The notes below the pieces were generated by a model. That model was not told the DNA's origin and did no database searches. It saw nothing but the letters and a program-made list of their open reading frames with translations. From Rhodococcus triatomae (GTDB lineage Bacteria > Actinomycetota > Actinomycetes > Mycobacteriales > Mycobacteriaceae): 64,000 nt of DNA. Shown piece by piece: positions 1-64,000 of this stretch (within the stretch, counting starts at the first letter, position 1; each line of letters begins with the position of its first letter). The stretch lies in the NCBI RefSeq assembly GCF_014217785.1, contig NZ_CP048814.1, positions 3,038,001 through 3,102,000 on the forward strand, read 5' to 3'. The position numbers were made by a program, and so were the translations under genes.

Positions 1-163
1 GGGGAAGGCGGCGCGTTCGGCGGCCTCCGGGGTCTCGATACGGCGCAGCCGGATCGGGGGTACCGGCGTTGCCGGTCGCGGCCAGGGCCTCGGCGAGGCG
101 GCCCCGGGCCTCCTCCCAGTTCGGGCAGCCGTCGAAGTACAGCAGTTCGATGTCCATCTTCAT
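1..163 (-). pseudogene. Thioredoxin-fold DF-family-like protein, partial, apparent frameshift
   Basis: The visible part starts at the ATG whose first base is 163 and begins MKMDIELLYFDGCPNWEEA, the N-terminus I associate with small thioredoxin-like DF-family (seleno)proteins often found beside arsenic and mercury genes; the single Cys is residue 13. After about residue 33 the frame stops looking like the family, while the neighbouring frame continues with RLRRIETPEAAERAAF, a natural continuation. One extra base (or two missing) near positions 60-75 would explain this, either as a real lesion or a sequence error. The gene runs off the window. It lies 14 bp downstream of the ArsR-acetyltransferase gene on the same strand, so the two probably share a transcript. 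Family name is from memory. Confidence 0.5.
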
Positions 164-177
164 CTGAGTCGCTTTCA

Positions 178-1059
178 CTAGTTCTCGGCGGCGGAAACGG
201 CCTCGGAGCGGCGTTCGAGCAGCACCGTGTCGCGCCAGATGCCGTCGAGCCGGCCGATACGTTCGCGTACACCCACGGTGCGGAAGCCCGCCGAATGGTG
301 CAGCGCCAGGCTGGCCCGGTTCTCCGGGAAGATCGAGGTCTGCAACGTCCACAACCCGGCCGCATCGGCGGCGATGACCTGGGTGCGCAGCAGGGCCTTG
401 CCGACGCCGCGCCCGCGCATGCCGTCGCCGACATACACCGAGTTCTCGGCTACCCCGCGGTAGCACTCGCGGGTCGACACCGGGCTCAACGCCGCCCAGC
501 CGACCACCTGACCGTCGATCTCGGCGACCCAGCGATGCTCGGGCAGCCACTGCTGCTCGAGATGGTTGCGGCTGGGGGCCTCGGTGGTGAACGTCGCGGT
601 GCCGGTGGCGATGCCGTCGCCGTAGATGCGGCGCACCGCCTCCCAGTCACCGCCTGCGAGTGGGCGCACGGCCACGTCGGCGGGGACGTCCTCGGGGCAG
701 CACGGGCGGGCGGTGAGCACCCCCATGACCGCGTCGGCGGCACTGGGCAGGTCGCTGCAGCAGCTCGGGTTGATCCGCACCACGGTGCTGGTGCCGTGTT
801 TTCCGGTGGTGACGAAGCCGACGTCGGCGAGTTTGCGGACGTGATGGGAGATGGTGGGCTGGCCGATCCCGAGCCTGTCGGCGAGTTCGCCGACGGTGAT
901 GCCGGACGGATGGGCGGCGACGTGGTGCAGCAGCCGCACCCGGGTGGGTTCGGCCAGGCAGGCGAACCATCCGGCGTAGGTGGCCGCATCCTGCGGGCTC
1001 AGGGCGTCGAAGTCCACCTCCGCGCCAGGAGCGGTGATCGGTAAGCCGAGTGCTGTCAT
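178..1059 (-). CDS. ArsR-type regulator fused to GNAT acetyltransferase (ArsN/PAT-like)
   Basis: A 293-residue two-domain protein. Residues about 20-100 form an ArsR winged helix with recognition-helix segment GELADRLGIGQPTISHHVRKL. Residues about 128-285 form a GNAT acetyltransferase of the phosphinothricin-acetyltransferase/ArsN type, with SVYV and the acetyl-CoA loop RGRGVG near 215-220. Two Cys pairs, 100-101 and 120-121, lie in the linker and could bind As(III). Expected role: release the divergent promoter on metalloid or organoarsenical binding and acetylate a toxic amine substrate such as an arsinothricin- or phosphinothricin-like compound. The start is set at ATG 1059 because an upstream extension would cover the divergent operator region. 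Domain calls are firm; the ligand is inferred. Confidence 0.85.
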   Translation of the reverse strand: MTALGLPITAPGAEVDFDALSPQDAATYAGWFACLAEPTRVRLLHHVAAHPSGITVGELADRLGIGQPTISHHVRKLADVGFVTTGKHGTSTVVRINPSCCSDLPSAADAVMGVLTARPCCPEDVPADVAVRPLAGGDWEAVRRIYGDGIATGTATFTTEAPSRNHLEQQWLPEHRWVAEIDGQVVGWAALSPVSTRECYRGVAENSVYVGDGMRGRGVGKALLRTQVIAADAAGLWTLQTSIFPENRASLALHHSAGFRTVGVRERIGRLDGIWRDTVLLERRSEAVSAAEN

Positions 1060-1070
1060 ACCCCCACTGT

Positions 1071-1146
1071 ATCGATCAGCATCGATGGTTGCATACATCG
1101 ACGACCATCGATACCCTGACAGCAGCTTAGATCGATACCCATCGAT
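1071..1146. promoter_or_regulatory. Divergent ars promoter with three ATCGAT operator pairs
   Basis: Between the divergent regulator (start 1059) and monooxygenase (start 1160) lie six ATCGAT-type hexamers in three pairs: 1071/1081, 1097/1107 (the first is ATCGAC) and 1131/1141. In every pair the two hexamers start exactly 10 bp apart, about one helical turn, with four bases between them. Pair starts are 26 and 34 bp apart. This fits multiple ArsR dimer sites repressing both directions. A purine-rich RBS (aaagga, about 1148-1153) precedes the ATG at 1160. Confidence 0.8.
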
Positions 1147-1159
1147 GAAAGGATCTGTC

Positions 1160-2500
1160 ATGAGCGAGTTGCCCATCGTCGTCGTCGGAGCCGGACCGAT
1201 CGGCCTGGCCGCCGCCGCCCACCTGCGCGAACGCGGCCTCGAACCGCTGGTACTCGAACGCGGCGACGTCGTCGGAGCCGCCATCACGCAATGGCACAGC
1301 GTCCGCACCTTCTCCCGCTGGGCCGAACTGATCGACCCCGCCGCCCGCCGCCTCCTCGACACCACCGGCTGGAAGGCCCCCGACGACGACGCCTACCCCA
1401 CCGGCCAGGACTGGACCGGGCAGTACCTGAGCCCGCTGGCCACCGCCCTCGGCGACGCGGTCCGCCTCGATCACGAGGTCGTCGGCATCGCCCGCCGCGG
1501 CCGCGACCGCATCGTCGACGCCGGCCGCGACACCGAACCACTGTCGGTGCACATCCGCCACCGCGACGGCACCGACACCCGCCTGCTCGCCCGCGCCGTC
1601 CTCGATGCCTCCGGCACCTGGAGCACTCCCAACCCCCTCGGCGGCGAAGGCCTGCCCGCCCTCGGTGAACGCGCCGCAGCCGAGACCATCACCTACCGCG
1701 TCCCCGACCTGGGCGACGATGCGGTGCACACCCGCTACGCCGGCCGCCACACCGTCATCGCCGGCAGCGGCCACTCGGCACTCAACGCAATCGTGGCGCT
1801 GGCCGAGCTCGCCCGCACCGCCTCCGGCACCCGCCTGACCTGGGCGGTGCGCCGCGGCGAGGTCGGCGCCGCGTTCGGCGGCGGCCAGGACGACCAACTG
1901 CCTGCCCGCGGCGCCCTGGGACTGCGCGCGAAAAAGGCCGTCGACGACGGGCTGCTCACCGTGGTCACCGGGTTCCGCACCGCCGCCGTCGAACCCGCCA
2001 CCGACGGTCAGGTCGCGGTGGTCTCCGATACCGGAGCCCGCCTCGAGGCGGTGGACGAGATCATCGCCTCCACCGGCTTCCGGCCGGACCTGTCGTGGCT
2101 CTCGGAAATCCGTCTCGACCTCGACCCGGTGCTGCAGGCCCCGACCGCGCTCGCCCCGCTGATCGACCCGAACGTGCACTCGTGCGGGACCGTCTACCCG
2201 CACGGCGTCGCCGAGCTCACCCACCCCGAACCCGGCTTCTATGTGGTCGGGATGAAGAGCTACGGTCGGGCCCCGACGTTCCTGGCGATGACCGGCTACG
2301 AGCAGGTCCGCAGCATCGCCGCCGCCCTCGCCGGTGATCATGATGCCGCCGCCCGCGTCGAGCTGACCCTGCCCGAGACCGGAGTGTGCGGCGGCGCCGG
2401 AGTGTTCGACGACCCCGCCGCCGACACCGCCGACGCGGGTGGGTGCTGCGGCCCCGCGGAGCCGGCGTTGGTCACCCTCTCCGCCCGCGCCGGCGGATAA
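1160..2500 (+). CDS. Flavin-dependent monooxygenase/oxidoreductase, ArsO-like, Cys-rich tail
   Basis: A 446-residue flavoprotein with the dinucleotide-binding motif VVVGAGPIGLAAAAHL near residues 8-22 and a second nucleotide-binding segment in the middle (HTVIAGSGHSALNAI). The family covers ArsO-type and related FAD/NADPH monooxygenases common in actinobacterial arsenic islands. The C-terminus is unusual: after the catalytic fold it has CGG (Cys 410) and then a CCGP element (Cys 429-430), reminiscent of metalloid-binding cysteine clusters. Start ATG 1160 follows an aaagga RBS and lies just after the last operator. The next gene starts 5 bp downstream, so the three plus-strand genes probably form one operon. 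The substrate (organoarsenical, As(III) or other) cannot be told from sequence. Confidence 0.75.
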   Translation: MSELPIVVVGAGPIGLAAAAHLRERGLEPLVLERGDVVGAAITQWHSVRTFSRWAELIDPAARRLLDTTGWKAPDDDAYPTGQDWTGQYLSPLATALGDAVRLDHEVVGIARRGRDRIVDAGRDTEPLSVHIRHRDGTDTRLLARAVLDASGTWSTPNPLGGEGLPALGERAAAETITYRVPDLGDDAVHTRYAGRHTVIAGSGHSALNAIVALAELARTASGTRLTWAVRRGEVGAAFGGGQDDQLPARGALGLRAKKAVDDGLLTVVTGFRTAAVEPATDGQVAVVSDTGARLEAVDEIIASTGFRPDLSWLSEIRLDLDPVLQAPTALAPLIDPNVHSCGTVYPHGVAELTHPEPGFYVVGMKSYGRAPTFLAMTGYEQVRSIAAALAGDHDAAARVELTLPETGVCGGAGVFDDPAADTADAGGCCGPAEPALVTLSARAGG

Positions 2501-2505
2501 CGCCG

Positions 2506-3741
2506 GTGACCGACACCTCGATCCGCCCGCAGCCCGGTGCCCTCACCGGGGCCGGGCTGCGGCGGGTGCTGGCGGTGCTGTGCCTGACCGAGATCACCAG
2601 CTGGGGCATCCTGTACTACGCGTTCCCGGTCCTGTCGGTCTCGATCTCCGCCGAGACCGGCTGGTCGCCCACGGCGATCACCGCGGCGTTCTCGCTCGGT
2701 CAGCTCGCCACCGCGCTCGCGGGTATCCCGGTCGGGCGCATCCTCGACCGGGTCGGACCGCGCACGATCATGACCGCCGGCTCGGTCCTCGCCGTCCCCG
2801 CGCTGGTCCTGATCGCGCTCGCCCCCACGCTGCCGGTGTTCTACGCCGGGTGGCTGCTGGCCGGCACCGCGATGGGCGCGGTGCTCTACCCACCGGCGTT
2901 CGCCGCGCTGACCCGCTGGTACGGCGACCGCTCCGTCCGCGCCCTGATGATCCTGACCCTCGCCGCGGGCCTGGCCAGCACCGTCTTCGCCCCGTTGACC
3001 TCCGCAGTGGATCAGCAGTCGGACTGGCGCACCACCTACCTGATTCTCGCGGCGATCCTCGCCGCGATCACGATCCCCGGGCACTGGTGGGGACTGCGCG
3101 GATCTTGGCCCGCCGCGGCCCCACCGGCGAACGGCGCGGCCCTGGGGCACCGGGAGATCGCCCGCAGCCCCGCGTTCTTCGCGCTGGTGGCCGCGTTGGC
3201 TCTCGGTGCGTTCACCGCCTTCGCCGGGGTGTTCAACCTGGTGCCGTTGCTGCTCGAACAGGGCTTTTCCCCGTCGGTGGCGGCGGTGACGCTCGGGCTC
3301 GGCGGCGGCGGACAGGTCCTCGGTCGTCTCGGTTATCTGACCCTGGTCGCCCGTACCAGCGTCCGCAGCCGCATCGTGGTGATCCTGGCCGCCGCCGCGG
3401 CAACCACCGCGCTGCTCGGGGCGGTGACCACGGCCGCTGCGTTGGTCGGCGCGGCGATCGGCGCGGGGCTGGTGCGCGGATTGTTCACCTTGATCCAGGC
3501 CACCGCCATCACCGACCGGTGGGGCTCGACCCACTACGGCCGGCTCGGGGGGCTGATGTCCGCCCCGATCGTGGTGGTGATGGCGTTGGCGCCGTGGGCG
3601 GGAACGGCCCTGGCCAGCGCGACCGGCAGCTACGCCACCGCCTACCTCGTGCTCGCGGTCGTTGCCGCGCTCGCCGCACTCCTGGCGATCGCGTCCGTGC
3701 CGCGGCTGACCCCCACCGACACTGTCGAAGGAACCTCATGA
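2506..3741 (+). CDS. MFS exporter of the arsenic-type island
   Basis: A 411-residue major facilitator protein with about 12 hydrophobic segments. Motif-A-like GRILDRVGPRTIM lies in the loop after TM2. GTG 2506 is chosen because it follows the previous stop by 5 bp and gives a cytoplasmic N-terminus directly before TM1 (VLAVLCLTEITSWGILYYA). The stop overlaps the next ATG (ATGA), so it is translationally coupled to the second monooxygenase. By position it should export the product of the oxidoreductases or the acetylated toxin. It is not an ArsB or ACR3 permease, neither of which is present here. MFS membership is certain, substrate unknown. Confidence 0.8.
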   Translation: MTDTSIRPQPGALTGAGLRRVLAVLCLTEITSWGILYYAFPVLSVSISAETGWSPTAITAAFSLGQLATALAGIPVGRILDRVGPRTIMTAGSVLAVPALVLIALAPTLPVFYAGWLLAGTAMGAVLYPPAFAALTRWYGDRSVRALMILTLAAGLASTVFAPLTSAVDQQSDWRTTYLILAAILAAITIPGHWWGLRGSWPAAAPPANGAALGHREIARSPAFFALVAALALGAFTAFAGVFNLVPLLLEQGFSPSVAAVTLGLGGGGQVLGRLGYLTLVARTSVRSRIVVILAAAAATTALLGAVTTAAALVGAAIGAGLVRGLFTLIQATAITDRWGSTHYGRLGGLMSAPIVVVMALAPWAGTALASATGSYATAYLVLAVVAALAALLAIASVPRLTPTDTVEGTS

Positions 3742-4814
3742 CCGACTACGACGCCCTCGTCATCGGTGGTGGCCAGTCCGGCCTCGCCGCCGCCCACGCC
3801 CTATCCACCCGAGGCCTGCGCACCGGACTGCTCGAAGCCGGCGACGAGCCCGTCGGGGCGTGGCCGCACTACTACGACAGCCTCACCCTGTTTTCCCCGG
3901 CGAAATACAGCGCCCTACCGGGCCTGGCGTTTCCGGGCGATCCGGATCGCTATCCGCGGCGCGATGAGGTGATCGAGTATCTGCGCCGCTACGCCGCCGG
4001 ACTCGACGTCGACATTGTGACCGGCTCCCGCGTCGAGACCGTCACCTGCGAGCGGGGCGTCTACACCGCCCACACCGCTGTCGGCGGCAGTGTCACCGCG
4101 CCGATTCTGATCGCGGCCACCGGCTATCTCGGGTCCCCGAATATCCCACCGCTGCCGGGGCTGGACACGTTCGGCGGCACGGTGCTGCACACCGGCGACT
4201 ACCGCGACCCCGCTGCACTCACGGGCCAGAACGTGGTGGTGGTCGGTGCCGGTAACTCGGCGGTGCAGATCGCCACCGAACTCGCCGAGGTCGCTACTGT
4301 GACTCTGGCCAGCCGCCGACCGCCGAAGTTCCTGCCGCAGCGGATCTTCGGCCGTGATGTGCACTTCTGGCTCACGGTCACCGGAGTCGACCGCGCCCCC
4401 TTGGGGCCGTGGCTGCCTGCGTCGCCGACCCAGCAGGTCCTCGATACCGGCCGCTACCGGCGTGCCCTGGCCAGCGGCAACCCGCAGCCGCGGCCGCTGT
4501 TCACCGGCCTCGACGACCGCCGGGTGTTCTGGCCCGACGGCGCCGCCACCACCGCCGACACCGTGCTGTTGGGTACCGGTTATCGCCCGCACCTGCCCTA
4601 TCTGACCGGTCTCGGCGCTCTCGACGAGACGGGCCGGCCCCGGCACCGGCAGGGTCTCTCCACCACTCATCTGGGGCTGGGGTATGTCGGTCTCGAATGG
4701 CAGCGCAGCCTGTCGTCGGCGTCGTTGCGCGGGGTCGGCCGCGACGCCGGCCGGGTCGCCGATCGGGTGGTCGCCGCCGCCCGGTCCCGCCGCGCACTGC
4801 CTATCCGTCCCTGA
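3738..4814 (+). CDS. ArsO-type flavin-containing monooxygenase
   Basis: A 358-residue flavin monooxygenase. FAD motif ALVIGGGQSGLAAAHAL is near residues 6-22 and the NADPH motif VVVVGAGNSAVQIATEL is in the middle, followed by ATGYLGSPNIP- and GTGYRPHLPYL-type segments typical of FMO/ArsO-like proteins. Length matches the short bacterial ArsO class. It overlaps the MFS stop by 4 bp and ends the operon before a candidate hairpin terminator. It is only distantly like the first flavoprotein of the operon, so the pair probably carries out different steps. Proposed role: oxidation of an organoarsenical or other thiophilic toxin before export; the ArsO label rests on motif and context. Confidence 0.78.
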   Translation: MTDYDALVIGGGQSGLAAAHALSTRGLRTGLLEAGDEPVGAWPHYYDSLTLFSPAKYSALPGLAFPGDPDRYPRRDEVIEYLRRYAAGLDVDIVTGSRVETVTCERGVYTAHTAVGGSVTAPILIAATGYLGSPNIPPLPGLDTFGGTVLHTGDYRDPAALTGQNVVVVGAGNSAVQIATELAEVATVTLASRRPPKFLPQRIFGRDVHFWLTVTGVDRAPLGPWLPASPTQQVLDTGRYRRALASGNPQPRPLFTGLDDRRVFWPDGAATTADTVLLGTGYRPHLPYLTGLGALDETGRPRHRQGLSTTHLGLGYVGLEWQRSLSSASLRGVGRDAGRVADRVVAAARSRRALPIRP

Positions 4815-4867
4815 CCGGCGCTGCGTCCATAGATGTTCACGGAAACGGTGACACCATGGACGGCACA

Positions 4868-4893
4868 CCGCCCGTCCCCTCGGGGGCGGGTTT
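4868..4893 (+). terminator. Candidate hairpin terminator after the ars operon
   Basis: CCGCCC (4868-4873) can pair with GGGCGG (4884-4889), with further inner C-G pairing, followed by a short GTTT. The stem is GC-rich, the U-tract is short, and it lies about 50 bp after the last monooxygenase stop. Confidence 0.45.
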
Positions 4894-4970
4894 ACCTATC
4901 TCTCGTGCGATCCGTCGCCGATTCGAGACGGTGGGCGGCATGTCTGCCGCCGCATGCCCGCATCCGCGTT

Positions 4971-4984
4971 TACCATCTGTCTCA
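4971..4984 (+). promoter_or_regulatory. Extended -10 element for a leaderless start
   Basis: TACCAT at 4971-4976 fits the actinobacterial TANNNT -10 consensus and lies 8 bases before ATG 4985. This would place transcription start at or next to the start codon, the leaderless arrangement common in these bacteria. It favours 4985 as the start of the next gene. Confidence 0.5.
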
Positions 4985-5224
4985 ATGAGAACCCGCGTCG
5001 TCGAACGGGTTCCGGCCGACACGACCGCGGGAGCGGCGCTGATGGACATGGACGAACAGTTGCACCAGCTGGCGTGGCAACTCCAGCACAACGGACACGA
5101 CTGGAGTGAAGTCGCCGCCGAGCTCGGCTGCGACGAAACCGTCGCCCGGGCCATGGCCGACCGATACCTCGCCGACTCCGAGACTCGAGCACAGAAGGAC
5201 CAATTCTCGCTGTTCGATCTCTGA
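4985..5224 (+). CDS. Small protein with C-terminal sliding-clamp-type motif
   Basis: A 79-residue protein of unknown function. The body has a helix-turn-helix-like segment (HDWSEVAAELGCDETVARAMADR). The extreme C-terminus reads DQFSLFDL, which resembles the bacterial beta-clamp-binding consensus QL(S/D)LF, at a position where such peptides usually work. The start at ATG 4985 is supported by the TACCAT element just upstream; an internal ATG at 5042 would give 60 residues and keep the same motifs. No obvious operon partner. If the motif is real, the protein could be recruited to DnaN at replication or repair sites; otherwise it is simply hypothetical. Confidence 0.55.
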   Translation: MRTRVVERVPADTTAGAALMDMDEQLHQLAWQLQHNGHDWSEVAAELGCDETVARAMADRYLADSETRAQKDQFSLFDL

Positions 5225-5467
5225 GCGGCGCACGTCATCCCGCGCTGCTGCTGTTACGCCAGCCGTCCGGCGGTCACGACACGGCGATCCGCGCCGCGCC
5301 ACTGCGGCAGGTACGTCCGACGTGGCATCCGAGGGTCGACGGGGGCGCTATATCGATTCGCGACATGAGACTGAATTCGGCCGGCAGTTGTGGAGGCCGC
5401 CCGGGAGGGGGAAGTCTGGTATCGACGGCCATCGAGTGCCGTCGGCTCCCTGGACAGGTGGTGGATC

Positions 5468-6007
5468 ATGGGCCATTCCGAGCGGGTGGACAGGGCCGCT
5501 ATCGCCGGCGAGCTCGAACGCACCCGTGTGCATCTGCACCGGCTCCTCGCCGACGCTTCCGACACCTCGTTGCGGAGTCGATCGGCGGGGACGCGGTGGA
5601 CCAACGAGCAACTGTTGTTCCACATGGTCTTCGGGTACATGGTGGTGGCGGCGCTGCTGCCCTTGGTGCGGATGGTCAGCCGGCTGCCCGCCGGAGTGGA
5701 GCGTCGATTCGCCCAGGTCCTCGATGCCGGTACGCGGCCTTTTGACGTGGTGAATTACTACGGTTCATGCGCTGCAGCCCTGGTGTTTGACCGGAACCGG
5801 ATGGGCACGAAAGCCGACCGGGTCATCGGTGCGCTGAGCCGCCGACTGCAACGCGAATCGGAGCAGGCGTTGGGACGGGGAATGTTCTTCCCGGTGCGCT
5901 GGGACCCGTTCTTCACCGATTACATGACCATTGGTGAGCTGTACCGATATCCCGTCAGACATTTCGATTTCCACGAACGACAGCTCACTCTCGATCGTCC
6001 GCATTGA
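5468..6007 (+). CDS. DinB-superfamily-like protein
   Basis: A 179-residue helical protein. The N-terminal half (ELERTRVHLHRLLADAS followed by TRWTNEQLLFHMVFGYM) matches the start of DinB/YfiT-type four-helix-bundle proteins, where a His on helix 2 takes part in metal binding. The C-terminal PVRHFDFHERQL segment supplies the further His residues expected of that fold. Such proteins are often metal-dependent thiol transferases (for example mycothiol- or bacillithiol-linked), but no activity can be assigned here. ATG 5468 is preferred over an upstream in-frame start at 5390 because the family begins about here. It is monocistronic, with 243 bp of upstream sequence in which I see no gene. Confidence 0.65.
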   Translation: MGHSERVDRAAIAGELERTRVHLHRLLADASDTSLRSRSAGTRWTNEQLLFHMVFGYMVVAALLPLVRMVSRLPAGVERRFAQVLDAGTRPFDVVNYYGSCAAALVFDRNRMGTKADRVIGALSRRLQRESEQALGRGMFFPVRWDPFFTDYMTIGELYRYPVRHFDFHERQLTLDRPH

Positions 6008-6136
6008 GTCAGAACTCAGGCTTCGAGGCAGCAGACTCTTCGATTCGGTTCTCGCGGCTTGGGCACAGGACCGAAACATCGTCCGGGATGCCTGAGGATT
6101 CCGACAAGATCGTGAGAATCCCTGACTGACACGAAA

Positions 6137-6337
6137 TTGGAAAGCCGCAGGCCCGTGCGCCGCACTACTGACACCTCCGGCGGGAACCTACAGCTGCTCG
6201 GAGTCGCCGGGGCCACCGGCGGACTCACCGGGTTCCTCCTCGCCCTCGTCCTGGGCGTGGTGGGGTACCTCGTCGGAGGACACCGGGACGGCGAGATCGA
6301 TCTCGCCATGCTGTTCCGGGGGCGCGGCCGTGGATGA
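6137..6337 (+). CDS. Small single-span membrane protein of the Asp23 operon
   Basis: A 66-residue protein from TTG 6137; GTG 6155 would give 60 residues and is equally possible. It has one hydrophobic segment (GFLLALVLGVVGYLVGG) preceded by a Gly-rich stretch and followed by a short acidic and basic tail. It resembles the short DUF-type membrane proteins that open Asp23/AmaP operons in actinobacteria. Its stop overlaps the region of the next start, indicating co-translation. No enzymatic role is expected; it probably anchors or scaffolds the envelope-stress complex. Confidence 0.6.
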   Translation: MESRRPVRRTTDTSGGNLQLLGVAGATGGLTGFLLALVLGVVGYLVGGHRDGEIDLAMLFRGRGRG

Positions 6338-6348
6338 GGGGAACACAC

Positions 6349-6798
6349 GTGACTGACACGACGACGACCACGCCGACGAGCCCGACGCTCGCCGTCGGGG
6401 ATCTCGGGAACTCCGGTGTCGCACCCGATCCGGTACGCACCCCGCACCTCGACGACCGCGGTGCGCTGGTGGTGCGGGAGAAGGCCGCACAGCGGATCGC
6501 GCAGCGTGCCACCACCGGCACGGACGGGGTGTTGGTATCGGCATCCTCCGGCCCGTTCGGGCGGCTCGCGGCCCGTGAGCTCCCCCGGGTACGGGTGGCG
6601 GTGTCCTCGGGGCGGGCGCGGGTGCGCGTCGACATCGCGGTCGGCTGGGGCCGATCCGTCGAGGAAGTGGGTACCGCGGTGCGCAGAAACGTCTCCGAGG
6701 CGCTGACGGAACTGGGTGGGCTCGCGGTGCACGGTGTGGACGTGGCCGTCGCCCGGATCGTTCCGGAACGTGCGAACACGGGAGAGGGGCCGGAATGA
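6349..6798 (+). CDS. Asp23/Gls24-family envelope stress protein
   Basis: A 149-residue protein. After a Thr/Pro-rich tail comes the Asp23 core: GALVVREKAAQRIAQRA, then VRVDIAVGWGRSVEEVGTAVRRNVSEALTELGGLAVHGVDVAVARI. Asp23 proteins form membrane-proximal filaments tied to cell-envelope homeostasis through an AmaP anchor. GTG 6349 is chosen because GAGGGG lies just upstream at 6336-6341; ATG 6334 is the alternative and would overlap the previous stop. It overlaps the next gene by 4 bp. The downstream membrane proteins carry their own Asp23-like tails, consistent with a hetero-oligomeric assembly. Confidence 0.8.
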   Translation: MTDTTTTTPTSPTLAVGDLGNSGVAPDPVRTPHLDDRGALVVREKAAQRIAQRATTGTDGVLVSASSGPFGRLAARELPRVRVAVSSGRARVRVDIAVGWGRSVEEVGTAVRRNVSEALTELGGLAVHGVDVAVARIVPERANTGEGPE

Positions 6799-7340
6799 CG
6801 ACGGACGACGCGATCCTGCGTACCGGCCGCGAGCCGGTACGCCCCGCGGCTGCGGGATACGTCGGCGCGCTCGTGGCGATCGCCCTACTGGCCGTCGGAG
6901 TGATCGCACTCCGGGATGCCGCGGTGTCGACACCGTGGCTCGACGGCGAGCGATGGATCGACTCCGGAGTGAGGGCCGTGGACGGAGCGAGTCCGCGTAC
7001 CTGGATGGTGCCGGTGGGGGTGCTGCTCGCTGTGGCGGGAGTGCTGGCGCTCGTCGTCGCGGTGAAGCCGCGCGGCAAGGTCGGTACCGCCGTGTCCACG
7101 ACCACAGGAGTGTGGATCGAACCCCGCGACATCGCCCGACTGGCCACCGCGACCGCCGAATCCGTTCCCGGTGTCGTCGAAGCCCGCTCCACCGCGACAC
7201 GGCGCAAGGTCTCCGTGCTCGTCACCACCTCGGACGACTCCGTCGACACGAACCCGGTGGAAGACGCCGTGAACCAGGCATTCTCGGCGATGGAGACACC
7301 GCCGAAAGTACGGATACGAACTCGGAGGAACCGGCCGTGA
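6795..7340 (+). CDS. Two-span membrane protein with Asp23-like domain (DUF6286-like)
   Basis: A 181-residue protein with two hydrophobic segments (GYVGALVAIALLAVGVIAL and VPVGVLLAVAGVLALVVAV) separated by about 50 residues. A cytoplasmic C-terminal domain reads IEPRDIARLATATAESVPGVVEARSTATRRKVSVLV, an Asp23-like beta-alpha pattern. It is coupled to both neighbours (ATGA with the previous stop, GTGA with the next start). Likely role: membrane anchor for Asp23. The DUF6286 label is tentative. Confidence 0.7.
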   Translation: MTTDDAILRTGREPVRPAAAGYVGALVAIALLAVGVIALRDAAVSTPWLDGERWIDSGVRAVDGASPRTWMVPVGVLLAVAGVLALVVAVKPRGKVGTAVSTTTGVWIEPRDIARLATATAESVPGVVEARSTATRRKVSVLVTTSDDSVDTNPVEDAVNQAFSAMETPPKVRIRTRRNRP

Positions 7341-7891
7341 CCAGAATCGCCACAGCGGTGGACCGTGTCGTCGCATTCCTGGTGGGTCTGGCCCTCCTCG
7401 CCGCGGGTGCGGCGGCGATCGTGTGGAACACCGATCTCGTCTCCGGGGCTCCGGAACACCTCACGACTCCGTGGTTCGACTCCGTTCGAGCGGCCGGTTG
7501 GTATCCCTGGCTGCTCGGCGGCGCCGGTCTCGCGCTGACACTGCTGGCTCTGCGCTGGCTGTTCGCGCACGGGCCCGCGTCGAAGGTGCGGCGGCTGGTG
7601 GTTCCCACGGACGGCGCCGGTGGTGTCGTGTCCGTGGACGTCGGTGAGATCGCCTCGGCGGCAGCGGTCGCGGCGGAGTCGGTGCCGGAGGTGCTCTCGG
7701 CCGACGGCCGAGCCGTGGTCGATCGTGGAGTGCCCACCGTGGAACTCGACGTGACCGTCTCCCTTGCCGGCGGCATCGACACCGCGCTCGCCTCGACGGA
7801 GCAGGTGCGCGAGCAGCTCTCGGCGATGGTCGGTCCGCTCGTCGCGACCCGTACCCGGGTCCGGGTCGAGCGAGGTGCCCGTGTCCGTTGA
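7337..7891 (+). CDS. AmaP-like alkaline-shock membrane anchor
   Basis: A 184-residue protein built like its upstream neighbour. Two membrane spans (VVAFLVGLALLAAGAAAIV and PWLLGGAGLALTLLALRWLF) are followed by a soluble region (VDVGEIASAAAVAAESVPEVLSADGRAVVD) with an Asp23-like pattern. GTG 7337 overlaps the previous stop by 4 bp. The similarity in layout to the preceding protein suggests an ancient tandem duplication inside the operon. Probable role: tether of Asp23 filaments at the membrane. The assignment rests on topology and context, not on a diagnostic active site. Confidence 0.7.
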   Translation: MTRIATAVDRVVAFLVGLALLAAGAAAIVWNTDLVSGAPEHLTTPWFDSVRAAGWYPWLLGGAGLALTLLALRWLFAHGPASKVRRLVVPTDGAGGVVSVDVGEIASAAAVAAESVPEVLSADGRAVVDRGVPTVELDVTVSLAGGIDTALASTEQVREQLSAMVGPLVATRTRVRVERGARVR

Positions 7892-8102
7892 GGCTCCGGG
7901 CAGGTCGCTCCACTCACCGCAGTCCGAGGCGCTGGTCGATCAGGCACCGGGAAAGCTCGTGCTGGACCTGCTCGGAATCAGTGCCGTCGCCGCCGTTCTC
8001 GTCGGCATGTCGGTGGTGCCGCCACTGTGGGCCGGTGTGGGCCTGTGCGCAGGGGGAACCGTTCTCGCCCTGCGTCGAGGCCGCCGCGCGCGGCATCGCT
8101 GA
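7881..8102 (+). CDS. Small membrane protein of the Asp23 operon
   Basis: A 73-residue protein from GTG 7881, overlapping the previous gene by 11 bp. It has a central hydrophobic stretch (KLVLDLLGISAVAAVLVGMSVVPPLWAGVGL), probably two short spans, and a basic RRGRRARHR tail. No domain is recognised. The gene is accepted because it is tightly coupled within the operon and has a sensible membrane topology. Confidence 0.55.
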   Translation: MSVEAPGRSLHSPQSEALVDQAPGKLVLDLLGISAVAAVLVGMSVVPPLWAGVGLCAGGTVLALRRGRRARHR

Positions 8103-8185
8103 GGGCGGCACCAGGTCGCGAGACCGACATCGACACACCCCAGGTGCCGGCACGGGTCGGCACCGGAACTTCTGAAGGAGAAAAC

Positions 8186-8449
8186 ATGTTGGGTCTGGGA
8201 ATTCTCGGTTGGATCATCATCGGCGGAATCGCCGGATGGATCGGAAGCAAGATCATGGGAACGGACGCGCAGCAGGGCATCGTGCTCAACATCGTCGTCG
8301 GAATCATCGGCGGCGTGCTCGGCGGCTTCCTGCTCAACCTCTTCGGCGTCGACGTGGCCGGGGGCGGAATGTTCTTCAGCTTCCTGACCTGCCTCCTGGG
8401 TGCGGTCATTCTCCTGTTCGCCGTCAAGAAGGTCACTGCGTCCCGCTGA
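8186..8449 (+). CDS. GlsB/YeaQ/YmgE-family stress membrane protein
   Basis: An 87-residue, very hydrophobic, Gly-rich protein with three spans. It shows the family pattern GWIIIGGIAGWIGSKIMG near the N-terminus and a GIIGGVLGGFLLNLFG second span. A strong RBS (gaaggag, 8174-8180) precedes ATG 8186. GlsB-type proteins recur next to Asp23 genes and are induced by general envelope or stationary-phase stress. It lies 83 bp after the preceding gene, so it may be the last gene of the operon or have its own promoter. Confidence 0.85.
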   Translation: MLGLGILGWIIIGGIAGWIGSKIMGTDAQQGIVLNIVVGIIGGVLGGFLLNLFGVDVAGGGMFFSFLTCLLGAVILLFAVKKVTASR

Positions 8450-8471
8450 ATTATCGCTGCGTCCCGCTGAA
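8436..8471 (+). repeat. 15-bp direct repeat across the GlsB stop codon
   Basis: CTGCGTCCCGCTGAA occurs at 8436-8450 and again at 8457-8471. The first copy contains the GlsB stop, so an earlier slip or duplication would have left the coding region intact. The function, if any, is unknown. Confidence 0.8.
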
Positions 8472-8518
8472 GGTTCAGGGCTTCGGCACCGTTCGAGAAA
8501 TCCGCGTCGCGGGTGGGT

Positions 8519-8530
8519 TAGGCTGCGAAA
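8519..8530 (+). promoter_or_regulatory. Candidate leaderless promoter of btuFCD
   Basis: TAGGCT at 8519-8524 matches TANNNT and ends 6 bases before ATG 8531, so transcription probably starts at the ATG. There is no room for a cobalamin riboswitch in the short upstream gap, so this importer is apparently not controlled by one. Confidence 0.45.
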
Positions 8531-9475
8531 ATGACCCCCCACCTGCGACGCGGGCTCGTGTTCGTCCTGGCCGCGATCGTGACGACCGCGGCCGCCTGCG
8601 GCACCTCCACCGACTCGCCGGAAGCGCATTCCCCGCCGACCGGCGACGGCGCCTTTCCGGTGACGATCGGCACCGGCGACGGATCGGTGACGATCGAGTC
8701 CCGGCCGGAGTCCGTCGTCTCCCTGGGCCCCACCGCCACCGAGATGCTCTACGCCGTCGGCGCGGGCGACCAGGTGGTCGCCGTCGACGACCGGTCCGAC
8801 TATCCGGAGAACGCGCCGCGGACGGCTCTGTCCGGTTACACCCCGAACGTGGAGGCCGTCCTCGGCTACGAGCCGGACCTGGTGGTCACCACCGAGGACT
8901 CGGCCGACCTGGTGTCGGGGCTGGCGACGGCACGGGTGCCGACCCTGGTGCTTCCCGCGGCGCAGACCCTCGACGACGTGTATGTACAGATCGAGCAGGT
9001 CGGTGCCGCCACCGGGCATGTCGGCGACGCCGCGGAGGTGGTCGCCGGTATGCAGACCGACATCGCAGAGATCCTCGACGGACTGCCGGACCGTGAGGTG
9101 CCGCTGACGTACTACCACGAACTCGACGACACCTACTTCAGCGTCACGGACGCGACCTTCATCGGCGGGATCTACTCGATGCTCGGGCTCCGGTCGATCG
9201 CCGAGGGCCCCGACGCGTATCCACAACTGTCGGCCGAGTTCATCCTGCAGGCGGACCCCGACGTGATCTTCCTGGCCGACGGACAGTGCTGCGGTGTCAC
9301 CCCCGAGACCGTCGCCGAGAGGGCCGGCTGGCCCGAGCTGACCGCCGTGCGTGAAGGGCGCGTCTTCGTCCTGGACGAGGACGTCGCCAGCCGGTGGGGC
9401 CCGCGCGTCGTCGACCTGATGCGTGAGGTGGGCGGGATCGTCGCGGCGATACCCGCGGCCGCACCCGCCCCGTGA
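8531..9475 (+). CDS. btuF: Cobalamin/corrinoid ABC transporter, substrate-binding lipoprotein
   Basis: A 314-residue periplasmic-binding-type protein. The signal peptide GLVFVLAAIVTTAAACG ends in a lipobox-like AAAC. The mature part shows the BtuF/FepB family opening PESVVSLGPTATEMLYAVGAGDQVVAVDD and a second lobe with YHELDDTYFSVTDATFIGGIYSMLGL. It captures corrinoid (or a related chelate) outside the membrane and delivers it to BtuCD. The permease overlaps it by 4 bp. The cobalamin assignment is favoured over siderophore because the same operon ends in a CobU domain. Confidence 0.8.
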   Translation: MTPHLRRGLVFVLAAIVTTAAACGTSTDSPEAHSPPTGDGAFPVTIGTGDGSVTIESRPESVVSLGPTATEMLYAVGAGDQVVAVDDRSDYPENAPRTALSGYTPNVEAVLGYEPDLVVTTEDSADLVSGLATARVPTLVLPAAQTLDDVYVQIEQVGAATGHVGDAAEVVAGMQTDIAEILDGLPDREVPLTYYHELDDTYFSVTDATFIGGIYSMLGLRSIAEGPDAYPQLSAEFILQADPDVIFLADGQCCGVTPETVAERAGWPELTAVREGRVFVLDEDVASRWGPRVVDLMREVGGIVAAIPAAAPAP

Positions 9476-10497
9476 CGTCACCGCGTCACCCGGCGGTCGC
9501 CGTCCTCGGCGCGGCCGCGGTGCTCGTGGTCGCGATCTCGGTCGGAATCCTCGTCGGCCCTGCCGATCTGACGATCCGGGGTGTGGTCCTCGAACTGGTC
9601 GACGCACTGCCTTTCGTGGACGTCGATTCCGGACTCACCACCCGGCAGCAGGCCATCCTGTGGGACATCCGGATGCCCCGGGTGGTGCTCGGCGCACTGG
9701 TCGGCGCGATGCTCGCCATCGCCGGAGCCGCGTATCAGGGAGTGTTCCGGAACCCGCTGGCCGACCCCTACCTGCTCGGTGTCTCGAGCGGAGCGGGGCT
9801 GGGTGCGACGCTGGCGATCGCCACGGGCGGAGTGCTCGGCATGGTGGGTGTCCCGGTGGCCGCGTTCGTCGGCGGCCTGCTCGCGGTTGCCGCGACCTAC
9901 GCCCTCGGCCGGACCGTCGGCGGCGCCCGGTCCGAGGTGGTCATCATCCTCGCCGGTGTGGCGGTGGCGGCGTTCGCCAACGCCGCTCAGACGTTCTTCC
10001 AGCAGTTCCACGACGATTCGTTGCGGCAGGTGTACGCGTGGCTGCTCGGCAGACTGAGCACCGACGGCTGGTCCGACGTGCTGATCGTCCTGCCGTACGT
10101 GGTGGTGTCGGCCCTGGTGATCCTGCTGTACCGGCGGACGCTCGATGTCATGGCGGTCGGCGACGTCGAGGCGGCGAGCCTCGGTGTCCACCCGGCGCGG
10201 GTGCGGCTGATCCTGGTGGCGGTGGCGACTCTGGGGACGGCTGCCGTGGTGAGCGCGAGTGGACTGATCGGGTTCGTCGGCATCGTCGTCCCGCACGCGG
10301 TGCGGCTGATCGTCGGGCCCGGGCACCGGCTGCTGCTCCCGCTGTCGCTGATGGCCGGGGCGGCGTTCCTGGTGCTGGCGGACGTGCTGGCGCGCACCGT
10401 GATGTCGCCGGCAGAGCTGCCGATCGGTGTGGTCACGGCGGCGATCGGGGCACCGTTCTTCCTCGTGGTGCTGCGGCGGAGTCGAGGTGTGTCGTGA
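9472..10497 (+). CDS. btuC: FecCD-family permease, corrinoid importer
   Basis: A 341-residue multi-span permease from GTG 9472, overlapping btuF by 4 bp. Family landmarks are WDIRMPRVVLGALVGAMLAIAGAAYQGVFRNPLADPYLLG and the C-terminal GLIGFVGIVVPHAVRLIVGPGHRLLLP. About ten hydrophobic segments are present, the usual number for BtuC/FhuB-type subunits. It forms the translocation pore with the ATPase encoded next. Confidence 0.85.
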   Translation: MTSPRHPAVAVLGAAAVLVVAISVGILVGPADLTIRGVVLELVDALPFVDVDSGLTTRQQAILWDIRMPRVVLGALVGAMLAIAGAAYQGVFRNPLADPYLLGVSSGAGLGATLAIATGGVLGMVGVPVAAFVGGLLAVAATYALGRTVGGARSEVVIILAGVAVAAFANAAQTFFQQFHDDSLRQVYAWLLGRLSTDGWSDVLIVLPYVVVSALVILLYRRTLDVMAVGDVEAASLGVHPARVRLILVAVATLGTAAVVSASGLIGFVGIVVPHAVRLIVGPGHRLLLPLSLMAGAAFLVLADVLARTVMSPAELPIGVVTAAIGAPFFLVVLRRSRGVS

Positions 10498-11324
10498 CCG
10501 CGGTGTCGTGTGTGCGGGTCGGTGTGTCCCGAGGGTCGGTCCCGGTGGTCCACGAGGTGGATCTCACCGTGCGGAAGGGCGAGTGGCTCGGGCTGGTGGG
10601 ACCGAACGGGTCCGGCAAGACCACACTCCTGCACGCACTGGCGGGGCTGATCCCGGCGTCGGGCGAGGTGCGGATCGCGGGTGTCGACCCGCAGCGGACC
10701 GGCCGCCGGGCGACGGCACGGGCCGTCGCGCTCATGCCGCAGCGGCCGACGGTTCCCGAGGGGGTGAGCGTGCGCGAACTCGTCCGGCTCGGCCGGACCC
10801 CGCACATCGCCCGCTTCGGGGTGGAATCGGTTCACGACCGGGAGGTCGTGGAGGAGGTGCTGGACCGGTTGGATCTGGAACCGCTCGCGGCCCGGCCGGC
10901 CGGTGCGCTGTCCGGGGGCGAGTTGCAGCGTGTGGTTCTCGCCCGTGCACTCGCGCAGGAGCCCGAGGTGCTGCTGCTCGACGAACCCACCAGCGCGCTC
11001 GACATCGGCCACCAGCAGCAGGTACTGGACCTGGTGGATTCGATGCGACGCGAGCACGGGCTGACCGTGCTGGCGGCGATGCACGATCTGACGTCCGCGG
11101 CGCAGTACAGCGAGCGTCTGGTGCTGCTCGACGGCGGCCGGGTGGTCGCCGACGGGTCACCCGCGGAGGTCCTGACGGCGTCGCGGATCGCCCAGGTGTA
11201 CGGGGCCAGGGTGGAAGTTCTACACCGTCCGGGAAGCACCCCCGCCGTGCTGCCGCTGCCGGCTGCGGGTGAGACTGGGAACGACTCGGCCGGAGCCGGG
11301 GATGCCGGCGGGGAGGGACAGTGA
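10494..11324 (+). CDS. btuD: ABC transporter ATPase, corrinoid importer
   Basis: A 276-residue ATPase with Walker A GPNGSGKTT, Q-loop region, signature LSGGELQRV, Walker B VLLLDEPTSALD and the switch His in AAMHDLT. GTG 10494 overlaps the permease stop by 4 bp. It energises BtuFC. The C-terminus has a low-complexity Gly/Ala-rich extension of about 20 residues. The stop overlaps the start region of the next gene. Confidence 0.88.
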   Translation: MTAVSCVRVGVSRGSVPVVHEVDLTVRKGEWLGLVGPNGSGKTTLLHALAGLIPASGEVRIAGVDPQRTGRRATARAVALMPQRPTVPEGVSVRELVRLGRTPHIARFGVESVHDREVVEEVLDRLDLEPLAARPAGALSGGELQRVVLARALAQEPEVLLLDEPTSALDIGHQQQVLDLVDSMRREHGLTVLAAMHDLTSAAQYSERLVLLDGGRVVADGSPAEVLTASRIAQVYGARVEVLHRPGSTPAVLPLPAAGETGNDSAGAGDAGGEGQ

Positions 11325-12652
11325 TGGAGGTGCTGCTGCTGGGCACCGGGGCGGCCGACGGCTGGCCCAACCCCTTCTGCACCTGTGCGTCGTGCCGGAA
11401 GGCGCTGGCGCACGGCCGGATTCGCGAACAGACCGCGGCGCTGGTGGACGAGACGCTGTTGCTGGATTGCGGCCCCGAGGTGCCCCGGGCCGCGCTGCGG
11501 TACGGGCGCTCGCTGTCCGGTGTCCGGCATCTGTTGATCACGCATGCGCACTTCGATCACCTCGGTCCGCAGGCGCTGTTGCAGCGCTCGTGGGCCGACG
11601 GTGCCGGGCCGCTGGACCTGGTCGGGCCGGCCGATGCGCTGGAGGCGTGCCGCACCTGGGTGGGCCCGGACGATCCGGTTCGGTTCGTGCCCGTCGCGGC
11701 GGGTGATTCCCTCACGGTCGGCGACTACCGCGTCCGGGTGCTGGCTGCCGAACACCGGGTGTTCCGTGACGGCGACGCGGTGCTGTACGACGTCGAAGGG
11801 GCCGGCGGCCGGATCCTGTGGGCGTGCGACACCGGGCCGCTTCCCGCGCACTGGTACGGGCACGTCGCCGACGCCGGATTCGATGCGGTGTTCCTCGAGG
11901 AGACGTTCGGCGACCGACTCGACCACGGCACCGATCATCACGATCTCCCGGCGTTCGCGCACACCGTCGAGAAGCTGCGCGAATGTGGGGCGGTCCGGGA
12001 CGACACCGACGTCGTCGCCGTGCACCTGGGGCATCACAATCCCGACATCGACACATTGCGGCTCCGGCTCTCGGAATCCGGGGCCCGGCCGGGGACGGAC
12101 GGAGAGGTGATGGTCGTGGGCGAACCGATCGGACGGAGGACGCTCGTGCTGGGGGGAGCGCGGTCCGGGAAGTCCCGGCACGCGGAGCGGCTCCTGGAAC
12201 CGTACGGCGCGGTGACCTACGTGGCGACCGGAGGCATCCGGGAGGGCGACGCGGAGTGGGCGCAGCGAGTGACGCTGCACCGCGATCGTCGTCCGTCGTC
12301 GTGGTCGACGCTCGAGACCGTCGATGTGGCGCAGGTGCTCCGGGAAGCTCGTGAACCGCTGCTCATCGATTGTCTCGGTACCTGGCTGACGGCCATGCTG
12401 GACCGGCACGGGGTGTGGGACGGTGGCGACGTGACGGCCACCTCGCGGGACGTCGACGATCTGCTCGACGCATGGACGGCCTGCCGGGTGCCGGTGGTGG
12501 CGGTGAGCAACGAGGTCGGCAGCGGAGTGGTTCCGGCGTCGGCGTCGGGCCGCCTGTTCCGCGACCTGCTGGGGCGCGTCAACGCCGCCGTCGCCGAGCG
12601 GTCCGACACGGTGACGCTGCTCGTCGCCGGCCTTCCCGTCCCCCTCCGCTGA
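11324..12652 (+). CDS. cobU: MBL-fold hydrolase fused to adenosylcobinamide kinase/guanylyltransferase
   Basis: A 442-residue fusion. Residues 1-about 265 are a metallo-beta-lactamase fold of the PhnP-like type: a Cys cluster FCTCASC near 18-24 and the metal motif HAHFDH at 74-79. From about 270 a CobU domain begins, with Walker A GGARSGKS at 277-284, HRDRRPSSW, DCLGTWLTAML and NEVGSGVVP, all standard CobU landmarks. The CobU half phosphorylates and guanylylates adenosylcobinamide during salvage; the MBL half may hydrolyse a phosphoester or phosphonate of a corrinoid tail. ATG 11324 is chosen for its spacing to GGGAGG; GTG 11321 is the alternative. It closes the btuFCD operon. Confidence 0.85.
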   Translation: MEVLLLGTGAADGWPNPFCTCASCRKALAHGRIREQTAALVDETLLLDCGPEVPRAALRYGRSLSGVRHLLITHAHFDHLGPQALLQRSWADGAGPLDLVGPADALEACRTWVGPDDPVRFVPVAAGDSLTVGDYRVRVLAAEHRVFRDGDAVLYDVEGAGGRILWACDTGPLPAHWYGHVADAGFDAVFLEETFGDRLDHGTDHHDLPAFAHTVEKLRECGAVRDDTDVVAVHLGHHNPDIDTLRLRLSESGARPGTDGEVMVVGEPIGRRTLVLGGARSGKSRHAERLLEPYGAVTYVATGGIREGDAEWAQRVTLHRDRRPSSWSTLETVDVAQVLREAREPLLIDCLGTWLTAMLDRHGVWDGGDVTATSRDVDDLLDAWTACRVPVVAVSNEVGSGVVPASASGRLFRDLLGRVNAAVAERSDTVTLLVAGLPVPLR

Positions 12653-12690
12653 CCCCGACCCGGGCGGCCACCGCCTGCCACCGCCCCTCA

Positions 12691-12743
12691 CGGATGAATG
12701 GCACTTTCATCGCCTCAGAGGCGATGAAAGTGCCATTCATCCG
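12691..12743. repeat. Perfect 53-bp palindrome between convergent genes
   Basis: Two 26-base arms (12691-12716 and 12718-12743) are exact reverse complements around a single central A at 12717. The element lies between the converging CobU fusion and fprA. It could act as a two-way terminator, though neither side has a T-tract, or it may be one copy of a dispersed intergenic palindrome. Confidence 0.9.
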
Positions 12744-12768
12744 GTGGAGATCAGGGGCTGCCGGTGGG

Positions 12769-14160
12769 TCAGGCCTTGTCGGGCTCGCTGGCCTTGAGCA
12801 TGTCGTGCCGCTCGACGACCTTGACGCGCTCGCGGCCTTCCGGCTCGCCGAGGCTGCGCTCGTGCGCGTCCAGGCGGTACCAGCCCTGCCAGGTGGTGTA
12901 CGGCACGCCCTTGCCCTCGAGGAACTCGATGACGGCTTCCTCGGCCGGGTTCTCGGCGCCCGGGAAGTTCGGCTGGTCCTCGAGCAGGTTCGCGACCGTC
13001 TCGTTGGCGTCGCCCTTGGTGTGGCCGATGAGGCCGACGGGGCCGCGCTTGATCCAGCCCGTGACGTACGTGGCGGGCATGAACCGCCCCGCACCTTCGA
13101 CGGTGTCGTCCGCGATGACCCGGCCGGCCTCGTTGGGCACGGTGCCCGCCTGGTCGTCGAACGGCAGCTTCGCGATGTTCTGCGACAGGTAGCCGACGGC
13201 GCGGTAGACGGCCTGGACCTCCCAGTCGTTGAACGTGCCGGTGCCCTTGACATTGCCGGTGCCGTCGAGCTGCGTGCGCTCGGTGCGGAGGCCGACGACC
13301 TTGCCGTCCTCGCCGAGGATCTCGGAGGGCGACTCGAAGAAGTGCAGGAACAGCTTGTGCGGGCGGTCGCCGACGTCGCGGATCGCCCAGTCCTGCAGCG
13401 TGTTGGCGACCATGTCGATCTGCTTGGAGTTGCGACGCGCGGCCTCGGAACCCTCGTCGTAGTCGATGTCCGCGGGGTCGACGATGACCTCGATGTTCGG
13501 CGAGTGGTCGAGCTCGCGGAGTTCGAGCGGGGTGAACTTGGCCTGGGCGGGTCCGCGGCGGCCGAACACGTGCACCTCGACGGCCTTGTTGTTCTTCAGG
13601 CCCTCGTAGACGTTCGGCGGGATCTCGGTCGGCAGAAGTTCGTCGCCGGTCTTGGCGAGGACGCGCGCGATGTCCAGGGCGACGTTGCCGACGCCGAGCA
13701 CGGCGACCTTCTCGGCGTCGAGCGGCCAGTTGCGCGGCACGTCCGGGTGGCCGTCGTACCAGGACACGAAGTCGGCGGCGCCGTAGCTGCCGTCGAGTTC
13801 GATGCCGGGGATCTTGAGGGCACGGTCCGCGTTCGCCCCGGTCGAGAAGATGACCGAGTCGTAGAAGCTCTGCAGATCCTCGAGCGTGATGTCGGTGCCG
13901 TAGTCGATGTTGCCGAGCAACCGGACCTGCGGCTTGTCGAGCACCTTGTGCAGCGCGGTGATGATGCCCTTGATGCGCGGGTGGTCCGGGGCGACGCCGT
14001 AGCGGATCAGACCGAACGGAGCGGGCATGCGCTCGTACAGGTCGATGCTGACGCCGGGGCCGGCAGCGTAGTCGGATTTCATCAGCGCATCGGCGGCATA
14101 GATTCCGGCCGGGCCGGCACCGACGATCGCCACGCGGAGCGGACGTGTCTGGTCAGTCAT
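12769..14160 (-). CDS. fprA: NADPH-ferredoxin reductase FprA
   Basis: A 463-residue adrenodoxin-reductase-type flavoprotein. FAD site VAIVGAGPAGIYAADAL is near residues 10-26 and MPAPFGLIRYGVAPDH follows. The NADPH site VLGVGNVALDIARVL and the GRRGPAQAKFTPLELRE segment are family hallmarks, and the length is as for mycobacterial FprA. It passes electrons from NADPH to ferredoxins that feed cytochromes P450 and iron-sulfur metabolism. It is monocistronic and convergent with the cobU fusion. An IdeR/DtxR-like sequence lies 55 bp upstream. Confidence 0.93.
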   Translation of the reverse strand: MTDQTRPLRVAIVGAGPAGIYAADALMKSDYAAGPGVSIDLYERMPAPFGLIRYGVAPDHPRIKGIITALHKVLDKPQVRLLGNIDYGTDITLEDLQSFYDSVIFSTGANADRALKIPGIELDGSYGAADFVSWYDGHPDVPRNWPLDAEKVAVLGVGNVALDIARVLAKTGDELLPTEIPPNVYEGLKNNKAVEVHVFGRRGPAQAKFTPLELRELDHSPNIEVIVDPADIDYDEGSEAARRNSKQIDMVANTLQDWAIRDVGDRPHKLFLHFFESPSEILGEDGKVVGLRTERTQLDGTGNVKGTGTFNDWEVQAVYRAVGYLSQNIAKLPFDDQAGTVPNEAGRVIADDTVEGAGRFMPATYVTGWIKRGPVGLIGHTKGDANETVANLLEDQPNFPGAENPAEEAVIEFLEGKGVPYTTWQGWYRLDAHERSLGEPEGRERVKVVERHDMLKASEPDKA

Positions 14161-14215
14161 CTGGGGCGAGCTACCTTACTGATGGGTGGACGGGGTCTGA
14201 CATCGAAGCTTCAGC

Positions 14216-14235
14216 TTAAGTTGAGCCCAGCCTAA
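14216..14235. promoter_or_regulatory. IdeR/DtxR-box-like site upstream of fprA
   Basis: Read on the minus strand the site is TTAGGCTGGGCTCAACTTAA. Against the IdeR consensus TTAGGTTAGGCTAACCTAA it matches 14 of 19 positions by hand count, including both outer half-sites. Iron-dependent control of a ferredoxin reductase would make sense. No binding evidence. Confidence 0.4.
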
Positions 14236-14378
14236 CCGGGCCGGGCAGGGTGCTGCATCGTCGATCGTCCTCCCTCTCCGCGTCGAGCGGTAGCCCGCTC
14301 GCGGTTGAGGGGTCACAAAATTGGTTTGTGGGCGGTGGTGGATAGACTCGCAGCCGCACCGTTCGCCGAAAGGAAATC

Positions 14379-14795
14379 ATGTCCGACTCGAGTGATCAGC
14401 CGGCCGACGGCGGCGGCCGCGGCACGGCCACGCCCTTCATCGCCGCACTGGTCATCGTGGTCGTTCTCCTCGTCGGCATCGTCGTGTCGAGCTGGTTCTC
14501 CTCCGACGAGACCCTCTCCGACGCCGATCGCGTCAGCCGGGTCACCGCGGATTTCGTCCTCGTCCACAACAACGACGACGAGGAAGCACGGGAGAAGATC
14601 GTGTGCCCCGCATACGACGAGGACCGTTCGCCGCTCGCGGACCGCGACGGCGACGTCACCCTCGATGCGGTCGAGGACATCACGTTCGACGGGGACCGGG
14701 CGACCGCGCAGGTCCGGGTCACCGCCGACGGCGGCGACAGCACCGGGACCTGGCAGTACGCTCGTTCCGGCGACATGTGGCGCGTCTGCAACTGA
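14379..14795 (+). CDS. Single-span membrane protein, Rv0361-like
   Basis: A 138-residue protein: a short polar N-terminus, one membrane span (FIAALVIVVVLLVGIVVSSWF), then an extracytoplasmic domain that reads like the NTF2-type lumazine-binding/DUF4878 folds of many actinobacterial membrane proteins (DRVSRVTADFVLVHNNDD ... GTWQYARSGDMWRVCN). It carries two Cys, CPAY in the middle and the penultimate residue, which could form a disulfide. I recall Rv0361 of M. tuberculosis as similar. Function unknown. Confidence 0.6.
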   Translation: MSDSSDQPADGGGRGTATPFIAALVIVVVLLVGIVVSSWFSSDETLSDADRVSRVTADFVLVHNNDDEEAREKIVCPAYDEDRSPLADRDGDVTLDAVEDITFDGDRATAQVRVTADGGDSTGTWQYARSGDMWRVCN

Positions 14796-14845
14796 TACCG
14801 ACCGCCCGGGCGGCGCGACGCCCGGGCCTGTGGAAAGCTTGGACC

Positions 14846-15265
14846 GTGAGTTACGCAGGTGACATAACGCCCCAGCACGCATGGGAGCTGCTCGGCGAAC
14901 ACCCCGACGCCGTCCTGGTCGACGTGCGCACGGATGCCGAGTGGAAGTACGTGGGCGTCCCGGACATCACGTCACTGGGCCGCCGTACCGTGCTCATCGA
15001 GTGGGTCAGCTACCCGACCGGCAGCCGCAACGACAATTTCGTCGACCAGCTGAAGGAAGCCGGCATCACCGGCGGCGAGGCCGCGCCCGTGATCTTCCTG
15101 TGTCGCTCCGGCCAGCGGTCCATCGGTGCGGCGGAGGCCGCGACTGCGGCGGGTATCGGCCCGTCGTACAACGTGCTCGAGGGGTTCGAAGGCGCACTGG
15201 ACGCCGAAGGTCACCGCGGGTCCGAGGGTTGGCGGGCGCACGGCCTGCCGTGGAGGCAATCGTGA
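14846..15265 (+). CDS. Rhodanese-domain sulfurtransferase (Rv0390-like)
   Basis: A 139-residue single-domain rhodanese. The active-site Cys is residue 86 in FLCRSGQRS, where it would carry a persulfide. The N-terminal ITPQHAWELLGEHPDAVLVDVRTDAEW is the usual opening of the fold. GTG 14846 is chosen, overlapping nothing upstream. The next gene, metZ, overlaps its stop by 4 bp; this pairing suggests that it supplies or handles reduced sulfur for homocysteine formation. Synteny with M. tuberculosis Rv0390-metZ supports the call. Confidence 0.88.
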   Translation: MSYAGDITPQHAWELLGEHPDAVLVDVRTDAEWKYVGVPDITSLGRRTVLIEWVSYPTGSRNDNFVDQLKEAGITGGEAAPVIFLCRSGQRSIGAAEAATAAGIGPSYNVLEGFEGALDAEGHRGSEGWRAHGLPWRQS

Positions 15266-16485
15266 GTTCCATCCCCCAGGGCGGCGCGTTCGAGAAGGCG
15301 CTTCCCGACGGCATCGGTCAGGGCACCATCAGCGTGCGCGGCGGAACCCTGCGTTCGGGGTTCGAGGAGACGTCGGAGGCGGTCTTCCTCAATTCCGGCT
15401 TCGTCTTCGAGAGTGCCGAGGCGGCCGAGGCGTCGTTCACCGGCGACCTCGACCATTTCGTCTACTCCCGCTACGGCAACCCGACCGTCAAGATGTTCGA
15501 GGAGCGGCTGCGGCTGATCGACGGCGCGGAAGCCGCGTTCGGCACGGCGAGCGGGATGTCCGCGGTCTTCACCGCCCTCGGCGCGCTGCTGAAGGCCGGC
15601 GATCGTCTGGTCGCGGCTCGGAGCCTGTTCGGTTCGTGCTTCGTGGTGTGCAACGAGATCCTGCCGCGGTGGGGAGTCGAGACCGTCTTCGTCGACGGTG
15701 AGGATCTCGACCAGTGGGAGCGGGCGCTGTCGGAGCCCACCACCGCGGTGTTCTTCGAGACGCCCTCCAACCCCATGCAGACGCTCGTCGACGTGCGGCG
15801 GGTCACCGAACTCGCGCACGCTGCCGGGGCGAAGGTGGTGCTGGACAACGTCTTCGCGACACCGCTGCTGCAACGTAGCTTCGAACTCGGTGCGGACGTC
15901 GTCGTCTATTCCGGAACCAAGCACATCGACGGACAGGGCCGCGTCCTCGGCGGTGCGATCCTCGGGCCGAAGGACTACATCGAGGGCCCGGTCCAGAACC
16001 TCATGCGGCACACCGGGCCTGCGCTGAGTCCGTTCAACGCCTGGACCCTGCTCAAGGGCCTCGAGACGATGCCGCTGCGGGTGCGGTACTCGGTGGATTC
16101 GGCGTTGCAGGTCGCGCGGTTCCTCGAGCAGCATCCTGCAGTGCGGTGGGTGCGCTACCCGTTCCTGGAGTCGCATCCCCAGCACGAACTGGCCACCTCG
16201 CAGATGAGCGGCGGCGGCACGGTCGTCACGTTCGAGCTGGACGCCCCCGAGGGCGAGGCGAAGAAGCGTGCGTTCGAGCTGCTCAACGGCCTGCGGCTGG
16301 TGAACATCTCGAACAACCTGGGGGACGCGAAGTCGCTCGTCACGCATCCCGCGACGACGACGCACCGCGCGATGGGGCCGGAAGGTCGTGCCGCGGTGGG
16401 CATCACCGACGGTGTGGTCCGGTTGTCCGTCGGGCTCGAGGAGACGCAGGACCTGCTCGCCGACCTGGAGCAGGCGCTGGGCTGA
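15262..16485 (+). CDS. metZ: O-succinylhomoserine sulfhydrylase
   Basis: A 407-residue Cys/Met-metabolism PLP enzyme. The PLP-binding Lys is residue 220 in YSGTKHIDGQGRVLGG. YSRYGNPT and GTASGMSAVF are also family-specific. It converts O-succinylhomoserine and sulfide to homocysteine in direct-sulfhydrylation methionine synthesis. GTG 15262 follows GGAGG at 15252-15256 and overlaps the rhodanese stop by 4 bp. Length and neighbours match mycobacterial MetZ. Confidence 0.92.
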   Translation: MSSIPQGGAFEKALPDGIGQGTISVRGGTLRSGFEETSEAVFLNSGFVFESAEAAEASFTGDLDHFVYSRYGNPTVKMFEERLRLIDGAEAAFGTASGMSAVFTALGALLKAGDRLVAARSLFGSCFVVCNEILPRWGVETVFVDGEDLDQWERALSEPTTAVFFETPSNPMQTLVDVRRVTELAHAAGAKVVLDNVFATPLLQRSFELGADVVVYSGTKHIDGQGRVLGGAILGPKDYIEGPVQNLMRHTGPALSPFNAWTLLKGLETMPLRVRYSVDSALQVARFLEQHPAVRWVRYPFLESHPQHELATSQMSGGGTVVTFELDAPEGEAKKRAFELLNGLRLVNISNNLGDAKSLVTHPATTTHRAMGPEGRAAVGITDGVVRLSVGLEETQDLLADLEQALG

Positions 16486-16510
16486 TCGCCAGGTGAAGCG
16501 GGGAGGATCC

Positions 16511-17095
16511 GTGGGACGAGCCCTGTCCCGTCGAGTGGGAGTGAGCCGCGCCGGATTGGCACTGTGCGCGCTCGCCCTGGTGACACAGGTGTCCTGTGCG
16601 CACGCCGTCGACGGCGAGGCCACGGAGGCGGATCGGCAACCGTCCTCGGCCGTACGCCAGCCTTCAGGGGCGTTCGAGGGCGTCGATCCGTGCAGCCTGG
16701 TCACTTCCGAGGAAGCACGTGAGTTCTCAGGTGCCCCCGTGGGAAAGGCCAGGCGTGACCTCGGCCCGCAACTCCAGAGCGACCCCCTCGGCGACAGCTG
16801 CAGCTGGGACGACACGTATCTGCGTATCTGGTTCGATGTCGGTGAATTCGAAGCCCGGGAGGATTCTGCGTCGACACGGCTGAGCGGCGCGGTGGGCCGG
16901 CCGGCGAACTCCGCTTCGGGCGACCCGGGTTCGTGCCTCGCGGCGATATCGTTCACCGACGATCGCGTGCTGACCGTCTCGATTTCACCCCCCACCAGGA
17001 CGCTCGCGAACGAGCCTGTCGACGAATCGAATTCGGTCTGTGACCGCTCCGTCCCTCTTCTTCGGGACGTCATCACCCGCGTGGGCTGGGAGTAG
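16511..17095 (+). CDS. DUF3558-family secreted/lipoprotein
   Basis: A 194-residue exported protein. The N-terminus has a basic start, a hydrophobic core (GLALCALALVTQVSC) and a Cys at a lipobox-like place, though QVSC is a weak lipobox. The mature part begins a DUF3558 pattern: DPCSLVTSEEAREFSGAPVG, then DSCSWDDTYLRIWFDVGEF. Such proteins are common lipoproteins of mycolic-acid bacteria; function unknown. GTG 16511 follows GGGAGG at 16501-16506; GTG 16493 is the alternative. Confidence 0.75.
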   Translation: MGRALSRRVGVSRAGLALCALALVTQVSCAHAVDGEATEADRQPSSAVRQPSGAFEGVDPCSLVTSEEAREFSGAPVGKARRDLGPQLQSDPLGDSCSWDDTYLRIWFDVGEFEAREDSASTRLSGAVGRPANSASGDPGSCLAAISFTDDRVLTVSISPPTRTLANEPVDESNSVCDRSVPLLRDVITRVGWE

Positions 17096-17172
17096 TCGGA
17101 GGAGTTCCGAGCGGTGATCTCGCGGAGTTTGCTCGCGGATCCGGGAAGAACGGCGGTGCGCGGGGGTGATCG

Positions 17173-17670
17173 CTAGCGTACGGAGAAGACCCAGCCCCGC
17201 AGCGCGAGAAATCGCAGGGTGCCGACCACTGCGCCGACCGCGATGACGAGCATCACCTGTGTGGTGCCCGCTGCGGACGGAAACGTGGCGCCGAGAACGG
17301 CGAGCGCAACGGTGGTGAGCATCAGGCCTGCCAGGGCCAGCCCGCCCGCTTCCCACTGCGCGACGAGCCAGTGCACCCGATCTGCCGCGTGGAAGGTCAG
17401 TCGGCGGTGGAGCTCGTTCGCGAGGATGGTGCTGGCGACGGCGCCGACCGCATTGGCCACGAACACGCTGTTCGAGTCGAGGAGGAGAAACAGGGCTACG
17501 TAGGCGATGTTGCTCGACCCGCCGACGAGTGCGAACCGCACGAATTGAGCGATGACGCCGTCGCCTCGCAGTCGACAGCGATCGGCTCTCCCCCCGCACC
17601 ACGGATACGTGGTGCGAGGGGAGAGGACGGCCTGGCCGCCGTGGTCGCCGAGTTCTGTCGGTGTGTTCAT
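17173..17670 (-). CDS. GtrA-like membrane protein
   Basis: A 165-residue protein with four hydrophobic segments. The GtrA family opening QFVRFALVGGSSNIAYVALFLLL is followed by NAVGAVASTILANELHRRLTF. The family is linked to flipping or moving polyprenyl-linked sugars in cell-wall glycan synthesis. The start is placed at ATG 17670; the first 40 residues are polar and not conserved, so an internal GTG near 17545 is possible. It starts 13 bp after the DHA2 pump stop on the same strand, suggesting co-transcription. Confidence 0.75.
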   Translation of the reverse strand: MNTPTELGDHGGQAVLSPRTTYPWCGGRADRCRLRGDGVIAQFVRFALVGGSSNIAYVALFLLLDSNSVFVANAVGAVASTILANELHRRLTFHAADRVHWLVAQWEAGGLALAGLMLTTVALAVLGATFPSAAGTTQVMLVIAVGAVVGTLRFLALRGWVFSVR

Positions 17671-17683
17671 GTCGTCGTGGGAC

Positions 17684-19186
17684 TCAGTGCACGAGTACCG
17701 GTTCCCCCTTTGCGGCGGCGGGAAGCAGGCCGGACCGCATGACCAGTGCCACCAGCACTGCTCCGGCCGCGAAGATCCCGGCAGCCCACCAGAAGGTGGT
17801 GGTGTAGCTCTCGACGGCGGCCTGGGCGATCGCTTCCGGGCTCGGTGCCCGGTCCGCCAGGTAGTTGGTCGAGGCGGTCGCGGCGACCGTGCTGAGCAGT
17901 GCGGTGCCGATGGAGCCACCGACCTGCTGCATCGTGTTCACGGTCGCTGAGGCTACACCCGAGTCTTCCGGTTGCACACCTGAAGTCGCGCCCTGCATAG
18001 CCGGTGCGAAGATCGTTCCCATGCCGAGTCCCATGACGATCAGGCCGGGAAGGATGTCCGGCAGGTAGCTGCTGTGTACCTCGATCTGTGCCAGCAGGGC
18101 CATGCCGACCGCAGCGATGATCATGCCGCTGGTGAGGAGGATGCGCGGTCCGACGCGTGGCAGCAGTACCGCTGTCGAGATCGTCGAGCTGAGCACGATC
18201 CCGGCCACCATCGGCATGAATGCCACACCGTTGACGATCGGCGAGTAGTCGAGGATCAACTGCATGTAGAAGGTCAGGAACAGGAACACCGCGAACATGC
18301 CTGCGCCGGAGATGAAGATCGCAAGGTACGACCCTGCGCGGATGCGGTCGAGCACCACCCGCAGCGGCAGCAGTGGGTTGGCCACCCGGGTCTGAAGGAA
18401 GACGAACAACGCCATGAAGACGGCACCGGTGACGAGCCAGGCGATGGTGGTGGAGGAGCTCCAGCCGTTCGATTCGGCCTTGGAGAAGCCGAAGACGATG
18501 CTGAACAGGCTGATCGAGACGGTGACCGTACCCGGAATGTCGAGCTTGGGCCGGTGCTCGCTGCGCTGGGGTGAGAGCAGCGCCACTGCGCCGGCGAGGG
18601 CGACCGCGGCGAAGATCAGATTGACGAAGAGAGTCCACCGCCAGTCGACCCACTCGGTGAGCGCGCCACCCAGGAGGAGCCCGAGCGCGCCGCCCGCTCC
18701 CGCGATGGCACCGAAGATTCCGAATGCCTTGGCCCGTTCGGCCGGATCGGTGAACGTCACGGAAAGCAGCGACAGTGCCGCGGGCGCGAGAAGCGCCCCG
18801 AACACGCCCTGACCCGCCCGCGCGGCGACGAGCATTTCGAAGTTGACGGCCGCGCCACCGACCGCGGAGGCGACGGCGAACCCGACCAGGCCGACGATGA
18901 AGACCTTGCGGCGGCCGAACAGATCGCCGAGGCGCCCGCCGAGCAGGAGCAGGCTGCCGAAGGCGAGCGCGTAGGCGGTGATGATCCACTGCCGGTCGGC
19001 GTCGCCGAACTCGAGTGAGCGCTGCGCCGCGGGCAGTGCGATGTTCACGATCGTGGCATCGAGCACGACCATCAACTGGGCGATTCCCAGAACTGCGAGG
19101 ACGAGCCACCTCTTGGCGTGGTTGCCGTCGGTGTGTGGAGGGAGGTCGGGAAGGCTCGACCGTTCCTGCTCATGGATATCTGTCAT
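17684..19186 (-). CDS. DHA2-family (14-span) MFS drug exporter
   Basis: A 500-residue major facilitator with about 14 hydrophobic segments. TM1 and following carry LMVVLDATIVNIALPAAQRSL (motif D1 region) and motif A GGRLGDLFGRRKVFI; motif C region GALGLLLGGALTEWVDWRWTLFVN is also clear. This is the EmrB/QacA class that expels cationic or hydrophobic drugs by proton exchange. The start is ATG 19186, just downstream of the divergent operator. Control by the adjacent TetR gene is likely. Confidence 0.88.
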   Translation of the reverse strand: MTDIHEQERSSLPDLPPHTDGNHAKRWLVLAVLGIAQLMVVLDATIVNIALPAAQRSLEFGDADRQWIITAYALAFGSLLLLGGRLGDLFGRRKVFIVGLVGFAVASAVGGAAVNFEMLVAARAGQGVFGALLAPAALSLLSVTFTDPAERAKAFGIFGAIAGAGGALGLLLGGALTEWVDWRWTLFVNLIFAAVALAGAVALLSPQRSEHRPKLDIPGTVTVSISLFSIVFGFSKAESNGWSSSTTIAWLVTGAVFMALFVFLQTRVANPLLPLRVVLDRIRAGSYLAIFISGAGMFAVFLFLTFYMQLILDYSPIVNGVAFMPMVAGIVLSSTISTAVLLPRVGPRILLTSGMIIAAVGMALLAQIEVHSSYLPDILPGLIVMGLGMGTIFAPAMQGATSGVQPEDSGVASATVNTMQQVGGSIGTALLSTVAATASTNYLADRAPSPEAIAQAAVESYTTTFWWAAGIFAAGAVLVALVMRSGLLPAAAKGEPVLVH

Positions 19187-19258
19187 GTGTCTTTTCTTCC
19201 TCGCAACGGATATGCGGAGATGGCGTCTCCGGTTAGTCACCGAGGCTAGCACGTAAAT

Positions 19259-19273
19259 GGAGGTGTCACCTCC
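19259..19273. promoter_or_regulatory. TetR operator palindrome between pump and regulator
   Basis: GGAGGTGTCACCTCC is a perfect 7+1+7 inverted repeat in the 109-bp gap between the divergent DHA2 pump (start 19186) and TetR gene (start 19296). This is the expected autoregulatory site of the TetR protein and repressor site of the pump. Confidence 0.75.
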
Positions 19274-19295
19274 GCTTGTCGGGTAGGGTGGAGGA

Positions 19296-19973
19296 GTGAG
19301 CACGGTGAGAGACGTCACGGCACCCCGGCCACTGCGCGCCGACGCTGCGCGAAACCGTTTGCTGATCATCGACGCGGCACGTGAGTTGTTCGCCGAACGC
19401 GGGATCGAAGTCACCCTGGACGACGTCGCGCGGCGCGCCGGAGTGGGCGTGGGGACCGTCTACCGCCGATTCGCGAACAAGGAAGAGCTGATCGACGGGG
19501 TGTTCCAGCGGCATTTCGAGAAGATCGCCGAGCAGGCGGACCACGCCCTCACTCTCGACGACCCGTGGGAGGCGCTGGTCGGATTCTTCGACTTCGCCTG
19601 CGGCTCGATGTCGGCGAACCAGGGTCTCGTCGACGTGATGAACGGCCTGGACGACGGCTGCGAGCAGGTCGCCTGCCACCGTTCGCGGATCGAGCCCGCG
19701 GTGGAGGAGTTGTTCCGGCGCGCACAGGTGGCGGGTGTGCTCCGGGCGGACGCGGTGCCGAGCGACTTCTTCAGCCTGCTCTTCATGGTGGGAGCGATCT
19801 CGGAATTCGTCCAGCCCGTCGTTCCGGGCTCGTGGCGCCGATACCTCGCGTTGCTGCTCGACGGGCTCCGCGCGGACGCCGGCGGACGGCTGCCGCTCCC
19901 CGAGCCGGCCCTGACCATGAGCGAAGTCCACGAGGCCAAGAAGGCGAGTGTGCGAAGCCGGCGGAGGCACTGA
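19296..19973 (+). CDS. TetR-family repressor of the DHA2 pump
   Basis: A 225-residue regulator. The N-terminal HTH shows RNRLLIIDAARELFAERGIEVTLDDVARRAGVGVGTVYRRFANKEEL, the standard TetR DNA-binding region, and the rest is a ligand-binding helical domain. GTG 19296 follows GAGG directly. It is divergent from the pump across a perfect palindrome, the classical local-repressor layout. The inducer is unknown. Confidence 0.88.
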   Translation: MSTVRDVTAPRPLRADAARNRLLIIDAARELFAERGIEVTLDDVARRAGVGVGTVYRRFANKEELIDGVFQRHFEKIAEQADHALTLDDPWEALVGFFDFACGSMSANQGLVDVMNGLDDGCEQVACHRSRIEPAVEELFRRAQVAGVLRADAVPSDFFSLLFMVGAISEFVQPVVPGSWRRYLALLLDGLRADAGGRLPLPEPALTMSEVHEAKKASVRSRRRH

Positions 19974-20024
19974 CCGACGACCGATACGGTCCCTGGGCGG
20001 CTGGACATCCGTTAGCGTCGGGTC

Positions 20025-20828
20025 ATGGACACGCACTCCGCGGCCTCTTCCGACACTGCCCGGATCGTCGCGGTCGTCGGTGCAACGGTCCTTGCGATCG
20101 TCGGCTCCTTCGTCGGCTCCGGCGTGGTGGTCGGCACGCCCGTCGCCGAGGCGGCGGGAGGGGCTCTCGCCCCGGGCGCGACGGCCGTCGCGCCCGCGAG
20201 TCCGGCATTCTCGATCTGGAGCGTCGTCTACGTCGGATTCGTCGCCTACGCGATCTGGCAGGCGCTCCCCGCCCAGCGGGCGAACGAACGCCAGCGGCGG
20301 GCCGGCTGGTGGATCGCGCTCGCGATGATCCTCAATGCCGCCTGGATACTGTCGATCCAGTTCGACCTGCTGTGGGTCAGTGTGCTGGTCATCCTCGCGC
20401 TCCTGGCGACCCTCGTCGTCATCTTCCGATCGTTCGTGTCGAATCCGCCGGCGTCGACGGTGGAGGCCGTGGTCGCCGACGGCACGATGTTCCTGTACCT
20501 CGGGTGGGTGTGCGTGGCGGTGGTGGCGAACATCGCCGCCGCACTCGCGTCCGAGGGCATCGATCCGTTCGGGCTGGGAGCGACGACGTGGGCGATCGTG
20601 GTGCTCGTCGTCGTGGGCGTCGTCTCCGTCGTGCTGGCCACCGCCGGCCACGGACGGCTCGCGCCGGCAGTGGCGATTGCCTGGGGGCTCGTATGGATCG
20701 CCGTGGCCCGCAGCGACGAGGCGACGGCGCCGTCGACCGCGGTCGCGGTGACGAGCGCGGTGGTGGCGGCCGTTGCGTTGCTCGCTGCCGTCAGCGTGCG
20801 AGTGCTGGAGCGCGGCCGGGCGGCGTGA
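20025..20828 (+). CDS. TspO/MBR-related membrane protein
   Basis: A 267-residue protein with about seven hydrophobic segments. The segment PAFSIWSVVYVGFVAYAIWQAL and the later AGWWIALAMILNAAWI are typical of the larger tryptophan-rich TspO-like proteins of actinobacteria. Classical TspO proteins bind porphyrins; the function of this long form is not established. TAGCGT at about 20012-20017 lies 7 bases before ATG 20025, suggesting a leaderless transcript. The following convergent gene is 21 bp away. Confidence 0.7.
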   Translation: MDTHSAASSDTARIVAVVGATVLAIVGSFVGSGVVVGTPVAEAAGGALAPGATAVAPASPAFSIWSVVYVGFVAYAIWQALPAQRANERQRRAGWWIALAMILNAAWILSIQFDLLWVSVLVILALLATLVVIFRSFVSNPPASTVEAVVADGTMFLYLGWVCVAVVANIAAALASEGIDPFGLGATTWAIVVLVVVGVVSVVLATAGHGRLAPAVAIAWGLVWIAVARSDEATAPSTAVAVTSAVVAAVALLAAVSVRVLERGRAA

Positions 20829-20849
20829 CCACGCAGCTCCGTAGCTCGG

Positions 20850-21185
20850 TCACCTCGAGTGCGGTGAACTCTGGTCGGGGGCGGTAGGCCCGCTGCGCCG
20901 TGACCACCTCGGCAGTGCCCCTGATGCTTGTCCGGGCGTGGGCGGATCCGAATCCACCGAACCGGTGGAATACCAACGGCCGCTGAGGTAGTCGCGGTAG
21001 AGAAGTGAATGCTGATCTCCGGTCGCGTGGCTGACCCTGTCGTCGAGCCACGCGATCTCAGGTGTGAGTCCGGGCTCGCTGACCGTCCGGATCTCCGGGA
21101 GTTTCGCTGCCCTGCTTCGCCATTCGTCTCCCGCAGCGTCGAGGAGATCTCGGATTTCGTGAACCCTGCGGAGCGGTATCGGCAT
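20850..21185 (-). CDS. Uncharacterised small protein, copy A of a two-copy family
   Basis: A 111-residue protein I do not recognise. Its first 76 residues align without a gap to the protein at 43181-43504, with 46 identities by hand count. The strongest block is LYRDYLSGRWYSTGS (residues 62-76), and RVHEIR and GDEWR are also shared. After residue 76 the two diverge completely and this copy has a Pro/Ser-rich tail. The start at ATG 21185 has a good RBS (aaggag) upstream, and both copies begin MPI at the same place. An inverted repeat lies 35 bp upstream. No membrane or signal segment is seen. Confidence 0.6.
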   Translation of the reverse strand: MPIPLRRVHEIRDLLDAAGDEWRSRAAKLPEIRTVSEPGLTPEIAWLDDRVSHATGDQHSLLYRDYLSGRWYSTGSVDSDPPTPGQASGALPRWSRRSGPTAPDQSSPHSR

Positions 21186-21219
21186 CGTGGTCTCCTTCCG
21201 CGCATGTGGCGTCGCCGGA

Positions 21220-21239
21220 TACTAAGTTACTACTTAGTA
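21220..21239. promoter_or_regulatory. Inverted repeat upstream of small-protein copy A
   Basis: TACTAAGT-TACT-ACTTAGTA is a perfect 8+4+8 inverted repeat in an AT-rich patch that stands out in this GC-rich window. It sits 35 bp before the ATG at 21185 and is a good operator candidate for a local or global regulator. Confidence 0.6.
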
Positions 21240-21415
21240 AGGTTACTGCACCGTAGGTTGGTGAACAAGGTACGGGATGCCTTGCGGGCCTGTGAAATGC
21301 GCGTTCGCCGAGGACGAGTTGTGGTGTCGACGAATACGCCTCGATGAATGTTGTGGAGATCCACTATCCAGTACCCACCGATACGGAGCCGTGGGCGAAG
21401 ATGCCACCGAGCGGG

Positions 21416-22228
21416 TCAGTCCCCTGGCGGGCCGAACGGGTCGTCGGTGCGGCCCACCAGATCGGCGACCGATCCGATGACGGCGGTCGGCCGGTAGGGG
21501 AACCACTCGACCGATGCGGTACTCGAGATACCGGTGAGGACGAGGATGGTGCGCATGCCGGATTCGAGCCCACAGACGACGTCGGTGTCCATCCGGTCCC
21601 CGATCATCAGTGTGTGCTCGGAATGCGCACCGATGGCGCGCAACGCGGAACGCATCATCAGGGCGTTCGGCTTGCCGACGTAGTAGGGGTCGCGGCCGGT
21701 CGCCTTCGTGATCAGGGCGGCCACCGATCCGGTCGCCGGCAGCACCCCGTCCCGCGACGGCCCCGTCGGATCGGGGTTGGTGGCGATGAACCGGGCGCCA
21801 CCCTCGACCAGGCGGATCGCCTTGGTGATCGCCTCGAACGAGTAGGTGCGGGTTTCGCCGAGCACGACATAATCGGGGTGGTTGTCGGTGAGGACGTACC
21901 CGGCATCGTGCAGCGCGGTCGTGAGCCCCGATTCGCCGACGACGTACGCGGTGCCGCCCGGGCGCTGGTCGCCGAGGAACTTGGCGGTGGCCAGCGCCGA
22001 CGTCCAGATCGAGGACTCCGGGATGTCGAGACCGGATTGCAGCAGCCGGGCGCGAAGATCCCGTGGCGTACGAATCGAATTGTTCGTGAGCACCATGAAC
22101 GGCGTCCCGTTCTCGCGCAGCTCGGCGACGAAGGAGTCGGCGCCGGGCACGAGCTTGTCCTCGTGGACCAGAACTCCGTCCATGTCCATGAGGTAGGTCC
22201 AGCCGGGGCGTTCCTCGTCGTCCGTCAC
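21416..22228 (-). CDS. HAD-IIA phosphatase, NagD-like
   Basis: A 270-residue HAD hydrolase from GTG 22228. Motif I DMDGVLVHED carries the nucleophile Asp 15 and acid Asp 17. Motif II is LTNNS, the Lys motif is VGKPN, and motif IV is GDRMDTD. These define the NagD/4-nitrophenylphosphatase-like branch, which dephosphorylates small sugar or nucleotide phosphates. Its first ~140 bp are duplicated as a broken copy at 23504-23646, so it was probably once adjacent to the TauE/SafE gene that now lies 1.4 kb upstream. Confidence 0.87.
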   Translation of the reverse strand: MTDDEERPGWTYLMDMDGVLVHEDKLVPGADSFVAELRENGTPFMVLTNNSIRTPRDLRARLLQSGLDIPESSIWTSALATAKFLGDQRPGGTAYVVGESGLTTALHDAGYVLTDNHPDYVVLGETRTYSFEAITKAIRLVEGGARFIATNPDPTGPSRDGVLPATGSVAALITKATGRDPYYVGKPNALMMRSALRAIGAHSEHTLMIGDRMDTDVVCGLESGMRTILVLTGISSTASVEWFPYRPTAVIGSVADLVGRTDDPFGPPGD

Positions 22229-22340
22229 CCTGCCAGTATGCGCCGCAGACCCCGCCGGGCGCTGGCGGTGTGACCGGTCAGGCCAGCAGTCGCCACAACC
22301 CGACGATCACGGCACGCAGCGCGTTCGGGGACAGCTGACG
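22086..22340. repeat. Left copy of a 250-bp direct repeat flanking an insert
   Basis: This stretch covers the 5' end of the HAD gene and a short, diverged tail of a TauE/SafE gene (minus-strand reading RQLSPNALRAVIVGLWRLLA). The right copy is at 23504-about 23750. The copies are nearly identical in the HAD part; this copy has about 20 extra bases near 22237-22256 and a shortened TauE tail. Between the copies lies a 1.2-kb cargo. Confidence 0.8.
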
Positions 22341-22573
22341 AACCCCATGAGCACACCAATCCCCATCAACTGTGCCGCGGTGCCGATCAGGCTCAGCCCG
22401 AACACCTGGGGCGCCACGGACAGTCCGAGCCCGGACAGGAACAGCATCAGCGCGACTCGTCTGCCGAATCAGAACGTGCGATCCCAGGCGCTCCAGCGGG
22501 CGACACCTCGGCGGCACCGGTCCAGCTCGATCAGGGCGACACCCGGCGGGTCTTGCTTGGCTGTGGTCATCAT
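22307..22573 (-). pseudogene. Disrupted small membrane-protein gene in the insert
   Basis: From ATG 22573 (overlapping the lipoprotein stop as ATGA) the frame reads 34 residues ending ARWSAWDRTF, then an in-frame TGA at 22469-22471. It continues in the same frame as FGRRVALMLFLSGLGLSV and a second hydrophobic stretch, before running into the repeat junction near 22337 and a stop at 22307. A single Arg-to-stop change (CGA to TGA) would explain the nonsense codon. The 3' end looks truncated by the repeat. Parent family not recognised; probably a two-span membrane protein. Confidence 0.55.
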
Positions 22574-22998
22574 TCCTCCACTGGTGTCAGGATCACGCCC
22601 ATGTTCCTGACGGCGAGTACTGTGGGATCGTCGGGTACCACGATGTAGGCCGTACCCCCACCGGACGGCGCGTAGGCGAACCCGGTGTCGCGAAGCGCAG
22701 GCGGGAAGCTTGTAGAGCCGGCGTCGCAGTAGCGGTCGGGGCAGATCCCCACCCACGCCAGAGTGATCGCCCCGAATCCCTCGGTGACCGCGTATCGCCC
22801 CGGCTTGATGTCTTCGGGCACCTTCCACACGCCGGCAGTGCTGTACGGATCGTGCGGCGGGACCACCTCTCCCGTGTAGGCCGCTGTCGGTGGTCCGGAT
22901 CCGGCATCGCTGCTGCTGCACCCGATCGTCAGCGCCAGGATCAGACCCAGTCCGAGCGCTCCGGCGACGATCCCCAGCCAGGCGCTGTTCTTCCTCAT
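22570..22998 (-). CDS. Putative lipoprotein in the insert
   Basis: A 142-residue exported protein. The signal peptide WLGIVAGALGLGLILALTIGC ends in a lipobox TIGC. The mature part contains KPGRYAVTEGFGAITLAWVGIC-type beta-rich sequence with paired Cys, and resembles small secreted proteins often seen on actinobacterial phages, plasmids and integrative elements. It overlaps the upstream gene by 4 bp and the following pseudogene by 4 bp, so the three form a mini-operon. Function unknown. Confidence 0.65.
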   Translation of the reverse strand: MRKNSAWLGIVAGALGLGLILALTIGCSSSDAGSGPPTAAYTGEVVPPHDPYSTAGVWKVPEDIKPGRYAVTEGFGAITLAWVGICPDRYCDAGSTSFPPALRDTGFAYAPSGGGTAYIVVPDDPTVLAVRNMGVILTPVEE

Positions 22999-23360
22999 GT
23001 GGCCTTCTCCTTCTTCGGTGTGCGGTGGGTGTCGCAGACCCGGGCCTTCTTCTCGGTAGCGACGGACACCTCGGGGCACCCTTCGACGTGGCACGCCCGC
23101 TCGATGACCCACCGGTGGACGATGACGGTTCCATCGGAGAGGGCGGCTTCGACTTCGAGGCTGGTGACCTTCTGGTCGAACTTCCGAAAGATCCGCAGGT
23201 TCACGTCGACAGACGGAAAGTCGGCCCGGACGTAGTTGCAAGTCTGGCGGATATAGTCTTTCGCCTGCTGTTGGTCGACGCCTTCGAGATCGCATCCGAA
23301 ATCTTCTTCGGGGCGATCACCGATCGTTTGAAACCAGCGAACCCGGGAGTCGAGTGGCAT
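22995..23360 (-). CDS. Hypothetical protein, first gene of the insert mini-operon
   Basis: A 121-residue soluble protein with no family I recognise. It begins MPLDSRVRWFQTIGDRPEED, has a middle segment that looks like mixed alpha/beta (VNLRIFRKFDQKVTSLEVEAALSDGTVIVHRW), and ends in a highly charged tail (RTPKKEKAT). Cys residues near the N-terminal third and near the end (CHVEGC, VCDTH) could form a small metal site. Lower GC and less biased codons than its neighbours suggest recent acquisition. Confidence 0.6.
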   Translation of the reverse strand: MPLDSRVRWFQTIGDRPEEDFGCDLEGVDQQQAKDYIRQTCNYVRADFPSVDVNLRIFRKFDQKVTSLEVEAALSDGTVIVHRWVIERACHVEGCPEVSVATEKKARVCDTHRTPKKEKAT

Positions 23361-23503
23361 CGCGCTTCTCCTGTGTGACGGGCATCACAGAGCGTATCGT
23401 TCACCAGGTCGAAAGGGTTAGCCGTGAACGTGTGGAACTTCTGGGAAATCATCCTGACCTCGATCTCCGGGTGGTTTGCCAGCTGAGAAGTTATTCCTCA
23501 ATG

Positions 23504-23646
23504 GTGATCACCATGAACGGCGTCCCGTTCTCGCGCAGCTCGGCGACGAGGGAGTCGGCGCCGGGCACGAGCTTGTCCTCGTGGACCAGGACTCCGTCCA
23601 TGTCCATGAGGTAGGTCCAGCCGGGGCGTTCCTCGTCGTCCGTCAC
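23504..23646 (-). pseudogene. Truncated 5' fragment of the HAD phosphatase gene (right repeat copy)
   Basis: Starting at GTG 23646, this repeats the first ~46 codons of the HAD phosphatase (through ENGTPFMV) almost exactly, then runs into unrelated sequence and stops. It lies directly before the intact TauE/SafE gene, so the right repeat spans HAD 5' end plus TauE 3' end. It is a non-functional remnant of the duplication that flanks the 22340-23503 insert. Confidence 0.85.
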
Positions 23647-23674
23647 CCTGCCAGGGCGCTGGCAGTGTGACCGG

Positions 23675-24439
23675 TCAGGCCAGTAGTCGCCACAACCCGA
23701 CGAGGCCGACGACCACGATCGTCGCTCGCAGTGCCGCGGGGGACAGTCGCCGCCCGTAGCGGGCGCCGAGGACCCCGCCGACCACCGATCCGACGGCGAT
23801 GAGCCCGGCCGCCTGCCAGTTGATCCGGTCGCCCGCGACGACGATGTAGGCCGCCGCGGCCACGATGTTGACGACGAGCGCGAGCAGATTCTTCGCGGCG
23901 TTCATCCGCTGCACGGACTCGGGCAGGATCGCACCCATCACGCCCATGAGCAGGATGCCCTGGGCCGCGGTGAAATAGCCGCCGTAGACACCGACGGCGA
24001 AGGTGCCCACGGTGAGGAGCAGCAGCCGCGTCCGGGACAGCGGCAGATCCTCGCGGGCACCGACCCAACGCTGAATCCGCGGCTGCAACACCACCAGGAC
24101 GAGAGCGACGACGAGTAGTGCGGGCACGACGCGCGCGAAGACCGTCTCCGGCAGGTGCAGCAGCAGCCACGCGCCGCCGAGTGCACCGAGCAGCGATGCC
24201 GGGATCTGCCACTTCAGTCGCGAGCCCTGACCGGCGAGCTCGCGCCGGTACCCCCAGGTTGCGGATATCCCGCCGGTCACGAGCCCGACGGCGTTCGACA
24301 TGGTCGCGGTCACCGGCGGCACCCCGAACGCGACCAGGGTGGGAAACGTGATGAGGGTGCCGCTGCCGACGAGGGCATTGATCGCCCCGGCGCCGAGGCC
24401 GGCGAGCACGATCACCAGCGATTCCCACCAAGTCATCAC
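23675..24439 (-). CDS. TauE/SafE-family (TSUP) permease
   Basis: A 254-residue membrane protein with about eight spans. It opens VIVLAGLGAGAINALVGSGTLITFPTLVAFG and has the second half-repeat GGYFTAAQGILLMGVMGAILPESVQRMNAAKNLLALVVN, both diagnostic of TSUP proteins. These export sulfite, sulfoacetate or other sulfur or organic anions. It is divergent from the riboswitch-led organosulfur operon, so sulfite export is an attractive idea, but the substrate is not shown. Confidence 0.85.
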   Translation of the reverse strand: MMTWWESLVIVLAGLGAGAINALVGSGTLITFPTLVAFGVPPVTATMSNAVGLVTGGISATWGYRRELAGQGSRLKWQIPASLLGALGGAWLLLHLPETVFARVVPALLVVALVLVVLQPRIQRWVGAREDLPLSRTRLLLLTVGTFAVGVYGGYFTAAQGILLMGVMGAILPESVQRMNAAKNLLALVVNIVAAAAYIVVAGDRINWQAAGLIAVGSVVGGVLGARYGRRLSPAALRATIVVVGLVGLWRLLA

Positions 24440-24613
24440 AGCGACGTTACCGGCCCGTCCCGAGTAGGTGACGGACGGGTGAGAGGCCCATCGAACACCA
24501 TTCGCGGCCCGTCGTCACGGTTTGAATTCACCCAGATTCTATCGGCTAAATCATTGCGGGAGTGAGTGTTTGACGAGTTGACGACCTGGCCGGCCGGGCC
24601 TAGAGTTCGGGTT

Positions 24614-24724
24614 GCCATCCAGAGCGACCGAGAGACCTGGCTCGTTGACGTCGCAGCAACCCTCCGGACTTCGCGCATTCGCCGCGGGGATTCGGGTGCG
24701 GGTGCTACCGCCGGGATCGATGGG
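24614..24724 (+). ncRNA. SAM-I-type (S-box) riboswitch
   Basis: The leader carries the S-box core in order: ATCCAGAG near 24617-24624, GAGAGA, GGCTCGTTGACG, GCAACC near 24655-24660, a variable P3/P4 hairpin region, and GGTGCTACC near 24701-24709. CCATC (24615-24619) can close P1 with GATGG (24719-24723). This order and spacing match SAM-I aptamers rather than SAM-IV, whose core differs. It precedes a sulfur-scavenging operon, the usual regulon. The call rests on motif recognition; a covariance search would settle it. Confidence 0.8.
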
Positions 24725-24765
24725 AAGGAAATCGTTGTGAACTCTCGTGCGTGTTCGTGCGCCCG

Positions 24766-24781
24766 CCCCGCCGTGTCGGGG
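24766..24781 (+). promoter_or_regulatory. Hairpin that can sequester the ribosome binding site
   Basis: CCCCG (24766-24770) pairs with CGGGG (24777-24781) across a 6-base loop. The right arm overlaps the G-run that serves as RBS for GTG 24790. This suggests the riboswitch acts on translation initiation, as no T-tract terminator is present. Confidence 0.45.
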
Positions 24782-24789
24782 GTGTATTC

Positions 24790-25842
24790 GTGAAGTTCCT
24801 GCTGATGAGCCTGATCGTGCACAGGCCGGATCCGGTGACGGGCGAGAAGCAGTCCACCTCCGAGAGGCTGCGCGAGGTGGTCGATGCCGCCGTGCTCGCC
24901 GAGGAACTGGGATACGACGGGTTCGCGGTGGGTGAGCGGCACGAGCATCCGTTCCTGTCGTCGTCGCCGCCGGTCGTGCTCTCGAACATCGCGGCACGCA
25001 CCGAGACCCTGGCGCTCTGGACCGCGGTCACCACGTTGAGCCTGCTGGATCCGGTGCGGGCGTTCGAGGACTACTCGACGCTCGACAACCTGTCCGGTGG
25101 TCGGCTGCAGCTGATCATCGGCAAGGGAAACGGCACCGCGCAGGCCGAGTTGTTCCACGTCACCCCGGACGACCAGTGGGAGCGCAATCGCGAGGGGTAC
25201 GAGTTGCTGCGGCGGCTGTGGGAGAGCGAGGACGTCACCTGGACGGGACGTTTCCGTCCCCCGCTCGAGCACGCGGTGACTCTTCCGAGGCCGTTGCAAC
25301 CGCGGCTGCGGATCTGGCACGGCAGCGCGACCAGCCGCGAGTCCGTGGACCTCGCCGCTCGGTACGGGGACCCGCTGTTCTCCGCCAACGTCACGAATCC
25401 GATCGAGCCGTACGCGGAACTCGTCCGGTACTACCGGGAGCGGTGGGTCCACTACGGCCACGACCCGGTCGACGCCCTCGTGGGAGCCGGTACCGCGGGC
25501 TTCCACGTGACCGAGAACTCGCAGGACGCGATCGACGCGTGGCGGCCGATCCACGCTGCCCAACTCGACTTCGCCCGCGGGCACGGACTGCCCGTCGTGT
25601 TCGAGACGGTCGAGGACTTCGTCGAGCGCAGTTCGGCTCTGATCGGGAGTCCGGAACAGGTGATCGACAAGGTGCACCGCTACCACGAGCAGTTCGGTCA
25701 CGAGGTGATCCATCTCTCCGCCGAGCGCAACGGTCTGCCCGACAAGGAGCATCGCCGCGGCCTCGAGCTCTTCCAGTCGAGTGTGGCTCCGGTGCTGCGC
25801 CGGGACCTGCCGAGCCGGCCACTCGGGGCGGTCGGCCGATGA
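24790..25842 (+). CDS. Luciferase-like (LLM) flavin monooxygenase 1
   Basis: A 350-residue bacterial-luciferase-fold enzyme. Family features are VVDAAVLAEELGYDGFAVGERHEHPFLSSSPPVVLSNIAARTETL, DNLSGGRLQLIIGKGNG and a C-terminal VIGSPEQVIDKVHRYHEQFG-type segment. It would use FMNH2 (or F420) and O2 to oxidise and cleave a small substrate, plausibly a C-S bond. It is the first gene after the SAM riboswitch. GTG 24790 lies next to the sequestered RBS; ATG 24805 is possible. The 142-bp gap to the binding-protein gene contains a coupled 27-codon frame (25839-25922), which I do not annotate as a gene. Confidence 0.82.
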   Translation: MKFLLMSLIVHRPDPVTGEKQSTSERLREVVDAAVLAEELGYDGFAVGERHEHPFLSSSPPVVLSNIAARTETLALWTAVTTLSLLDPVRAFEDYSTLDNLSGGRLQLIIGKGNGTAQAELFHVTPDDQWERNREGYELLRRLWESEDVTWTGRFRPPLEHAVTLPRPLQPRLRIWHGSATSRESVDLAARYGDPLFSANVTNPIEPYAELVRYYRERWVHYGHDPVDALVGAGTAGFHVTENSQDAIDAWRPIHAAQLDFARGHGLPVVFETVEDFVERSSALIGSPEQVIDKVHRYHEQFGHEVIHLSAERNGLPDKEHRRGLELFQSSVAPVLRRDLPSRPLGAVGR

Positions 25843-25984
25843 CGAGCGAGGGCTTCACCGGAGCCTGGGCGCGCAGGCACGTCGACCTGGGCCGGCTGTC
25901 TGCGTCGATCTGTCGACGCTGACCCGCGTCTCGCCGCACCGTTCCCCCTTCCCGATCCTTCCCATCGAGATCACGGAGATCCCT

Positions 25985-27619
25985 GTGTCCCACACGTCCT
26001 TGCCGTCGCCGCTTCGCCGAACCCGCGTCGGAGGTGTCGTCGGCGTCGCGGTGCTGGCTGCGACCCTCGCCGCCTGCGGCGGAACCGATTCGGGAAGCGC
26101 CGCCGCCGGCCCCGCCCAGCCCGGTGGCACCCTGCGCTACGGCCTGTCCCAGGCTCCGACGTGCGCGGATCCCGCCCAGTCGGGAACCAACCAGACGATC
26201 TACGTCACGCGTCAGGTCGTCGATTCGCTCACCGACCAGGACCCGGACACCGGTGAGCTGACGCCCTGGCTCGCCGAGAGCTGGGAGGTGAACGAGGACG
26301 CCTCGTCCTTCACCTTCCGTCTCCGGGAGGGAGTCACGTTCAGTGACGGGACGCCGTTCACCGCCGACTCCGTCAAACGCACCTTCGACTCGATCGCCGA
26401 CACGCTCACTGCCGCGAAGGCACCGCTCGGCGCGAGCTATCTCAGCGGGTACGCGGGCACCACCGCAATCGACGACACCACCGCCCAGGTCGATTTCGAC
26501 GCTCCCAACGCACAGTTCCTGCAGGCCTCGTCCACTCCCCAGCTGGGAATCCTCTCGGCCGCGACGACTGAGCTCACCGCGGAGGAGAGGTGCACCGGCG
26601 ACATCGCGGGAACCGGGCCGTTCGTGTACGAGGACTATCAGCAGGACCGGTCCGTGACGCTGGCCAAGCGCGCCGGATACGACTGGGGCTCGGAGGTGTT
26701 CGGCCACGAGGGCGAGGCCTATCTGGACCGGATCGAGTTCACCATCGTCCCCGAATCCGGCGTGCGCACCGGCTCTCTCGCCTCGGACCAGCTGGACGCG
26801 ATCAGTGATGCGCTCCCGCAGGATGCGCCGCAGATCGAGGCCGTGGGTGGACAGATCCTGACCATCTCGAACCCCGGCACTCCCTTCGGATTCCAGCCGA
26901 ACATCGCCGAGGCGCCGCTCGACGATCCCGCTGTCCGCGCCGCGCTGGTCTCCGCGATCGACCGGCAGGAACTGGTCGACACCGTGCTCGGACCCGATTT
27001 CGAGCCCGCGACCAGTACCCTCGCGAGCCGGACCCCGGGCTATGTCGCACTCGACGACGTCACGTTCGACCCCGACCGCTCGAACACTCTGCTCGACGAG
27101 GCCGGCTGGACACTCGGTCCGGACGGGATCCGCGAGCGCGACGGACGCCCACTCGCCTTCCCGGTGATGTTCAGCTCCGTCTTCGCCGGTAACCAGGCGA
27201 TTCTCGAACTGGTGCAGCAGCAGGTCCGCAACGTCGGCATCGACCTGCAACTGGATCTGGTGCCCACCCCGGAGACGCAGGCGCGGCAGGCCTCGAAGGA
27301 CTTCGTCGCCACCTACTACAACAGCACCCGCGCCGACGGCGACATCCTGCGCACGTCGTTCGGGCTCGACCAGCGCAACCTCAACAACCGCGGGCCCGTC
27401 CCGGACCTCGACGAGGCTCTGGCGGGACAGCTGACCACCATCGACGCCGACGAGCGCAACGAGATCCTCGCTCGCGCGCAGCAACTAGTCCTGGACAACG
27501 GGCTGTGGATCCCGACGGTCGAGCTCTCCCAGGCCATCGGGGCGGGACCGCGCGTGCAGGACCTGAAGTTCGAGGCGTCGTCGCGGCTCCAGTTCTTCGA
27601 CACCTGGATCAGCGAGTAA
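25985..27619 (+). CDS. ABC importer substrate-binding lipoprotein (family 5)
   Basis: A 544-residue lipoprotein from GTG 25985. The signal peptide GGVVGVAVLAATLAAC puts the lipid Cys at residue 31. The mature protein has the peptide/nickel-type SBP_bac_5 pattern: GGTLRYGLSQAPTCADP, then PWLAESWEVNEDASSFTFRLREGVTFSDGTPFTADSVKRTFD. The family binds oligopeptides, glutathione, opines or nickel chelates. Next to LLM oxygenases under a SAM riboswitch, it most likely binds an organosulfur compound. It is followed 5 bp later by the first permease gene. Confidence 0.88.
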   Translation: MSHTSLPSPLRRTRVGGVVGVAVLAATLAACGGTDSGSAAAGPAQPGGTLRYGLSQAPTCADPAQSGTNQTIYVTRQVVDSLTDQDPDTGELTPWLAESWEVNEDASSFTFRLREGVTFSDGTPFTADSVKRTFDSIADTLTAAKAPLGASYLSGYAGTTAIDDTTAQVDFDAPNAQFLQASSTPQLGILSAATTELTAEERCTGDIAGTGPFVYEDYQQDRSVTLAKRAGYDWGSEVFGHEGEAYLDRIEFTIVPESGVRTGSLASDQLDAISDALPQDAPQIEAVGGQILTISNPGTPFGFQPNIAEAPLDDPAVRAALVSAIDRQELVDTVLGPDFEPATSTLASRTPGYVALDDVTFDPDRSNTLLDEAGWTLGPDGIRERDGRPLAFPVMFSSVFAGNQAILELVQQQVRNVGIDLQLDLVPTPETQARQASKDFVATYYNSTRADGDILRTSFGLDQRNLNNRGPVPDLDEALAGQLTTIDADERNEILARAQQLVLDNGLWIPTVELSQAIGAGPRVQDLKFEASSRLQFFDTWISE

Positions 27620-27624
27620 CGGCG

Positions 27625-28638
27625 ATGACCCGCTACCTGGCACTTCGATTCGCGCAGGCGCTCGGCGTCCTGTGGGCGGCCTTCACCGTGTCGTTCGCGG
27701 TGCTGTACCTGCTGCCCTCGGACCCGGTGAGTATCGCGGTGGAATCGGCGGGCTCGGGACAGGCCGTCGACCCCGCGGCCATCGCCGAACTCCAGGCACG
27801 CTACGGCCTGGATCAGCCGGTGTGGGTGCAGTACTGGACCTCGCTCAGTCACGCCGTTCGCGGTGACTTCGGGTACTCGATCGCCACCGGCCAGTCGGTG
27901 ACGGCGGCCATCGGGGCGGCGATCCCGAGCACCCTCGCGCTCGCCGGCACCGCGCTGGTACTGGCCGTCCTGTTCGGTGCGTCGGTGGCGATACTCGCGA
28001 CATACACTCGGGTTCGGTGGCTGCACAGCCTGCTGCTGTCGCTCCCGCCGTTGGGTGTGGCGGTACCGACCTTCTGGGTGGGCCTGATCCTGCTGCAGGT
28101 GTTCTCCTTCCAGCTGCGGATCTTCCCCGCTTTCGGCGATGCCACCGCCTCGGCACTGGTCCTCCCGGCAGTGACGCTGGCCTTGCCGACCGGGGCGGTC
28201 ATCGCCCAGGTGCTCGCCGCGAGCCTCACCACCACCTGGCGGCAACCGTTCATCGACACCGCCCGGGCCAAGGGGGCGTCGCGCTGGCACATCCAGATCC
28301 GGCACGCGCTGCGCCTGTCGAGCATTCCGGCGTTCACCATCGCCGGTGTCCTCGTCGGCAACCTCCTGGCCGGTTCCGTGGTGGTCGAGACGGTCTTCTC
28401 CCGTGCCGGGGTGGGACGGCTGACGCAGACCTCGGTTCTCGCCCAGGACATCCCGGTGGTGCAAGGCATCGTCGTCTTCACGGCCGTCGTCTACGTCGCG
28501 GTCAATCTGATCGTCGACCTGCTGTATCCGCTGATCGATCCGCGCATCGTGGACGGCAGGCGCCGCAAGGACGAGTCGGACGCGGATGACCTCGTCGACC
28601 GTGAGGTCGACTCCGCGGGAAGGGAAGTCCATGTCTGA
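27625..28638 (+). CDS. ABC importer permease (DppB-like)
   Basis: A 337-residue permease. N-terminal RFAQALGVLWAAFTVSFAVLYLLPSDPV and ARYGLDQPVWVQYWTSLSHAVRGDFGYS are hallmarks of the DppB/OppB subunit; the EAA-like loop FIDTARAKGASRWHIQIRHALR contacts the ATPase. Six hydrophobic segments. It has a longer than usual charged C-terminus (RRRKDESDADDLVDRE) that overlaps the next start by 8 bp. Confidence 0.88.
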   Translation: MTRYLALRFAQALGVLWAAFTVSFAVLYLLPSDPVSIAVESAGSGQAVDPAAIAELQARYGLDQPVWVQYWTSLSHAVRGDFGYSIATGQSVTAAIGAAIPSTLALAGTALVLAVLFGASVAILATYTRVRWLHSLLLSLPPLGVAVPTFWVGLILLQVFSFQLRIFPAFGDATASALVLPAVTLALPTGAVIAQVLAASLTTTWRQPFIDTARAKGASRWHIQIRHALRLSSIPAFTIAGVLVGNLLAGSVVVETVFSRAGVGRLTQTSVLAQDIPVVQGIVVFTAVVYVAVNLIVDLLYPLIDPRIVDGRRRKDESDADDLVDREVDSAGREVHV

Positions 28639-29530
28639 CCTGCTGGTTCGAGAACCGGTCGTCGGCGGTACGGGCCCCGCCGAGCCCGACGCGGCGCCGG
28701 GACGGGCCGGGCGCCGTGGCATCGCTCGGACGGTGCGCCGGAACGGGGTGGTCGCGGTCTCGGCGTTCGTCCTGCTGCTGGCTGCCGGCTTCGCGCTCTT
28801 CCCTTCGTTCTTCGCGTCGGGGGATCCCCTCGTGGGGGTCCCCGCGGACAAGTTGCAGCCGCCGAGCGGTGCACACTGGTTCGGCACCGACAACATCGGC
28901 AGGGACGTGTTCACTCGCGTGGTGCACGGCGCGGGCCTGTCGCTGACGGCGACGCTCCTCGCCGTGACCATCGCACTCGTCGTCGGTTCGGTTCTCGGCC
29001 TGCTGTCCGGGGCGATCGGCGGTGTCGTCGACGCCGTGCTCATGCGGGTGGTCGACGTCATGCTGTCGATCCCGACGTTGCTGCTCTCGCTCGCTCTGGT
29101 CACCGCCCTCGGATTCGGCACGGTGAACGTTGCGATCGCGGTGGGAGTGTCGCTCATCGCGAACTTCGCCCGGGTGATGCGCTCGGAGGTACTGCGGGTT
29201 CGCCGGGCACCGTACGTCGAGGCCGCCGTCGCCTCGGGGGTGCGCTGGCCGGTGGTCCTGACTCGGCACGTCCTGCGCAACGCGTACCCGCCCGTCATCG
29301 CCCTGGCCGCCGTCGAGTTCGGTATGGCCGTGCTCGCGGTGTCGTCCCTGAGCTTCCTCGGGTTCGGTGCCGTTCCGCCCACCCCGGAGTGGGGGTCGTT
29401 GATCTCCGAGGGGCGCAACTATCTGGCCACCGCCTGGTGGATGACCACCCTTCCCGGGCTCGTGATCGTTGCCGTGGTCCTCGCGGCGCACCGGCTGGGA
29501 CACGCAATCGACGAGAGGGACGGCCGATGA
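28631..29530 (+). CDS. ABC importer permease (DppC-like)
   Basis: A 299-residue permease with a 35-residue polar N-terminus, then the DppC/OppC pattern: HWFGTDNIGRDVFTRVVHGAGLSL and the EAA loop YVEAAVASGVRWPVVLTRHVLRN. It ends SFLGFGAVPPTPEWGSLISEGRNYL, the typical last loop of the family. It pairs with the upstream DppB-like subunit and is coupled to the ATPase gene (4-bp overlap). Confidence 0.88.
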   Translation: MSDLLVREPVVGGTGPAEPDAAPGRAGRRGIARTVRRNGVVAVSAFVLLLAAGFALFPSFFASGDPLVGVPADKLQPPSGAHWFGTDNIGRDVFTRVVHGAGLSLTATLLAVTIALVVGSVLGLLSGAIGGVVDAVLMRVVDVMLSIPTLLLSLALVTALGFGTVNVAIAVGVSLIANFARVMRSEVLRVRRAPYVEAAVASGVRWPVVLTRHVLRNAYPPVIALAAVEFGMAVLAVSSLSFLGFGAVPPTPEWGSLISEGRNYLATAWWMTTLPGLVIVAVVLAAHRLGHAIDERDGR

Positions 29531-31158
29531 GCAGCAGACCACTGCTGGAGGTTTCGGGGCTGTCCGTCCACTACCGCACCCGTGACCGTGACGTGGCGGC
29601 GACGTCGCAGGTCGATCTCACCGTCGGCAGGGGAGAGGTGGTGGCACTCGTCGGCGAATCGGGATCGGGGAAGTCGACCACCGCACAGGCCATCATCGGA
29701 GTGCTCGCCGGTTCCGCCCAGATCACCAGGGGCACCGTCACCTTCGACGGCCAGCGTATCGACGGCCTCCCCGACCGGGCGCAGGAACGGTTGCGCGGCC
29801 GCCGGATCGGTTTCGTCCCGCAGGATCCGGCCGCGGCGCTGAACCCGGTGCTCCGCATCGGTGAACAGGTTGCCGAGGTACTCCGTATCCACGGCCTCGC
29901 GGACCGTCGCTCGGCGCGGGTCGAGGCGATCCGGATTCTGCGTGAGGCAGGTATCGACAACCCGGAAACGCGGGCCCGGCAGTACCCGCAGGATTTGTCC
30001 GGTGGCCAGCGGCAGCGGGTCCTCATCGGGATCGCGCTCGCCTGCAATCCGGATCTCGTCATCGCGGACGAGCCGACCAGCGCACTCGACGTCACGGTGC
30101 AGAAGCGCATCCTCGACCATCTGGATGCCCGCATCGCCGAGCATCACACCGCCGTTCTGCTCATCACCCACGACCTCGGGGTCGCTGCGGACCGCGCCGA
30201 CCGGATCGTGGTGATGAAGGACGGGCGTGTGGTCGAGACCGGTCCCACCGGTGAGGTTCTCTCCCGTCCGCGTCACGAATACACGAGGACGCTGCTCGCC
30301 GCCGCACCCAGCCTGGCGACGAGCCGGGTCCGTCCGGCGGGACAGGAAGACCACCGCAGCGAACCGCTGTTGCGGATCACCGAGGTGAGCAAGACGTTCC
30401 GGATCGACCGCCGAGCGAGCATCGACGCGGTACGCGGAGTCTCGCTGGATGTTCCGGGCGGAAGTACGGTGTCGATCGTCGGCGAATCCGGCTCCGGCAA
30501 GTCCACGCTCGCCCGGATGGCGACGCGGCTCGAGACGGTGACGGGCGGCCGGATCGAGTTCGGCGGCACCGATGTCACCGCCTTGCACGGCCGTCGACTG
30601 CGTCCGTTTCGTCGGCGGATCCAGATGGTCTACCAGAATCCGTTCGCCTCGCTGAATCCCAAACTCCGGGTGGCGGACATCGTGTCCGAGCCGCTGGTGG
30701 CGTTCGACATCGGGACCCGCACCGAGCGTACGGAGCGGGTACGGACTCTGCTCGAACAGGTTGCGCTGGGCCCCGAGTATCTGGACCGTACGCCGGCCGA
30801 ACTTTCCGGCGGACAACGTCAGCGGGTGGCCATCGCCCGGGCGCTGGCACCGGATCCGGAACTGGTGGTGCTCGACGAGCCGGTGTCCGCGCTGGACGTG
30901 TCGGTGCAGGCGCAGATCCTCGAACTGCTCGGGAAGCTGCAGGAAGAGCTGGGTCTGGCCTACCTGTTCATCTCGCACGACCTCGCCGTCGTCCGGCAGA
31001 TCAGCGACACGGTAGCGGTGATGAAGTCCGGCCGCATCGTCGAGATCGGCAGCGCGGCAGAGATCTTCGACCGACCACGACACGACTACACGCGCGAGCT
31101 GCTGGATGCCATTCCGGGCAGCGCTGTGTCCGTACGAGAGGAAGCCGCACATGCCTGA
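29527..31158 (+). CDS. Dual ABC ATPase (DppD-DppF fused)
   Basis: A 543-residue protein with two complete ATPase domains. Each has Walker A GESGSGKST (about residues 44-52 and 321-329), signature LSGGQRQRV, and Walker B ending in DEPTSALD or DEPVSALD. This fused form replaces separate DppD and DppF subunits, as is common in actinobacteria. It energises the importer encoded by the two preceding permease genes. The next gene overlaps its 3' end by 8 bp. Confidence 0.9.
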   Translation: MSSRPLLEVSGLSVHYRTRDRDVAATSQVDLTVGRGEVVALVGESGSGKSTTAQAIIGVLAGSAQITRGTVTFDGQRIDGLPDRAQERLRGRRIGFVPQDPAAALNPVLRIGEQVAEVLRIHGLADRRSARVEAIRILREAGIDNPETRARQYPQDLSGGQRQRVLIGIALACNPDLVIADEPTSALDVTVQKRILDHLDARIAEHHTAVLLITHDLGVAADRADRIVVMKDGRVVETGPTGEVLSRPRHEYTRTLLAAAPSLATSRVRPAGQEDHRSEPLLRITEVSKTFRIDRRASIDAVRGVSLDVPGGSTVSIVGESGSGKSTLARMATRLETVTGGRIEFGGTDVTALHGRRLRPFRRRIQMVYQNPFASLNPKLRVADIVSEPLVAFDIGTRTERTERVRTLLEQVALGPEYLDRTPAELSGGQRQRVAIARALAPDPELVVLDEPVSALDVSVQAQILELLGKLQEELGLAYLFISHDLAVVRQISDTVAVMKSGRIVEIGSAAEIFDRPRHDYTRELLDAIPGSAVSVREEAAHA

Positions 31159-32374
31159 CGCGAAGGCGTCTCAGGACTCGGATACCGCCGCGAAGGCGTC
31201 TCCGCTGATCGGGGTCGATCTCCACGGTACGGGCATCCACCCCAGCGCCTGGCGCCGCGTGGACTCGCAGGCCGAGGACGTGTTCTCGGCGCGATATTGG
31301 ACCGGCCTGCTCGCCTCGCTCGACCGATCCGGCGCGGATCTGGCCTTCATCGGCGATTCGTTCGCCCTGGCCGAGCACGGTGACGCCGTTCAGCGGGGAC
31401 GTCTCGACGCCGTCTCGATCGCGGCGCGTGCCACGACAGCCACCCACAGGATCGGGCTGGTCCCGACGGTGACCGTCACCCACACCGAGCCGTTCCACGT
31501 CTCGAAGGCGATCGCCAGTCTCGATCACACGACGCTCGGTCGAGCGGGGTGGCAGGTCGCGGTGTCCGAGGGGGCAACTCAGGCGCGGCTGTTCGGGCGC
31601 AAGGACGCTCAGGACACCGCCGACCTCTGGGCCGAAGCCGAAGAGGCGATCGAGGTGGTCACCCGACTCTGGGACAGTTGGGAGGACGACGCGGAGATCC
31701 GTGATCTCGACAGCGGCCGGTTCGTCGACAGGGACAAACTGCACTACATCGACTTCGTCGGCACATATTTCTCGGTGAAGGGTCCGTCGATCACTCCGAG
31801 ACCTCCGCAGGGCCATCCTCTCGTCGTGGTGTCGGTCGACGACGCCGAGTCACTTCGTCTCGCCGCTGCCCGTGCCGATGTGGTGCGGGTGTCCGCGCTC
31901 GATGCCGCCACGGCGCGTGAGCGCTCGGAGCAGGTCCGCGCGGCCGCTGTCGAAGCTGGACGACGAGCCGACGATGTCCGGATCCTGCTCGACGTCGAGG
32001 TGCTCACCGCGGCGGATGCGGATGTCGCCGAACGTGATCTGGCCGAACTCGAACAGTGGGCCGATGCGCGGTACGCGCCGGAATCGCTTCTCTACGTCGG
32101 CGACACGGACGGACTGGTCGATCTGATCGACACCGTCACGGGATCGCCCACCGGTGAGGCCGGGCACCTCGACGGGGTGACGGTCAGGCCACTGGCTCTG
32201 GCGTCGGCGGTCGCGTTGCTCGCGGATCGGGTGTTGCCTCGGCTACGGCGAGACGTATCAGCCACGGAGCCCACACCGCCCGACGCCACTGCGCTCCGTC
32301 GCCGACTCGGTGTCGTCCGGCCGGCGAATCTCTTCGTGGAACAGGCACTTCGTGGAACAGGACCGACGACATGA
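31151..32374 (+). CDS. Luciferase-like (LLM) monooxygenase 2
   Basis: A 407-residue enzyme of the LLM class. DLAFIGDSFALAEHGDAVQRGRLDAVSIAARATTATHRIGLVPTVTVTHTEPFHVSKAIASLDHTTLGRAGWQVAVS is the classical flavin-binding side of the barrel. It is longer than average, with a 60-residue C-terminal extension containing ATALRRRLGVVRPANLF. Position between the ATPase and a DszA-like enzyme places it in the same degradation route. Cofactor (FMNH2) and substrate are inferred. Confidence 0.8.
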   Translation: MPDAKASQDSDTAAKASPLIGVDLHGTGIHPSAWRRVDSQAEDVFSARYWTGLLASLDRSGADLAFIGDSFALAEHGDAVQRGRLDAVSIAARATTATHRIGLVPTVTVTHTEPFHVSKAIASLDHTTLGRAGWQVAVSEGATQARLFGRKDAQDTADLWAEAEEAIEVVTRLWDSWEDDAEIRDLDSGRFVDRDKLHYIDFVGTYFSVKGPSITPRPPQGHPLVVVSVDDAESLRLAAARADVVRVSALDAATARERSEQVRAAAVEAGRRADDVRILLDVEVLTAADADVAERDLAELEQWADARYAPESLLYVGDTDGLVDLIDTVTGSPTGEAGHLDGVTVRPLALASAVALLADRVLPRLRRDVSATEPTPPDATALRRRLGVVRPANLFVEQALRGTGPTT

Positions 32375-33750
32375 GTGACACCCGAACGGGCGCCCAGCGC
32401 AAGAAGATCCATCTCGTCGCTCACTTCCCGGGCGTCAACAACACGACGGTGTGGAGCGACCCGGAGTCGGGGAGTCAGATCGACTTCTCCTCGTTCGTCC
32501 ATCTCGCGGAGACGGCCGAACGAGGATTGTTCGACTTCTTCTTCCTCGCGGAGGGGTTGCGGCTGCGCGAGCACCGTGGGCGCATCCACGACCTCGACGT
32601 CGTGGGCCGTCCGGACACGTTGACCGTTCTCGCAGCGCTCGCCGGCGCGACGACTCGTCTCGGGCTGGCCGGCACCATCAACACCACCTTCAACGAGCCG
32701 TACGAACTGGCCCGGCAGTTCGCCTCCCTCGATCATCTGTCGGACGGTCGCGCAGCCTGGAACATGGTGACCTCGTCCGATGCCTTCACCGGCGAGAACT
32801 TTCGTCGTGGTGGCTATCTCGATCGCTCGGATCGCTACGTTCGGGCCGAGGAGGTCATCGTCGGTGCACGCAAGTTCTGGGACAGCTGGGCCGGCGACGC
32901 ACTGGTCGTCGACCGGGCTCGCGGAGTGTTCGTCCCCGACGAGGCGATCGGCGAGGTGGTGCACTCCGGCAGTCAGTTCGACATCCGAGGCCACTTCGAC
33001 GTGCCTCGGAGCCCACAGGGGTACCCGGTGCTCCTCCAGGCCGGGGACTCGGACGAGGGGCGTGAGTTCGGTGCCGCGCAGGCCGACGCCATCTTCACCG
33101 TGCACGGCACCCTCGAGGACGGGCAGGCGTTCTACCGCGACGTCAAGGGCAGGCTCGCGCGGTACGGACGTACCCACGACCAACTGAAGGTGCTGCCCGC
33201 CGCCACCTTCGTGCTCGGCGACACCGCGGCGGAGGCTGCCGAGCGTGCCGACCACATCCGGCACCAGCAGGTCGGCCCGCAGACGGCGATCGCCTTTCTC
33301 GAACAGGTGTGGGGGCGCGATCTCTCGGAGTACGACCCGGACGGGCCGCTTCCGGACGTGGACCCGGCCGACAACCCGGACATCACCCGTGGGCGGGTGC
33401 GACACGTGAAGGATCCCCGGGAGGTGGCCGCCGCGTGGCGTGAGCGCGCTGAGGCGGAGAAGCTCAGTATTCGCGAGTTGATCATCGCCGTCACCGCCCG
33501 CCAGCAGTTCGTCGGCACCGCGACCGAGGTCGCTCGCGACATCGACCGCTACGTGCAGTCCGATGCGTGCGACGGATTCATCCTCGTCCCGCACCTCACC
33601 CCGGCCGGACTCGACGAGTTCGTCGACCGGGTCGTCCCCGAACTGCAGGAACTCGGCAGCTTCCGCACCGAATACGAAGGAGCGACACTGCGCAGCCACC
33701 TCGGGCTGGCGCATCCCCATCAGCAGGCGAAGGGAGCCCGCGCGTCATGA
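32371..33750 (+). CDS. NtaA/SnaA/DszA-family flavin monooxygenase
   Basis: A 459-residue member of the NtaA/SnaA/DszA branch. It starts KKIHLVAHFPGVNNTTVWSDPES and contains GLFDFFFLAEGLRLREH, NTTFNEPYELARQFASLDHLSDGRAAWNMVTS and FTGENFRRGGYLDRSDRYVRAEE, all typical of the family. Members use FMNH2 and O2 to cleave C-S or C-N bonds (dibenzothiophene sulfone, nitrilotriacetate, S-substituted cysteines). It overlaps both neighbours by 4 bp. Under a SAM riboswitch the natural reading is C-S cleavage. Confidence 0.87.
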   Translation: MSDTRTGAQRKKIHLVAHFPGVNNTTVWSDPESGSQIDFSSFVHLAETAERGLFDFFFLAEGLRLREHRGRIHDLDVVGRPDTLTVLAALAGATTRLGLAGTINTTFNEPYELARQFASLDHLSDGRAAWNMVTSSDAFTGENFRRGGYLDRSDRYVRAEEVIVGARKFWDSWAGDALVVDRARGVFVPDEAIGEVVHSGSQFDIRGHFDVPRSPQGYPVLLQAGDSDEGREFGAAQADAIFTVHGTLEDGQAFYRDVKGRLARYGRTHDQLKVLPAATFVLGDTAAEAAERADHIRHQQVGPQTAIAFLEQVWGRDLSEYDPDGPLPDVDPADNPDITRGRVRHVKDPREVAAAWRERAEAEKLSIRELIIAVTARQQFVGTATEVARDIDRYVQSDACDGFILVPHLTPAGLDEFVDRVVPELQELGSFRTEYEGATLRSHLGLAHPHQQAKGARAS

Positions 33751-34553
33751 CCACTTCCCCCATCGACAACCTCACCCTCTCCGACTTCGAATCCGACTGG
33801 AAGAAATGGCATTTCGAACGCGAGGAAGGTCTTCGCGACAGTGTGGGCTGGCTGAGTCCGACGGCGTTGCACTGGCTGGTGGACACCGACACCACGTTCG
33901 GCGACCTGCCCGGTCGCTGGCGCGCCGACGACGACGCCGTCGTGGTCACCGCCACCGCCGCGGACGGGCTGGTCCGGGACGGCGCCCCCGTCGACGGCGA
34001 GCTCCGGATCGCTGCGATCGAGGGCGCGCCGGGCATCGAGCTGCGACACGGCGAGCGGATCGTCGAGGTCATCCGTCGCACCGGGGATTTCGCGCTGCGC
34101 GTGCACGACCCGGAAGCGCAGACGTTGGCCGATTTCTCCGGCGTGCCCACGTTCGCGCCTGATCCGCGGTGGGTGTTCGAGGCCCGGTTCGTGCCGTTCG
34201 ACGATGCCCGCACGGTCACCACGGGAGCTGTCGTGGAGGGCCTCGAGCATCATCATCAGGCGCTCGGCAGACTCGAATTCCGCAACGAGGGAGTCGAACA
34301 CGCCCTGATTGCGTTCGCGGGACGCTCCGGTGCACTGCACGTGTTGTTCACCGATGCGACGAGCGGTGTGAGTACCTATCCCTCCGCGCGTTCGCTCACG
34401 GTCGCCGTCCCGGCGGACGGAACTGCCGTCCTGGACTTCAACCGTGCGGTCAATCTCCCCTGCGCCTTCACGGCGTACGCGACCTGCCCGGTCGCACCGC
34501 CGGAGAACCGGCTGAGCTTCGCCGTGGAGGCGGGCGAGAAGGTGCCGTCATGA
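33747..34553 (+). CDS. DUF1684 protein
   Basis: A 268-residue soluble protein of the DUF1684 family. FESDWKKWHFEREEGLRDSVGWLSPTALHWL opens the family, and the C-terminus has FNRAVNLPCAFTAYATCPVAPPENRL. The family is widespread and its biochemistry is not known to me. Its place between two monooxygenase genes, with 4-bp overlaps on both sides, suggests it processes an intermediate of the route, perhaps as a hydrolase or sulfur-product-binding protein. Confidence 0.8.
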   Translation: MTTSPIDNLTLSDFESDWKKWHFEREEGLRDSVGWLSPTALHWLVDTDTTFGDLPGRWRADDDAVVVTATAADGLVRDGAPVDGELRIAAIEGAPGIELRHGERIVEVIRRTGDFALRVHDPEAQTLADFSGVPTFAPDPRWVFEARFVPFDDARTVTTGAVVEGLEHHHQALGRLEFRNEGVEHALIAFAGRSGALHVLFTDATSGVSTYPSARSLTVAVPADGTAVLDFNRAVNLPCAFTAYATCPVAPPENRLSFAVEAGEKVPS

Positions 34554-35695
34554 CGATCCCGCTGTCCGTCCTCGATCTGTCGCCGGTCAGCGCCGGATCC
34601 GATGCGGCCGCCGCGCTGCGGAACTCGGTGGATCTGGCGCGTCACGTCGAGGCGTGGGGGTACCGCCGGTACTGGGTGGCCGAGCATCACTTCGTCGGAG
34701 TGGCCAGTTCCTCGCCCGCCGTCCTGATCGGGCAGATCGCCGCGGCGACCAGCACCCTGCGGGTCGGTGCCGCCGCGGTACAGCTCGGGCACACCACCGC
34801 TCCCGCGGTGGTGGAGGCCTTCGGGACGCTCGCCGCGCTGTATCCGGGCCGCATCGACCTCGGTCTCGGTCGTTCCGGGCAGCGTCGCGCACAGGCCCTC
34901 GACGCCGCGAAACGCGGCGAGAAGCCGGCTCCTCCCGGACCGCAGGGGTCGACGGTCGTCCGGGACGGTGTCGTGATCCCGCCGCCGTACGATCTGACGG
35001 GGCTGCTGTTGTCGCCGCGGGTGGCCGCGTCACTCCAGGTGCTACAGCAGCCCGGCGCGCAGCCGCCGGATTTCGATTCTCAGGTGGACGACATCCTCGC
35101 GCTGCTGGGTGGGGCCTACCGCACCGAGGACGGCGTCGAACTGCACGTCAGTCCCGGTGAGGGGGCCGACCTCGAGGTATGGGTGTTCGGGAGCAGCGCA
35201 GGGCCCAGCGCCGAACTCGCGGGACGGCTCGGGCTGCCGTTCGGCGCGAACTATCACGTGAGCCCGGCAACCACGGTCGACGCGGTCGCGGCGTACCGGG
35301 CGGCATTCCGGCCGTCCGCGGTGCTCGAGAAGCCGTACGTCGTCGTCTCCGCGGACGCGGTGGTGGCCGAGGACGACGCGACTGCCCGACGGCTGGCGTC
35401 GTCGTACGGCGTGTGGGCGCACAGCATCCGGAGCGGGCACGGAGCGATCCCGTACCCGGACCCGGCGGATGCACCGGCCCTGACGGAGGAGCAGCGCGCG
35501 CTTGTCGAGGACCGGATCGTCACCCAGTTCGTGGGATCGCCGTCGACGGTCGCCGAACGCCTCGACGCGTTGCGCCGGCTCACCGGTGCCGACGAGGTGG
35601 TGATCACCGGGATCACCCACGGCCACGAGGACCGGTTGCGCTCGTACCGGCTTCTCGCGCGGGAGTGGGGTCTGCCCGCGCTCCGGGCCGCCTGA
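34550..35695 (+). CDS. Luciferase-like (LLM) monooxygenase 4
   Basis: A 381-residue LLM protein of the MsnO8-like branch. It begins PLSVLDLSPVSAGSDAAAALRNSVDLARHVEAWGYRRYWVAEHH and continues VGAAAVQLGHTTAPAVVEAFGTLAALYPGRIDLGLGRS, the characteristic phosphate-binding side of the flavin site. It has an insertion around residues 120-160 (DAAKRGEKPAPPG...). It is the last gene of the operon; its stop is followed by 98 bp containing two inverted repeats. Function: probably oxidation of an organosulfur fragment. Confidence 0.82.
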   Translation: MTIPLSVLDLSPVSAGSDAAAALRNSVDLARHVEAWGYRRYWVAEHHFVGVASSSPAVLIGQIAAATSTLRVGAAAVQLGHTTAPAVVEAFGTLAALYPGRIDLGLGRSGQRRAQALDAAKRGEKPAPPGPQGSTVVRDGVVIPPPYDLTGLLLSPRVAASLQVLQQPGAQPPDFDSQVDDILALLGGAYRTEDGVELHVSPGEGADLEVWVFGSSAGPSAELAGRLGLPFGANYHVSPATTVDAVAAYRAAFRPSAVLEKPYVVVSADAVVAEDDATARRLASSYGVWAHSIRSGHGAIPYPDPADAPALTEEQRALVEDRIVTQFVGSPSTVAERLDALRRLTGADEVVITGITHGHEDRLRSYRLLAREWGLPALRAA

Positions 35696-35744
35696 TCGGT
35701 CCACCTCCCCGGGACGATGTGACAGCGGTTCGATCTGTCGAAAC

Positions 35745-35757
35745 CGGTGTGACACCG
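35745..35757. promoter_or_regulatory. Short perfect palindrome before the DUF202 gene
   Basis: CGGTGT-G-ACACCG is a perfect 6+1+6 inverted repeat 36 bp before GTG 35794. A wider inverted repeat (CCACCTCCC at 35701 and GGGAGGTG at 35763) encloses it. It is either an operator or part of an end-of-operon hairpin. Confidence 0.4.
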
Positions 35758-35793
35758 TGCCAGGGAGGTGTGGTCGGTGCGACAATCACGATC

Positions 35794-36150
35794 GTGACCG
35801 ACGAACAGCGTCCCGACGAGCAGCGTCCCGACGAACGCTTCACCCTCGCCAGCGAACGCACGTTCCTCGCCTGGATGCGCAGTTCGCTGGCGCTGCTGGC
35901 CGGTGGAATCGCGATGATCCACCTGGTGCCGCAGTTCTCGACCGGATGGGTGCGCACCACCCTCGGGCTGGTGCTGATCTTCCTCGCGGCGGCGGCCGCC
36001 GTGGTGGGACTGCGCCGGTGGTCACAGGTGGAGAAGGCGTTGCGGTCGGGGGCGCCCATGCCGCCACCCCACGAGTTGTGGTTGTTCGCCGTCGTTCTCA
36101 CGTTCGTGGCGTTCACGGCGGCCGTCGCCAGTGTGGTCGCCGCGCTCTAG
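35794..36150 (+). CDS. DUF202 membrane protein
   Basis: A 118-residue protein with three spans. RFTLASERTFLAWMRSSLALLAGGIAM is the DUF202 signature (E-R-T-x-L-A-W-x-R). The N-terminus contains an exact tandem repeat of EQRPD encoded by a 15-bp near-duplicate, directly before the conserved domain. Function unknown; the family is usually found as small stand-alone inner-membrane proteins. GTG 35794 is the only sensible start. Confidence 0.82.
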   Translation: MTDEQRPDEQRPDERFTLASERTFLAWMRSSLALLAGGIAMIHLVPQFSTGWVRTTLGLVLIFLAAAAAVVGLRRWSQVEKALRSGAPMPPPHELWLFAVVLTFVAFTAAVASVVAAL

Positions 36151-36222
36151 TGTGCCGGGTCCTAGTGTGTTAGGCAGGATCGCGAAGGGCGAAAGCCGAC
36201 AGTGAACGTGGAGGAGCGCGGC

Positions 36223-37236
36223 GTGGCACAGGAACTCAAGCTCGGGTACAAGGCGTCGGCAGAACAGTTCGGGCCGCGGGAACTGGTCGAGCTGGGAGTG
36301 CTCGCCGAGGAACACGGGCTCGACAGTGCGACCGTGTCCGACCACTTCCAGCCGTGGCGGCACGAGGGCGGGCACGCGCCGTTCTCGCTCGCGTGGATGA
36401 CCGCGGTCGGCGAGCGTACGTCGCGGATCCAGCTGGGCACGTCGGTACTGACGCCGACGTTCCGGTACAACCCGGCAGTCATCGCCCAGGCGTTCGCGAC
36501 CATGGGCTGCCTGTACCCGGACCGGATCATGCTCGGCGTCGGGACCGGTGAGGCGCTCAACGAGATCGCCACGGGCTACCAGGCGGAGTGGCCGGACTTC
36601 AAGGAGCGTTTCGCGCGGCTCCGTGAGTCGGTCCGGCTGATGCGCGCCCTGTGGACGGGTGACCGGGTCGATTTCGACGGCGAGTACTACTCCACCCGCG
36701 GCGCCTCGATCTACGACGTCCCCGAGGGTGGCATCCCGGTGTACGTCGCCGCCGGCGGCCCGGTGGTGGCCCGGTACGCCGGACGCGCGGGCGACGGGTT
36801 CATCTGCACGTCCGGCAAGGGGATGGAACTGTACAACGACAAGCTGATGCCCGCGGTCGCCGAGGGCGCGGAGAAGGCGGAGCGTGACGTCGCCGGCATC
36901 GACAAGATGATCGAGATCAAGATTTCGTACGACACCGACCCCGACCTCGCGTTGGAGAACACCCGGTTCTGGGCACCTCTGTCGCTGACAGCGGAGCAGA
37001 AGCACTCCATCGACGACCCGATCGAGATGGAGAAGGCCGCCGACGCGCTGCCGATCGAGCAGGTGGCCAAGCGGTGGATCGTGGCGTCGGATCCGGACCA
37101 GGCCGTCGAGCAGATCACGCCGTACCTGGACGCGGGCCTGAACCACCTGGTCTTCCATGCCCCCGGGCACGATCAGAAGCGTTTCCTGGACCTGTTCCAG
37201 CGCGATCTGGCTCCGCGTTTGCGCGCCCTGCGCTGA
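36223..37236 (+). CDS. fgd: F420-dependent glucose-6-phosphate dehydrogenase
   Basis: A 337-residue F420 enzyme. [20 protein letters not shown] at the start, His 41 and Trp 45 in [14 protein letters not shown], and [12 protein letters not shown] (Glu 110) match the catalytic and F420-binding residues known from mycobacterial FGD1. It oxidises glucose-6-phosphate and makes F420H2 for reductases such as the nitroreductase-like protein nearby. GTG 36223 is chosen because GAGGAG lies 7 bp upstream and the length then equals FGD1; GTG 36202 is an upstream option. The order fgd-pta-ackA matches M. tuberculosis. Confidence 0.95.
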
Positions 37237-37266
37237 CTCTGCCCGGGCCGCCACCTCCGCCCCGAC

Positions 37267-37310
37267 GAGGCGCGTGGCCGGACGACCGATCCGGCTGCGC
37301 GCCTCTTTCT
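37267..37310 (+). terminator. Intrinsic terminator after fgd
   Basis: GAGGCGCG (37267-37274) pairs perfectly with CGCGCCTC (37298-37305). An inner GCCGG/CCGGC stem extends it, and TTTCT follows. It lies 30 bp after the fgd stop and just before the ArsR promoter, insulating the two. Confidence 0.7.
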
Positions 37311-37315
37311 CACCA

Positions 37316-37345
37316 TTGACAGGTAACCATTTGGTTGCCTATTGT
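37316..37345 (+). promoter_or_regulatory. ArsR-VOC promoter with operator in the spacer
   Basis: TTGACA (37316-37321) and TATTGT (37340-37345) are separated by 18 bp. The near-perfect inverted repeat AGGTAACCAT/TTGGTTGCCT (37321-37340, one mismatched pair in the 9-bp arms) fills the spacer exactly. Transcription would start about at GTG 37353, a leaderless transcript. A repressor bound here would block RNA polymerase directly. Confidence 0.75.
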
Positions 37346-37352
37346 CGGGTGT

Positions 37353-37664
37353 GTGGAGAACGTGTTCCGTGCACTGTCCGATTCCACGCGCTGCGCGATC
37401 GTCGAGGAACTCGCCGCTCGCGACGGGCAGTCGTTGTTCGAGATCTGCACGACCCTGATCACCCGTCGTGGGATCTCGGTGAGCAGGCAGGCCGTGGCCA
37501 AGCACATCGCCGTTCTGTCCCGCGCGGGCGTCGTGGACGTCCGGTGGTCGGGGCGGACCCGGATCCATCGCCTGAACCGCGGACCGCTGCACGAGGCGCA
37601 GCAATGGCTCGCCGCCCACACCGCTACCGATACCGATACCACCGAACCGGAGGAGTACCGATGA
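37353..37664 (+). CDS. ArsR-family regulator paired with VOC protein
   Basis: A 103-residue ArsR/SmtB-type winged-helix protein: VFRALSDSTRCAIVEELAARDGQSLFEICTTLITRRGISVSRQAVAKHIAVLSRAGVV, with HTH near residues 45-65. The metal-binding Cys motif of classical ArsR is absent; the Cys residues (12 and 32) are not in ELCVC-type context, so it may sense something other than a metalloid. GTG 37353 sits at the predicted transcription start. It overlaps the VOC gene by 4 bp and probably represses its own transcript. Confidence 0.82.
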   Translation: MENVFRALSDSTRCAIVEELAARDGQSLFEICTTLITRRGISVSRQAVAKHIAVLSRAGVVDVRWSGRTRIHRLNRGPLHEAQQWLAAHTATDTDTTEPEEYR

Positions 37665-38047
37665 TCGTCACCACCGCGAGCATCTTCGTCGACGACCAGG
37701 AGAAGGCGCTCGACTTCTACACGCGGGTCCTCGGTTTCGAGACCAAGGACGATGTGCCGTTGGGCGACGCCCGGTGGCTCACCGTGGTGTCCCCCGCTGC
37801 GCGCGACGGTGTGGAACTGCTGCTCGAACCGGACCGGCACCCTGCCGTGAAGCCGTTCAAGAAAGCCCTCGTCGAGGACGGCATCCCGTTCAACAGCTTC
37901 GGCGTCGAGGACCTCGCCGCCGAGTACGAGCGCTTGACCGGGCTCGGTGTGCGTTTCGTGCAGGGGCCCACCGATCTCGGAAACGTCCGGGTGGCGGTGT
38001 TCGACGACACCTGCGGCAACCTCGTCCAGATCGCGCAGCGGTTGTGA
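37661..38047 (+). CDS. VOC/glyoxalase-fold protein
   Basis: A 128-residue vicinal-oxygen-chelate protein: ASIFVDDQEKALDFYTRVLGFETKDDVPLGDARWLTVVS, then FNSFGVEDLAAEYERLTGLGVRFVQGPTDLGNVRVAVFDDTCGNLVQIAQR. The usual first metal ligand (His/Gln near the start) is not obvious, so it may bind a ligand (drug-binding or bleomycin-resistance type) rather than act as a dioxygenase. Co-transcribed with the ArsR regulator, a common pairing in actinobacteria. Confidence 0.82.
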   Translation: MIVTTASIFVDDQEKALDFYTRVLGFETKDDVPLGDARWLTVVSPAARDGVELLLEPDRHPAVKPFKKALVEDGIPFNSFGVEDLAAEYERLTGLGVRFVQGPTDLGNVRVAVFDDTCGNLVQIAQRL

Positions 38048-38062
38048 CCCGAGCCCGCCCGG

Positions 38063-38575
38063 TCAGGTCTCGGCGCTGAGCGCGAACACGCGGATCGCAC
38101 GGTCGGTGCGGTTGCCGTAGACGCCGTACACGCTGACCATCTCCTCGAACGCCCGGAAGATCCGGCTCCGTTCGGGTTCGTCCAGCAGGGTTGCGGTCAC
38201 GGGGATCTCGCGTCCGCCCATCAGTACCGACGCCTGCGGTTCGGCCAGCAGGTTTCCCGACCACGCCGGGTGCTTGTCCTGTCCGAAGTTGCTGCCGACG
38301 ACGTAGATCCGGGGGTCCTCCCGGTAGTACAGCAATGGTGAGGTGCGGATCAGTCCGCTCTTGCGCCCGGTGGTCCGCAGCAGTACGACAGGGGCGCCGA
38401 TCGGCCCGAGCAGCGTGAATCGGCCCCCGGTGCGTTCGAGGACGCGCCGGTCCAGGCCCGCCGCCTCCCGGATCAGCCAGGAGCCGGCCTTGGTGGAGGC
38501 GAATGCCTCGGCCGGTCGACGCAACACGGTGGTCTCGCTGCCCCAGCGCACGTCGGGGAAGGGGGAATCGGCCAT
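38063..38575 (-). CDS. F420-dependent nitroreductase-family (DDN-like) protein
   Basis: A 170-residue split-barrel protein of the DDN/DUF385 family. RRVLERTGGRFTLLGPIGAPVVLLRTTGRKSGLIRTSPLLYYREDPRIYVVGSNFGQDKHPAWSGNLLAEP contains the family's F420-contact signature (TTGRKSG, GSNFG, HPAWxxNL). Such enzymes use F420H2 to reduce quinones or nitroaromatics. It sits 1 kb from fgd, which makes F420H2. The start at ATG 38575 removes an unconserved extension. Convergent with the VOC gene (15 bp). Confidence 0.85.
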   Translation of the reverse strand: MADSPFPDVRWGSETTVLRRPAEAFASTKAGSWLIREAAGLDRRVLERTGGRFTLLGPIGAPVVLLRTTGRKSGLIRTSPLLYYREDPRIYVVGSNFGQDKHPAWSGNLLAEPQASVLMGGREIPVTATLLDEPERSRIFRAFEEMVSVYGVYGNRTDRAIRVFALSAET

Positions 38576-38625
38576 GTCACATCTTGCCCCGGGGCAGTCG
38601 GGTCCTGTCAATCGCCGGGCACCGA

Positions 38626-38631
38626 TAGGCT
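38626..38631 (+). promoter_or_regulatory. -10 element of pta-ackA
   Basis: TAGGCT lies 7 bases before the pta ATG at 38639, suggesting a leaderless or near-leaderless transcript. The same TAGGCT-to-ATG arrangement is seen before btuF. Confidence 0.4.
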
Positions 38632-38638
38632 GAGGACC

Positions 38639-40786
38639 ATGGCAGCGTCCGCGTCATCGCAGTCCGATACCAGCCCGGCACGTCCCGCGCCGTCGAGCGT
38701 GTACATCGCCTCCCCGGAGGGCGACACCGGAAAGTCGACGATCGCGCTCGGCGTCCTGCAGATGCTGTGCGCCACGGTCGCGCGGGTCGGTGTGTTCCGG
38801 CCGATCGCCCGATCGACCGAGGAGTCCGACTACATCCTCGAGCTGATGCTCGAACACGCCACCGCGGACATCGGGTACGAGGAGTCGCTCGGGGTCACCT
38901 ACGAGGACGTGCACCGCGACCCGGACGCGGCGCTGAGCACCATCGTCGCGCGGTATCACGAGGTCGCCGACCAGTGTGACGCCGTGGTCGTCATCGGCAG
39001 CGACTACACCGATGTCGCCAGCCCCAGCGAGCTCGGGTTCAACGGCCGCATCGCGGTCAACCTCGGCGCACCGGTGTTGCTCGCCGTACGTGGGGCCCGC
39101 CGGACGCCGGAGGAGGTCGCCCAGTTGGCGCAGCTGTGCGCCGTCGAACTCGCCGCGCAGCACGCGCACCTCATCGCGATCGTCGCCAACCGGTGCGATC
39201 CCCACGAGCTGGACGAGGTGACCGAGGCGTTGAAGGTCACCGGTGTCCCGGCGTGGAGCCTGCCGGAGATCCCCCTGCTGGTGGCACCGACCATGGCGGA
39301 GCTCCTCGACGCTACCGACGGGCAGCTCTACAGCGGCGACCCCGAGCTGCTGCACCGGGAGGCGCTCGATGTCATGGTCGGCGGTATGACGGCGGAGCAC
39401 ATTCTGGAACGGCTGAAGGAGGGCATCGTCGTCGTCGCCCCGGGCGACCGCTCCGACGTGCTGCTCTCGTTGGTCAACGCCCACGAGGCCGAAGGGTTCC
39501 CGTCGCTGGCCGGGATCATCATGAACGGCGGGATCGCGCCCCATCCGGCGGTGGCGAAATTGATGGCCGGCCTGAAACCCCGCCTGCCGATCCTCACCAC
39601 CGACCTCGGCACGTACGAAACCGCCAGTGCCGCAGCACGAACCCGGGGCCGCGTCGGTGTGGGGTCGCAGCAGAAGGTGGACACCGCGCTCAGCCTGATG
39701 GAACGCCGGGTCGATTCCCAGGCCTTGCTGGACCGCCTGAAGCTGACCATTCCCTCGGTGGTCACCCCGCAGATGTTCGAGTACCAGCTCATCGACCGGG
39801 CGCGGCGCAACCGCAAGCACATCGTGCTCCCGGAGGGGGGTGACGACCGCATCCTGCGCGCTGCCGGACGCCTCCTGCAACGCAAGGTCGCCGATCTCAC
39901 GATCCTCGGCGACGAGCTGTCGGTGCGTCGCCGTGCGGCCGAACTCGGAGTAGACATCGGTGACGCCCAGGTTCTCGACCCGACGTCCTGTTCGTACAGC
40001 GAGTCGTTCGCGGTCGAGTACGCCAAGCTCCGCGAGCACAAGGGGATGACGCTCGAACGGGCGCGGGAGGTCGTCGCCGACATCTCGTACTTCGGAACCA
40101 TGATGGTGCACATGGGGATTGCCGACGGCATGGTGTCCGGCGCGGCGCACACGACGGCGCACACCATCCGGCCGGCGTTCGAGATCATTCGTACCGAGCC
40201 CGGGGTGTCGACCGTGTCGAGCGTCTTTCTGATGTGCCTGTCGGACCGGGTTCTCGCCTACGGCGACTGTGCGGTGGTGCCGGATCCCACCGCGGAACAG
40301 CTGGCCGACATCGCGATCTCGTCGGCACAGACGGCCGCACAGTTCGGGATCGACCCGCGCATCGCCATGCTGTCCTACTCGACCGGCGACTCCGGATACG
40401 GGGCCGACGTCGACAAGGTGCGCAGCGCCACCGCCCTCGTCCGCGAGCGGGAACCGGAACTGCTGGTGGAGGGGCCGCTCCAGTACGACGCGGCGATCGA
40501 ACAGAGTGTGGCCGATCAGAAGATGCCCGACTCGCAGGTGGCAGGCAAGGCGACCGTCTTCATCTTCCCCGATCTCAACACCGGCAACAACACCTACAAG
40601 GCCGTCCAGCGCAGTGCCGGCGCGGTGGCGGTGGGCCCGGTTCTGCAGGGACTCAACAAGCCCGTCAACGACCTCTCCCGCGGTGCCCTGGTGCAGGACA
40701 TCGTCAACACCGTCGCGATCACCGCGATCCAAGCACAGGGAGAAGAAGCAGCCCAGGGAGAAGCGGCACAGGGAGATTCGGCATGA
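38639..40786 (+). CDS. pta: Phosphate acetyltransferase
   Basis: A 715-residue long-form Pta. Residues about 20-240 form a BioD-like P-loop domain ([10 protein letters not shown] at 25-34), then a DRTGG regulatory domain. The C-terminal catalytic domain starts near 390 ([36 protein letters not shown]). It interconverts acetyl-CoA and acetyl phosphate. The C-terminus ends in a repeated [11 protein letters not shown] tail. The stop overlaps the ackA start by 4 bp. Confidence 0.93.
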
Positions 40787-41979
40787 GCAGCGACGACACC
40801 GTTCTCGTCATCAACTCGGGTTCGTCCTCGATCAAGTTCCAGGTGATCGAACCCGATTCCGGTGTCGCCCGCCAGTCCGGTCTCGTCGAGCGCATCGGCG
40901 AGCCCGAGGGTCGAGTGGTCCTGCACCACGACGGGGAGGTCCTCGAGGAGGTCGGTCGGATCGAGGACCACCGTTCGGGACTGCGCAAGGCCGCCGAACT
41001 GATGGCGTCGGTCGGTCATCCCCTGCCGGAATCCGGCATCATCGCGGTCGGTCACCGAATCGTGCACGGCGGCAGCGAGTTCTACGAACCGACCCTGGTC
41101 GACGATCGGGTGTTGAAGGAGATCTCGACGCTGTCCGACCTTGCACCGCTTCACAACCCCGCCAATGTCGTCGGCATCGAGGTCGCACGGGACACGCTGC
41201 CGGACGTTCCTCAGGTCGCCGTCTTCGACACCGCGTTCTTCCACACCCTGCCCATGCCCGCCGCGACGTATGCGATCGACCGGGACGTCGCCCGCGAGTT
41301 CGGTATTCGCCGCTACGGATTCCACGGGACCTCACACCAGTACGTGTCCGAGCGGGCCGCGAAAGTCCTCGGCCGCGGCACCGACGAGATCGACCAGATC
41401 GTGCTGCATCTCGGCAACGGGGCGTCGGCGTCGGCGATCGCGAAGGGCCGGGCCGTCGACACCACGATGGGATTCACCCCGCTCGAGGGACTGGTGATGG
41501 GGACTCGTGGCGGCGACATCGATCCCGGAGTGCTGTTGCACCTCTCCCGCACGGCCGGGATGACGGTCGACGACATCGACGCCCTGCTCAACCGCAGGTC
41601 CGGGCTGTGGGGGCTGTCCGGAGTGAACGACTTCCGTGCCCTCACCGAACGGATCTCTGCCGGAGATCAGGACGCGCAGCTCGCGTACGACGTCTACGTG
41701 CACCGGCTCCGCAAGTACATCGGCGCCTACCTGATCGAACTCGGGGGAGTGGATGCGATCACCTTCACCGCAGGTGTCGGGGAGAACGCCGCGTCGGTGC
41801 GCCGGGACGCGCTCGCCGATCTCGAGATGTTCGGCATCGTGATCGACGACGACCGGAACGAGAACGGTCAGGGGGAGCGGCGGATCTCGGCCGACTCGTC
41901 CTCGGTGGCGGTACTGGTGGTACCGACGAACGAGGAACTGGCGATCGCCCGGGACGCTGCTCGGCTGGTGCGTTCCTGA
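40783..41979 (+). CDS. ackA: Acetate kinase
   Basis: A 398-residue ASKHA-fold kinase. Signatures [16 protein letters not shown] at the N-terminus, [19 protein letters not shown] and [10 protein letters not shown] cover the nucleotide and acetate sites. It makes ATP and acetate from acetyl phosphate produced by Pta. The 3' end overlaps the tail of the convergent acyltransferase reading frame by 112 bp, which helps explain why that frame is dispensable at its end. Confidence 0.95.
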
Positions 41980-43104
41980 CGACGGTCACGCAACCCGAAC
42001 ACCCACTCGAGGCTCCGGTGCAGCACCCACGCGATCGGGATCGACAACACCGTCGTCACGATGAAGACACCGACCACCGAGCCCTGGAACGTCGAGTAAC
42101 CGAGTAGATCCATGACGAGTTCCATGACCACCAGGTGCACCAGGAACAACTCGTAGGAGATCTCGCCCAACCACACCACGGCCGGGTGTGAGAGCGCTCG
42201 TCCGTAGAGCCCACCGCCGTCGCTGCCGATCACGAGCGGAGCGAGCAGACACATCGAGAACGCCAGGTACAGGAACGACTTGGTGATCGCGGCTCCCGCA
42301 TCCTGCGGGATGATGGTCGCCTCGCCCGCGGCGGGGGTGCACGAGAGTGCGTAGGCGGCCACCGCTCCGAGCAGCAACAGCGGGGTGCTCACCCGGCGGA
42401 TCGTCACCGCCGCCACGGTCAGCACCATCCCGCCGGCGAACCAGGCGAGGAATCCCGGCAACCACAGCCGGGCCGAGTAGTCGATGTCGGCGGAGTGGGT
42501 GAAGACCACCCACGCCGGGGTCACCGCGGCCACCGCGCAGAGCGCGCCGACGAGCCGTCCCGGGTGCCAGCCACGGCGGCACACGAGGACACACAGTGCC
42601 CAGGCCAGGACGGGAAGTATCAGGTAGAAAGCCACTTCGACGGCCAGGCTCCACATCTGCGTGAGTCCCGCGTGGAAATGGCCGAGCCCGTAGATCTGGG
42701 TGAGTGTCATGTTCCGGAGGAATCCCTCGACGCCCTGCCCCGTCTCGCCGGCGTCGCGGTGCCGGTAGACGAGATTACGTCGAGATCACGACGAGCCAGT
42801 ACGCCGGGAGGATCCGGCGGGCGCGGTGCCGGAAGTAGCGAGTGAGGCTCGGACCCGAGGTGCCGCGGGCCAGTGCCGTCACCCAGGGGCGGAACAGCAG
42901 GAACCCTGACAGCACGAAGAACACGGCGACGCCGGCCTCGAGCCGCGCGAAGAACCACCCAGCGGTGTCTTCTGTGTAATTTCCCGTCCAGAAGCCGGCG
43001 TGGGTGCCCACCACCAGCAGCGCCGCGAATGCCCTCAATCCGGTGATCGAGTCGATGCGGCTGGTGGGAGCGTCGGGGACATCGGACGGATCTGTGCTGA
43101 CCAT
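41868..43104 (-). pseudogene. Acyltransferase-3 family gene split by a frameshift
   Basis: The N-terminal part (from ATG 43104) reads RIDSITGLRAFAALLVVGTHAGF ... GVAVFFVLSGFLLFRPWV ... RRILPAYWLVVIST and stops at 42775-42777. The rest continues in another frame: NLVYRHRDAGETGQGVEGF then LRNMTLTQIYGLGHFHAGLTQMWSLAVEVAFYLILPVLAW, and about seven more spans. Both parts are standard OafA-like membrane O-acyltransferase sequence that joins at the same point, so one lost base near 42778 explains the break. The active-site His in THAGF is kept. Either a recent pseudogene or a sequence error. Confidence 0.85.
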
Positions 43105-43180
43105 GGCGGGAGTCGAGGCTACCTGCTTCCGGCGAGCCCCGGTTCACCTCGGGACGGCACCGAGTGTCCGGCCAGGCGCA

Positions 43181-43504
43181 TCACGGTGCCGGAAACGACC
43201 GCCGCTCGTGGGTCGGGGACGCCCAGCGTGGAGGGTTCTCCCGAGTGCTCGGCGTCGCATCGGCCGAGGCCAGGGCGGAACCGGTGGAGTACCAGCGGCC
43301 GCTCAGATAGTCGCGGTAGAGCACCGAGTGCTGAAGCCCGCTGACGTGTTCGACCGGGTCGGTCAGCCATACGACTTCCGGCACATCGCCCTCGGCCGAG
43401 GTTCGGAGCACTTCGGGAATGTCGTGGACGACGAGGCGCCACTCGTCTCCCGCCGTTGTCAGGACGGCGCGAATGGCGTGGACCCTGGAGAGTGCGATCG
43501 GCAT
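43181..43504 (-). CDS. Uncharacterised small protein, copy B of a two-copy family
   Basis: A 107-residue protein, paralogue of the one at 20850-21185. The first 76 residues align gap-free, including RVHAIR, GDEWR, PEVVWL and LYRDYLSGRWYSTGS; the tails are unrelated. ATG 43504 is chosen because it corresponds to copy A's start, although ATG 43534 is in frame upstream. No fold or activity is recognised. Neither copy is in an operon. The conserved Tyr/Trp/Arg-rich block at the same distance from the start suggests a functional core of about 75 residues with a free tail. Confidence 0.6.
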   Translation of the reverse strand: MPIALSRVHAIRAVLTTAGDEWRLVVHDIPEVLRTSAEGDVPEVVWLTDPVEHVSGLQHSVLYRDYLSGRWYSTGSALASADATPSTRENPPRWASPTHERRSFPAP

Positions 43505-43721
43505 GATCGGCCTGTCGACTCCTTCCGAGTACATGGAGCAGGTCTCACCCCGCGCAGGAGTGTGACTGATGCTACTCGCTGGTAACTACGTTGCGCCACA
43601 GTATTCGTCAGGGGCGACGAGGGCTCCTTCGGGTCGGCCTCGGCGCGTCGCGCTGCTCGTCCGACATTCAAGTTAGTGTGGGTAAGTTGATGGGTGCGGC
43701 GAGGTGAACTGGAGGTTCCGG

Positions 43722-44366
43722 ATGGCAGGCCGGCCGTCGGAGAGACAGGAGCGCCGCAAGCAGCGCACGCGGTCGCAGATTCTGTCAGCCGCGCTGGAAG
43801 CCTTCTCCGAACGCGGCTATCAGGCGGCCACGGTCTCGGACATCGCCGAGCGTGCCGACGTCGCCCTGCGTTCGGTATATCTCCACTTCGAGGACAAGAG
43901 GGGACTCTACGCCGCTCTGATCGATCACGCGCTCGAACTCGACCGCGAATACTGCGACGCCGGATGGGACGCCGCCGACGATCCGATCGGCCGCATCCAG
44001 GGTATCGCCGAGGGGTATCTCCGTTTCTACCGTGAGCAGCCGGGGTACTTCCGGATCTTCCGGTTCCCGCCTTCGGACGTGTACGGCGACCCACACCTCG
44101 ACAAGCCGACGCAGCACGTCGCCGACCGGATCGCGAGCGAGATCGACCGGATGTCGACGGCGGTGACGGAGGCGATCGACCTCGGGCTCTTCCGTCCGGG
44201 TTCGCCGCGAGCGATCGCCACGTACATGTGGGCCTCGTGGGACGGCGTCATCGCGTGTCACATGATGCCCGGTCACATGGGCTTGAGCGACGACGAGTTC
44301 GAGGACGTGCTGAACGAGGCCAGGGCCATCATCGCCTTCGGTCTCCTGCGCGCCGACGTGTCCTAG
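43722..44366 (+). CDS. TetR-family regulator at the head of the lipid cluster
   Basis: A 214-residue TetR protein. QRTRSQILSAALEAFSERGYQAATVSDIAERADVALRSVYLHFEDKRGLYAALIDHAL is the DNA-binding region. The ligand domain is rich in aromatic residues (YLRFYREQPGYFRIFRFPP), as in regulators of fatty acyl or lipid ligands. GGAGG (43711-43715) supports ATG 43722. It is codirectional with, and 402 bp upstream of, the acyl-lipid operon, making it the first candidate to bind the related sites at 44584 and 56469. Confidence 0.82.
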   Translation: MAGRPSERQERRKQRTRSQILSAALEAFSERGYQAATVSDIAERADVALRSVYLHFEDKRGLYAALIDHALELDREYCDAGWDAADDPIGRIQGIAEGYLRFYREQPGYFRIFRFPPSDVYGDPHLDKPTQHVADRIASEIDRMSTAVTEAIDLGLFRPGSPRAIATYMWASWDGVIACHMMPGHMGLSDDEFEDVLNEARAIIAFGLLRADVS

Positions 44367-44768
44367 GCCTGCGTCCTCCCATCCGGGCGGCCGGCATTGT
44401 GATCGACACCAAGGGTCGGGAACTCCCACCGGTGCCCGTCACAGTGTGCCGACGGGCGGATCTGCGCCGGACGTCGCCGTGGCGTGATGCCGGGTGCGGT
44501 CACGTCGAATTCAACTATCTATAACTGCCGGTCACGGTCACATGCCGCACCGGCGTAGGTGCGTCGCGGCCCTCGTGTGACCTTTTGCACATGGAATGCA
44601 TTATTGCTGCGACAGTGCAGTTATGCGACCATCATTCTCACGAAGCCGGTGAGTTATCGCTCTGCTGAACGTCATTCGGGTCGATGCGAAGAGAGCAGCG
44701 TAGGAAGAGTGGCCGAACTCGGGCCTCGATCCGGCTGTCGGTGTGCCAGTTACGGGGAGGAAAGTGCG
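44367..44768 (+). promoter_or_regulatory. Long upstream region of the lipid operon
   Basis: 402 bp without a gene I can support. It carries an AT-rich patch at about 44580-44640. Within it, TTTGCACATGGAATGCATTATT (44584-44605) has TGCAC and ATGCA elements 5 bp apart and resembles the motif at 56469-56490 (14 of 22 positions by hand count). A second, weaker copy starts at 44614 (AGTGCAGTTATGC). A good RBS region (ggggaggaa) lies before ATG 44769. This is the probable promoter/operator region of the nine-gene operon. Confidence 0.6.
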
Positions 44769-45896
44769 ATGTTGCTCGCAAACGAAGGCTGTCTGCTGGA
44801 GGCTCGGCTGCCCGAGTTGTTCGAAGCTCTGAATGCCGCGTCGCTCGACGAACTCGAATCCGAGGGTGGGCCGGCGATCAAACTGTTCAAGGGATCCCGC
44901 GCCGGCCGCCTGCTGGCTCCGGTGGAATCCGGCGGGCTCGGTGCCTCGGCGCTCGACGCGGTCCGTATCCAACGTGCGGTCGGCGCGCGAGCACCGTCGC
45001 TCGCCGTCGCGAGCACGATGCATCACTTCTCGCTGGCGAGCCTGATGGAGGCCGCGCGAGGTGGCGACGGTGCGCACCTGCTGCTCCTCGAGGCGATCGC
45101 GGGAGAGAACCTCCTGATGGCCTCGGGGTTCGCGGAGGGGACGACCGGTGCGAGCGTACTGACGCCGAGCCTGTCGGCCGAACGGGTCGAGGGCGGGTAC
45201 CGACTGGACGGCGCCAAGCGGCCGTGCAGCCTGGCGAGGTCGATGGACCTGCTCACTGCGAGCGTCTCGGTCGACTCCCCGGTCGGGCCGGAACTTGCCG
45301 TCGCGGTCGTTCCGGCGTCCGCCGAGGGCATCGAGGTCGAACCGTTCTGGAATGCCACGGTTCTCCGGGCCGCCGAGAGCGATGCCGTCGTCCTCACCGA
45401 CGTGCGCATCGCGGAGCCCCAGCTCGTCCGGGTCGGGGTCCCCGGCGCCGCGGCGGTCGATCAGGTCCAGCAGGCCGGATTCGTCTGGTTCGAACTACTG
45501 ATGACCGCGAGCTACCTGGGCATCGCGGCGCGACTGGTGAATCGGGTACTCCGAGAGGAGCGGGGCGGCCCGGTGCGGCGTGCGCTGCTCGCCGGCGGTC
45601 TCGACACCTGTGCCGGCGCGATCGACGCGATCGCCGCGGAGCTCGATCGGGAGGGAGCCGGACAGCAGCTGCTCCGCCGAGTTCTCCTGGCCCGCTATAC
45701 GACACAGAAGATCATCGCGCAGAGTGTGGACGAGTCCGTCGAGTTGCTCGGCGGAATGGCGTTCATTCGCGGTGACTCGGACATCCGCTACTTCGCCGAG
45801 GCGACTCGATGCCTGGCATTTCATCCACCCGGTCTGCCTCGGGCCGCTCCGGCGTTGCTCGATTCGCTTGCCGGACAGCCACTCCGGATCGTCTGA
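44769..45896 (+). CDS. Acyl-CoA dehydrogenase-like protein 1
   Basis: A 375-residue protein with an acyl-CoA dehydrogenase outline: an N-terminal helical part, a middle beta region (GGYRLDGAKRPCSLARSMDLLTASV) and a C-terminal four-helix part (FELLMTASYLGIAARLVNRVL ... ESVELLGGMAFIRGDSDIRYFAEATRCLAFHPPG). The usual flavin motif is altered: ASGFAEGTTGAS stands where active enzymes have xTEPxAGSD. It may be a desaturase acting on an ACP-bound chain, a flavin monooxygenase, or a non-catalytic partner of the second dehydrogenase. First gene of the operon, 39 bp before the SDR gene. Confidence 0.75.
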   Translation: MLLANEGCLLEARLPELFEALNAASLDELESEGGPAIKLFKGSRAGRLLAPVESGGLGASALDAVRIQRAVGARAPSLAVASTMHHFSLASLMEAARGGDGAHLLLLEAIAGENLLMASGFAEGTTGASVLTPSLSAERVEGGYRLDGAKRPCSLARSMDLLTASVSVDSPVGPELAVAVVPASAEGIEVEPFWNATVLRAAESDAVVLTDVRIAEPQLVRVGVPGAAAVDQVQQAGFVWFELLMTASYLGIAARLVNRVLREERGGPVRRALLAGGLDTCAGAIDAIAAELDREGAGQQLLRRVLLARYTTQKIIAQSVDESVELLGGMAFIRGDSDIRYFAEATRCLAFHPPGLPRAAPALLDSLAGQPLRIV

Positions 45897-45935
45897 ACCA
45901 CATCCGCACCGACAACACCACCGATGGAGAATCCC

Positions 45936-46961
45936 ATGAGTAGTGACCAGACGAAGATTCTCGTGACCGGGGCGTCCGGAGTGATCGGGCGGTCCCTGCT
46001 CGAAGCGCTGCGTTCTCGCAGTGTCGTCGCGCTGGAACACCAGAGCCGTGTGCACGAGGAATCCCACGTGCAGTGGGTTCGGGGCGACGTGACCGCGACG
46101 GATCTCGGCCTCGGTGAGCAGTACGACGCCGTGGCCGCTTCGGTCACGCACGTGGTGCACATCGCCGCGGCGGTCGACTTCAACGTCGAACCGCAGTCGA
46201 TCGAGACGATCAACCTCGGCGGGACGCGCAACGTCGTCGCCTTCGCACGTGCGGCGGGAGCGCCGCTCGTGCACGTGAGTACCGCGTTCGTCGACCGGCG
46301 TGAACAGGCACTGTCGGTGTCCGGTTGTGCGGACGGTAGGGACGCCTATCTGCGCTCGAAGACGCTCGGCGAGCAGGTGGTCCGGGAGAGCGGCCTGGAC
46401 TACGCGATCGTGCGGCCCTCGCTGCTCGCGGGCGACGTGGGTTCGGGCGAGATTCCGCGCCATCAGGGCCTTCATGCCTTCCTGGGCGCCTATGCCAAGG
46501 GCGCCCTCCCGTTCGTGCCGTTCCCCGAGGACACCTACATCGATTTCGTTCCCCGTGACGTGGTCGCGGCCGCGATCGCTCGCCTACTGTCGGTCGACCT
46601 CACCGGTCAGGAGCTGTGGCTGACCGCGGGACGCGGTTCGCTGACGGCTCGGGCCCTCGTCGACCTCGTCCGCGGCACTCTCGCACCGGCGGGTGTGCAC
46701 CTCGACAGCCCCCGGTTCTTTCCCACGGAGACGGTGCAGCGGCTCCTGCAGCCCGCGTTCTTCAGTGAGCTCGAGGGTCGGGACCGCAACAAGTTCGAGC
46801 ACCTGCTCGCCGTCGCCTCGGTCTTCGCGGACGAGGTGTTCCCCTCGGATCTGGGGAAGGGGGAGCTGTCCGGCCTGGCTCTGTCCGAGAACGATTCGGC
46901 AGCGTTGATCGAGGCGACGGTCGATCGGTACTGGACGCCTGCACTGCGCGAGGCGATCTGA
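45936..46961 (+). CDS. Thioester-reductase-like SDR (NAD_binding_4 type)
   Basis: A 341-residue extended SDR. The nucleotide motif TGASGVIG is at residues 11-18. The catalytic set is Ser 115/Thr 116 (HVST) and Tyr 138-x3-Lys 142 (YLRSK). The layout, including IVRPSLLAGDVGSGE and YIDFVPRDVVAAAIARLL, follows fatty acyl-CoA/ACP reductases and the R-domains that release NRPS or PKS products as aldehydes. Here it would reduce the acyl thioester on the ACP to an aldehyde. ATG 45936 follows GGAGA; it overlaps the aminotransferase start by 1 bp. Confidence 0.78.
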   Translation: MSSDQTKILVTGASGVIGRSLLEALRSRSVVALEHQSRVHEESHVQWVRGDVTATDLGLGEQYDAVAASVTHVVHIAAAVDFNVEPQSIETINLGGTRNVVAFARAAGAPLVHVSTAFVDRREQALSVSGCADGRDAYLRSKTLGEQVVRESGLDYAIVRPSLLAGDVGSGEIPRHQGLHAFLGAYAKGALPFVPFPEDTYIDFVPRDVVAAAIARLLSVDLTGQELWLTAGRGSLTARALVDLVRGTLAPAGVHLDSPRFFPTETVQRLLQPAFFSELEGRDRNKFEHLLAVASVFADEVFPSDLGKGELSGLALSENDSAALIEATVDRYWTPALREAI

Positions 46962-48214
46962 TGCCCGCCACCGATCGGGCGGCGCTGGTCGGCCGGTACC
47001 GCCGCTATCTGGGTGCCGGGCGCGCCCGGCTCGCCGAGTACATCGGCGCGGGTATCGAGGTGTCCTCGTCCGGGAGCACCGTGACCACCGCGGACGGTGC
47101 GTCGCTGCTGGACTGCGGCGGCTACTCGGTGTTCCTGCTCGGACACTGCCACGAGGCCGTCGTCGAGGCGGTCGTCGAGCAGGTGCGCCGGCACCCGCTG
47201 GCGACCCGGCTGCTGCTCGAGCCGACGATCGCCGAGGCGGCGCAGGCGCTGGTGTCGCTCGCGCCGGAGGGGCTGGACAAGGCGTTCCTGGTCAACTCCG
47301 GCGCGGAGGCCACCGAACTCGCCCTGAAACTCGCTCGGGCACATGGCCGTACCGAATTGGTGTGCATGCGCGGTGGATATCACGGGAAGACGCTCGGTGC
47401 GCTGTCGGTGACCTCCAATCAGCTCTACCAGTCGCTGTTCGCTCCGCTTCTCGACGCCACGGCCGTGGACTACGGCGATCCGGATGCACTTCGCGAGGTA
47501 CTCGCCGGTGTACCGGGCCGCGCCGCGGTGATCCTCGAACCGGTCCTCGGCGAGGGCGGGGTCGTCGTCCCGCCGCGCGGATACCTCGCCGAGGTGGAGC
47601 GACTGTGCCGGCAGTACGACGCGACGCTGATCGTCGACGAGATCCAGACCGGCCTCGGAAGGTGCGGCCGGACGTGGGCGCACCAGCCCGAAATCGAGTG
47701 TCCGGACATCCTTCTCGTGGGCAAGGCATTGTCCGGCGGGGTGGTTCCGGTGGCGGCGGTCCTGGCAACGGACGTGCTGTTCAAGCCGGTCGCCGACGAT
47801 CCGGCACTGCACTCGTCCACGTTCGGCGGGTCGCCGCTCGCCTCTGCCGCGGTGCTCGCCACGCTCCGAACCCTCGACAGGGAACGGATCGTCGAACGTG
47901 CCGGAGAACTCGGCGACATCCTGCTCCGGGCCGTCGTCGACGTGTGCGCCCCGTACCGGGAGCTGATCGTCGAGGTCCGCGGCGCCGGACTGCTGCTCGG
48001 AATCGAGTTCGTCCGCCCCGACGTGACCGCCGAGGTGGCGACGACGATGTTGCACCACGGCGTCATCGTCAACCACTCGCTCAACGATCACGCGGTCCTG
48101 CGGATCACCCCGCCGGCCGTGATGACCCCCGACGAGGTCGAACGACTCGTCGACTGCCTACACCTGAGTCTGGACGAAGTCTCCCGGAGCTTCGTCGCGC
48201 TCGCCACTACGTGA
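46961..48214 (+). CDS. Class III PLP aminotransferase
   Basis: A 417-residue fold-type I, class III transaminase. Phosphate-binding SGAEATE at 113-119, Asp 226 in IVDEIQTGLGR and the PLP Lys 255 in VGKALSGGVVP are all present. Class III enzymes typically use omega-amino groups or aldehydes, including acetylornithine, diaminobutyrate and long-chain aldehydes. Coupled by 1 bp to the reductase gene, it should convert the fatty aldehyde to a primary amine. The amino donor is unknown. An ornithine- or lysine-type role seems less likely in this context. Confidence 0.85.
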   Translation: MPATDRAALVGRYRRYLGAGRARLAEYIGAGIEVSSSGSTVTTADGASLLDCGGYSVFLLGHCHEAVVEAVVEQVRRHPLATRLLLEPTIAEAAQALVSLAPEGLDKAFLVNSGAEATELALKLARAHGRTELVCMRGGYHGKTLGALSVTSNQLYQSLFAPLLDATAVDYGDPDALREVLAGVPGRAAVILEPVLGEGGVVVPPRGYLAEVERLCRQYDATLIVDEIQTGLGRCGRTWAHQPEIECPDILLVGKALSGGVVPVAAVLATDVLFKPVADDPALHSSTFGGSPLASAAVLATLRTLDRERIVERAGELGDILLRAVVDVCAPYRELIVEVRGAGLLLGIEFVRPDVTAEVATTMLHHGVIVNHSLNDHAVLRITPPAVMTPDEVERLVDCLHLSLDEVSRSFVALATT

Positions 48215-48225
48215 AGGGACATCCC

Positions 48226-48705
48226 ATGCCAGTCATGATCATCGAGCGCGAGATCGAGCACGCTCACGCACACGAGGTGTACGAACGGATCGCGGACGTC
48301 GAGAGCTATCCGACCGTTGCCGCGAGCATTCTGCAGGTCCAGGTGACCGATCGGGACGGGGATCGGTGCACGTCGCACTGGGACGTCGCGTTCCGCGGCG
48401 GCATCCTGCGATGGGTCGAATCCGACGAGTTCGACCGGGTGAACCTGCGGTCGACGTTCGAGCAGGTGGACGGAGACCTCGCGGCCTTCCGCGGATCCTG
48501 GTCGGTACAGGACCTCGAGCCCGGCGTCCGGATCACGTTCACGGCGGAGTTCGATCTCGGAATGCCGAGTCTGGCAGCGATGCTCGATCCGGTTGCGGAG
48601 CGAGCGCTCCGCGCGAACATCACCGAGCTCATCGACGCGTTCAGCAGCGAACAGCCCTCCGCCGGCAGGCTCGTCGCCGCGGACTCCACCGGAAAGGGAC
48701 AGTGA
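48226..48705 (+). CDS. SRPBCC/START-type polyketide cyclase-like protein
   Basis: A 159-residue helix-grip protein of the Coq10/cyclase type. MIIEREIEHAHAHEVYERIADVESYPTVAASILQVQV is the classical start, followed by VAFRGGILRWVESDEFDRVNLRSTFEQVDGDLAAFRGSW and a long C-terminal helix. These proteins bind hydrophobic ligands in a deep pocket, and act as cyclases, aromatases or lipid carriers. Between an aminotransferase and an ACP gene it may shield or hand over the alkyl intermediate. It starts 11 bp after the aminotransferase stop. Confidence 0.8.
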   Translation: MPVMIIEREIEHAHAHEVYERIADVESYPTVAASILQVQVTDRDGDRCTSHWDVAFRGGILRWVESDEFDRVNLRSTFEQVDGDLAAFRGSWSVQDLEPGVRITFTAEFDLGMPSLAAMLDPVAERALRANITELIDAFSSEQPSAGRLVAADSTGKGQ

Positions 48706-48707
48706 AC

Positions 48708-48965
48708 ATGGCCGGGGACATCCTCACGGATCTGGTCGACGTGGTCCGTACCGAACTCGCGGTCGGTGTCGTCGACATCGACGCCGGCTCCGATCTGACG
48801 GCAGATCTCGGACTCGACTCCGTCGCCTTCGCCATCGCCATCGTCGCGATCGAGGACCGGTTCGGGGTCCGTCTCGCCGAGGAGGAGCTGTTCGCGTGCC
48901 GCACCCTCGGCGACGTGGCCGGGCTGGTCGGTAGGCAGCGTGACGCGGTGGTGACCGATGCCTGA
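48708..48965 (+). CDS. Acyl carrier protein
   Basis: An 85-residue stand-alone ACP. LGLDSVAFAIAIVAIEDRFGVRL is the phosphopantetheine site, with Ser 38 as attachment residue. An acidic N-terminal helix precedes it. It starts 2 bp after the SRPBCC stop and overlaps the ligase gene by 8 bp, so it is almost surely the acceptor of the acyl-AMP made by that ligase and the carrier for the dehydrogenases and the reductase. Confidence 0.9.
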   Translation: MAGDILTDLVDVVRTELAVGVVDIDAGSDLTADLGLDSVAFAIAIVAIEDRFGVRLAEEELFACRTLGDVAGLVGRQRDAVVTDA

Positions 48966-50631
48966 CACCGGGGTCGCCTCGCGCACAGACCTCGTCTCGG
49001 AGATCTCGGCGGCCATGGACACGGGACGCACCCTCGGTGTCCTGGACAAGGCCGACGGCAGCTGGATCCGCCGGCCGTGGAGCGACGTGTACCTCCGCGC
49101 GGAGGCGTACGCGGCGCGGCTGCTCGATCCGCGATCCGGTTCGCCCACCGCACCGGTGGCGGTGGTCGGCGAGCCCACCGCGGAGACGGTGTCCGTCCTG
49201 TGTGGGGCGTGGCTCGCGGGCCGGGCGGTGACCGTGCTCGCCGGTCCCGTGCGCACCGCCACGCCGGAGGCGTGGGTGCGTCGCACCCTCGACCAGTTCG
49301 AAACCCTCGGTGTGACCGCGGCATTCAGCTCGGGGACACCGCTCGGTCTGTTACGCGAGGCGGACACGGTCGGTGAGGTGTTCGATCTCGCCGAGGTCTC
49401 GCGGTGGCCGGGCGCACCGTCGTCGTTCCGCCCGGTGCCGGCCGCGGAGGACGCGACCGTGCTCTACCAGGGGACGGCCGGGTCCACGGGCAACGCGAAG
49501 ACGGTGCAGCTGACGGCGTCTGCGGTGACGGCGAACATCCGTGCGCTGCAACAGCGAGTGGCCCTGGACGGCTCCCGGGATTCGCTGGCCACGTGGCTGC
49601 CGCTGTACCACGACATGGGACTGTCGATGCTGCTCGCCGGCCTGTTGTCGGGTACGCAGACGTGGTTGTCGCCGACGTCGTGCTTCGCGCGTTCGCCGTT
49701 CGACTGGCTCGACTGGCTGACGGTGAGCGAGGCGACCATCACCGCGGCCCCGAACTTCGCGTACAGCCTGCTGGGCCGGTACGCGTCCGGCGCGGCGAAG
49801 GCGGACCTGGGTGCGCTTCGCCATGCCATCAACGGAGGTGAGCCGATCGACGTCGAGAGCACCGAACGGTTCGCTCGCGAGTTGTCGCGATTCGGGTTCG
49901 ATCCCCGCGCCGTCGCCTGCGCCTACGGCCTGGCCGAGGTGACGTGCGCGGTGACCATGCCGTTGCCGTCGTCGGGTCTGGAGACGGACACCGTGACCGC
50001 GAAGGACGGGCGGGAACGTCGGCACGCACTGCTGGGCCCGGCGCTCGACGGAGTCCGGCTCCGCATCGCCGAGACCCGGCAGTCCACCGAGTTCGACGGG
50101 GTGCGCTCCGTCGGCGAGGTCGAGGTCTCCTCTCCCGCACAGATGAAGGGCTACCTCGGTGAACCGGACCTGGTTCCGGGCGGGTGGGTGAAGACCGGGG
50201 ACCTCGGCTACCTGGTGGACGACCAGCTGGTGGTGTGCGGCCGGAGCAAGGAGCTGATCACCCTCGCCGGGCGCAACATCTTCCCGCAGGACGTGGAGGC
50301 GGCCGCGGCACGGGCGGACGGTGTCCGCACCGGTTGCGTCGTCGCGTTCGCCGACGATTCGGTGCTCTCGACGTCGTCCGGCGGCGGTGCCGCGCGCCGG
50401 GACCGACTGGTCGTGGTCGCCGAGTACGTCGGGTCGGATCACGCGGCCGCCCGGCGCGAGATCGGCGAGTTGGTCGCCTCCGAGTGCGCAGTCACCCCGG
50501 GGGCCGTCGAACTCGTGGGCGCGGGCACCCTGCCCAAGACGACCTCCGGAAAGCTCCGGCGGCTCGAGGTGAAGAGCAGGTTCGGTGCGTCGGCCGGCGA
50601 TCCGGCGCACGGCGGGGGTGTGCGCCGATGA
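48958..50631 (+). CDS. Fatty acyl-AMP ligase (FAAL-type)
   Basis: A 557-residue adenylate-forming enzyme. The P-loop-like GTAGSTGNAK is at 172-181. The A8 region reads LVVCGRSKELITLAGRNIFPQDVE, and GRNxxPQD (438-445) is a hallmark of FAALs rather than CoA ligases. The A10 Lys is residue 532 in PKTTSGK. It would activate a fatty acid as acyl-AMP and pass it to the ACP encoded just upstream. An 8-bp overlap with the ACP gene supports the partnership. Chain length cannot be read from sequence. Confidence 0.87.
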   Translation: MPDTGVASRTDLVSEISAAMDTGRTLGVLDKADGSWIRRPWSDVYLRAEAYAARLLDPRSGSPTAPVAVVGEPTAETVSVLCGAWLAGRAVTVLAGPVRTATPEAWVRRTLDQFETLGVTAAFSSGTPLGLLREADTVGEVFDLAEVSRWPGAPSSFRPVPAAEDATVLYQGTAGSTGNAKTVQLTASAVTANIRALQQRVALDGSRDSLATWLPLYHDMGLSMLLAGLLSGTQTWLSPTSCFARSPFDWLDWLTVSEATITAAPNFAYSLLGRYASGAAKADLGALRHAINGGEPIDVESTERFARELSRFGFDPRAVACAYGLAEVTCAVTMPLPSSGLETDTVTAKDGRERRHALLGPALDGVRLRIAETRQSTEFDGVRSVGEVEVSSPAQMKGYLGEPDLVPGGWVKTGDLGYLVDDQLVVCGRSKELITLAGRNIFPQDVEAAAARADGVRTGCVVAFADDSVLSTSSGGGAARRDRLVVVAEYVGSDHAAARREIGELVASECAVTPGAVELVGAGTLPKTTSGKLRRLEVKSRFGASAGDPAHGGGVRR

Positions 50632-51788
50632 CCGTGACGATATCGGACGTCGACGAACGCGTGGAGTTCTCGACATTGCTGGACAGTGTGTTCGACGAGC
50701 GGGTGAACGGGCTGATCGAGGAGGCGGATCGGACGGGCACGTTCCCTCGCCAGATCATCGCGGCGTTGGGCGACGCCGAGGTGTTCGCCCGTAAGTGGCA
50801 GCGAGGGCACGTCCCCGATCTCCATCTGCTGTTCGCGCTCGCGGAGCGGCTGGGCCGTACCGGGTCGGCGGGCATCTCCGTCGGCGTCAGCCTGCACGAT
50901 TCGGCGATCGCCATCCTGCGCAGGTTCGCCCGCTCCGACATGCTCGTCGATCTGACCGAGCGGGCGATCCGCGGGGACGCCGTCGTGTGCCTCGGCGCGT
51001 CCGAGGCCGGGGGCGGCTCGGATCTCCAGGTCGTGCAGTCCACGGCGACTCCGGTCCCGGGCGGGTATCGGGTCCGGGGTGCCAAGAAGTTCGTCTCCCT
51101 GTCGACGGTGGCCGACGTGGTGCTTGTCGTCGTACGGGCGGGTGACACCGCGCGCAGCGCCGGCGAACTCGCTCTGATCGCGTTGGACCGCAACGACGTC
51201 GAGGTCGGCCCCGCCTACGAGAAGCTGGGTGCGCACTGTCTGGAGACGGCCCCGATCACGTTCGACGTGGAGGTGCCCGCCGAGGCGTTGGTGGCCCGTG
51301 CCGGAACCGGTCTGGCGGCACTGAGCTGGGGTCTGGCACAGGAACGGCTCTCGATCGCCGGACAGGTGGTCGGCGCGTGCGATCTCGCGATGGGAATCAC
51401 GGTGGCGAGGCTCAAGTCGCGTGAACAGTTCGGTAGCCGGTTGTTCGATCACCAGGCGCTGCGGCTTCGGTTCGCCGACCTGCAGGCGCGGCTGGACGTG
51501 TTGCGGTGGGCTCTGCAGGGTCTGGCCGCCTCGGGCCAGGTCCCCAGCATCCGCGCGGCGTCGGGGCTCAAGGTCACCGCCGCGCGTCTCGGGGAGGAGG
51601 TCATGTCCGAGTGCCTCCACGTGTTCGCCGGGGCCGGCTATCTGGTCGGTCAGGCACCTGTCGAGAAGTGGTGGCGTGAAATGAAACTGGCGCGGGTCGG
51701 CGGCGGGGCCGACGAGGTGTTGTGGGAGCTGGTCGCGACCGGTCTCACCCCTGATTTCGACGGCTACGCACGGACGGTGAGCGAATGA
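50628..51788 (+). CDS. Acyl-CoA dehydrogenase 2
   Basis: A 386-residue flavin dehydrogenase. GASEAGGGSDLQVVQSTATPVPGGYRVRGAKKFVS is close to the standard flavin and substrate motif, followed by the helical domain (GLAALSWGLAQERLSIAGQVVGACDLAMGITVARLKSREQFGSRLFDHQALRLRFADLQARLDV). It probably introduces a double bond in the acyl chain, by analogy with ACP-acting dehydrogenases such as those of tambjamine and prodiginine-like pathways. 4-bp overlaps with both neighbours. This copy, unlike the first dehydrogenase-like gene, looks catalytically complete. Confidence 0.87.
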   Translation: MTVTISDVDERVEFSTLLDSVFDERVNGLIEEADRTGTFPRQIIAALGDAEVFARKWQRGHVPDLHLLFALAERLGRTGSAGISVGVSLHDSAIAILRRFARSDMLVDLTERAIRGDAVVCLGASEAGGGSDLQVVQSTATPVPGGYRVRGAKKFVSLSTVADVVLVVVRAGDTARSAGELALIALDRNDVEVGPAYEKLGAHCLETAPITFDVEVPAEALVARAGTGLAALSWGLAQERLSIAGQVVGACDLAMGITVARLKSREQFGSRLFDHQALRLRFADLQARLDVLRWALQGLAASGQVPSIRAASGLKVTAARLGEEVMSECLHVFAGAGYLVGQAPVEKWWREMKLARVGGGADEVLWELVATGLTPDFDGYARTVSE

Positions 51789-53074
51789 CCGCCCTGACGA
51801 ACGCGTCGGCGGCCGACGAGGCGTCACTCACCGGACTCGACGAGTTCTTTCTCGGCATCGAGAGCGCACGACGACCGACACACTGGGCACTCGTCTTCGA
51901 GCTGAGCACGGACGGTGCGGAGATCACGGCCGACGAGCTGACCGAGCGGATTCGCGAGCGAGTCGCCACGTCCGGTCTCTTCCGGCTCGCACTCTCCGGA
52001 ACCGGTCGCCGGGCCCCTCGCCTGGTCGAGGCGGTCGACTGGGATCCGGCACGGAACGTCGAGATCTGCCGGACGGTCGGTGACGAGGCAGGCGATGCGC
52101 TGGTCGAACGGCTGATGTCCGAGCCGTTGCCCAGGGATCGTCCGCTGTGGCGCGTGGTGGCGGTGGAGCAGGAACGTCCACGTCGGCGGCGGATCGTGTT
52201 GGCTGTGCACCATTGCATGTCGGACGGGATCGCCGGGGCCGGCTTCGCGCGTCTGCTCGCCGACGGCGACGAGGCCGGATTGGCGCACCTCGACCGGTAC
52301 GTCGACTCGGACCGGTTCCGCTGGTCCTCCCCGGGCCGGGCCGTCGTCTCCCGGGCTGCCCGTTCCTTCGTCGCGTCCTGGCGGGGCGCGCGGCGCTCGC
52401 CCGGGTTGGCTCCCCTCGCATCCGGGCAACGCCGGGTGCGGACGGCGGCGGTGCCGGCCGTCGACTTCCGTGCTTCCGCCGTGGCCAACGGTGCAGGGTC
52501 GGCCGACTATCTCCTCGTCCTGGTCGAGGAATCGTTGCGCCGCGCCGCCGAGATCGCCGGGCTCGAGCCGGGGCCCGGCCGGGACGGGGTGCGGGTCCTC
52601 ACCCCGGCGACGTTGGACCCGAGCCTGCGGCACACCGGGAATGCCGTGTCGATGACGCTGGTCAATCTCACTCTGGCTCCCCGATCCCGCGTGGACGCAC
52701 TGGGGGAGATCCGGGCGCAGTTGGTCTCGGCCACGGAATCCGGAACCCAGCACGCCATCCCGGCCGTCTCGGCGCTGGGTGCCCACCTGCCGTGGGGTCT
52801 GCGCAAGGCCGCGTCACGGCGCACCGTGGCCACGATCAGGCCCGACATCCACGTCGGCCTCAACCCCGCGTACCACTCGATTCGCACGGTGCTCGGGCGC
52901 GAGGTCGGGAGTATCCGGCCGGTGTCGCCGCTACTGGGAAATTCGCTGTCGGTCACCAGTGTGCTGACCGGTGCGGAGCTCAGCGTCGGAATCACCTGGG
53001 ACCCGGTGGCACTCGGCGATTTCGGGGCCGACTTCGCCGCCGCGCTCGTTCACGCCGTGAGCGTGGCGAGCTGA
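51785..53074 (+). CDS. WS/DGAT-family acyltransferase
   Basis: A 429-residue condensing acyltransferase. The motif HHCMSDG at 142-148 (HHxxxDG) is the catalytic centre, and SLTGLDEFFLGIESARRPTHWALVFEL opens the family. The C-terminal NPAYHSIRTVLGREVGSIRPVSPLLGNSLSVTSVLTGAELSVGITWDP is typical. WS/DGAT enzymes join an acyl-CoA to a long-chain alcohol or diacylglycerol. Here an amine nucleophile is a plausible alternative, giving an N-acyl alkylamine. Shares 4 bp with the upstream gene; 52 bp before mmpL. Confidence 0.86.
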   Translation: MTALTNASAADEASLTGLDEFFLGIESARRPTHWALVFELSTDGAEITADELTERIRERVATSGLFRLALSGTGRRAPRLVEAVDWDPARNVEICRTVGDEAGDALVERLMSEPLPRDRPLWRVVAVEQERPRRRRIVLAVHHCMSDGIAGAGFARLLADGDEAGLAHLDRYVDSDRFRWSSPGRAVVSRAARSFVASWRGARRSPGLAPLASGQRRVRTAAVPAVDFRASAVANGAGSADYLLVLVEESLRRAAEIAGLEPGPGRDGVRVLTPATLDPSLRHTGNAVSMTLVNLTLAPRSRVDALGEIRAQLVSATESGTQHAIPAVSALGAHLPWGLRKAASRRTVATIRPDIHVGLNPAYHSIRTVLGREVGSIRPVSPLLGNSLSVTSVLTGAELSVGITWDPVALGDFGADFAAALVHAVSVAS

Positions 53075-53126
53075 CTCGCGGCACCGTCCACCGGGCCGGA
53101 TGCCATTCCAACGATAGGGATACTCG

Positions 53127-55445
53127 ATGCAGGACAAGAAGTTTCGGCGGCTGATTCTGATCCTCTGGCCGGTGGTATTGGTGGCGCTGGGGATACCCGC
53201 CCTGGCGGTGCACGACCGCGTCGGTGAGCCGAACCTGACGGTGAGCGGCAGCGCCTCCGAGCGCGCCGACCAGATCCTCGACGAGAGGTTCCCGGGATCG
53301 ACTGCCGTCGCGATCCTGCTCGAAGGCCCCGCGGACCAGGTCCGGATACAGGGAACGCGTCTGGCCACCGAGCTCGACGGTGCAGGGTACGGGCCCGTCG
53401 TCACGCCGTGGACCGACGACTCGGTGGCCGACGTGCTCGCACCCGAGCCGGGCACCGCGTTGTTGCTCGCCATGACCGGTGGATCCGAAGGCGCCATGAA
53501 GGACGCCGACGTGATCGTCGACCGGGTGGACGAGGTGATCGCCGACCCGGTGGCGGCGTCGATCACCGGCGAGGGAGTGGTGGGGAGCGCCCTCGAAGAG
53601 GCGGGCGTACGAGAACTCCGCAAGGGCGAACTGTACGCGCTGCCCCTGCTGATCGTGATCCTCCTGCTGGTGTTCCGGTCCCTGCTGGCCGCCGCGATCC
53701 CCATCGTGATCGGGGGGTCGGTGCTGATCGCGACGTCGGGCGTACTGAGCGTGCTCGCCGGTGCGGTCTCGCTCGACTCGCTGGCCATCAGTATCGCCTC
53801 GATGATGTCGCTGGCACTGGGCGTCGACTACTCGCTGTTGATCGTCTCCCGATTCCGGGAGGAACTCGCGCGCGGGCTGCAGCCGTGGGAGGCGGCCGCG
53901 CTTGCCCGGCGTACGGCCGGACGCACCGTCGTCGAGGCCGGCTGCGTTCTGCTCGCCGCGGTGAGTGCCGCGTTGCTCGTGGCTCCCGGCCCCTTCCTGG
54001 TGTCCGCGACCGTGGCGGTCGGTGCCGCCGCGGTCATGAGCGTGATCGCCGCGGTGGGAATCGTGCCGGTGCTGCTCGGCTTCGCCGGCCGCCGGATCAA
54101 CGGGCGGCGTGGCACCCGGACGCAGGAAACGGAGGGCGGCGTCGTGCTGCGCGCCTGCCGCCTCGCGCTGCGACGTCCGGTGCCGGTCGGGTTGCTGGTG
54201 CTGCTGGTCCTGATCCCGCTGTCCCTTCCCGCACTCGGAATGCGCACGGGGACACCCGGTGTGGAACTGCTGACGAAGGGCGAGCGTGCGCTCGCGGACT
54301 ACACCCGTATCTCGGAGGTGATGGGGCCGGGGTGGTCGGCGCCGTTCATCGTGGTGGCGCAGAACCCCGACGGCCCGGTCACGACGCCGGCACTCCTGAC
54401 CGAGCTCAGTGAACTGGAGGGCGAACTCCGCGAGACCGAGGGGGTCGCGGAGGTGCTGGGAGCCGGGGCGGTGGCCGACCGGCTGCTCTCGGTCGAGTCG
54501 CTCGATCCGCCGGCCCTGCTGTCCGCCGCTCGTTCGGCGGGGGTGGACGTGGGCCCGATGATCGCCCAGTCCCCGAACGTCCTGCAGTCCGGGTACCTCG
54601 GCCTGGCCGCTCTCGACGGGGCCCGCTCCGATCTGCGTGGACTCGCGGCGACGGTGGTCAACATCGATCTGGGCGGGGACACCGCACGTTTCGTGGTGGT
54701 CCCCGATGCACCGGCGGGGAGCCCGGAGGCCGTCCGGCTCTCGGACGAACTACGCTCGGCGGCAGAGAGTCTCGCCGGGTCGACGGGGATGACGGTGGTG
54801 GTCGGCGGGTCGGGCCAGCTGGTCGTCGATTTCGGCAAGGAGATCACGAGGTTGGTTCCGCTCCTTCTGCTGGTGTTGTCCGGGGCCTCCTACCTGGTGC
54901 TCGTCGTCCTGCTCCGGTCCCTGCTCGTACCCCTGGTGGCAGTGCTGCTCAACGTCCTCACCGTCGGGGCGGCGTTCGGTGTCCTGGCCCTGCTGTACGA
55001 CGGGACGGTCGGGCCGGAGCAGGTGCCCGTCTACATCGCGGGCACGGCCGTACTGGGGATCATGGGCATCATGTTCGGCCTGTCCATCGACTACCAGGTG
55101 TTCATGCTGTCGCGCATTCGTGAAGCGTGGCTCCGCACCGGAGATCCGATCGCGGCGATCAACGGCGGCATCGTGGGTACCGCCCGGGTGATCACCGGCG
55201 CAGCGCTGGTGATGATCGCGGTGTTCACGGGCTTCGCGCTCACCACCTTCCCGGTCAACCGGCAGTTGGGAATCGGGCTCGTGGTCGCCGTCCTGGTCGA
55301 TGCCACTCTGCTCCGGCTGCTGCTGTTGCCCGGCGCCCTGAAGCTGCTCGGTGCCCGGGCGTGGTGGTGGCCGGGCACGCCCCGCCCGCAGGTCCGCACC
55401 GAGGTCGAGCCGGAGCGCCAGGAACTGGTGCGCGCGGGAGAGTAG
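53127..55445 (+). CDS. MmpL-family RND lipid exporter
   Basis: A 772-residue RND protein with two MMPL halves, each with a long extracytoplasmic loop after TM1 and a bundle of spans. The Asp-Tyr proton-relay pairs are 234-235 (GVDYSLLIVSRFREE) and 655-656 (SIDYQVFMLSRIREA). MmpL proteins move lipids and lipopeptides across the inner membrane in mycolic-acid bacteria. As the last gene of the operon it should export the assembled lipid. No MmpS gene is adjacent. The 52-bp gap contains no terminator that I see. Confidence 0.93.
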   Translation: MQDKKFRRLILILWPVVLVALGIPALAVHDRVGEPNLTVSGSASERADQILDERFPGSTAVAILLEGPADQVRIQGTRLATELDGAGYGPVVTPWTDDSVADVLAPEPGTALLLAMTGGSEGAMKDADVIVDRVDEVIADPVAASITGEGVVGSALEEAGVRELRKGELYALPLLIVILLLVFRSLLAAAIPIVIGGSVLIATSGVLSVLAGAVSLDSLAISIASMMSLALGVDYSLLIVSRFREELARGLQPWEAAALARRTAGRTVVEAGCVLLAAVSAALLVAPGPFLVSATVAVGAAAVMSVIAAVGIVPVLLGFAGRRINGRRGTRTQETEGGVVLRACRLALRRPVPVGLLVLLVLIPLSLPALGMRTGTPGVELLTKGERALADYTRISEVMGPGWSAPFIVVAQNPDGPVTTPALLTELSELEGELRETEGVAEVLGAGAVADRLLSVESLDPPALLSAARSAGVDVGPMIAQSPNVLQSGYLGLAALDGARSDLRGLAATVVNIDLGGDTARFVVVPDAPAGSPEAVRLSDELRSAAESLAGSTGMTVVVGGSGQLVVDFGKEITRLVPLLLLVLSGASYLVLVVLLRSLLVPLVAVLLNVLTVGAAFGVLALLYDGTVGPEQVPVYIAGTAVLGIMGIMFGLSIDYQVFMLSRIREAWLRTGDPIAAINGGIVGTARVITGAALVMIAVFTGFALTTFPVNRQLGIGLVVAVLVDATLLRLLLLPGALKLLGARAWWWPGTPRPQVRTEVEPERQELVRAGE

Positions 55446-55495
55446 AGGGTAGCGATACGGCAGGACGGTCGAGGTCGACGGCTGCCTGCGGCCGG

Positions 55496-56392
55496 TCAGG
55501 TGTGACGGCGCAGGTAGCCGTCGACGACGGCGTGGAACGCACCGGGCTGCTCGAGCATCGGCAGATGGCCGCAGTGCGGGATGGTTGCGTTCTCCGCCGA
55601 CGGAATGCGTTCTGCGAGAGCGCGTACCAGCCGGGGAGGCGACACTCTGTCGTGGGCGGTCCCGACGCACAGCACCGGGCACCGGATGCGGTCGAGGCGG
55701 TCGAACGGATCCGCGAGGGCGATACTCGCGACCGTGGGCAGTGCCCCGGCCGATCCTGCGCCGGCCAGCAACAGCGACGCGGTCTCCTCGTCGTTGTTCG
55801 GTCCGGCCAGATACGGCCAGAGTGCCGCCCGGCGAAGGGTGTCGTGGCGGGCCACGACACGACGCAGGGCGGTGGGCACGGGAACCCCTGCGGTGAGCAC
55901 CTCGAACAACACCGCGGTGTTCGCCGGGTCGAGTCGTCGTCGCAGCGCACCGAAGGGCCCGGATCTCGCCGGCAGCGCGAACCAGGAGACGGCCCCGCAG
56001 ACCGCGATCGTCGCGGTCACGTGGTCAGGGTGTGTCGCGGCGTACCGCAGGGCCACGGGCGCGCCCATCGAATGGCCGATCACCACCGGCCGGTCCAGAT
56101 CCAGCAGGGCCCGTACTCGGTCGACGGTGTCCACCATCGCGTCGAACGAGCATCCGTTCAGCCGCGCCTGGGAGTCGCCGAAGCCGGGAAGATCGATCGC
56201 GACGACGCGGTGTCTGCGGGCGAGGAACGGGATGGTCCGCGCCCAGTGGGTCCAGCTCCCGGCCATACCGTGGATGAGCAGTACCGGGCGGCCGGTGCCG
56301 GCTTCGACGTAGTGCACCTGCCGTCCGGCGATCCGGACCCGGCCGGATCTCGGGGCCGCCGTGTCGGGGCCTCCTGACGTGTCGGCAACCAT
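55496..56392 (-). CDS. Alpha/beta-hydrolase
   Basis: A 298-residue alpha/beta-hydrolase. The oxyanion motif HGMAGSW lies near 41-47 and the triad is Ser 108 (GHSMGA), Asp 248 (AHDRVSPP) and His 276 (CGHLPML). The start at ATG 56392 removes a non-conserved extension and has AGG upstream. It is convergent with mmpL (50 bp) and divergent from the small membrane protein gene across the motif at 56469-56490. A role in hydrolysing or releasing an acyl intermediate of the cluster is possible, but it could equally be independent. Confidence 0.82.
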   Translation of the reverse strand: MVADTSGGPDTAAPRSGRVRIAGRQVHYVEAGTGRPVLLIHGMAGSWTHWARTIPFLARRHRVVAIDLPGFGDSQARLNGCSFDAMVDTVDRVRALLDLDRPVVIGHSMGAPVALRYAATHPDHVTATIAVCGAVSWFALPARSGPFGALRRRLDPANTAVLFEVLTAGVPVPTALRRVVARHDTLRRAALWPYLAGPNNDEETASLLLAGAGSAGALPTVASIALADPFDRLDRIRCPVLCVGTAHDRVSPPRLVRALAERIPSAENATIPHCGHLPMLEQPGAFHAVVDGYLRRHT

Positions 56393-56468
56393 CGACGTAC
56401 CTCGCTTTCCGGTCGGCTCCGCCCCCGGTGGCGGCGATTCCCTCAATTTACTGCCTTCGGCATGAAAT

Positions 56469-56490
56469 AGTGCACGTATCATGCACCATT
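56469..56490. promoter_or_regulatory. Operator-like motif shared with the lipid-operon promoter
   Basis: AGTGCACGTATCATGCACCATT contains an inverted GTGCA/TGCAC pair with a 7-bp spacer. It lies between the divergent hydrolase and small membrane protein. It matches the 44584-44605 sequence at 14 of 22 positions by hand count, with TGCAC, T, ATGCA and ATT in the same register. Likely site of the cluster's TetR. Confidence 0.55.
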
Positions 56491-56502
56491 GACCGAGAGG
56501 TG

Positions 56503-56895
56503 ATGCCCGTGCCGATTCTCGTGGTCTCGGGAGTGCTCGAGCTGACCGTGGGTGTGCTCTCCGGATGGCTGATGCTGCTCGCGTCCGACCGCCCCGCCTG
56601 GCTGCGTGCCCTGGGTCTGCGCGACGCGGGCTATCTGCGCAAGGGACACCTCGATCTGCTGTTCATGGGCGTCATCCAGGTGGCGGTCGGGGTCGCGGTG
56701 TCCCCGCTGCCGCTGTGGATCGCGATACCGATCGTCCTCGGGGCGGTCGTGCAGCCGCTGTCCTTCTTCGCGCTCTCGGCCCGGCCGTCGCTGCGCGAGT
56801 CTGCCGTGTTCCAGGCCGCGGAGTTGTCGGTCTTCGTGGTGTTCACGGCCGGCTGGCTCGCGCTCGCCACGCTGGTCGTGCTCCGTGTCCGGTGA
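56503..56895 (+). CDS. Four-span membrane protein of unknown function
   Basis: A 130-residue membrane protein from ATG 56503, preceded by GAGAGG. Hydrophobic segments are ILVVSGVLELTVGVLSGWLMLL, LDLLFMGVIQVAVGVAV, LWIAIPIVLGAVVQPLSFFAL and ELSVFVVFTAGWLALATLVVL. It recalls the small membrane proteins often annotated as DUF4345/DoxX-like, but I do not claim a family. It is divergent from the hydrolase and overlaps the cyclase gene by 11 bp if that gene starts at 56885. Confidence 0.6.
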   Translation: MPVPILVVSGVLELTVGVLSGWLMLLASDRPAWLRALGLRDAGYLRKGHLDLLFMGVIQVAVGVAVSPLPLWIAIPIVLGAVVQPLSFFALSARPSLRESAVFQAAELSVFVVFTAGWLALATLVVLRVR

Positions 56896-58441
56896 GCGCA
56901 CCGGAGTGGCACACGAGGTCGATGTCGACGTCGTCCGTTCGCGACTGACCCGGTCGATCGTCGTCTCCAGCCTGCTCGGAGTGGTCGTGATGAGCGGCCT
57001 CGTCGGGTTCGCCCTGCCCGGGGCGGAGGTCTACACGAGGCAACTCGCACCGGTGAACTTCGTCCTGATGCCGGCGTACATCGCCGTCGCCTGCGCGTTC
57101 GCGGCCGTCTACGTGCCTCGTCGCGTCGCGCGCCGCCTGCGCGAGGTTCTGGCAGCCTCGGAGCCGAGCCGGCAGGACCGCCTCTTCGCGGTGTCGATCC
57201 CAGTCGTCCTCACTCGGGCACAGGCCCTCGCCTGGGGCGGCTCGTTGGTGCTGCTTCCGCCCGCCTACGGCTATGTCGACGCCCGCTTGTTCCCGGTCAC
57301 CGCGGTGGCGATCGTCTGCGGCGGACTCGTCGTGTGCGCCAACAGCTATCTGTTGGCCGAGGCCATCGCACGACCGGTGTCCGCCTGGGCACTGGAAGGG
57401 GGGAACCCCCGACCGGACGGGGGATCGAACCTGTCCCTGCGGGCGCAGCTCGGCTGGCTCCTCGGTACCGGGGTGCCGTTGTTCGGGGTGATCCTGGTGG
57501 TGTCGGCGGAGATCCACTCCGGTGGATCGGACGTGGCGGTGTCGGTGCTGGCGATCGGCGTGGTCGGCCTCGTCGCCGGTCTCGTACTCATGATTCTCGC
57601 GAACCGCGCGATCGTCGCCCCCGTGCGTAGCGTGCGTGCCGCGATGGCCGCCGTCGAGAAGGGAGATCTCGACGTCGATGTCGTCGTGTTCGACGGCACC
57701 GAACTCGGTGACCTGCAGAGTGGATTCAACCGGATGGTCCGCGGGTTGCGCGAACGTGAGCGACTCCGCGACCTCCTCGATCGGCAGGTCGGCGCGCCCA
57801 TCGCCGAGACCGCCGTGCGGAACGGCCCGGAGTTCGACGGGCAACTGCGCGATGTCGCGGTGCTGTTCGTCGACATCGTGGGCTCGACGGGGCTCGTCGA
57901 ACGGTGCCCGCCGAAGGAGGCGGTTCGCCTCATCAACCAGTTCTTCCGGATCGTCGTCGGCGAGATCGCCGGTCACGGTGGCGTCGTCAACAAGTTCGAG
58001 GGGGACGGAGCGCTCGCGATCTTCGGTGCCCCCGAGGACCTCCCGGACGGCCGCTCGCGCGCGGTGGAGTCTGCCGCCGCCATCGTGCGGCGAGCCCGGG
58101 ACGAGCAGGTGCCCTACCGCATCGCCATCGGCATCAGCGCGGGCACGGTGGTCGCCGGTCACGTGGGCACGGACACCAGGTTCGAATACACGGTGGTCGG
58201 CGCCGCCGTGCACGAGGCGGCACGCCTCTGCGAGGTGGCCAAGCGGAGAGGCTGGAGCGCAGCCGCGGCCGGATCGGCGATCGCCGGGACATCGATCGCG
58301 GCGGACGCATGGGTCGCGTGCGGGGAGATCGCGCTGCGCGGCCGGAGCCGACCCACGGCGGTGTACCGGCTCGCCGCCGCCGGACCGGGTGAACCGGTCG
58401 TCCCGCCGGGTGCGTCCGCCAGGGGCGCGAGCGCCCGTTAG
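56885..58441 (+). CDS. Membrane HAMP-linked class III nucleotidyl cyclase, atypical site
   Basis: A 518-residue protein with six membrane spans (about residues 20-245), a HAMP segment (PVRSVRAAMAAVEKGDLDVDVVVFDGTELGDLQSGFNRMV) and a class III cyclase domain from about 315. Metal Asp residues are 330 (VDIVGST) and 374 (FEGDGAL), and the purine-contact Lys is 370. In the GDPVNEAAR-equivalent segment the sequence is GAAVHEAAR: the usual Asp is Ala 440 and the transition-state Asn is His 443, while Arg 447 is kept. I recall a similar Asn-to-His change in some mycobacterial HAMP cyclases. GTG 56906 is an alternative start. It ends 16 bp from convergent pknG. Confidence 0.85.
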   Translation: MSGERTGVAHEVDVDVVRSRLTRSIVVSSLLGVVVMSGLVGFALPGAEVYTRQLAPVNFVLMPAYIAVACAFAAVYVPRRVARRLREVLAASEPSRQDRLFAVSIPVVLTRAQALAWGGSLVLLPPAYGYVDARLFPVTAVAIVCGGLVVCANSYLLAEAIARPVSAWALEGGNPRPDGGSNLSLRAQLGWLLGTGVPLFGVILVVSAEIHSGGSDVAVSVLAIGVVGLVAGLVLMILANRAIVAPVRSVRAAMAAVEKGDLDVDVVVFDGTELGDLQSGFNRMVRGLRERERLRDLLDRQVGAPIAETAVRNGPEFDGQLRDVAVLFVDIVGSTGLVERCPPKEAVRLINQFFRIVVGEIAGHGGVVNKFEGDGALAIFGAPEDLPDGRSRAVESAAAIVRRARDEQVPYRIAIGISAGTVVAGHVGTDTRFEYTVVGAAVHEAARLCEVAKRRGWSAAAAGSAIAGTSIAADAWVACGEIALRGRSRPTAVYRLAAAGPGEPVVPPGASARGASAR

Positions 58442-58457
58442 TCGACAGCAGGGGCGG

Positions 58458-61772
<3,315 letters not shown>

Positions 61773-61776
<4 letters not shown>

Positions 61777-63143
61777 CGGTACTCCCGCAGCCGCGGCCAG
61801 AACCCGGCCACGATGCCGGCCAGTCCGATGACGGTGAGTACCACCGCGCCCTCCGCCAGAGCCGTGAGGACGTTCGACGCCGCGGCGATGTGGCTCCGCA
61901 ACGTCTGCCGGGCGCCGACGATCCCGTCGGTGAGTGCGTCGTCGACCTCCTCGAACCGCGCGGGCGCGTCCGTCGGCCCGTTGCCCACCGCGATCGCCGC
62001 GGCAGCGGGATAGTCGCCGGCGTCGAGGAGGGAATCCATTCGTTCGTGGGCGCCCGCCCAGTCGCGCCACGCGAGGAGGGCGCGTTCGACCTCGGCCCGC
62101 GCGACGGTCACCGAATCACTCGGTGGATACGCCGAGAGCACCTCCGTCAGGTGTGCCGACTTCTCCCGGTACGCCTCGTCGTACGGTGCGTCACCCTCCC
62201 TGCGCACCAGCTTCAACGTCTCCTCCGCACGCACCTGTTGCGCGGTGATCCGGGCGTCGGTCAGCTCGTGCAACGGCGTCGCGCCCCGGGTCAGGGCGCG
62301 ACCGGTGTCCAGGGAGGAGAACAGGCCCGCCACCATCAGCCACGCGAGCAGGACGACCGCGGACGCCGAGGCGACCATCAATCCCGGATTCAACGTCCGT
62401 CTGCTGTGCCGGGTCATCGCCATCTGGCTCGCGACCAGCGCGAGCACCGTCACCAGCAGGACGGCGAAGGCCGGCCAGGGTGGGCGTGAATAGGACCGCT
62501 GGGTGTCTGCGACCCGGCGTTCCTGGTTCGCGTGCAGCTCCTGTGCCATCGGCAGCACCGTCGTCTGCAGCAGTGTCGACGCCTCGCCGAGATAGGCCGA
62601 TCCCACCGGATTTCCCGCTCGGTTGTTGGCTCGGGCCGTCTCGACCAGCCCGGTGTAGGTGGTCAACCCCGACGAGATCGACGCCAGCAGGCGGGCGTTG
62701 TCGACATCGGTCGAGGCCAGCCCCGCCGTGGCGTACACCAGTTCCGCGGAGGCGACGGCGACGGCACGCAGGTACCGGTCCCGGACCTCCTCCGGCTCGA
62801 GGCCCCGCGAGATGAACGCCGTCGTCGCCGACGCGTCCGCGACGGACAGCGCGCTGTAGAGGTTCTGGGCAGAATTGGCGAGGGGTTCCGTCTCGGCCAG
62901 CAGGGTCTGCAGCGTGGCCTCCCGCCCGTTGACGGTCGCGACCGTGACGATCCCCGAGGTCAGGGTGAGCAGCAGCAGGACGATCCCCGTCGCGGTGAGG
63001 CGGGCCGGGGTGGAGCGCACGAACTCGCGTACCTCCGCCCGGCGACCCGGATCGGAGGGGCTGGAGCCGGGCTCGGCGGAACGGGACGCGTCGATACCGC
63101 GCACGCCGTGTGGCTGCGTCGACGGTATCTCCCGCGTCACCAC
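61773..63143 (-). CDS. glnX: Membrane signal transducer GlnX (Rv0412c-like)
   Basis: A 456-residue membrane protein. TM1 (LTATGIVLLLLTLTSGIVTVATV) is followed by a helical extracytoplasmic domain; then come two central spans (PAFAVLLVTVLALVASQMA, ASAVVLLAWLMVAGLF), a second helical outer domain and a last span (LAEGAVVLTVIGLAGIVAGFW). The layout is of a duplicated four-helix sensor. It relays GlnH amino-acid occupancy to PknG. GTG 63143 is the likely start. Called by order and topology. Confidence 0.87.
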
Positions 63144-63360
63144 GTCCCACCCTCGCTCTCATCCCGTGTGTGAGCAACATACAAGCAGCAACCGTCGCGC
63201 CGGGCGATTCGTGCCTTGCCTGCGCCGTCCGGACGGATCGAGATTTCCGCCGGAAACGCTAGTGTGAGGGAACCAAGGACTGAGAGAGAGATCCGAGCGG
63301 TGAGATTCGGGCGGTGGGTCCGATCCCGACACGACCGTTCGGTCCGGACAGGGGTAGTCG

Positions 63361-64000
63361 ATGCGCGGTGACGGTGACGGCTGGGCAACCAGCCCCGACG
63401 GACGTCGTCACTGGGGCCGGCACGGGGCCGCGGGACTGCTCCTGCGGGCGCCACTGGACGACGGGACACCTGCCGTCCTGCTGCAGCATCGGGCGGCGTG
63501 GAGCCACCAGGGTGGGACGTGGGCTCTGCCCGGCGGTGCCCGCGACTCCCACGAGAGCACCGCCCACGCCGCGGTCCGGGAAGCCCACGAGGAGGCCGGA
63601 ATCGATCCGGCGTCCGTCGACGTCCGCGCCGAGGTGGTGACGATGCGGGTGCCGGGTGGATGGAGTTACACCACCGTTCTCGCCGAGACCTACTCGCTCC
63701 TGGACACCGTTCCCAACGGAGAGAGCACCGAGCTCCGGTGGGTCCGCGAGGCCGAGGTCGCGGCCATGCCGTTGCACCCGGGATTCGCGGACGGCTGGCT
63801 ACGGCTGCAGACCCGGCCGGTGCGGTTGCTCGTCGACGGGGACAGCATCGCCGCCGACGTCCCGGCCCGGGTACCGCGGATCGTGGCACTCCCGGACGGT
63901 GCGTTCGGGTGGATCTCGGAGATCGCCCGCTCCAGCGCGCTGGGGGAGGGGACGTTCGGCGCGGTCACCCCGTCTCGGGACGGAGCCCTGACGGCGGTGC
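63361..64000 (+). CDS. mutT3: Nudix hydrolase MutT3, 3'-truncated by the window
   Basis: The reading frame from ATG 63361 stays open to the end of the window, so 213 residues are visible. The start RGDGDGWATSPDGRRHWGRHGAAGLLLRAP and LLQHRAAWSHQGGTWALPGGARDSHE match mycobacterial MutT3. The Nudix box runs GGARDSHE ... REAHEEAG. It would hydrolyse oxidised or other nucleoside triphosphates. Its visible C-terminal part (LLVDGDSIAADVPARVPRIVALPDG) has no Nudix feature I can name and looks like an added module. It is divergent from glnX, 217 bp away. Confidence 0.88.
   Translation, partial: MRGDGDGWATSPDGRRHWGRHGAAGLLLRAPLDDGTPAVLLQHRAAWSHQGGTWALPGGARDSHESTAHAAVREAHEEAGIDPASVDVRAEVVTMRVPGGWSYTTVLAETYSLLDTVPNGESTELRWVREAEVAAMPLHPGFADGWLRLQTRPVRLLVDGDSIAADVPARVPRIVALPDGAFGWISEIARSSALGEGTFGAVTPSRDGALTAV

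Follow-up and report, generated by a model that had tools for sequence, protein, structure and literature searches.

A nine-gene operon of Rhodococcus triatomae that joins a predicted fatty-hydroxylamine cassette to a mycobactin-type acyl block, and a candidate route to N-alkyl hydroxamate lipids

The window, a 64,000-nucleotide stretch of Rhodococcus triatomae DNA, contains nine tightly packed and codirectional genes on the forward strand at positions 44769–55445, separated by successive gaps of 27, -1, 11, 2, -8, -4, -4 and 52 bases; the coordinates, shared direction and tight spacing agree with the first-pass annotation, and Pfam assigns a family to each of the nine. The first gene, ACAD1 (44769–45896), encodes a protein of the acyl-CoA-dehydrogenase fold that we predict, from homology, neighbourhood and a tree, to be a VlmH-type flavin-dependent amine N-hydroxylase. 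It is followed by a thioester-reductase-like SDR (45924–46961; NAD_binding_4, 110.9 bits) predicted to convert an acyl thioester to an aldehyde, a class III aminotransferase (46961–48214; Aminotran_3, 279 bits) predicted to turn the aldehyde into a fatty amine, and an SRPBCC protein (48226–48705; Polyketide_cyc, 68.5 bits). The fifth to eighth genes encode an MbtL-like acyl carrier protein (ACP; 48708–48965), an MbtM-like FAAL (48958–50631) predicted to load a fatty acid onto the ACP, an MbtN-like acyl-ACP dehydrogenase, ACAD2 (50628–51788), predicted to make a 2-enoyl chain, and a WS/DGAT-type acyltransferase (51785–53074; PF03007, 63.7 bits), for which we propose enoyl transfer to a hydroxylamine nitrogen. 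An MmpL (RND) transporter (53127–55445; MMPL, 212.7 bits) is the proposed exporter, and a TetR-family gene (43704–44366; TetR_N 58 bits, TetR_C_33 28 bits), codirectional and 402 bases upstream, is likely from its position to be the operon's regulator. The motifs named in the first-pass annotation are present and conserved among aligned relatives: the SDR contains Y142xxxK (YxxxK kept in 8/8 relatives), the aminotransferase its catalytic lysine K255 (11/11), and the WS/DGAT protein HHCMSDG at 142 (HHxxxDG in 8/8 aligned rows, representing six distinct genes). The SDR also has GxxGxxG, and the ACP carries S38.

By sequence comparison the operon falls into two apparent halves, genes 1–4 (module A) and genes 5–8 (module B), and the arrangement is not due to chance, because the former recur elsewhere as a cassette and the latter as a block; the identity of both modules is supported by homology and context. 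From their relatives, genes 1–4 are assigned to the cassette with which aliphatic azoxy clusters make fatty hydroxylamines. This cassette recurs at ten loci with an SDR and at six with an aldehyde dehydrogenase (ALDH), and each of the 16 cassettes with aminotransferase and SRPBCC has exactly one of these aldehyde makers, never both, with the qualifications that SRPBCC is present in all 16 by definition of the count and that L025–L030 were located through the SDR search, such that SDR presence there is not independent. The SDR reaches 82 of the 213 bits set for the thioester reductase model TIGR01746, missing the cut-off, and its best solved matches are a PKS chain (E 9e-11) and MxaA (E 2e-8), both of which we take to be reductase domains. 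The aminotransferase clusters with cassette aminotransferases in a tree, with support of just 78/94, and falls far below cut-off for both the PigE (317 of 850 bits) and putrescine aminotransferase (340 of 612 bits) models; the SRPBCC protein may assist the cassette by binding lipid. MmpL-type matches occur in 9/16 cassette loci, and matches to the ACP, ACAD2 and WS/DGAT of the operon in none, with a weak FAAL match in one.

Module A shares with the azodyrecin/valanimycin-type azoxy clusters (Ady2-Ady4-Ady3/10, VlmH/VlmR) an aldehyde maker, a PLP transaminase and a VlmH-type flavoprotein of the acyl-CoA dehydrogenase family, the azodyrecin likeness being drawn from a description of the pathway. 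In azoxy loci L142 and L143 the ACAD1, aminotransferase and SRPBCC genes stand in identical order, although an ALDH is found there in place of the SDR. The azoxy clusters differ further in that the R. triatomae genome has no match to the hydrazine synthase VlmO at E 1e-3 (L030 probe) and only a 26% match to VlmA, inside an 890-residue open frame far from the operon, which itself has no flavin reductase. The available text on azodyrecin proposes that a dehydrogenase gives an aldehyde, a PLP transaminase an amine and a VlmH/VlmR-like enzyme a hydroxylamine (PMC9379638), an order that agrees with the earlier reading of reductase and aminotransferase as a fatty-amine module.

Genes 5–8, again judged by their relatives, correspond to the MbtL-M-N acyl block of mycobactin synthesis with an acyltransferase added. 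The best NCBIfam models are PRK05883, which we take to be MbtL, for the ACP (69.2 of 72 bits) and PRK05851 (MbtM) for the FAAL (608 of 621 bits), both slightly short of cut-off, and NF037942 (MbtN) for ACAD2 (516 of 700 bits), which is under the curated cut-off; among solved structures ACAD2 matches MbtN (4xvx) at E 3e-131, and the Glu of its QERLSIA segment is kept in 7/7 aligned MbtN-type relatives. The FAAL is 46–50% identical to FAALs adjoining MbtN relatives in MbtK-type loci and in L034/L062, and just 33–37% identical to those of L036, L063, L064 and L066. The kinship of ACP, FAAL and ACAD2 with MbtL-M-N was missed by the first-pass annotation. The ACP-FAAL-ACAD2 order is shared with L065; the operon differs from the mycobactin mbt-2 locus (MbtK-MbtL-MbtM-MbtN) in having a WS/DGAT in the MbtK place, no NRPS, coupling to an amine-forming cassette and no visible IdeR box. 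Beside an MbtN relative a WS/DGAT gene occurs in 6/28 other loci, MbtK in 20/28 and both in none (L032, an MbtN-type locus with an MbtK match, lies outside this count), and the R. triatomae genome itself has no MbtK match at E 1e-4, with the WS/DGAT gene adjoining ACAD2 instead. Blocks of this type, which sit in mycobactin-type and siderophore loci, presumably make an acyl donor, the enoyl chain in the case of mycobactin, which speaks against the earlier claim that the ACP-bound unsaturated chain must become the amine.

WS/DGAT enzymes usually form esters, which counts against the proposed N-acyl transfer. In the nine genomes searched this one is closest to four WS/DGATs that are linked to MbtN (E 2e-60 to 7e-65), followed by another gene at E 2e-33 and by its own paralogues at only about E 5e-5; it scores 106 of 310 bits, short of cut-off, with TIGR02946. 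One of the WS/DGAT loci, L064, lies in a siderophore cluster that also encodes a Lys/Orn monooxygenase, a PLP decarboxylase and IucA/IucC, and L064 and L066 resemble nocardichelin-like NIS/NRPS loci, a link that is our own, aided by the accessible part of PMC12161575. Like the operon, these two loci place genes for ACP, ACAD2, WS/DGAT and FAAL next to one for an amine N-hydroxylase, but they have decarboxylase, IucA/IucC and NRPS-type enzymes where the operon has the fatty-amine cassette without any assembly enzymes, and their gene order differs; as their FAAL is 33% identical and placed after the WS/DGAT gene, the block in the window is a mosaic. Both L064 and L066 also encode a GNAT domain (Acetyltransf_8) fused to an NRPS, and a condensation protein is present in L064, so these loci do not prove that the WS/DGAT acts as an N-acyltransferase there.

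None of the other loci read pairs the cassette with the mycobactin-type block, and the combination of FAAL, ACP, SDR, aminotransferase, WS/DGAT and MmpL, for which the first-pass annotation had advised a search, was likewise absent from them. Searches with the SDR gave five other matches at E 1e-50 in 249 genomes of the order and two at E 1e-20 in 61 relatives, and ACAD1 gave 65 others at E 1e-30 in 401 family genomes. Contexts were read for 20 of the 70 ACAD1 matches listed and for seven SDR loci (L025–L031), and the ACP-ACAD2-WS/DGAT block is absent from all of these; weak ACAD2 matches occur in L103 (69 bits) and L110 (47 bits) and FAAL-type matches in L091 and L107, and L031 has only one SDR and one FAAL-type match, with no ACAD1 match. 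L141–L145 were hand-picked from 15 long matches. A relative of ACAD1 in Nostoc UHCC 0926 (L155) lies beside adenylation and decarboxylase genes and is not part of the cassette; L154 (unannotated), L155 and L156 are outside the ACAD1 context and cassette counts. The aminotransferase search of genome contigs gave nine loci at no more than 37% identity, five of them the outgroup rows of the aminotransferase tree, and in all nine tblastn recovers the aminotransferase alone from among the operon genes. In the literature searched, with most subscription journals outside its coverage, we found neither two-chain N-alkyl hydroxamate lipids nor use of the cassette beyond azoxy clusters.

Our preferred reading, to which we give even chances, is that the product of the operon is a two-chain N-alkyl hydroxamate lipid, and we infer the substrates, chain lengths, N-acyl coupling, product and export. 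The SDR would reduce a long-chain acyl thioester to an aldehyde that the class III aminotransferase would convert to a fatty amine, a pair of reactions that we consider very probable. ACAD1, as a VlmH-type flavin monooxygenase drawing reduced flavin from a reductase encoded elsewhere in the genome, would then N-hydroxylate this amine, which is likely. Separately, and with high confidence on our part, the FAAL would charge the ACP with a fatty acid, which ACAD2 would turn into the 2-enoyl chain, in the manner of MbtM, MbtL and MbtN. The WS/DGAT-type enzyme would transfer this chain to the hydroxylamine nitrogen (compare MbtK and lysine in mycobactin), a coupling that may or may not hold with equal chance; the product would, rather plausibly, be exported by MmpL, with the SRPBCC protein as a helper. 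Acyl transfer and export had already been put forward as the last steps, and together with the amine module and the absence of NRPS and PKS genes they are the parts of the earlier interpretation that are supported; the role of ACAD1 and the fate of the ACP-bound chain are the parts that are not.

An unlikely competitor of this two-chain route is a single-chain one, in which the SDR would release the enoyl chain that FAAL and ACAD2 build on the ACP. Amination and N-hydroxylation would then give a 2-alkenyl hydroxylamine, to which the WS/DGAT would add a CoA-derived acyl group on N or O. It would make sense of one operon holding one ACP and a thioester-reductase-like SDR, and in its favour an ACP and a KAS III are encoded within two azoxy-type clusters of Streptomyces. 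The 16 cassettes elsewhere, with their near-complete want of block genes, argue against it, as does the WS/DGAT, which belongs to a siderophore-type block in which the enoyl chain is presumably the acyl donor. The alkyl chain of azodyrecin does contain an alkene, although its authors, in the part of the paper available, propose late installation (PMC9379638).

Quite improbable is the simple N-acyl fatty amine of the first-pass annotation, an amide formed without N-hydroxylation, with ACAD1 acting as a second desaturase. The operon does encode a reductase, an aminotransferase, an acyltransferase and an exporter, it has no flavin reductase, which counts against N-hydroxylation, and the best NCBIfam models of ACAD1, weak and mixed, are headed by a dehydrogenase (PigA dehydrogenase 44 bits, DszC monooxygenase 43, FadE16 43). 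However, ACAD1 relatives of 42–46% identity stand where VlmH would in clusters of the azoxy and valanimycin types, and the solved structures it matches mix monooxygenases, DszC among them, with dehydrogenases. 

As evidence for the N-hydroxylase role of the preferred reading, ACAD1 is 43.7% identical, over 99% of its length, to the flavoprotein in the VlmH position of a Streptomyces valanimycin-type cluster (L156), the link to VlmH running only through this counterpart by position. The L156 protein adjoins DUF2156, flavin reductase and VlmB-like genes, and all four probes (VlmA, VlmO, VlmB and flavin reductase) match in that locus; VlmH we take to have the acyl-CoA dehydrogenase fold. VlmA lies near 15/30 and VlmO near 14/30 of the ACAD1 relatives read with context, on a base of 31 contexts, 30 with ACAD1 (L031 is left out of the table), that includes the probe sources L030 and L142. 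The four VlmO residues described as essential in the accessible part of PMC11705231 (D51, H82, H110 and D114) are in place in L030 and in 9/10 further VlmO candidates. In trees from which plasmid rows were left out, ACAD1 is sister to a copy from an azoxy-type locus with support 100/100; counting against the assignment, the azoxy label alone needs three changes, as few as in 46/500 shuffles, and azoxy rows L098 and L110 fall on the opposite side. In Pfam ACAD1 matches only the middle domain of the family, below cut-off (27.5 vs 33.3 bits), and in alignment with ACAD2 an ACAD1 Glu reaches the active-site column only across a gap, a placement that we do not use as evidence. Flavin reductase matches occur in 9/16 cassette loci elsewhere, and five PF01613 flavin reductase genes lie elsewhere in the R. 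triatomae genome. Because VlmA and VlmO lie near its relatives and the L156 flavoprotein is in the VlmH position, ACAD1 is probably a fatty-amine N-hydroxylase and not a second desaturase.

We also regard it as improbable that ACP, FAAL, ACAD2 and WS/DGAT supply a side chain to an NRPS or NIS siderophore pathway elsewhere in the genome. Homology of the block to both mbtL-M-N and nocardichelin-like loci speaks for this, as does a remote Lys/Orn-type N-hydroxylase relative (31%) encoded at 1454337 in the genome; set against this, the block shares one packed operon with the hydroxylamine cassette, and no NRPS is found among the genes read around the operon, nor an NRPS or PKS within it, as noted earlier. 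A window scan with a 19-base IdeR consensus found no box upstream of the operon, which speaks against a role in iron metabolism; its two 13/19 matches (14217 and 53220) compare with 1.2 expected from five shuffles, and boxes with 15–16 of 19 bases matching occur at L064, L065, L066 and L032. Very improbable is an azoxy or other N-N lipid with its N-N enzymes encoded elsewhere: the cassette is typical of azoxy clusters, but VlmO is without a match in the genome and the VlmA match is weak and in a long frame. The tblastn probe for the ferritin-like oxygenase VlmB covered the window, where it gave no match; a copy elsewhere in the genome may exist.

Tambjamine alkyl-amine genes, the parallel drawn in the first-pass annotation, presumably share the functions of FAAL, ACP, dehydrogenase, reductase and aminotransferase; the operon differs from them in having its SDR and aminotransferase as separate genes and in its probable N-hydroxylase, its acyltransferase and its MmpL, and the likeness is looser than that to azoxy clusters and mycobactin. 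The lipothrenins of Streptomyces aureus are another parallel, in that the accessible account has FAAL and ACP helping to supply a siderophore-active fatty acyl hydroxamate, but with a threonine amine, no fatty amine, and a diiron N-oxygenase, LitN, that probably acts on the amide (PMC10616846).

In summary, the operon tentatively points, with the chances somewhat against, to a lipid class that would be new, two-tailed N-alkyl-N-(2-enoyl) hydroxamates made by an azoxy cassette and a mycobactin block, with the WS/DGAT as a hydroxylamine N-acyltransferase and the cassette as a general plug-in that would give azoxy compounds with VlmA/O/B, perhaps N-nitroso-hydroxylamines with nitric oxide synthase, and hydroxamates with the mycobactin block. 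If so, R. triatomae would have a membrane-type lipid with a bare hydroxamate head group that could bind iron or other metals, made without NRPS or PKS, and the fatty-hydroxylamine cassette would prove to serve with more than one set of finishing enzymes. Enzymes of the WS/DGAT fold would gain a new reaction, and the operon would offer a candidate for the type of long-chain N-acyltransferase on which the authors of PMC7413640, in the portion available, only speculate for mycobactin-making Nocardia.

The nine genes at 44769-55445 on the + strand of the window (which covers 3038001-3102000 in a genome that is one contig of 4.77 Mb) are separated by gaps of at most 52 bases, with four overlapping pairs, and their products were assigned to families using Pfam and NCBIfam. 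Comparison by tblastn across relatives' loci divides the operon into two gene sets that travel separately: module A, composed of an acyl-CoA-dehydrogenase-family protein (ACAD1), an SDR, a class III aminotransferase and an SRPBCC protein, and module B, composed of an ACP, a FAAL, a second acyl-CoA-dehydrogenase-family protein (ACAD2) and a WS/DGAT acyltransferase. The two were found together in no other locus read. Judged by homology and context, module A corresponds to the hydroxylamine cassette known from azoxy clusters and module B to a mycobactin acyl block. Nearby on the - strand (41868-43104), an acyltransferase-3 protein is spread over a pair of open frames, 42775-43104 plus 41868-42710, that match different parts of PF01757, and as read here its gene is split or frameshifted.

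The azodyrecin proposal provides a framework for module A: a dehydrogenase gives an aldehyde, a PLP transaminase the amine and a VlmH/VlmR-like enzyme the hydroxylamine, on which VlmA-, VlmO- and VlmB-like proteins follow (PMC9379638). At L030, a relative's locus, the cassette adjoins genes for a flavin reductase, a VlmA-type LPG_synthase_C protein, a small membrane protein and a further protein that Pfam does not match convincingly. This further protein shares 52% identity with an annotated VlmB-like protein of Streptomyces NBC_00887, whose neighbour is 56% identical to the L030 membrane protein. The residues reviewed as essential in VlmO, D51, H82, H110 and D114 (PMC11705231), are all present in that membrane protein and in nine of ten further VlmO candidates, the exception (L028:5276-5788) keeping D51 and H82 and lacking H110 and D114 in the frame read, with one TGA within the match. 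L027 carries the full L030 set, and L028 the set minus VlmB.

ACAD1 occurs in 30 of the 31 contexts surveyed, VlmA in 15 (in L091 as no more than a fragment at the border of the sequence read), VlmO in 14 and nitric oxide synthase in three; ten have neither an N-N gene nor a cassette partner at cassette strength, and the L029 context ends early at a contig end. The 16 cassette loci, defined by an aminotransferase above 300 bits plus SRPBCC, contain either an SDR (10) or an aldehyde dehydrogenase (6) as aldehyde maker, never both and never neither. Plasmids of Streptomyces NBC_00887 and NBC_01267 encode, in a row, aldehyde dehydrogenase, ACAD1, aminotransferase, SRPBCC, a small protein and a VlmB-like protein, and the flavin reductase gene lies within the row in NBC_00887 but some 9.5 kb off in NBC_01267. 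The cassette adjoins a nitric oxide synthase oxygenase gene in L025, L026 and L141 (Nostoc sp. C052 plasmid), a pairing that spans actinobacteria and cyanobacteria; VlmA, VlmO and VlmB gave no matches in these three loci, which perhaps make an N-nitroso-hydroxylamine lipid. In two genomes of one genus (L093, L094) the four-gene cassette adjoins a gene beginning MPELPEVEALAQF, which resembles that of the DNA glycosylase Fpg, and no N-N genes were matched within the 20 kb read.

ACAD1 is 43.7% identical to an acyl-CoA dehydrogenase family protein, by position the presumed VlmH counterpart, of a cluster of the valanimycin type carried by a linear plasmid of Streptomyces sp. NBC_00212. That cluster is matched by VlmA, VlmO, VlmB and flavin reductase probes, and includes PLP decarboxylase, seryl-tRNA ligase, ketol-acid reductoisomerase, MmgE/PrpD, DUF2156, flavin reductase and VlmB-like genes. 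Its vicinity also encodes a methylated-DNA methyltransferase and a member of the MGMT family. In a midpoint-rooted tree of 26 ACAD1 rows, the sister of the window copy (support 100/100) comes from L091, a locus with VlmO, VlmB and part of VlmA. Both fall within a 16-row group having nine azoxy-labelled and four cassette-only rows, with two azoxy rows outside, and the label is not clearly clustered (three changes, equally low in 46 of 500 shuffles). The best NCBIfam models for ACAD1 (PigA, DszC and FadE16) are each weak, and its matches among solved structures include DszC and dehydrogenases. In the aminotransferase tree the cassette copies, including that of the window, split from eight others with branch support of 78/94.

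For module B, the best NCBIfam models are MbtM for the FAAL (608 bits; curated cut-off 621), PRK05883 for the ACP (69.2; 72) and MbtN for ACAD2 (516; 700), all under cut-off, and ACAD2 matches solved MbtN at E 3e-131. Searching 397 genomes of the order, own included, gave ACAD2 relatives at E 1e-90 in 28 others; within 1.5 kb on each side an MbtK relative is adjacent in 20, WS/DGAT in six, neither in two and both in none. A WS/DGAT adjoins the MbtN relative, in the place that MbtK takes at other loci, in L038, L055, L058-L061, L064 (7294-8634) and L066, and such enzymes are candidates for the long-chain N-acyltransferase of nocardichelin-like siderophores. Among nine genomes that we picked, the window WS/DGAT is nearest to four MbtN-linked ones (E 2e-60 to 7e-65), followed by another gene of genome G234 (E 2e-33) and then by paralogues in its own genome (about E 5e-5). 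L064, with IucA/IucC, penicillin amidase, condensation, PLP decarboxylase, Lys/Orn monooxygenase and siderophore-interacting proteins, is similar to the NIS/NRPS hybrid that PMC12161575 considers in connection with nocardichelins. Two features count against a simple reading: L064 and L066 run on into proteins bearing an Acetyltransf_8 GNAT domain, so these clusters contain more than one acyltransferase; and their FAAL, 33% identical to that of the window, follows the WS/DGAT, and the window block therefore mixes features of both locus types.

In mycobactin synthesis, MbtL, MbtM and MbtN supply the acyl chain to MbtK. Because MbtK (Rv1347c) acylates a lysine side-chain nitrogen (PMC4964394), we propose the WS/DGAT as an N-acyl coupling enzyme. 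We infer, as the most probable reading, that the cassette would yield a long-chain N-alkylhydroxylamine and module B a 2-enoyl-ACP, that the WS/DGAT would couple the two into an N-alkyl hydroxamate, and that MmpL would export it. Five flavin reductases are encoded outside the operon in the same genome, which gave no match to MbtK. A route with a single chain, from the same cassette and acyl block, is improbable though the best of the alternatives. Rather less probable is the plain amide of the first-pass annotation, which combined the aminotransferase and WS/DGAT. A siderophore side-chain locus is slightly less probable still. A 19-base IdeR consensus gave no iron box upstream of the operon, which leaves room for a product other than a siderophore, and a membrane or antibiotic role may equally apply. 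An azoxy product, for all the company that module A keeps, is very unlikely, the genome giving no VlmO match and only a weak 26% match to VlmA.

In summary, each module of the proposed hydroxamate pathway is already known, and their joint operon is the new element among the loci read. No paper among those listed in our literature search deals with a two-chain N-alkyl hydroxamate lipid; lipothrenins, as described in PMC10616846, are known acyl hydroxamates made with FAAL and ACP assistance, but carry the hydroxamate on threonine and use another N-oxygenase. If confirmed, the product would represent a new lipid class.
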